IMG/VR virus record: IMGVR_UViG_3300005096_000041
Span: 1 to 22,276 of that record
Direction: 5' to 3' (one strand)
Source of the DNA: a virus
DNA: 22,276 bases
Position numbers and translations under genes: made by a program. Positions 1-22,276 of the stretch are shown piece by piece. Within the stretch, counting starts at the first letter, position 1; each line of letters opens with the position of its first letter. The notes under the pieces are model-generated. The model was not told where the DNA came from and searched no databases. It was given only the letters and a program-made list of their open reading frames with translations.

Positions 1-11
1 AACCAACAACA

Positions 12-365
12 ATGAAAATGAATGATATTGAGTATGTGCGAGCTGACTCGGTTGAATCGGTATCAAAGAAATTTGACGGACTAGATTACTGTATAGTCAG
101 AAGCAGAAATCAGGGAGTTATGTGCGGGTATGTTGAGAGCATTAATGGCCGCTCAGTAAAAATCCTAAAAGCAAGACAAATATGGAGATATGACAGCACG
201 TTTGTTTTAGTTGATATCGCAGAGCACGGAATGAGGGATGAATCAAAGGCACAAATGTCTGTATCTATGTCGCTACCGATGATAATGCTTGAGGCGTGCG
301 GAGTGTATGTCTGCACAGAAAAAGCCGCTAATCAATTAATCAATATTGAGGCTCAGAGAAAATGA
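12..365 (+). CDS. DUF6948-like small phage protein
   Basis: This 117-residue protein resembles the phage family DUF6948 in its central stretch, where a 'DYCIVRSRNQGVMCGYVES' segment is followed by a conserved K-ARQIW pattern. That recognition is from memory and no function is established. No signal peptide or membrane segment is visible. The second codon pair gives an alternative ATG at 18. The first bases of the window limit how well the ribosome binding site can be judged. Its stop codon overlaps the ATG of the Gly-rich gene that follows (ATGA at 362-365), so the two are probably translationally coupled. Confidence 0.7.
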   Translation: MKMNDIEYVRADSVESVSKKFDGLDYCIVRSRNQGVMCGYVESINGRSVKILKARQIWRYDSTFVLVDIAEHGMRDESKAQMSVSMSLPMIMLEACGVYVCTEKAANQLINIEAQRK

Positions 366-580
366 CTACAATAGTTTTATCTAATGACATTTTCGCTTTA
401 AAAGATAATGGCTATGGCTCTGGCTATGGCTCTGGCTATGGCTATGGCGATGGCGATGGCGATGGCTCTGGCTATGGCTCTGGCTCTGGCTATGGCTCTG
501 GCGATGGCTCTGGCTCTGGCTCTGGCTATGGCTATGGCTATGGCGATGGCGATGGCGATGGCGATGGCTATGGCGTGTGA
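362..580 (+). CDS. Gly-Tyr/Ser/Asp alternating repeat protein
   Basis: The protein has 72 residues. A 16-residue leader (MTTIVLSNDIFALKDN) is followed by 55 residues in which every second residue is Gly and the other is only Tyr, Ser or Asp, then a final Val. Although the composition is extreme, two features argue that it is a real gene: it starts with a 4-base ATGA overlap with the gene before it and ends with a 4-base GTGA overlap with the gene after it, and a GAGGCTCAGAG stretch lies upstream. Such a chain should be flexible and disordered, or self-associating through Tyr. No function is known to me. Confidence 0.7.
   Translation: MTTIVLSNDIFALKDNGYGSGYGSGYGYGDGDGDGSGYGSGSGYGSGDGSGSGSGYGYGYGDGDGDGDGYGV
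410..574 (+). repeat. GGC-NNT hexanucleotide microsatellite
   Basis: GGC occurs at every sixth base, 28 times, separated only by TAT, TCT or GAT. The 165-base tract lies wholly inside the coding region at 362-580. Changes in unit number would stay in frame, so slippage would alter protein length rather than switch the gene off. Confidence 0.95.
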
Positions 581-783
581 ACTCGTATCCTATTCATATT
601 TCGTTTGCTGTTGTATATAACTACGAAGGATGGACATTTGATTATGATAGAGGAAAACCGTTCGGGCCTTGGCCACTTAAAAAAGACGGAGAACCCAGGG
701 CTAGAGCTGGCAAAAAGTTCTACGATATGTTTGAGCGGTTTCTAAAGCTCACTGAAGAAGATCAAGAGAAGTTGAGAATTTAA
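577..783 (+). CDS. small phage hypothetical protein
   Basis: This 68-residue protein starts at a GTG that overlaps the TGA stop of the repeat-protein gene (GTGA at 577-580), so it depends on coupled translation. The N-terminal half reads FAVVYNYEGWTFDYDRGKP and carries several aromatic residues. The C-terminal half is charged and probably helical (MFERFLKLTEEDQEKLRI). I do not recognise a family. Its reality rests on coupling, on sensible codon usage and on its place in a three-gene overlapping set. Confidence 0.6.
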   Translation: MNSYPIHISFAVVYNYEGWTFDYDRGKPFGPWPLKKDGEPRARAGKKFYDMFERFLKLTEEDQEKLRI

Positions 784-799
784 CAGGAGATATAATAAG

Positions 800-1003
800 G
801 TGTTAGTTATCTTAAATGATGAAGCTTTTAATATGGATAGATATGATTCTATCCGGCCAATGGATAAAGACGAATTACACAAAGAAAGAATCTCTTTTTT
901 TAGAGATGGCGTGGAGCATGAACACTCTGAGTTTGATTCAAAAAGTGAACGTGATGCTGAGTGGGAGAGGATTAAAATCAGCATCAACGACTGGTACAGT
1001 TAA
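800..1003 (+). CDS. small acidic hypothetical protein
   Basis: This 67-residue protein is read from a GTG start at 800. The sequence AGGAG at 784-788 and a second AAGG just before the start could both serve as ribosome binding sites. It is rich in Asp and Glu and ends in SERDAEWERIKISINDWYS. The competing +2 frame (816-1025) is less plausible because it has no ribosome binding site. No family is recognised. It lies 16 bases after the previous gene and ahead of the 1039 gene, in the same operon. Confidence 0.55.
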   Translation: MLVILNDEAFNMDRYDSIRPMDKDELHKERISFFRDGVEHEHSEFDSKSERDAEWERIKISINDWYS

Positions 1004-1038
1004 CACCTTATTTATTGAAAGTTAAGAGAGGAAATGAC

Positions 1039-1557
1039 ATGGGAAGAGAAATACGAAAAGTTATACCTAATTGGAAGCACCCTATAAGATCTAATGGAAG
1101 CTATCAACCTTTATATGACGAATCATATATCGAATCAATAAATGAATGGATCAAAGACCACTTGTTATGGGAGAAGGGAGAACATCCTGATCAAAAAGAT
1201 GTAGACTGTAAAAGATATGAGCATTTTGCTGAATGGGGTGGGAATCCGACTGATATAGAATATTTCCGCCCAAACTGGAAAGAAGATGAGATGACTTGGA
1301 TTCAGGTTTATGAAACTGTAAGTGAAGGGACGCCAGTCACCCCTCCATTTCAAACAAAAGACGAATTAATAAATTATCTAATTGAAAACGGAGATTTTTT
1401 GGATCAGCGCCGAAGGAAAGAAGGGGTTTCTCTGGTGTCATGTGACCCTTGGACTAAAGAACAAGCAGAATCATTTATACATCGAAAATGGGCACCTAGC
1501 GGGATTCTACTTGATGGAAAATACATGTCAGGCGTTGAAGGATTAACTGAGATTTAA
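1039..1557 (+). CDS. conserved phage hypothetical (MGREIRKV family)
   Basis: The protein has 172 residues. The ATG at 1039 is preferred over a TTG at 1015 because AGAGAGGAA (1025-1033) sits at the right distance from it. The protein opens MGREIRKVIPNWKHP and continues with YQPLYDESY, a pattern common in phage hypotheticals. It is rich in Trp (ten or so) and has a late WTKEQAESFIHRKWAPS segment. I recognise the family as widespread in phages but know no function. It is soluble, with no signal peptide or membrane segment. Confidence 0.75.
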   Translation: MGREIRKVIPNWKHPIRSNGSYQPLYDESYIESINEWIKDHLLWEKGEHPDQKDVDCKRYEHFAEWGGNPTDIEYFRPNWKEDEMTWIQVYETVSEGTPVTPPFQTKDELINYLIENGDFLDQRRRKEGVSLVSCDPWTKEQAESFIHRKWAPSGILLDGKYMSGVEGLTEI

Positions 1558-1560
1558 GGG

Positions 1561-1818
1561 ATGGATTACCCGTTAGAGATTACCAGTGTTGGCAGTGACA
1601 GTTACATAGTTATGAGCAAAGGACACCACGATCTTAAGGTATTTATGGATAAAGCTAAAAAAGAATATCCAGATTGGATGCTTGGTGGTGCTATACACAA
1701 ATGGTGCAAAGTTATACCAGATAAGAGCGGTAAATTTAATAGCATATTTGCCTTTGTAGACAAAACGGGAAGAGGCGCTTTCCCTGTTACTTATTGCTAC
1801 GAATATGGCGACACATAA
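1561..1818 (+). CDS. conserved phage hypothetical ending in an attC site
   Basis: The 85-residue protein begins three bases after the previous stop; the ATG at 1561 follows TTTAAGGG closely. It has the motifs VMSKGHHDLKVFMDKAKKEYP and, near the end, GAFPVTYCYEYG, which I have seen in small phage proteins next to the MGREIRKV family. Its function is unknown. Its TAA stop is inside the R'' heptamer (ACATAAC) of the first attC site, so the gene is either the last native gene before the cassette block or a cassette whose left border is unseen. Confidence 0.7.
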   Translation: MDYPLEITSVGSDSYIVMSKGHHDLKVFMDKAKKEYPDWMLGGAIHKWCKVIPDKSGKFNSIFAFVDKTGRGAFPVTYCYEYGDT

Positions 1819-1936
1819 CGCTTGGCATCACCAGACGATGGCAACTAGAAACTTTAACGTAGAGATTAGATTTAACTAACCACTAACTAACAATGTGCAA
1901 CGCTGCCATCGATCTGCGTGTATGCCATTGTTATAT
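1813..1936 (+). other. integron attC site 1
   Basis: The R'' heptamer ACATAAC (1813-1819) and the R' heptamer GTTATAT (1930-1936) bound a 124-base imperfect inverted repeat. The left arm carries TTGGCAT and CAGACGATGGCA; the right arm carries TGCCATCGATCTG and ATGCCA, which pair with it while leaving unpaired bases. Size and layout fit the long attC sites of chromosomal integrons. The spacer (about 1843-1903) is AT-rich and has no gene. Confidence 0.85.
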
Positions 1937-2312
1937 TTTAATTAACGGAGAAACAAAATGAAAACTCAACACAAAATTATTTTTGCCTTTATTCTTGTTG
2001 GTGCATTATCTGGCTGCGGTGACGGTGCCATTACCACAGGATCAACCAATGATCTTATGACTCCTGATCACAATTATGAAATTGACACATGGGGAACTAA
2101 CTCTGAAATTTATGAATTCACCCCAAAAAGCAATAACGAAAAGACCTGCGTTTTTGTAATGCTTGATTCAGGAGATGCTATGGGATTGCAGTGCTTCGAC
2201 AAACCTCAAGGCAAATAAATATAACGCCCAAAATCAGGGGCAGAAGGCCACAACATTGGCCAAGAATTACACTAAGAAACGTCGCGGACTTCTGTCCGCT
2301 GGATTTTGATTG
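1931..2312 (+). mobile_element. integron gene cassette A (lipoprotein)
   Basis: The 382-base unit runs from the cut point in GTTATAT at attC1 to that in GTTAGGC at attC2. Its own R'' (ATATAAC, 2219-2225) is the exact reverse complement of its first bases plus the preceding G. This is expected for a cassette that excises as a circle and completes its own R'/R'' pair. It has one gene in the standard orientation, with its stop abutting the attC. Confidence 0.85.
1958..2218 (+). CDS. predicted small lipoprotein, cassette-borne
   Basis: This 86-residue protein has a typical lipoprotein signal: KTQHK basic start, a hydrophobic core IIFAFILVGA, and a lipobox LSGC with the lipidated Cys at residue 20. 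The mature part is about 67 residues, with TPKSNNEKTCVFVMLDSGDAMGLQCF near the end; two Cys could form a disulfide. It should be attached to a membrane of the envelope. Residue +2 is Gly, not Asp, which would allow outer-membrane sorting in Gram-negatives. An AACGGAG site precedes the ATG. It is the only gene of cassette A. Function is unknown; a role in surface change or superinfection would be speculation. Confidence 0.8.
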   Translation: MKTQHKIIFAFILVGALSGCGDGAITTGSTNDLMTPDHNYEIDTWGTNSEIYEFTPKSNNEKTCVFVMLDSGDAMGLQCFDKPQGK

Positions 2313-2318
2313 TTAGGC
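2219..2318 (+). other. integron attC site 2
   Basis: R'' ATATAAC (2219-2225) and R' GTTAGGC (2312-2318) bound a 100-base site. The left arm around CAAAATCAGGGGCAGAAG (2229-2246) pairs with the right arm CTTCTGTCCGCTGGATTTTG (2289-2308), leaving extra unpaired bases on one strand as in functional attC sites. A small GGCC hairpin sits inside (2246-2261). Confidence 0.9.
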
Positions 2319-2751
2319 CTGGAGGCTACCAATGGACTTGATAAAGCATCTTCAAAGACAGCGTAATTTTTCAACTAAAACATTCGGCCCTGGTCAACGC
2401 ACAAGCGGTATTATTGATCACATAAAGAAAGAGTTGGTAGAGATAGAAGCCGAGCCAGATGACTTAGAAGAATGGATAGATGTTGTAATGCTTGCTCTTG
2501 ATGGTGCTTGGCGCGCAGGTCACACGCCCGTAGATATCGCCAATGCTCTAAAGGCAAAGCAAGCAAAAAATGAAAATAGAGACTGGCCAGATTGGCGCAC
2601 CTCTGACCCTGAAAAAGCTATTGAGCATGTAAGGGCCTAACGCTCGCAATAACCGGATTGCGGATTAAGAACGCCGGAAACATTGAACTAGAAAAGAAAG
2701 GCTAACTTTGAATTAAACACCGCTGTAGCAATTCCGCGTTGATTGCGCTTG
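2313..2751 (+). mobile_element. integron gene cassette B (DUF550 pyrophosphohydrolase)
   Basis: The 439-base unit lies between the cut points of attC2 and attC3. Its R'' (GCCTAAC, 2635-2641) is the reverse complement of its start heptamer GTTAGGC, even though this heptamer differs from that of both neighbours. That match argues strongly that the unit is a genuine, individually mobile cassette. Confidence 0.88.
2332..2640 (+). CDS. DUF550 / MazZ-type dATP/dGTP diphosphohydrolase
   Basis: This 102-residue protein matches the DUF550 family (dATP/dGTP diphosphohydrolase, MazZ-like, all-alpha NTP pyrophosphatase fold) over its whole length. Key motifs are FGPGQRTSGIIDHIKKELVEIE (residues about 18-39), with metal-binding Glu residues, then DDLEEWIDVVMLALDGAWRAG and the end motif NRDWPDWRTSDPEKAIEH. 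Members hydrolyse dATP/dGTP to the monophosphate and pyrophosphate. In cyanophage S-2L the enzyme feeds 2-aminoadenine DNA synthesis, but most phages with the domain lack that pathway and none of its other genes is here. A strong GGAGG lies just after the attC2 R' site. It is the sole gene of cassette B. Confidence 0.85.
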   Translation: MDLIKHLQRQRNFSTKTFGPGQRTSGIIDHIKKELVEIEAEPDDLEEWIDVVMLALDGAWRAGHTPVDIANALKAKQAKNENRDWPDWRTSDPEKAIEHVRA

Positions 2752-2757
2752 TTATAC
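2635..2757 (+). other. integron attC site 3
   Basis: R'' GCCTAAC (2635-2641) and R' GTTATAC (2751-2757) bound 123 bases. The left arm (2635-2661) contains CGCAATAACCGGATTGC and the right arm (2728-2757) contains GCAATTCCGCGTTGATTGCG, its imperfect complement. The CDS stop falls inside R''. The right arm is nearly identical to that of attC site 4. Confidence 0.9.
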
Positions 2758-3219
2758 GGCGGCATACAAAAGGTAAATATTATGAATGCTGAACAAAGCA
2801 TAAAACGACACATATTAATGAGCATGCTAACTGAGGAGCAAATGGATGAGGATGACAATCTTGATTTAAGCACCGCTGATGGTGTGGATGCGGCATACGA
2901 ACAAGCAGAAGAATATACTGGATCTTTTGAAGATACCGAGATAATTGATGAGGTGAGTGATTTTAGATGTAGTGGGCAAGAAACAAACCTTACATGCAAA
3001 GAATACAGCAGGCACTATGAGAGTGAGCGAGTCGCTGCAAAGCTAAATGATGGGACGTATGTCAGCTGGGTGTACTGGACTGGAGGCGGTAAGCACGGAG
3101 AGCCTGAGGCGATGGGCTGGATGGAGGATGCGTTCTTTGTTGATTGTGAAGAAAAGCAACAAATGGTAACTACATACAACTTTTCGATCAAAACCGACAG
3201 CGCGTGACCGCCGTATAAC
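2752..3219 (+). mobile_element. integron gene cassette C, 3' truncated
   Basis: It starts at the attC3 cut point and carries one gene. At its end CCGCCGTATAAC (3208-3219) is the perfect 12-base reverse complement of the cassette start GTTATACGGCGG (2751-2762), so R'' is present. The rest of an attC (a right arm and an R' GTTRRRY) is not found before the next gene, so the site appears cut off after its left end. Confidence 0.7.
2782..3207 (+). CDS. conserved plasmid/phage hypothetical, cassette-borne
   Basis: The 141-residue protein uses the ATG at 2782, which AAAGGT precedes; an in-frame TTG at 2743 would lie in the attC and is rejected. The acidic first half is variable. The second half, with SRHYESERVAAKLNDGTYVS and a WVYWTGGGKHGEPEAMGWMEDAFFVDCEE stretch, matches a family that I recall in plasmids and phages of proteobacteria and that has no known function. 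Trp, Gly and acidic residues dominate the conserved part. There is no signal peptide or membrane segment. It is the only gene in cassette C. Confidence 0.75.
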   Translation: MNAEQSIKRHILMSMLTEEQMDEDDNLDLSTADGVDAAYEQAEEYTGSFEDTEIIDEVSDFRCSGQETNLTCKEYSRHYESERVAAKLNDGTYVSWVYWTGGGKHGEPEAMGWMEDAFFVDCEEKQQMVTTYNFSIKTDSA

Positions 3220-3258
3220 GTCGTGAATCAGCGGTTGACAGCAGTGGAGGACTTAAAC

Positions 3259-3537
3259 ATGGCACATCACGAATTAAAAACAAACCCTGATGTTTTTCAG
3301 TTAAGTTTCGAGGGTAAAAAGAATTATGAGATACGTTGGAATGACAGAAATTTTCAAGTTGGTGACACATTAACGCTAAAAGAAACAGCGTATAGCTACA
3401 AAGAAATGACAGACATTGAAGATCCTAAACCACTCGTTTATACAGGGCGCGAACTAAAGGAAACTGTAAATCATGTATTTACAGGGGAGAAATATGGAAT
3501 AATTTTAGGGATGGCAATACTTAATTTGGATGTATAA
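3259..3537 (+). CDS. DUF3850 (ASCH/PUA-like) protein
   Basis: This 92-residue protein begins at the ATG at 3259, eight bases after TGGAGG. It opens HELKTNPDVFQLSFEGKKNYEIRWNDRNFQVGDTLTLKE, the hallmark of DUF3850, a small fold of the ASCH/PUA superfamily thought to bind RNA or modified bases. The conserved K-T-P-FQ and K-YEIR-NDR-FQVGD residues are all present. The C-terminal strand GEKYGIILGMAIL is also typical. It follows the truncated attC remnant directly. Function is inferred from the superfamily only. Confidence 0.85.
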   Translation: MAHHELKTNPDVFQLSFEGKKNYEIRWNDRNFQVGDTLTLKETAYSYKEMTDIEDPKPLVYTGRELKETVNHVFTGEKYGIILGMAILNLDV

Positions 3538-3567
3538 CCGAAAATTATACCGAACGAGAGAAAAATT

Positions 3568-3852
3568 ATGTACAACTACGAAACTGAAAAACCTAAAATA
3601 TTTACTAAGGATGACATGAAAGAACTTTTTGAAAAATTCAATAACTTACAAAGCGAAAAAGAAAAGTGGGCGTGGATAGTAGCACATCAAGATTCAGGTA
3701 TTACAATTAAATTAGATAACGACGATACTTTTGGCGTCTTTGATGATGACGAAGGTGGTGATTATATCTTGAGTTTTGATGAATATCTTGGTCGGAGCTG
3801 CGGGATACAGACGCTACTAGAAGTTTTAGAAATTAAAGCTGAGCGCGTTTAA
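3568..3852 (+). CDS. acidic hypothetical protein
   Basis: The 94-residue protein is preceded by GAGAG (3556-3560). The first half is a charged helix (KDDMKELFEKFNNLQSEKEKWAWIVAH); the second half has a beta-like DNDDTFGVFDDDEGGDYILSF segment and a final helix containing GIQTLLEVLEIKAE. I cannot name a family. The strongly acidic middle could mimic DNA or simply be a solvent-exposed loop. It is followed by ATATAAC (3853-3859), one of several R''-like heptamers after stop codons in this block. Confidence 0.65.
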   Translation: MYNYETEKPKIFTKDDMKELFEKFNNLQSEKEKWAWIVAHQDSGITIKLDNDDTFGVFDDDEGGDYILSFDEYLGRSCGIQTLLEVLEIKAERV

Positions 3853-3885
3853 ATATAACAGCAGTAAAATACAAAGAGGTGAGAG

Positions 3886-4053
3886 ATGAAGAAAATGAAT
3901 AAAATAAAGAACCCTGATGCTTTCTTAATGGGGATGAAAGATTGCCGCAAGGGGATTGCTCACAACTCAGGTCGCGGGAAAGATTACGACAAGGGTTATT
4001 CAGCCCAATACCATAATGAACAAAACATAACGGGGCTATCACGTGGACATTAA
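3886..4053 (+). CDS. small basic protein, RMF-like spacing
   Basis: The 55-residue ORF begins MKKMNKIKNPDAFLMGMKDC after an AGAGGTGAGAG ribosome binding site (3874-3884). It is basic, with pairs of Gly-containing helix motifs (FLMGMKDCRKGIAH and YDKGYSAQYHNEQ), loosely recalling phage relatives of ribosome modulation factor. That resemblance is weak. Its last 11 bases overlap the start of the Rad52-like gene at 4043, which fits translational coupling. Confidence 0.6.
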   Translation: MKKMNKIKNPDAFLMGMKDCRKGIAHNSGRGKDYDKGYSAQYHNEQNITGLSRGH

Positions 4054-4582
4054 TAAGCTGCAAGAACCTTTGACGGTTGATGAGCTTAACTTTAGGGTGC
4101 AGTCTATAAATAATGGGGGTTACGCGACAATACTCCCATACAAAGATGCGAGAGTTGATATCAATCGTTTGAATAGTGCCTGTGGTGTTTTCGGGTGGCA
4201 AAAAAAATACTCTAGAGAGAACAAAAATTGCACTGTATCTTTATGGCACAAAGAGAGTGACCAATGGGTAAGCAAAGAGGATACCGGGACAGAGAGTGGG
4301 ACGGAGGCGGAAAAAGGTCTGGCAAGCGATTCGTTCAAGAGAGCGTGCTTTAATTGGGGGATAGGGATAGAGTTATATGATTATCCTGTAATTCAACTCA
4401 AGCTAACGGATGATGAGGTCTCAATGGTTAATGGGCAAAAACCTAAAGCCACATGGAAGTTTAAGCTCAAGGAATGGAAATGGTATTTAAAAACATCCAC
4501 TAAAGGCAAGGTCGAGCAGTTAGCAGCGCAAGACCAGCTAGGGAATACCAGGTTTAATTATACAGTGAAGGTGAAGAAATGA
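4043..4582 (+). CDS. Rad52/Rad22-like single-strand annealing protein
   Basis: This 179-residue protein starts at GTG 4043 inside the previous gene. It has the pattern of the phage Rad52/22 family: a start of the form LQEPLTVDELNFRVQS, then DARVDINRLNSACGVFGWQKKY, then EDTGTESGTEAEKGLASDSFKRACFNWGIGIELYDYP, where the KG-ASDSFKRA-WGIGRELY core is best conserved. Such proteins form rings that anneal complementary single strands during phage recombination and replication. It overlaps the Gp157-like gene by ATGA and lies two genes from SSB, a usual grouping for phage annealing systems. The C-terminal part (from about 140) is Lys-rich. Confidence 0.85.
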   Translation: MDINKLQEPLTVDELNFRVQSINNGGYATILPYKDARVDINRLNSACGVFGWQKKYSRENKNCTVSLWHKESDQWVSKEDTGTESGTEAEKGLASDSFKRACFNWGIGIELYDYPVIQLKLTDDEVSMVNGQKPKATWKFKLKEWKWYLKTSTKGKVEQLAAQDQLGNTRFNYTVKVKK

Positions 4583-5055
4583 AACTGTACGAGATAGCGA
4601 ATAAATACGAGGAAGCTTATCAAAAATTAACAGCCCTAGATATTGATGAAAAAACAATTAGCGATACGTTAGAATCTATCGAGGGCGAGTTTGAAGAAAA
4701 GGCAATCAACACAGCTAAGCATATAAAGAATATCCAGGCAGAGTTGGAAGCTTTAAAGAATGAGATTGCGATAATGACGAAAAGAAAGAAATCAAAAGAA
4801 TTGCAAGTTACCAAACTGCTAGAATATTTAAAGTTTAATATGGGCAATCTGGGCATAAAAAAAATACCTTCCATATCGTTCGATATCTTGATTAAGAAAA
4901 GTCCAAGTTCGGTTATGATTATTGACGAAAACGAGATACCTGACAAGTATAAAGCTAAGTCTGTCCTTATTAGCATTGATAAAAAGGCAATAAAAAAAGA
5001 TGGCGGGTGCGATGGTGTTGAAATTAAATCATCATCTAGAATTGAAATTAAATAA
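4579..5055 (+). CDS. Siphovirus Gp157-like protein
   Basis: The 158-residue protein starts in an ATGA overlap with the Rad52-like gene. It has a long N-terminal coiled-coil (about residues 5-90; EGEFEEKAINTAKHIKNI, then a Lys-rich EIAIMTKRKKSKELQVTKL) followed by a C-terminal beta part with the family signature IPDKYKAKSVLISIDKKAIK. This layout is that of the Gp157 family, often next to phage recombinases and linked in Streptococcus phage work to resistance to infection by phage. Its biochemical role is not established. Its position supports a part in recombination. Confidence 0.85.
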   Translation: MKLYEIANKYEEAYQKLTALDIDEKTISDTLESIEGEFEEKAINTAKHIKNIQAELEALKNEIAIMTKRKKSKELQVTKLLEYLKFNMGNLGIKKIPSISFDILIKKSPSSVMIIDENEIPDKYKAKSVLISIDKKAIKKDGGCDGVEIKSSSRIEIK

Positions 5056-5065
5056 GGAATAAATA

Positions 5066-5536
5066 ATGATAGAACAGAAAATAATTAAATGGGCAGAAGA
5101 TAGAAATATATTTGAAAAATCTAGCCCGGTAAATCAGCAACGGAAAACCGTTGAGGAAATGGGGGAACTTTTCGACGCAGTAAACAAAGGGAATAAAGAA
5201 AGCATTAGACTTGAAATTGGAGATATATATGTAACTCTTATTCTACAGTCTAAAATGCAAGGTATTCTAGATATGAATAATCGCCCAGGATTTAACTCTA
5301 AAGGTCTTGACCTTCTGCCTTGGTACATCGGAACCCTTTCGAGAAGCATTATCGATGGAGATGTAGCACAGACCTGTTATGCAATCGATAGATGTTGCTC
5401 ATCACTAGAAACAATAACCGCAGAATATGGGCTTACTTTAAGTGAGTGTGCTAGCGCCGCTTATGAAAAAATAAGCAAGCGAAAAGGTAAAATGAAAGAC
5501 GGGATATTTGTAAAGGAGATTGAAAATGCCAAATGA
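5066..5536 (+). CDS. MazG-like NTP pyrophosphohydrolase
   Basis: The 156-residue protein has the motif of the all-alpha NTP pyrophosphohydrolases: EEMGEL (residues about 30-35) and EIGDIYV (about 50-56), the two helices whose acidic residues bind Mg. The C-terminal segment YEKISKRKGKMKDGIFVKE is typical of phage MazG-like proteins. Such enzymes hydrolyse (d)NTPs or related alarmones to monophosphates. It follows a GGAATAA site 10 bases after the Gp157-like gene and overlaps ssb by 11 bases. It is the second enzyme of this fold in the window, beside the cassette-borne DUF550 protein. Confidence 0.85.
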   Translation: MIEQKIIKWAEDRNIFEKSSPVNQQRKTVEEMGELFDAVNKGNKESIRLEIGDIYVTLILQSKMQGILDMNNRPGFNSKGLDLLPWYIGTLSRSIIDGDVAQTCYAIDRCCSSLETITAEYGLTLSECASAAYEKISKRKGKMKDGIFVKEIENAK

Positions 5537-5975
5537 TTTAAACCAATGTAATTTCATAGGACGAGTAGGAAAAGAAGTAAATACACGATATTTACCTGAT
5601 GGAAAAGCAGTTGCCAGCTTTAGTATTGCGGTTGGTTCATCGTGGAAAAACAAAGAGAGCGGCGAAAAACAAGAATCTACGGAATGGATTAACATTTCAG
5701 TCTTTGGAAAACTTGCGGAGATATGCTCTGAATATTTAAGAAAAGGCTCTAAGGTATTTATTTCAGGAAAATTTAAAACAGATAAATACAAAGACAAAGA
5801 AGGTAATGACCGATACTCAACAAAGGTCATAGCCAACGATATGCAAATGCTTGATTCTCGCAGTGGCCCACCAACCGAACAGAGTTCTGAGCAAGAATCT
5901 AACCAGAGGCCACCAGTCCATGCACAGAATCAACAATCACCACCTCCTGATTTTGATGATGTTATCCCTTTTTAA
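5526..5975 (+). CDS. ssb: single-stranded DNA-binding protein
   Basis: The 149-residue protein uses ATG 5526, which AAAGGAGAT precedes at seven bases. The OB fold covers residues 1-110: LNQCNFIGRVGKEVNTRYLPDGKAVASFSIAV, then EWINISVFGKLAEICSEYLRKGSKVFISGKF. A disordered Gln/Pro-rich linker follows and the protein ends in DFDDVIPF, the acidic tip that recruits partner proteins. It coats single-stranded DNA in replication and recombination, probably with the Rad52-like protein three genes upstream. Confidence 0.97.
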   Translation: MPNDLNQCNFIGRVGKEVNTRYLPDGKAVASFSIAVGSSWKNKESGEKQESTEWINISVFGKLAEICSEYLRKGSKVFISGKFKTDKYKDKEGNDRYSTKVIANDMQMLDSRSGPPTEQSSEQESNQRPPVHAQNQQSPPPDFDDVIPF

Positions 5976-6063
5976 TTAAGCATAACGAGGATGAAGTAAC
6001 CATATAGCAGTGAAATAAATGATAAATTTTGCAACTAATTATATTACCTTTAAGGAGATAAAA

Positions 6064-6282
6064 ATGCCAATAATGCTATACCCAATTTGCTGGAGAGACC
6101 GACAGGACTGCGAGCCAATCCATTGTATTGACGCTGCACCATGTGACGTTACCGAAGATCAGTTAATGGAATTCCAATATATACCTGAGTGTCATTTGTT
6201 TGCTCAGGGACAGTATCAAAACCAAAAGTTAAACAAGATCAATACCGATTATGTTTTAAAAATAATTGGTCTGATGAAATGA
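6064..6282 (+). CDS. Cys-containing hypothetical protein
   Basis: The 72-residue protein begins at ATG 6064, six bases after TAAGGAGAT; an earlier in-frame ATG at 6019 lacks a site. It has Cys at about 9, 16, 21, 27 and 45 in the pattern ICWRDRQDCEPIHCIDAAPC, which could bind metal. No family is recognised. Its stop overlaps the next ATG (ATGA at 6279-6282). Confidence 0.6.
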   Translation: MPIMLYPICWRDRQDCEPIHCIDAAPCDVTEDQLMEFQYIPECHLFAQGQYQNQKLNKINTDYVLKIIGLMK

Positions 6283-6410
6283 GCGATAACGATTTACAAG
6301 ATTTAACTAGCATTGTTGCGGTTGTTGGCGCTGCTTTGAATATTGATGCCGTGAGAAAGGTTAACTCCGGAATTGTCGAACTACCAGCCGCACAAGCCAG
6401 TGATACATAA
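6279..6410 (+). CDS. very small hypothetical protein
   Basis: This 43-residue ORF is supported mainly by its ATGA overlap with the previous gene. The longer frame that begins at 6189 is an out-of-frame extension and is not preferred. The sequence has a hydrophobic helix (LTSIVAVVGAALNIDAV) and a polar end. The function is unknown. Confidence 0.45.
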   Translation: MSDNDLQDLTSIVAVVGAALNIDAVRKVNSGIVELPAAQASDT

Positions 6411-6428
6411 TACTATACCTATTTAGGA

Positions 6429-6527
6429 ATGAGAGCATTAGGTGAAGATATGAAAAACAAAGACCTTGGATTAGCCCAGGTAAAGCCAGAAGGAAAAAAC
6501 TACAGTTCTTGTGAGAAAAGAAAATGA
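6429..6527 (+). CDS. possible 32-residue peptide
   Basis: The ORF begins MRALGEDMKNKDLGLAQVKP and ends with an ATGA overlap with the next gene (6524-6527). A second in-frame ATG at 6450 has AGGTGA (6440-6445) before it and would give 25 residues. Basic, short, no known relative. The ATGA junction is the main evidence. Confidence 0.4.
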   Translation: MRALGEDMKNKDLGLAQVKPEGKNYSSCEKRK

Positions 6528-6916
6528 CTTGGCTCAAAGATAGTAACACGCACGTAAATAGTAATGATACCGATAAAGGTTTGCCAGATTCTAGCGATGT
6601 TATCCCATTTCCATCAGACGTTATTAAAAACGCTGAGGATCGGAAAGGGTTGACCGGCCTTGCTATGGAGTATTATACAAATGATATGGCTGGAAGTGGG
6701 CAGTTCGGTATTTGTGTCAAATGCAAGAAAGGGCCAACTAAAGAGGGGCACGATGGGTGCCTAGGCACGCTGCCCGGCGAAATCATGAACGCCTGCTGTG
6801 GACACGGTAATACCAATCAGGCGTATATACAATACTGGGGCGGTAAGCGCATTGCTGGCGATGAAGCTATGACAGAGCAGGTAAGGCTAATTGAAAAAAT
6901 GGTCAGTGACGCATAA
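6524..6916 (+). CDS. conserved phage Cys-rich hypothetical
   Basis: The 130-residue protein has a variable, polar first half and a conserved second half: FGICVKCKKGPTKEGHDGCL, then GTLPG-IMNACCGHG and YIQYWGGKRIAG. The Cys/His set (CVKC, HDGC, ACCGH) suggests a metal-binding knuckle. I recognise the second half as a common small phage protein with no known function. It overlaps the preceding short ORF by ATGA and is followed by a 67-base gap before the next gene. Confidence 0.75.
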   Translation: MTWLKDSNTHVNSNDTDKGLPDSSDVIPFPSDVIKNAEDRKGLTGLAMEYYTNDMAGSGQFGICVKCKKGPTKEGHDGCLGTLPGEIMNACCGHGNTNQAYIQYWGGKRIAGDEAMTEQVRLIEKMVSDA

Positions 6917-6983
6917 GTTGTTTTTAAGCTGCGGCACCCTGTCCTAGAAATAGCCCAAAAGTAAATTTAACGTGGGGTGAAAA

Positions 6984-7244
6984 ATGGATAGATTAGATAT
7001 TTATCTTTATACATACATAGAAATAAATAAGAATGAACTTATTGGGGCTAGAATGTATTTTTACGAAATAGAAACTACAGTACTAAAGAATTCATACTAT
7101 GGTCAAAGTAATAATCTACCCCATACAAATCCTGTTATTGCCGATGGCCGGGGTAGATTTCCTAAAATATTTATTGAAAAACCGTATAGGGTAATTATAA
7201 AAAATGCAGCTGAACAAGAAGTTTTCTACGATGATTACGAATAA
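6984..7244 (+). CDS. orphan tail-fibre N-terminal domain-like protein
   Basis: This 86-residue protein follows a strong GGGGTGA site. Residues about 20-86 read GARMYFYEIETTVLKNSYYG, then NLPHTNPVIADGRGRFPKIF and a YRVIIKNA-E-EVFYDD end. This is the pattern of the small beta domain at the start of many podovirus and siphovirus tail fibres, where it attaches the fibre to the tail. The window's own tail fibre (9386-12115) begins with a related version (GLVYFY--TTE-A--F--E-LTVPQSNP). Here the domain stands alone, on the opposite strand among early genes. It may be a stand-alone adaptor, a relic, or a gene moved as a unit. Confidence 0.7.
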   Translation: MDRLDIYLYTYIEINKNELIGARMYFYEIETTVLKNSYYGQSNNLPHTNPVIADGRGRFPKIFIEKPYRVIIKNAAEQEVFYDDYE

Positions 7245-7288
7245 TTTCGACACATAATAGTGTGCTATACCGCATGCGACGAAATTAT
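7241..7288 (+). repeat. inverted repeat between genes
   Basis: ATAATTTCG (7241-7249) and CGAAATTAT (7280-7288) are perfect 9-base inverted repeats. Inside lie an ACAC/GTGT mini-hairpin and a CGCATGCG palindrome. The transcript could fold into a branched hairpin just after the stop of the orphan fibre-domain gene. There is no following T-run, so it is not a standard terminator. Confidence 0.65.
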
Positions 7289-7329
7289 AACCAATATAAA
7301 AGAGAGTAACTTATATCATTATCGGATAT

Positions 7330-7354
7330 AACAGAATATACGGAGTAAAAACAT
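7330..7354 (+). promoter_or_regulatory. repeated translation leader, copy 1
   Basis: A 25-base leader with GGAGT as ribosome binding site precedes the ATG at 7353. It matches the leader at 7829-7853 in 24 of 25 positions, including the flanking AACAGAATATACGGAGT. Confidence 0.7.
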
Positions 7355-7604
7355 GAATGTAACTATGAGCAATAATAAATCGACCCCTGAAAAAGTGGTG
7401 AAAGAGGTGATATTTGACAAAGCGGGCTATCTATTTGCAATTCATTGCCCAAGTTATAAAGAACCTTTTCTTCTATACCGAATGAAAGAAATGTGGAAAA
7501 TCAGTAAATCGGATTTTGTTCGGGCAATAACGAAGAATGAATTTGATCTTCGCAAGCATAACGGCTGCAATAACGGGATTGCGATTGATAAAGTCAGTTA
7601 TTAA
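7353..7604 (+). CDS. hypothetical protein whose end is encoded by an attC
   Basis: The 83-residue protein follows the leader with GGAGT. It is basic and mixed in secondary structure, with FDKAGYLFAIHCPSYKEPFLLYRMKEMWKISKSDF. The last 16 or so residues (HNGCNNGIAIDKVSY) are encoded by the left arm of attC site 4, which starts at 7556. So the stop codon of the original gene may have been lost, or this end is simply tolerated. No family is recognised. Confidence 0.6.
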   Translation: MNVTMSNNKSTPEKVVKEVIFDKAGYLFAIHCPSYKEPFLLYRMKEMWKISKSDFVRAITKNEFDLRKHNGCNNGIAIDKVSY

Positions 7605-7685
7605 AGATTACTTAACAACTAAACAAAGAGATGAAGCTTAACCAACCACTGACAAAGCAATTCCGCGTTAATTGCTTGGTTATGT
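7556..7685 (+). other. integron attC site 4 (isolated)
   Basis: R'' GCATAAC (7556-7562) and R' GTTATGT (7679-7685) bound 130 bases. The left arm GGCTGCAATAACGGGATTGC (7563-7582) pairs imperfectly with the right arm GCAATTCCGCGTTAATTGC (7657-7675). Both arms closely resemble those of attC3, so the two have a common source. The left arm overlaps the coding end of the gene at 7353-7604. Confidence 0.85.
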
Positions 7686-7704
7686 GTTTTAACTGGAGGT
7701 GAAT

Positions 7705-7818
7705 TTGAAAATACTAAAGCTAATAAAGCAGTTGTTTTGCAAGCATAAGCCATACCCATTTGTTGCGCTTAACGATCCCACAGGGAAAGTATGCGAAAAA
7801 TGCGGCAAGCATTATTAG
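7705..7818 (+). CDS. small putative zinc-ribbon protein
   Basis: This 37-residue ORF starts at TTG 7705 after a strong TGGAGGT (7694-7700), and it lies immediately after attC4, where a cassette gene is expected. It is basic and has Cys-Lys-His at residues 12-14 and CEKCGKH near the end, which could coordinate Zn. Phages encode many such proteins; the function is unknown. A GCATAAC heptamer follows at 7822-7828, one mismatch from the reverse complement of the cassette start (GTTATGT). Confidence 0.55.
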   Translation: MKILKLIKQLFCKHKPYPFVALNDPTGKVCEKCGKHY

Positions 7819-7828
7819 TGCGCATAAC

Positions 7829-7853
7829 AACAGAATATACGGAGTGAAAACAT
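7829..7853 (+). promoter_or_regulatory. repeated translation leader, copy 2
   Basis: This leader carries AACAGAATATACGGAGTGAAAA and differs from copy 1 (7330-7354) at one of 25 positions. It precedes the ATG at 7854. Confidence 0.7.
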
Positions 7854-8069
7854 ATGTCTTGCCATTTCTGCATAAAAACAAATACTAGTATTTGCCCTGA
7901 TTGTGGCCTGGATCACGAAAAAGATGTCAGGAAGAAAGAGCGAGTACAGGAGAAGATTAGAGCTTTAAGAAAAGCCATTAGTATTCTGTGTAATGGCGAT
8001 CAGGCATTAATTAATCTAGCAATGAATGACGCAGAAGATCACACTTACGGAACTAAGGATGCTAGGTGA
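7854..8069 (+). CDS. small zinc-ribbon protein with helical tail
   Basis: The 71-residue protein has CHFC (residues 3-6) and CPDC (14-17), a compact putative Zn-binding site, followed by a charged helix (EKDVRKKERVQEKIRALRKAI). The leader with GGAGT supports the start. The stop overlaps the GTG start of the next gene (GTGA at 8066-8069). The function is unknown; small zinc ribbons of this kind often act as transcription or restriction regulators in phages. Confidence 0.65.
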   Translation: MSCHFCIKTNTSICPDCGLDHEKDVRKKERVQEKIRALRKAISILCNGDQALINLAMNDAEDHTYGTKDAR

Positions 8070-8260
8070 CGGCTAGCCCACCTAGAGACAAAGATTTGTC
8101 TAACTGCCCTTCCTGCGGTTACTCTACATATATAGATTTTCACAACCCCTATGATGCTAATGAGCCATTGGAGTGCTGGCGAGAATGTGAATGCTGCAAC
8201 TGGGTAAGCGATGTATGGATTGAGGCTTCAGAGAAAGATATAGATCAGGCTAATAAATAA
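8066..8260 (+). CDS. small zinc-ribbon protein
   Basis: The 64-residue protein starts in a GTGA overlap. It has CPSCG (about residues 14-18) and, about 20 residues on, CECCNW, a spacing that fits a zinc ribbon. The layout recalls Lar-like restriction-alleviation proteins, but the sequence is too short to assign. It is the last + strand gene; the opposite-strand lysis genes converge on it. Confidence 0.6.
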   Translation: MTASPPRDKDLSNCPSCGYSTYIDFHNPYDANEPLECWRECECCNWVSDVWIEASEKDIDQANK

Positions 8261-8285
8261 AAAACCCCGGATTTTACACCGGGAA
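8255..8285 (-). terminator. rho-independent terminator of the late operon
   Basis: CCCGG (8266-8270) and CCGGG (8279-8283) form a stem with an 8-base loop. Read on the minus strand, the stem is followed directly by a T-run (GGTTTTTTATTT), so it ends the lysis/late transcript after the holin. The plus-strand side has only an A-run, so it does not look bidirectional. Confidence 0.8.
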
Positions 8286-8319
8286 AAAGGAGAAGAGAGA
8301 AAATACTTCAGGCTTAATT

Positions 8320-8517
8320 CTATTTCGTTTCTTTCTTGTCGTCAACCTTATCTTTCTTATCTTTAAATGCCATCCCAATTAATCCGGCCATACTCATTCC
8401 TGTTGCAACAATCGCTTCAATCATTTCAGGACTCAGCATAACCCCAAAACCAGTGCCTAGAGCTATAACACCACGCCAAGTTGACGCTTCACCTAATCGT
8501 TCTAATATGTATTTCAT
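8320..8517 (-). CDS. holin (small phage holin family)
   Basis: The 65-residue protein reads MKYILERLGEASTWRGVIAL, a start typical of a widespread family of phage holins, followed by a hydrophobic stretch (GTGFGVMLSPEMIEAIVATGMSMAGLIGMAF) and a charged, Lys/Asp-rich tail. It should form pores in the inner membrane, releasing the endolysin. The start directly follows the stop of the gene upstream. Endolysin, membrane protein and holin form one lysis cassette. Confidence 0.8.
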   Translation of the reverse strand: MKYILERLGEASTWRGVIALGTGFGVMLSPEMIEAIVATGMSMAGLIGMAFKDKKDKVDDKKETK

Positions 8518-8868
8518 TTAACGTCCTCTTAAGTCTGATATTTTATATTCCATAACACCCAATCTTCCCTCTATCGTCTTCACCTTGGTATTGGCAATAT
8601 CATCAATAGAGTCCACCTTAACCTCGATCCTAGAGACGTTGTTCTCTAGTACTGCAATAGACACCTGCATTCGGTTTGTGGCATCTGTGCTCTTCTCAAC
8701 CTGGTCTGACAGCTTGTCCATGCTACTCGAATAACTCACCATGGCTGCGTTTTGTATTAAGGCGTTTGCCTCAAGCTGACCTTCTATTTTAGGAACCATC
8801 CACAATACTCCAGCCAGAATAGGAATGACTGCTACAATTAAAGCCTCAGTTATACGCTCTACTTTCAT
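8518..8868 (-). CDS. membrane-anchored coiled-coil lysis-cassette protein
   Basis: The 116-residue protein has one N-terminal membrane segment (about residues 8-27, ALIVAVIPILAGVLWMVP) followed by a polar, probably coiled-coil domain (SMDKLSDQVEKSTDATNRM, then VLENNVSRIEVKVDSIDDI). It lies between the endolysin (ATGA overlap, 8865-8868) and the holin. The layout fits an i-spanin or holin-accessory protein, but there is no overlapping o-spanin lipoprotein frame that I can find. Confidence 0.6.
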   Translation of the reverse strand: MKVERITEALIVAVIPILAGVLWMVPKIEGQLEANALIQNAAMVSYSSSMDKLSDQVEKSTDATNRMQVSIAVLENNVSRIEVKVDSIDDIANTKVKTIEGRLGVMEYKISDLRGR

Positions 8869-9176
8869 TTAAAGCCCTCGTGTTCTAGGCTGAAATGATT
8901 CCCATCCTGAAATCTTCCTCCCCAAGTGCCTCCAGTCGACTCCCAGTAAAGACCTAGCTCCGTAAGTTCTTCAGTTTTCCTTAGATACACGCCGTCCTTG
9001 AATACATTCAGATCTTGAGCGAGTCTTTTCCTGTGCAGCGACCATTTCTTTCTGAAGCCAATCCCCGGCTTTAGGTAGCCTGTTCCTAGTGTTACCTCAT
9101 AACCCATTTGCTCTGCATGTAGCGTGAGTAAGGCCAGCATGTGGCAAAACTTGCTTTGTTTTTCTCGTAATGTCAT
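8865..9176 (-). CDS. M15-family peptidoglycan endopeptidase (endolysin)
   Basis: The 103-residue protein matches short phage endolysins of peptidase family M15 (D-Ala-D-Ala carboxypeptidase / L-Ala-D-Glu endopeptidase fold). It opens MTLREKQSKFCHMLALLTLH. The Zn ligands are probably the His in SLHRKRLAQDLNVF, the Asp seven residues later in the same motif, and the His in the last EHEG. The motif GGTWGGRFQDGNHFSLEH is the family's C-terminal signature. It lacks a signal peptide and so should need the holin. It is the first gene of the lysis group and overlaps the next one by ATGA. Confidence 0.9.
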   Translation of the reverse strand: MTLREKQSKFCHMLALLTLHAEQMGYEVTLGTGYLKPGIGFRKKWSLHRKRLAQDLNVFKDGVYLRKTEELTELGLYWESTGGTWGGRFQDGNHFSLEHEGFK

Positions 9177-9248
9177 TTAAGACTTTTAACCTCTGATTTT
9201 CTGGTTGCATAACGAATTAAGTGACTTTGTATTTTTGCATGCAATAAA

Positions 9249-9254
9249 ATTATA
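9249..9254 (-). promoter_or_regulatory. possible -10 element before the lysis genes
   Basis: The minus strand reads GGACTATAATTTT here, a perfect TATAAT about 75 bases before the endolysin start, in the 209-base gap between the fibre and lysis genes. No good -35 box lies 17 bases upstream. It may give the lysis genes a separate promoter, or be chance in AT-rich DNA. Confidence 0.3.
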
Positions 9255-9300
9255 GTCCATTTAGTTTGCAAGTGATGCCACTACCAAAGGCTTGAAACTA

Positions 9301-9327
9301 TTGACTTTTTTATATATCTGTTATAAT
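9301..9327 (+). promoter_or_regulatory. promoter-like sequence facing the fibre gene
   Basis: TTGACT (9301-9306) and an extended -10 TGTTATAAT (9319-9327) are spaced by 15 bases. It would transcribe rightwards, antisense to the 3' end of the fibre gene. A GAAGGT/ACCTTC hairpin (9351-9366) lies 25 bases downstream of the -10. The spacing is short; the extended -10 partly compensates. Confidence 0.4.
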
Positions 9328-9385
9328 ACAAGTACAACTCCCTAGTTAGTGAAGGTTGCTACCTTCTAGTATTTCAATTAGTTTA

Positions 9386-12115
9386 TTAAAAACTAAAAAA
9401 ATGCGGACTACCAAAATATATTCTAAAACGATAAGTTCTTAGGTCGTCGTTGGCATTATCAATAAAAGCCACATCGGTTCCGTTTAGTGCGGCCAATGCT
9501 GGTGAGCTTGCGGATGCGATACTTGAATCTGAACCCACTTGTGACCAGGTCGAACCGTTAAATCGGTAAGTTCGGAGATCGGTGTTGACGTTATCAATAA
9601 AAGCCACATCGGTTCCGTTTAGTGCGGCCAATGCTAATGCGCCTACTGTTCCAATATTTAAATCTGAACCCACTTGTGACCAGGTCGAACCGTTAAATCG
9701 GTAAGTTCGGAGATCGGCGTTGATGGCATCAATAAAAGCCACATCGGTTCCGTTTAGTGCGGCCAATGCTGGTGCGCCTGCGGATGCGATATTTAAATCT
9801 GAACCCACTTGTGACCAGGTCGAACCGTTAAATCGGTAAGTTCGGAGATCGGCGTTGCCACTATCAATAAAAGCCACATCGGTTCCGTTTAGTGCGGCCA
9901 ATGCTGGGAAGCCTACTGTTCCAATATTTAAATCTGAACCCACTTGTGACCAGGTCGAACCGTTAAATCGGTAAGTTCGGAGATCGTCGTTGGTGTTATC
10001 AATAAAAGCCACATCGGTTCCGTTTAGTGCGGCCAATGCTGCGAAGTTTGCGGATGCGATATTTAAATCTGAACCCACTTGTGACCAGGTCGAACCGTTA
10101 AATCGGTAAGTTCGGAGATCGTCGTTGCCAGCATCAATAAAAGCCACATCGGTTCCGTTTAGTGCGGCCAATGCTGGGAAGCCTACTGTTCCAATATTTA
10201 AATCTGAACCCACTTGCTCAGCGGAACCCCGTAACATATCGCCTGCCGATAACAAAGTGCTCGTTATGTCTGGAAAAGTTATCGTTCGATTAGTCGATTG
10301 ATTAAAATCTAATGTTGTTGTTGTGCTTGCGGTTGCTCCAGATATATCAAAATCAACTGTCTTAGTTGCCGTTGTTGCGTCTTGGATATCAAACGCGTCT
10401 GTTTGTGCGTTGACTGTGTTCGTATTTCCTATAGTCTTGTTCGTTAGGGTATCTGTGGTTGCTCTACCGACCAGCGTATCAGTAGTATCTTGAATCGTGA
10501 CCGTTCTATCCGCTGTCGGGTCGGTGGCGGTAAGCGTGGTTTCAAATGCATCTGCCGTCGCCCCTTCAAATACGATTCCTGTACCATCAATTATTGGACT
10601 AGTTATGGTTTTATTGGTTAACGTAACTGGGTTCGTCAACGTTGCAAAATCATCGTCCGATAAGGCCGTATTAAATTCAGCCGTAGTTCCGGTTAAGGTA
10701 TTACCTGTTAAGTCAATTGACTTGTTCGTTAGAGTAATCGAATTCGTCAACGTTGCAAAATTATCATCCGATAAGGCCGCGTTAAATTCAGACGTTGTTC
10801 CAGTTAAGGTATTATCTGTTAAGTCAATTGACTTGTTCGTTAGAGTGTCTGTAGTTGTTTTTGTTACAACTGTATCGGTTACGTCTGGTAATGTTAAAAC
10901 CCGATTTGCCGTTTGACTTGAAGTAATCGTGGTCTTTGTTCCTGTCGTTCCAGCCGCGTTGAAATCTATTTGTAATGTTGCATCGGCTGCATCATCAATT
11001 GTGAAAGCATCGTCTTGGGCATTTATTATATTCGTATCGCCAATGGTTTTATTCGTTAATGTGTCGGTAGTGGCTCGTCCAACCAATGTATCGGTGGAAT
11101 CTTGAATAGTTACCGTCCTATCCGCTGTAGGGTCAGTTACAGTTAACGTGGTCTCAAATGCATCCGCCGTTGCTCCTTCAAATACGATTGATGCGTCCGA
11201 TAAAATTAAGCCCGATACTGTTGGGCTAGTAATAGTCTTGTTCGTTAGGATGTCAGTAGTGGCTCGGCCAACTAATGTGTCGGTTGCGTCTGGGATCGTG
11301 ACCGTTCTATCTGCGGTCTGAACTACCTGGATAGTTGTTTTTGTGGCTCCGTCCCCTATTACTGAAAAATCGAGTTGCCTTGATGAGCTAGTACTAGCTT
11401 GAATAACAAATGCATCGTCTTGAGCGTTTATAGTGTTGGTGTCGCCAATGGTTTTATTCGTTAACGTCTCCGTTGATGCTGCGTTAGAGTGATCAATAGA
11501 GCCAGACACGCGTTCATCAACTATCAATGCTGTAGTTATAGCCGTTGTCGTGGTTTGTAGCGTGAATTGGGCGCTTGGCTGGCTATCAGCCGGAATAGCA
11601 GGGGCAGTCGGACTAACGGCTTCTACGCCTGCTACGATTGAATAAACTCCTGTAGTTCGATTAATTATAATTCTGTCTATTCTTGGATTATTGACAGGGG
11701 CGGTAATAATCGTTGTTGTTTGATCGGCAATGCTTACGAGTGTTTCGCCGTTCATTACTTTTCCAGATTTGATAATAACTGACATTGAAGCCGGGGAATT
11801 CTCTACAGTCTGGAATTGCTCAACAACCGTTATATCACTTGCTGAGGTTTCTACATCATCATCGGTAAGAGGAAGCGAGCCATCAGAATTGGTCTGCTTT
11901 ACGGTCATCTTACCGCTGTATTTTACATCTCCTTGGATTTCTCCATAGGCATTAAGCATGTAAGGATTAGACTGAGGAACGGTTAAATCTTCATCCGAGA
12001 ATATCTTAGCTAATTCCGTAGTTTTGTTCACGTAGAAATAAACAAGACCATCCGCCCGAACTTTCCCTAGCGAGTCTCTAAATACTTGCCTTACATTAAT
12101 GGCGTTATTTGACAT
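9386..12115 (-). CDS. tail fibre / receptor-binding protein with repeat propeller
   Basis: The 909-residue protein starts at the ATG at 12115 (MSNNAINVRQVF), overlapping the previous stop by 11 bases; an in-frame ATG at 12145 is less likely. Residues 1-90 form a tail-attachment domain (GLVYFYVNKTTELAKIFSDE, NPYMLNAYGEI). Residues about 210-620 are TDTLTNKTI-type repeats with DRTVTIPDATDTLVGR segments, a shaft common in phage fibres. Residues 634 to about 897 are six 45-residue units (QVGSDLNI--ALAALNGTDVAFID--LRTYRFNGSTWS), probably a beta propeller that binds the host. The final dozen residues (RIYFGSPHFFSF) break the repeat abruptly. It is the last gene before the lysis cassette, 209 bases away. 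Confidence 0.85.
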   Translation of the reverse strand: MSNNAINVRQVFRDSLGKVRADGLVYFYVNKTTELAKIFSDEDLTVPQSNPYMLNAYGEIQGDVKYSGKMTVKQTNSDGSLPLTDDDVETSASDITVVEQFQTVENSPASMSVIIKSGKVMNGETLVSIADQTTTIITAPVNNPRIDRIIINRTTGVYSIVAGVEAVSPTAPAIPADSQPSAQFTLQTTTTAITTALIVDERVSGSIDHSNAASTETLTNKTIGDTNTINAQDDAFVIQASTSSSRQLDFSVIGDGATKTTIQVVQTADRTVTIPDATDTLVGRATTDILTNKTITSPTVSGLILSDASIVFEGATADAFETTLTVTDPTADRTVTIQDSTDTLVGRATTDTLTNKTIGDTNIINAQDDAFTIDDAADATLQIDFNAAGTTGTKTTITSSQTANRVLTLPDVTDTVVTKTTTDTLTNKSIDLTDNTLTGTTSEFNAALSDDNFATLTNSITLTNKSIDLTGNTLTGTTAEFNTALSDDDFATLTNPVTLTNKTITSPIIDGTGIVFEGATADAFETTLTATDPTADRTVTIQDTTDTLVGRATTDTLTNKTIGNTNTVNAQTDAFDIQDATTATKTVDFDISGATASTTTTLDFNQSTNRTITFPDITSTLLSAGDMLRGSAEQVGSDLNIGTVGFPALAALNGTDVAFIDAGNDDLRTYRFNGSTWSQVGSDLNIASANFAALAALNGTDVAFIDNTNDDLRTYRFNGSTWSQVGSDLNIGTVGFPALAALNGTDVAFIDSGNADLRTYRFNGSTWSQVGSDLNIASAGAPALAALNGTDVAFIDAINADLRTYRFNGSTWSQVGSDLNIGTVGALALAALNGTDVAFIDNVNTDLRTYRFNGSTWSQVGSDSSIASASSPALAALNGTDVAFIDNANDDLRTYRFRIYFGSPHFFSF
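9425..10216 (-). repeat. six tandem 135-bp repeats in the fibre gene
   Basis: Six units of exactly 135 bases start at 10216, 10081, 9946, 9811, 9676 and 9541 (minus strand); the last is cut short near 9425. Units are nearly identical except for two short windows. Units 1, 3 and 5 carry an I-GTVG version and units 2, 4 and 6 an I-ASA version, so the true period is 270 bases. Confidence 0.95.
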
Positions 12116-14102
12116 CTTCTTTTGGTTCCTTATTTGAAATAACATTCATGTATTCATAAATGGCTGGCTCTAATGTGCTATCTTTTTCTGCGATTACCGC
12201 TAATCTACCTAAGTGTGACCCTATACCTGTTTGACTTGCGGCTACTCGACCGCTATCAGCCAGCCAGCTTACAAATTTTGGGCTTGTAATTAACTTCGCG
12301 GCAGCCCAAGGAGCAAGAACACCTATAGCCATTCCACCAACAGCGCCAGTTGTTGCACTTTCTCCTTGCTCTAAGCCATAGGCTCCACCAAGCCCTCCCG
12401 TTAATAGCTGCATATACATTAGCTGCTGGGCGGTTCCCGAGGTATTGGCCATTTTACTTACATCTTTTAATGCGGCACTGACTGTAACCAGGTCTTCAAT
12501 TGAAGATTCCAGCCCCTTATACTGAGGGCCAGTAAATAATACTTTTTTGGCTTTGTTGTCTAGCTTGCTATAGCTAGTTAAAAAGGTTGCCGGGGAAAAT
12601 AAATCACCCGAAACATCTTGACGGCCCGGTGTAGCTCGGCCCATTTCTTTTATTTGTTGTGCAACAACCGTATCCCATTCTTGTTTTGGCATACTTTTCT
12701 TTAGAGTTCTAAGTTTTTGCGCCCCATGTTTAGCACCAGATATTGCAGAATTAAATACTTCTTGGCTTAATCTTTTATTTACCACAGGCTTCAATACATC
12801 ATCTATTCTAGATCTTCCCGCACTCCAAAACTTAGAGGCTCGTTCCGCTGCTTTTAAAGCTTCTGGGCCTGATTGGGCTGCGGTTAACGCCATGTCATCA
12901 GACAATGCACCGTATAGTTGCTTAATTTCAGCTTGAGAGGTGTCACCTATTAACTGCCTATCATCTAAGGCTTCACCCATTTTTGTTCGCAATGACTTTA
13001 ATGTTTTATATGTCATTCCGCCCCTATTTTTTGCTGCATCGTTCGCTAGCTTTAAGCTTTTAAACATAGGCGACATTAATATATCTGCGAACTCTGGGTC
13101 ATCTGAAAATTTATTTAATGTATTATCGAGTTGATTAGTAAAGTTATTTGTTTCAACTTTTTTGGTGGGTTTAATATACTGGTCTACCTTTGCATAAAGA
13201 TTATTAGCCTTACCCTTAAATTTATTAGTGAATTTAACAACGCCTTTCTTTATCGCTTCCCCGGTAACTTCACGGCCATTTATTTCCGACACGCCTTTTG
13301 CTAAATCATCAGCATATTTCCCCATGTCATCAATTAACTTCCCATATTCTTTTCCAATAATATCGGCACTAGCTGGTAGCTTTGATAACGCTTGCTCTAT
13401 GCCTTGTATAGTAGGACTTCCCGATACTGCTCCAGCAGTTGGCTTGATACCCATTCGCTTAAAAGATTTATAAATTTCATCTCCGGACTTTCTAGCTAGC
13501 TCGGCTCCTTTCGAGACCCCTTTTTTAATGCCTTGCTCCACAAGTTCGCCAGCCCTAACACCTACAGCATTCGCTAACACATCAGTCGTTGTTTCTGCGC
13601 TTTTCTCCAAGAAACCTCTTGTGTCAATATTCGGATAAAATAAATCTGCAATAACATCGAAGACCTGCCCACCTGCCGCCGCACCTAGTCCTGTTCCTAT
13701 AGGGACAGTCAATATCTCTTCTGGCGTGGCTATTTGTGGGCCAAGCTGTCCAGCGACTAACGCACCAACACCTCCAATTGTTCCGCCGACATATTCAAAT
13801 AACATTCTTGCATTCTCGGAAACATCTCCAAGGTCTAATCCTTTAGGATTAAATAGCGTTTTGTTTTTTGTTTCTGGGTTAGTGAAAATAAAATTATCAC
13901 CTCCCCACTGTTCTGCATCAGGATAGTATTGTTTTAAAGTATTTAGTTTGTCTTCGGGTTTTTTTGATGCTCCAACTGCTGACCGAACACGATACGGAGC
14001 GCCTATCTTTTCATCAACATTACTAATTGCGCCATATTTTCTTGGATCTATCCCCATAGAATCAACAACAGTTGCACCATATTTACTTGGGTCTAGGCTC
14101 AT
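12105..14102 (-). CDS. internal virion / DNA-ejection protein (P22 gp16 position)
   Basis: The 665-residue protein is the last of three large genes after a P22 gp10-like gene, the position of gp16 in P22 (609 residues), which enters the cell during DNA ejection. It has an N-terminal part with two copies of DPSKYGA/DPRKYGA, a hydrophobic, Gly-rich stretch (about residues 100-150; GGTIGGVGALVAG, GTGLGAAAGG) and a second one near 570-610 (LLTGGLGGAYGLEQGESATT, then AVGGMAIGVLAPWAAA). Such segments fit insertion into the inner membrane. The middle is helical and Lys-rich. Assignment rests on position, size and layout; no catalytic motif is seen. Confidence 0.65.
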   Translation of the reverse strand: MSLDPSKYGATVVDSMGIDPRKYGAISNVDEKIGAPYRVRSAVGASKKPEDKLNTLKQYYPDAEQWGGDNFIFTNPETKNKTLFNPKGLDLGDVSENARMLFEYVGGTIGGVGALVAGQLGPQIATPEEILTVPIGTGLGAAAGGQVFDVIADLFYPNIDTRGFLEKSAETTTDVLANAVGVRAGELVEQGIKKGVSKGAELARKSGDEIYKSFKRMGIKPTAGAVSGSPTIQGIEQALSKLPASADIIGKEYGKLIDDMGKYADDLAKGVSEINGREVTGEAIKKGVVKFTNKFKGKANNLYAKVDQYIKPTKKVETNNFTNQLDNTLNKFSDDPEFADILMSPMFKSLKLANDAAKNRGGMTYKTLKSLRTKMGEALDDRQLIGDTSQAEIKQLYGALSDDMALTAAQSGPEALKAAERASKFWSAGRSRIDDVLKPVVNKRLSQEVFNSAISGAKHGAQKLRTLKKSMPKQEWDTVVAQQIKEMGRATPGRQDVSGDLFSPATFLTSYSKLDNKAKKVLFTGPQYKGLESSIEDLVTVSAALKDVSKMANTSGTAQQLMYMQLLTGGLGGAYGLEQGESATTGAVGGMAIGVLAPWAAAKLITSPKFVSWLADSGRVAASQTGIGSHLGRLAVIAEKDSTLEPAIYEYMNVISNKEPKEDVK

Positions 14103-15391
14103 AATCCGGCCTCTTTTCTATATTCATTTAAACTATTTTCATCAGGAAATCTATAAACCTTTCCATCAATAGTTACAGATAGATCTGACTCATTTATTTT
14201 AGGGGTTACTTTTTTAGGTGGAGATAGTTCTTTGGTTTTAACGGGAGAGTCAGCCATGATTTCATTTAATGACGAAAAGTTATCTGTTATCTGCTTCATT
14301 GACTCTTCAGCCCCAGTCATTAATGCTTCTTTCCCTTTTATCTGCCCAGTAATCCCAATAGGATCGCCCATTAATTTCCTCATGATTCCTAGATCTGGCC
14401 CGTTCAAAACACCTAGGTTATTAGTTTCTTTTGCATCTAACATTGCTCGTGAATATGCACTTTCAAGCTTCTGTGCGTCAGTTGCGTTTAATGGCCCAAT
14501 TGACATCTGTGGGCCTAATTCATCGAGAATGTCTATATAGTTCTGCATGGAATCATATGATTTCTTAAGAATAGTGAAATCTTTATTATAAGTTTTCTGG
14601 TCGGCTGATATTTTTTCTGTCCCAGGAATATAAGCTTGTTTAGGCAGCCCTGGTTCTTCTGTTTTGGTCGGCTCATTTAAAGCCTGCTCCTTTGGAATAG
14701 GCTCTTTTTGTGCTTCAATTCCTGGAGGTTTAAACATCTCAGGAATTTGAGGCATCATAGGAATGTCACCCGTTGGGGTTCTTATGATGTTCGGTTCATT
14801 GATTTTTTTCCACGCGAGTGCATATTCTGGTGTATTCCTGTATGCAGGATCGTCAACCCCTTTGGAAAGAATATTTCCAACTTGGGCCTCCATTCCTGTT
14901 CCAGCAAAAGGAGTTTCTTTCCCGCCGGCACCATTAATCTTCTTAATCTGCTCATAGGCTTCAGGCGTTAATTTCAAGCTTTCTACATCAACACCGGCCC
15001 TATCAATAAGCGGCTTGTTCATTTCAATCTGCTTGCTCATATATGCATTAGCTTGTTCGTAATCCATATTTGCTATTTGCCCTTGAACCTCTCCTTCCAT
15101 CCCTCTTAACTCTTTTAAAGCGGCAAGTTTGTCTTGTTCAGATATTCTTTCTTGCCCTTTTTCATATCGAGTATCTTGTAACTTTCGCTGTTCTCCAGAC
15201 ACTTTTTCACGCTTTATTTGATTAGCTACTTGTGGATTGACGCTGGAAAGCCTTTCTAATGCCCCTGGTTCACCCATGTAAGCACTCTGAACAAGTGCTT
15301 GCTCTGCTTGTTTTTGCTGCCTAAGCCCTTTAGCTTCTAAGCCGCGACCAAGCGTTTGTCCTATTTGTGATAAAAAAGGTGTATATGCCAT
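14099..15391 (-). CDS. DNA-ejection protein (P22 gp20 position)
   Basis: The 430-residue protein is close in size to P22 gp20 (471) and has its position. The start, after GGAATAACA, is MAYTPFLSQIGQTLGRGLEA, a start shared by many podovirus ejection proteins. It is helical and Gln/Glu/Lys-rich, with no signal peptide, membrane segment or enzyme motif. The middle (about residues 225-275) is Pro/Glu-rich. It ends in an ATGA overlap with the 12105-14102 gene, pointing to coordinated, stoichiometric synthesis. Confidence 0.65.
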   Translation of the reverse strand: MAYTPFLSQIGQTLGRGLEAKGLRQQKQAEQALVQSAYMGEPGALERLSSVNPQVANQIKREKVSGEQRKLQDTRYEKGQERISEQDKLAALKELRGMEGEVQGQIANMDYEQANAYMSKQIEMNKPLIDRAGVDVESLKLTPEAYEQIKKINGAGGKETPFAGTGMEAQVGNILSKGVDDPAYRNTPEYALAWKKINEPNIIRTPTGDIPMMPQIPEMFKPPGIEAQKEPIPKEQALNEPTKTEEPGLPKQAYIPGTEKISADQKTYNKDFTILKKSYDSMQNYIDILDELGPQMSIGPLNATDAQKLESAYSRAMLDAKETNNLGVLNGPDLGIMRKLMGDPIGITGQIKGKEALMTGAEESMKQITDNFSSLNEIMADSPVKTKELSPPKKVTPKINESDLSVTIDGKVYRFPDENSLNEYRKEAGL

Positions 15392-15415
15392 TGTTATTCC
15401 AACGTTGTTGTAGGT

Positions 15416-17311
15416 TTAGGTGATGTAGGTTGTAGGTGTAGGCTTAATAGTTGGTTGACGGCCACCACCAGCGAGATAGCCACTATAAATATTAGCCCCC
15501 ATCCCCGCTAAGTCCGTTAAGTACCCAGGGAAAGCCCCGGCCGCTTGCTGCCTATAAGCTTCTGCTTGATTGGCCGCATTTGTTAAGTTGCCACCAACTC
15601 CGGGGATATTTCCTTGTGGAACTTGACCTGTGCCTGGAAGGTTGCCCATTCCGGGTGTCTGACCAGTGTATAGCTGCCCACCTGGTGGGGTTCCAGCTCC
15701 AGGGGCACCATAAACCGGCGCACCACTAGGGCCGCCAATGTAAGGGCTTCCACCCCCATAACGTTGTCCAGCACCGGGTTGTCCTGTAGCTAAAGCCCCC
15801 ATTCCCGCTGATCCTCCGGCCCCAGGCGCTCCAGTGTATTGCGCACCCATCCCTAAATTCTGACCGGCTCCAACATTTCCCGCATATAACTGACCTCTAT
15901 CAAGTCCTTGACCCGCTCCTGGCTGTCCGGCATATTGATTCCCAACGCCAGGGAGATTCCCCTGAATATCCGTTCTTCCGGCATATAAATCACCAGTTCC
16001 TTGTAATTGACCTTGTGCGAACTGCTGACCGACTCCCAGTGACGCTAGTTGAGTCGCCGTTTCTGAGCTTGCCTGAGCGCCTAGCATGTTCATATAGTTT
16101 GTGTAGTATTGGGTTTGAACGTCCGACCCTGCCTTTGCTGCTGCTTCTAATCTTCTTCCTGAATATGCCTCACCCATTGATGCTGCTGTTTGTTCTACAG
16201 CCTTTGTTCTTTCATCTAACGCCGCTTTATACCCTGGCGTTTCCATGTACGCCGTACCAGCTTCACCAGGAGTCAGTCCTAGTTCTACATTAAGCTGTTG
16301 TTGCGCTTGCTCTGCCGATGATAGGAAAGGCTGGACAAGTTGTTCCGCTTTCTCAAATCTTTCTTCACGGCCTAACGCCTGATTCAGATATCGTTTCTGC
16401 TCTTCCCCGGTTTGTTGGCTATATCTTCCTTTTTCTTCGTCTGTTAAAAGCTCGAATCGTCTTTGTTCTTCGGTTGTTGCTTGAGAATATCGTGACTGTT
16501 CTTCTGTCGTCATCGCTCGATAACGCGTTTTTTCTTCAGTCGTTAGATTTTCAAATCTTTGTTGTTCTTCGGCAGTAAGATCTTTAGTTCTTTCCAAAGA
16601 TTCACGATAACGACTTTTCTCTTCGGACGATAAATCAGCATAACGCTGTTGCTCTTCATTGGTGAGTGCTTTTACTCTTTCTTGTTGCGCCCCATATCGT
16701 GCGCGTTCTTCATCAGTAATGGATTCATATCGTGCTTGCTCTTCACTAGTAACGCCTTCAACCCTGGCGACTTCACGAGCGTATCTTAGTTTTTCTTCGT
16801 CGCTATAATTTTCAAAGCGTGATTGCTCTTCGGCGGTAAGATTGTCAACCCTTGCAGTTTCACGAGCGTATCGATCTTTTTCTTCTGCCGTCATTGACGC
16901 TATACGATCAGACTCAGCCTCGTATCTTCCTTGTTCTTCTTTTTGAGCGACTTCGAATCGCTTTTGTTCTTCTCTCGTTTGTGATTCGTAATATTTCTGC
17001 TGAAGGTCGAAACGTTCTTGTTCTTTTACGGTTAATGCATCGTATCTCTCTTGCTGAAGCTGTACATTGCTATCATATCTTTGCTGCTCTTCTGCCGTTA
17101 ACGATTGAGTACGTTTCTTTTCCTCTGCCGCTGCAATTTCATAGCGGCGTTTTTCTTCTGCGGCCTGTTCTTTCTGGAATTCTAGTTGCCTTTCTGAGGA
17201 TCTCTCGACCGCCTCCGCTCCCTTTTCAGCCGCTTTAGCTCCCTTATATGCGCCGTATGCGCCAACAGCGGCCCCAACGGCACCTACTGCGACAATAGCT
17301 CCTACTGGCAT
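15416..17311 (-). CDS. ejection protein with long 11-residue coiled-coil repeats
   Basis: The 631-residue protein occupies the place of P22 gp7, but is much larger. Residues 1-30 are Gly/Ala-rich and hydrophobic (VGAIVAVGAVGAAVGAYGAY). Residues about 50-320 are about two dozen 11-residue units of the form LTxEEQxRYxx, a hendecad pattern giving a long, highly charged right-handed coiled coil. Residues about 330-410 resemble a conserved domain of podovirus internal proteins (AYMETPGYKAALDERTKAVE, then ASMGEAYSGRRLEAAAKAG). The rest is Gly/Gln/Pro-rich with repeated GVGNQYAG/GAGQ units. It overlaps the gene upstream by 10 bases. Confidence 0.65.
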   Translation of the reverse strand: MPVGAIVAVGAVGAAVGAYGAYKGAKAAEKGAEAVERSSERQLEFQKEQAAEEKRRYEIAAAEEKKRTQSLTAEEQQRYDSNVQLQQERYDALTVKEQERFDLQQKYYESQTREEQKRFEVAQKEEQGRYEAESDRIASMTAEEKDRYARETARVDNLTAEEQSRFENYSDEEKLRYAREVARVEGVTSEEQARYESITDEERARYGAQQERVKALTNEEQQRYADLSSEEKSRYRESLERTKDLTAEEQQRFENLTTEEKTRYRAMTTEEQSRYSQATTEEQRRFELLTDEEKGRYSQQTGEEQKRYLNQALGREERFEKAEQLVQPFLSSAEQAQQQLNVELGLTPGEAGTAYMETPGYKAALDERTKAVEQTAASMGEAYSGRRLEAAAKAGSDVQTQYYTNYMNMLGAQASSETATQLASLGVGQQFAQGQLQGTGDLYAGRTDIQGNLPGVGNQYAGQPGAGQGLDRGQLYAGNVGAGQNLGMGAQYTGAPGAGGSAGMGALATGQPGAGQRYGGGSPYIGGPSGAPVYGAPGAGTPPGGQLYTGQTPGMGNLPGTGQVPQGNIPGVGGNLTNAANQAEAYRQQAAGAFPGYLTDLAGMGANIYSGYLAGGGRQPTIKPTPTTYIT

Positions 17312-17973
17312 TTTATACCCCCATCTTCTAAAGTTAATATCATGTTTTTAATCCTTAGGATTAAAGGGTGTGCACTCTCTATAATTATGGGAGAATAGCC
17401 ACTCATTATTGCCCATTGGTTATACAGTATTTGGGCCTTATCTATATTCCCTGCTTTAGTCATTAAGCAAGCAGAGCCTATATGTATATCATCGTCACCA
17501 TGGTCTGTATTATCACCAACCATCTCATGAAACGATTTTCCTTCTTTTTTTACTTCTTCGTCATTAATAACCCAGTCTTCATAAGTTCCTGAGAAATATT
17601 TAACTCCGTTCGTTTCACCTTTTTCAGTTAAAAACTCTTTTGCTAACTTAATAGACGCGGGTGTATTTGCCGTAGTTATTATTTTCATGCAGCCTGTTTT
17701 AATGTACATATATCGTAAAGCTTCTTTTACGGCTTCTCTAACCTGTTGCCCACGACCTTTGGGTAAAAACTGTGTATGCCATTCATAAATCCCAGGCATT
17801 TTCTCTATTATTACAAAACCACCATGATCATTTTGTAATAAAACATTTTTACGATTTAAAACTAATTGAGATAGATCCGATCCAGCTTTTGCTTGCGCTC
17901 CATCCCTCACCGAAGGATGATTTATAACTTCATTCATAAATTTAGCGTTAAATGATCTCTTAAGTACATTCAT
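17302..17973 (-). CDS. GNAT-fold-like protein (P22 gp14 position)
   Basis: This 223-residue protein lies between a small tail protein and the ejection genes, where P22 has gp14. Residues about 65-120 fit the N-acetyltransferase-like fold recurring in podovirus morphogenesis genes: YEWHTQFLPKGRGQQVREAV, then MKIITTANTPASIKLAKEF. The GRGQQ segment may be the pyrophosphate-binding loop, but a full consensus for acetyl-CoA binding is lacking, so it may be structural rather than catalytic. The C-terminal part has SPIIIESAHPLILRIKNM. An AGGAA site precedes the ATG. Confidence 0.6.
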   Translation of the reverse strand: MNVLKRSFNAKFMNEVINHPSVRDGAQAKAGSDLSQLVLNRKNVLLQNDHGGFVIIEKMPGIYEWHTQFLPKGRGQQVREAVKEALRYMYIKTGCMKIITTANTPASIKLAKEFLTEKGETNGVKYFSGTYEDWVINDEEVKKEGKSFHEMVGDNTDHGDDDIHIGSACLMTKAGNIDKAQILYNQWAIMSGYSPIIIESAHPLILRIKNMILTLEDGGIKCQ

Positions 17974-18006
17974 CGTTTTTATTCCTATGATGCGGTGCGG
18001 ATAACT

Positions 18007-18411
18007 TTATTGCTCTGCTACAAAACTAGCTGCAACAGAAAAAAATACGTTACTTCCAGATACTATTTTAACTCTTCCATCTGAAAGAATATCAAAGCGT
18101 CCTGTTGTACCATTAGTTATAGTATTCATAATAAGCCTACTGGATGGGCGATAGCCTGATGGCAGATTAAATAGATCTGTTTCAAATGTGGTCGTTCCGT
18201 TTTTTATAGTACCTTGTAAATAAATTATGCCTTTTAATCTTATATATCCTGCTGTAGAGATATTTGCCCCGACATTTACCCACCCATTTAAAAGAGTTGG
18301 AGCTACCCAATCAGCATCATCATTTTCAAATAAATAATCTTCAAAATAAGGAGTAGCGTTCCCCTTGTTATCAACTAACGGTTGATTTATATCTAATGTT
18401 ACATGACTCAT
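18007..18411 (-). CDS. small tail tip / fibre-head protein
   Basis: The 134-residue protein is in the slot of the P22 tail needle gp26, directly after gp10, but lacks gp26's long coiled coil. Residues 45-134 are beta-rich with YIRLKGIIYLQGTIKNGTTT, then LFNLPSGYRPSSRLIMNT and GRFDILSDGRVKI. This is a pattern frequent in receptor-binding or knob domains of phage tails. It may be a short needle tip or a second, minor receptor-binding protein. It starts in an ATGA overlap with the gp10-like gene. Confidence 0.65.
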   Translation of the reverse strand: MSHVTLDINQPLVDNKGNATPYFEDYLFENDDADWVAPTLLNGWVNVGANISTAGYIRLKGIIYLQGTIKNGTTTFETDLFNLPSGYRPSSRLIMNTITNGTTGRFDILSDGRVKIVSGSNVFFSVAASFVAEQ

Positions 18412-19829
18412 ATATGAACCTCTGGAAAATATTTAGCTCCATAAAATTGAACGCCAACTGGGTCGGTTATTTCTAATCTCAAGCCGAAATCTTTATTTCT
18501 CACAACTCTACCAAATAGCCTCAAGGGAACCCGTGTTCTATGTGTTCCGAACTTACCCAACGAAACATGTCCTTTATTTATCCACGTGTTACCACCATCT
18601 TTGGTGTAATACACTATCATCTTAGGGTCGGCGCTTGGGTCTGTCGTTTGCGCGACCTCCATGTCTAATTCAATCAAAGGAATCGTCATGTCTCTTTCAT
18701 TTGAAATGAATTGGGTGATTAGTTTTGCTCTAAGATTTTCACCGTTTTCTGTTCTGTTTGAAGGGTCAAGAATCCAAAGCTTTCCTTCAACCGAATCACC
18801 ACATATGATTTGCGCGTTGTATTGAATGGCCGAATTAACCCTCCATCGGCCTAACGTCTCGGATTCTCTTGTGTGTGTAAGCCCTGTATTAAGGTCATAT
18901 CCCCATGTCCAACCTTCCGTTGGAAAGGTCAAGTAGTAGGTCTTATGGATAGGGCCATCAACAAAAAACCCAATAGCATCATTTACGGTGCTGAATCCCG
19001 GATATGTAGCCGTACCGTTTCCTTTTACTTTTAACGTAAAATCTAAGTCAGATATTTCAATTAAATCTGTTCCTTTCATTAATCGAACAGTTCTATCATT
19101 TGCAAAAAATGCAAAGAAGTCATTGATATCTGCTAAAGAATCTACCGCTAATATTCCCCATTCTTTAGATCCACCATTAACACGTCTTACCGGCAAAGTC
19201 ACATCGTCTATCGATTGCCAATACTCAATCGTTCTTGAGCCAATATTAAATAGAGCGGATTTTTTAGCAATTACAGCTTTCATCTCATCGGGTGATTCTT
19301 CTGCCGATGCAAATGTTAAAGGGTTATAAGATGTTCCGTCTGAAACATCCGACCCAAAAAACTCATTCGTATCATCCCGAACAAACCAAAACCGCTCGTT
19401 AAGAACAGTGACAGAAGAACTTGAGAAAAAATCAGGATCAGTTATAGATACTAGACCAAGGGCCACACTGTAAATAAAACCAGCACCAGAACCGTTCAAA
19501 ATAGCTATTTGAGAATCACCAGGAATCGAGTTGGCCGCAAGCTTCGCCCTTCCTGATCCACCTACAGCGCCTAGGCTAGTAGCAAGTCCTGCCGAATCGA
19601 CACGATAAAAGTTATCGCCAGATACAAGATAAATAAAACCCGCGTTGACTAAATGATTAGATCGTACTGGCTCGTCCATCCCGATTGCAAACAGGGTTAG
19701 ACCTTCAGCACGTTTCACCGATTGATAGCCTTTCTCTTTATCTCCTTCGGGGATTAAGTTTATAACTCGACCTCGACTCTTTTTAGAATCGAAATCTTTT
19801 TCTCTACCTCCTAATGGAAAATCAGGCAT
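18408..19829 (-). CDS. P22 gp10-like packaged-DNA stabilization protein
   Basis: The 473-residue protein is almost exactly the length of P22 gp10 (472), the tail factor that with gp4 and gp26 closes the portal after packaging. The start MPDFPLGGREKDFDSKKSRGRVINLIPEG and motifs FGSDVSDGTSYNPLTFASAE, IGSRTIEYWQ and GWTWGYDLNTGLTHTRES fit that family: an all-beta, propeller-like tail protein. It overlaps the upstream gene by 8 bases and the downstream one by 4. This is the firmest marker that the virion is P22-like. Confidence 0.85.
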   Translation of the reverse strand: MPDFPLGGREKDFDSKKSRGRVINLIPEGDKEKGYQSVKRAEGLTLFAIGMDEPVRSNHLVNAGFIYLVSGDNFYRVDSAGLATSLGAVGGSGRAKLAANSIPGDSQIAILNGSGAGFIYSVALGLVSITDPDFFSSSSVTVLNERFWFVRDDTNEFFGSDVSDGTSYNPLTFASAEESPDEMKAVIAKKSALFNIGSRTIEYWQSIDDVTLPVRRVNGGSKEWGILAVDSLADINDFFAFFANDRTVRLMKGTDLIEISDLDFTLKVKGNGTATYPGFSTVNDAIGFFVDGPIHKTYYLTFPTEGWTWGYDLNTGLTHTRESETLGRWRVNSAIQYNAQIICGDSVEGKLWILDPSNRTENGENLRAKLITQFISNERDMTIPLIELDMEVAQTTDPSADPKMIVYYTKDGGNTWINKGHVSLGKFGTHRTRVPLRLFGRVVRNKDFGLRLEITDPVGVQFYGAKYFPEVHI

Positions 19830-20766
19830 GACTTAGTTTCACAGTAATGGGATAAGAATCGGAATCAAAAGCAAGCATATTGTTTTTCATTCTTAATGCT
19901 TCTGACCTTATTATTGCCGCCCTTTCAACGGAACAGCCAAATTTTAAAATTAGTTTTTCAGCCACGTTAAAAATAAATGCTTCTTGTGCATATTCTGGGA
20001 TGTCGATTGTCTCGCTTGCAACCGATAAAATCTGAAGCTTTCTTTCGTAAGTGAAATTAATTACGGGTACTGATGAAATGGGCGGACTCCACAAATACAT
20101 CACGCCGTATTTTTCCCCAGCAATATCTTGTCTATCGTAATAAGCTTGGATAGGTGTTCCATCTTGGTCTTTATTTGGCAGGTTGAAATAATCCTCTCTC
20201 GAAGCAAAGATTATTGGTATTTCGTAATCTGTGCTTTCTTTGCGCCGAACATTCGTGACCCTGGAAATAGGTAGGAGGGTATCTCTGTAATTGCGAATAA
20301 AAGCACCCGAAACAGTTGCTAAGGTAATAGGGTCTTTGAGAGTAATTGTTAGCCCATTAACGAAAGTAACTGTAGTCCAAAACAAATCGTTATTATTTTG
20401 GATTATGCCTATTGAGTCATCTTTTTTAATGTTTGTGGCGCTAGTGACAAGAATTGTATACGAGCTAGCGGTTGTCGCTGCTGTGGTAGTAGTTTCAAAC
20501 CATTCATTGCTGACTTTAGTTGCAGTTTTGCGAAAGTCATATTTCGCTTGGCTTTTTATTAGAAATAAAGTGCCTTCGGTTTCTGCCCAAAGATGTGACC
20601 CTTGTGACTGCCAGTCTTTTAAAACAAGGTTAGCAGACTTTTTAAACCGTGAAATCATATCACCGGTTAACGTTTCACCATCCGCACCCTGACCTAATAA
20701 GTCAAAGGCTTCTTCGGCGGCTTCGTTTACTGTTAAAGCAAGCGTGTAATTCTCTGAAGCGGCCAT
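19822..20766 (-). CDS. gp4-like head-to-tail accessory protein
   Basis: The 314-residue protein precedes the gp10-like gene, as gp4 does in P22, though P22 gp4 is only 166 residues. The opening (LALTVNEAAEEAFDLLGQGADGETLTGDMISRFKKSANLVLKDWQSQGSHLWAETEGTLFL in several motifs) is typical of podovirus head-tail connector proteins: helical start, then a beta-rich body with YPITVKLSHA at the end. It should assemble on the portal ring as a tail adaptor. AAGGTGAT precedes the ATG. Confidence 0.65.
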   Translation of the reverse strand: MAASENYTLALTVNEAAEEAFDLLGQGADGETLTGDMISRFKKSANLVLKDWQSQGSHLWAETEGTLFLIKSQAKYDFRKTATKVSNEWFETTTTAATTASSYTILVTSATNIKKDDSIGIIQNNNDLFWTTVTFVNGLTITLKDPITLATVSGAFIRNYRDTLLPISRVTNVRRKESTDYEIPIIFASREDYFNLPNKDQDGTPIQAYYDRQDIAGEKYGVMYLWSPPISSVPVINFTYERKLQILSVASETIDIPEYAQEAFIFNVAEKLILKFGCSVERAAIIRSEALRMKNNMLAFDSDSYPITVKLSHA

Positions 20767-20774
20767 TTATCACC

Positions 20775-21026
20775 TTAAATTATATCGAATGTTGGAATTG
20801 CATCCGTTGTTAAACTTTCTGTGCGAACATCTTTTACAACTCTCTGCTTGGTTGGAACTACTGGGAAATCCTGTGGTTGCCGCTCATGCCAAGCCTCGTC
20901 AATCACATAAAAACCTTCCCATCGTCTTTTTACTTCTGATCGCTTAACCTTAAAACCCGTAACATCACAGTGTGTATTAGAATCATGAGCATTAAACGTG
21001 CTTACGCTTTTATGTGATCTACCCAT
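20775..21026 (-). CDS. conserved small phage structural-cluster protein
   Basis: The 83-residue protein starts at ATG 21026, just after the stop of the gene before; an in-frame TTG at 21050 would extend it by 8 residues. It opens MGRSHKSVSTFNAHDSNTHC and has the conserved segment FKVKRSEVKRRWEGFYVIDE, then WHERQPQDFPVVP. I recognise this as a widespread small protein among podovirus head genes. In relatives four Cys form a metal site; here only one (Cys20) is left. Function unknown. Confidence 0.75.
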   Translation of the reverse strand: MGRSHKSVSTFNAHDSNTHCDVTGFKVKRSEVKRRWEGFYVIDEAWHERQPQDFPVVPTKQRVVKDVRTESLTTDAIPTFDII

Positions 21027-21027
21027 A

Positions 21028-21674
21028 TCAATACTCGTTCTGGAAAACAATCCATTTAAGTTCGGCTGTGTTGGTGTAACTAGTCATAATCAACCGCACC
21101 GCAGAAGAATGAAGCTCGCCAAGCTCTTTAAGGTCTGCCGTTTTAGACGACAAAGCATCCATTGCAATCCACGATATATTTTCTGGTGTTCCAGCATTTA
21201 ACTGGGAGTGAATATCTTCGATAGTTTCCTGGACGGTATAATTTACTGTCCCAGTTACATCAACTTGATGGGTTGCCGCTTCATGGGCACGATAGTTTAA
21301 TGGCAACGTCTTAGTCACCACTTCATCAACTGTACCGATATCAACCGTAGATCCAGCTGCAGGACTAGCAATAGCAATACTAGTAACTGTCAGAAAATAA
21401 CGGGTCGTCTCAATAGTCGCAGAAGCACCAGGGCCAGCAATAGATTCAGTTTGAGCAATGCCATCTGAATCAGTGCCCGTAATCGTATAAGTTGCACCTG
21501 TTTGATTATCACGATGATATCTAATCTATGAGCAAGACTATCGGCAGAAGTAAACGACCCACCAGAAGTTAATAGCCCGTCAAGAGTTACCGTTGCGCCA
21601 GCCGATGAATTACCATCGGCAAGCCCATCAGGGTCTACATCGGCAGGATCTACATCAAATGTAAACGGTCTCAT
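21028..21674 (-). CDS. structural protein gene with apparent frameshift
   Basis: Two adjacent reading frames clearly belong to one gene. From ATG 21674 the protein opens MRPFTFDVDPADVDPDGLAD and reads sensibly to about SLAHRLDI, after which this frame becomes Leu/Arg-rich noise down to 21390. From about 21525 the -1 frame reads RDNQTGATYTITGTDSDGIA, then SIAGPGASATIETTRYFLTV, and continues to the stop at 21028. The span is 647 bases; one restored base gives 648, a 215-residue beta-rich protein. No slippery heptamer is visible in 21500-21525, so a one-base deletion or a sequence error is likelier than programmed frameshifting. It is coupled to the gene upstream by TAATG. Confidence 0.75.
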
Positions 21675-22183
21675 TAGTTGGCCTCTGAAATCACTTCATC
21701 GTATTCAATGAGGATGTCAAACACCGCAGTATCAGAGCCAGCAGAACAAGTATAAGAAACCGGATCACCGCCAGCTGTAATATCATACGTTCTAGCAGCT
21801 GCTGTTGTAGCTTCTGTTATTTCAAATAACAATGCACCTCTAGTAACCGAGCCATCGGCTAAAGATCCTTTTACTAATCCAACTGTGGCCAAGCTTACCG
21901 CAGATAAAAACCCGTTAGGGTCGTTAGAGGTTCCCATTGTGCCTACATCTACCGTCTCTGTTGCATCAGGGGTAATGACGTTAAGCATTACGTCTCTAAC
22001 AATAGCTGTCGTTGGTAGCGTAAAATTTGTTTGCGTTTCTGATGTCTGTGCGTCACATCCAATGATAGCGGTCTTTCTAAGTAATTTAGTTGTTACTGCT
22101 AAATTAGAATTATCAGTCGCCGATGTTGAACCAGCGTATTTTTTTCGTGTTGAAATACCAGTCGTATAAGTTGTACCAGTCAT
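21674..22183 (-). CDS. beta-rich head-cluster structural protein
   Basis: The 169-residue protein has a strong AGGAG site six bases before ATG 22183. It is rich in Thr, Ser, Val and Asp, with alternating short hydrophobic segments (AIVRDVMLNVITPDATETVD, AVFDILIEYDEV), and has no signal peptide, membrane segment or enzyme motif. Its position, upstream of the connector genes and presumably just after the major coat gene outside the window, suggests a head decoration or fibre-like capsid protein. Two Cys (about residues 43 and 150). No family named with confidence. Confidence 0.6.
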   Translation of the reverse strand: MTGTTYTTGISTRKKYAGSTSATDNSNLAVTTKLLRKTAIIGCDAQTSETQTNFTLPTTAIVRDVMLNVITPDATETVDVGTMGTSNDPNGFLSAVSLATVGLVKGSLADGSVTRGALLFEITEATTAAARTYDITAGGDPVSYTCSAGSDTAVFDILIEYDEVISEAN

Positions 22184-22229
22184 TCTTAACTCCTAATGAC
22201 CAACTCGAAAGAGTCAGTACGTTTAATTT

Positions 22230-22255
22230 ATGGGCGGATACTAAGAACCGCCCAT
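22230..22255 (-). other. stem-loop before the structural gene
   Basis: ATGGGCGG and CCGCCCAT form a perfect 8-base stem with a 10-base loop. It lies 47 bases upstream of ATG 22183, between this gene and whatever precedes it, a typical place for a leaky terminator or processing site after a coat gene. No T-run follows on the minus strand. Confidence 0.7.
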
Positions 22256-22276
22256 ACTATTTCCAGATCTAAAAGA

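Follow-up and report, generated by a model that had tools for sequence, protein, structure and literature searches.

The window analysed here is the entire IMG/VR record IMGVR_UViG_3300005096_000041, 22,276 bases long, and probably represents about half of a phage genome, relatives being 44-47 kb in size. Its right part holds P22-like modules on the minus strand, with genes for the head closure protein Hc3 (phrog_578) and for DNA ejection (phrog_598), in a genome that the original prediction also called P22-like; judged by Hc3, the closest named phages are podoviruses of Shewanella, Vibrio and Thalassomonas, with ~30% identity. Small plus-strand early genes occupy the left part, including those for single-strand annealing, Gam-like, MazG-like and single-strand binding proteins. 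Two ORFs of the window are repetitive: a 72-aa ORF at 362-580 consists mostly of G-Y/G-S/G-D repeats (a GGCTATGGCTCT-type DNA repeat) and is likely a hypervariable tract, and a predicted tail protein of 919 aa at 9386-12145 contains near-identical repeats (QVGSDLNI...TYRFNGSTWS).

Integron gene cassettes are exchangeable units by which bacteria gather genes. Within the early region of the window, sites resembling the attC of such cassettes alternate with single small genes, as follows.

1561-1818, plus strand: phrog_10472 gene, 85 aa, 5' of S1 (PHROG E=2.4e-27), its TAA stop lying inside the S1 box
1813-1936 (124 bp), minus strand: attC S1; R' GTTATGT at 1819-1813, R'' ATATAAC at 1936-1930; hairpin score 32.1
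1958-2218, plus strand: cassette 1, small predicted lipoprotein, 86 aa (phrog_27004, E=5.6e-10)
2219-2318 (100 bp), minus strand: attC S2; R' GTTATAT at 2225-2219, R'' GCCTAAC at 2318-2312; hairpin score 30.7; matched by covariance model R2
2332-2640, plus strand: cassette 2, predicted dATP/dGTP pyrophosphohydrolase (PF04447, DUF550; Pfam E=3.9e-26; phrog_4826 E=4.5e-54)
2635-2757 (123 bp), minus strand: attC S3; R' GTTAGGC at 2641-2635, R'' GTATAAC at 2757-2751; hairpin score 28.6
2782-3207, plus strand: cassette 3, phrog_25120 protein, 141 aa, function not assigned (PHROG E=5.6e-31)
3213-3219, minus strand: S4, a left half-site GTATAAC at the end of cassette 3, with 12-nt complementarity to the right box of S3
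7556-7685, minus strand: fourth, solitary attC; hairpin score 26.5; weak R2 match; one arm nearly identical to an arm of S3

The sites were scored in a scan for TAAC...GTTA boxes joined by bulged complementary arms. All three sites proposed in the original prediction, with their lengths, R''/R'-type boxes and bulged inverted arms, were recovered, whereas 0/60 dinucleotide-shuffled windows contain a site scoring at least 26 and the top shuffled score is 25.0. The solitary site at 7556-7685 and the half-site at 3213-3219 had been overlooked in that earlier reading; no convincing partner box was found for the half-site, and the array is cut off there. Read on the plus strand, the boxes are ACATAAC/GTTATAT in S1, ATATAAC/GTTAGGC in S2 and GCCTAAC/GTTATAC in S3; the TAAC/GTTA core is present in all four window sites (4/4) and the full RYYYAAC or GTTRRRY consensus only in some boxes. 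Imperfect inverted arms, unpaired spacers and extrahelical bases are present, the last distributed between left and right arms of the plus strand as 0:3 in S1, 0:2 in S2, 0:3 in S3 and 2:3 in the fourth site. When folded with DNA parameters, S1, S3 and the fourth site each adopt the attC stem as their minimum-energy structure on either strand; in S2 the stem costs 0.3 to 2.3 kcal/mol more than the minimum, so the anticipated hairpin is optimal or nearly so throughout. The exact pattern of the arm common to S3 and the fourth site is absent from IMG/VR and from 84,980 genomes. Further early genes stop at or beside TAAC boxes at 3535, 3846-3858 and 5978-5990, where no partner is visible and decayed sites are possible. 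The sequence AGAATAYACGGAG directly follows a TAAC box 5' of genes at 7333 and 7832 of the window and, in the structural relative G001, at 6590 and 5993 of L041 (minus strand), and perhaps represents a half attC or a leader common to both phages.

Covariance searches relied on two models built for this analysis and distinct from HattCI/IntegronFinder. The short-loop model R1 matches sites of four other viral contigs, G001, G013, G014 and G015, with E-values down to 3e-9, and fails on long sites, real Vibrio ones included, for which reason the long-loop model R2 was built; its training set comprised only attCs from TJE1, PH101 and a V. anguillarum phage carrying a complete integron, and none from the window. 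R2 finds S2 on the minus strand with E=7.1e-6 and 32.6 bits, within the range of most Vibrio sites, and matches S3 (E=0.4) and the fourth site (E=4.5) weakly, again on the minus strand; S1 is scored by neither model. The loop lengths of S1, S3 and the fourth site differ from that of R2.

The strongest argument for mobile cassettes comes from the boxes. The start box of a cassette complements its end box, since the two formed a single site while the cassette was circular. Across the window, the right box of one site complements the left box of the next over 9 nt (S1-S2), 8 nt (S2-S3) and 12 nt (S3 and the half-site at 3213), compared with only 5, 4 and 4 nt between the two boxes of S1, S2 and S3 themselves, four of which are fixed by the search. 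Pooling six phages gives 15 of 24 consecutive cassettes with matches of 8 nt or more, a result reached in 0/20000 permutations, and the within-site match averages 5.4 nt; the remaining 9/24 intervals fall below 8 nt, and the fourth window site has no cross-cassette match. Such complementarity is a signature of mobile cassettes that is hard to explain otherwise, RNA hairpins or chance fitting it badly, and it is chiefly on this ground that the proposal of a cassette array in a phage early region is upheld. One gene occupies each interval between window sites and, in attC terms, the cassettes consist of S1 with the lipoprotein gene, S2 with the DUF550 gene and S3 with the phrog_25120 gene, the attC lying 5' of each gene.

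The cargo itself is phage-like. Judged by homology, the known relatives of the DUF550, phrog_25120 and phrog_10472 proteins and of the lipoprotein are mainly from phages: the phrog_10472 protein has phage homologues at 50-60% identity, the lipoprotein shares 75% identity over 67 residues with a protein of a viral contig (L028), and homologues of the cassette 3 protein occur across 19 phage records. The closest genomic DUF550 homologue (80% identity) lies in a prophage-like region of a gammaproteobacterial metagenome-assembled genome, without attC, and nothing convincing as an attC was found beside DUF550 homologues in viral and bacterial loci. The PH101 homologue of the cassette 3 protein is located outside the PH101 attC array.

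Arrays of this kind recur in other phages. The structural relative G001 (IMGVR_UViG_3300037587_000425, 43,881 bp) possesses an attC array of its own at 2,600-7,200 of the contig. A search with the pattern of its sites returned four further viral contigs, of which three contain arrays: G013 (37.0 kb), G014 (39.8 kb) and G015 (50.7 kb); being seeded by G001, this sample represents one attC subtype and is possibly biased. These three are structurally unrelated to the window phage, with which they have almost nothing in common apart from single-strand binding and annealing proteins and one short weak match. One protein family is common to the G001 and G014 arrays (47% identity). No strong attC array was found in the structural relatives G002-G011, which have almost no early genes in common with the window, and for this reason no empty insertion site was found. 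By blastn, the G001 array gave weak matches only, mostly to HNH endonuclease genes, against phages and plasmids, and the G015 array gave zero matches. A short element encoding N-V-S-A-S-G-S was observed within unrelated phage ORFs (L041, minus strand, 4041 and 3425; L085, minus strand, 2173), followed by GTTATGTG in two of the three copies; it is perhaps a translated minimal recombination site.

A search of the record for an integron integrase gave a negative answer: the window, probably a fragment, contains no PF00589 match, and no such tyrosine recombinase was found in 16 viral contigs, six of which carry arrays or sites and most of which are fragments or of uncertain completeness, so an integrase may be missing from the data. 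With three sites within 945 bp and no PF00589 match in this probably fragmentary record, the locus corresponds to a CALIN, a group of two or more neighbouring attC sites lacking intI; a complete integron would comprise intI and attI, and no tyrosine recombinase was detected in the window or its relatives.

The original prediction also placed a single gene in the standard orientation between sites, and only the first half of this description holds. All four window sites are oriented against their genes. The R2 matches to S2, S3 and the fourth site all lie on the minus strand, the genes on the plus strand; the spacers read GCT/GCC on the left and AA/AAT/AAG on the right, the reverse of reference attCs near a real intI; and in MK672802, an integron with intI, and in TJE1 the left arm holds the extrahelical bases and its spacer starts with AA. 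Because the first extrahelical base determines which attC strand recombines (PMC2727003), the canonical bottom strand corresponds to the plus strand of the window.

This reversal extends beyond a single contig. When attC and gene strands are compared by one rule and with the same model in phages and gammaproteobacterial genomes (143 and 6), bacterial sites have the same strand as the gene in 50 cases, the opposite in 2 and an ambiguous relation in 6, whereas the phage counts are 0, 21 and 3. These figures do not derive from the spacer-filtered scan, which was set aside because its own filter biases polarity. Inside both G001 and G014 the attC strand switches along with the gene strand, which makes polarity a property of the cassette and not of replication direction. 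The rule is not valid for all phages: the attC sites of PH101 are opposite to the annotated genes, while those of TJE1 have normal polarity. The gene stop codon coincides with the TAA of the crossover box in 24/29 phage sites versus 5/16 reference sites (p=0.001); the DUF550 gene, which stops at the TAA of the S3 box, is one such case. The G001 attC subtype pattern gave one match in 369 gammaproteobacterial genomes, G196, where a bacterial attC pair at 1498-1959 (L092), one member of which is of this subtype, has normal polarity.

Several other accounts of the locus deserve consideration. The hairpins could be RNA elements of the early transcript, such as terminators or processing sites, with a convergent likeness to attC; the genes on either side of them do run the same way, and both strands form stable structures. 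An RNA stem, however, requires complementarity within the site, and here the outer boxes match instead across the gene, which contradicts this account. The TAAC/GTTA ends, the spacer asymmetry and three evenly spaced bulges are moreover those of functional attCs, a model derived from such sites matches, and an Rfam search of the window returned no matching family, so that RNA elements appear highly improbable.

Chance capture of a stretch of bacterial chromosomal integron, with ordinary bacterial cassettes in transit, would agree with the ordinary attC anatomy of the window, with the existence of phages carrying host-derived integron segments (those of V. anguillarum, as described in PMC9892861) and with the single occurrence of the G001 subtype among the 369 gammaproteobacterial genomes. 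A captured segment would nevertheless keep gene and attC co-directional, and their opposition here largely refutes capture; wherever a cassette gene has known relatives, it is a phage gene, and the arm common to S3 and the fourth site has no exact match in the 84,980 genomes. Capture is accordingly improbable. A genuine attC array moved by a phage-encoded recombinase, located in the unrecovered part of the genome or belonging to an unrecognised family, is also unlikely: the window is probably half a genome and arrays recur across several phage lineages, yet no Pfam tyrosine recombinase is present in G001 (43.9 kb) or in G013-G015 (37-51 kb), whose completeness is uncertain. The locus is most probably a short CALIN-type cassette array among the early genes of a P22-like phage, belonging to the phage arrays whose attCs run against their genes.

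Each cassette combines a single phage-type gene with a ribosome site of its own and an attC 5' of the gene. We infer that a host integrase would carry out the recombination, as in other CALINs: the integron integrase of the host would fold the single-stranded coding strand, recombinogenic in this polarity, and swap cassettes between phage arrays. Strand exchange would take place at TAA^C on the coding strand, TAA usually being the stop codon of the gene; with the crossover just past the stop codon, the upstream gene would remain unharmed at each event and the incoming gene would end up oriented with early transcription. Selection for expression, acting through exchange at TAA^C and the direction of early transcription, offers a possible but rather doubtful cause of the reversed polarity.

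It is tempting to speculate that lytic phages own a separate cassette pool, split from the bacterial one by polarity, and that host integrases shuffle their early genes at stop codons; this is a genuine possibility, and still a tentative one. The pool would be self-consistently reversed among phages and mostly useless to bacteria. Were it so, phage cassettes would be silent in bacterial integrons and bacterial cassettes silent in phage arrays. A gene placed against its attC would be antisense to the Pc promoter if inserted in a bacterial integron, so that spread to bacteria, the role of vehicle suggested in the original prediction, seems less likely than a phage-to-phage pool. Reversed polarity thus weakens the idea of phages seeding bacterial integrons with cassettes, while providing a simple testable rule for telling phage cassettes from bacterial ones, relevant to the question of where cassettes are born. 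Small genes form mosaics in phage early regions, and their swapping is mostly credited to illegitimate or homologous recombination; the cassette system would add a site-specific route for early-gene exchange by means of a bacterial enzyme.

In comparison with known systems, the array shares with chromosomal arrays of Vibrio and other Gammaproteobacteria and with bacterial CALINs the boxes, spacers, extrahelical bases, single-gene cassettes and covariance model; it differs in that the bacterial gene lies on the attC top strand (50 versus 2) and in that the phage contigs have no detected intI. Cassette integration into bacterial attG sites (Loot et al. 2024, as cited in PMC12901181) would account for a first cassette arriving in a phage, at a GTTA/TAAC sequence. 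Qi et al. 2023 (PMC9892861) describe attC arrays without integrase in the virulent phages Pseudoalteromonas PH101, Tetrasphaera TJE1 and Polaribacter P12002L, and recombination of PH101 attC sites with IntI1. The window resembles these phage CALINs in its integrase-free attC array, the lytic phages concerned and the small genes between sites; it is like PH101, which shows one strong cross-cassette box match, in reversed polarity, and unlike TJE1, which has normal polarity. No mention of reversed gene polarity was found in the main-text sections consulted or in a small literature search outside bioRxiv and most subscription journals. Since attC arrays of lytic phages are already published there, the new part appears to be reversed-polarity arrays of phage genes, and the present arrays extend that work with phage-gene cargo and with further, structurally unrelated phages.
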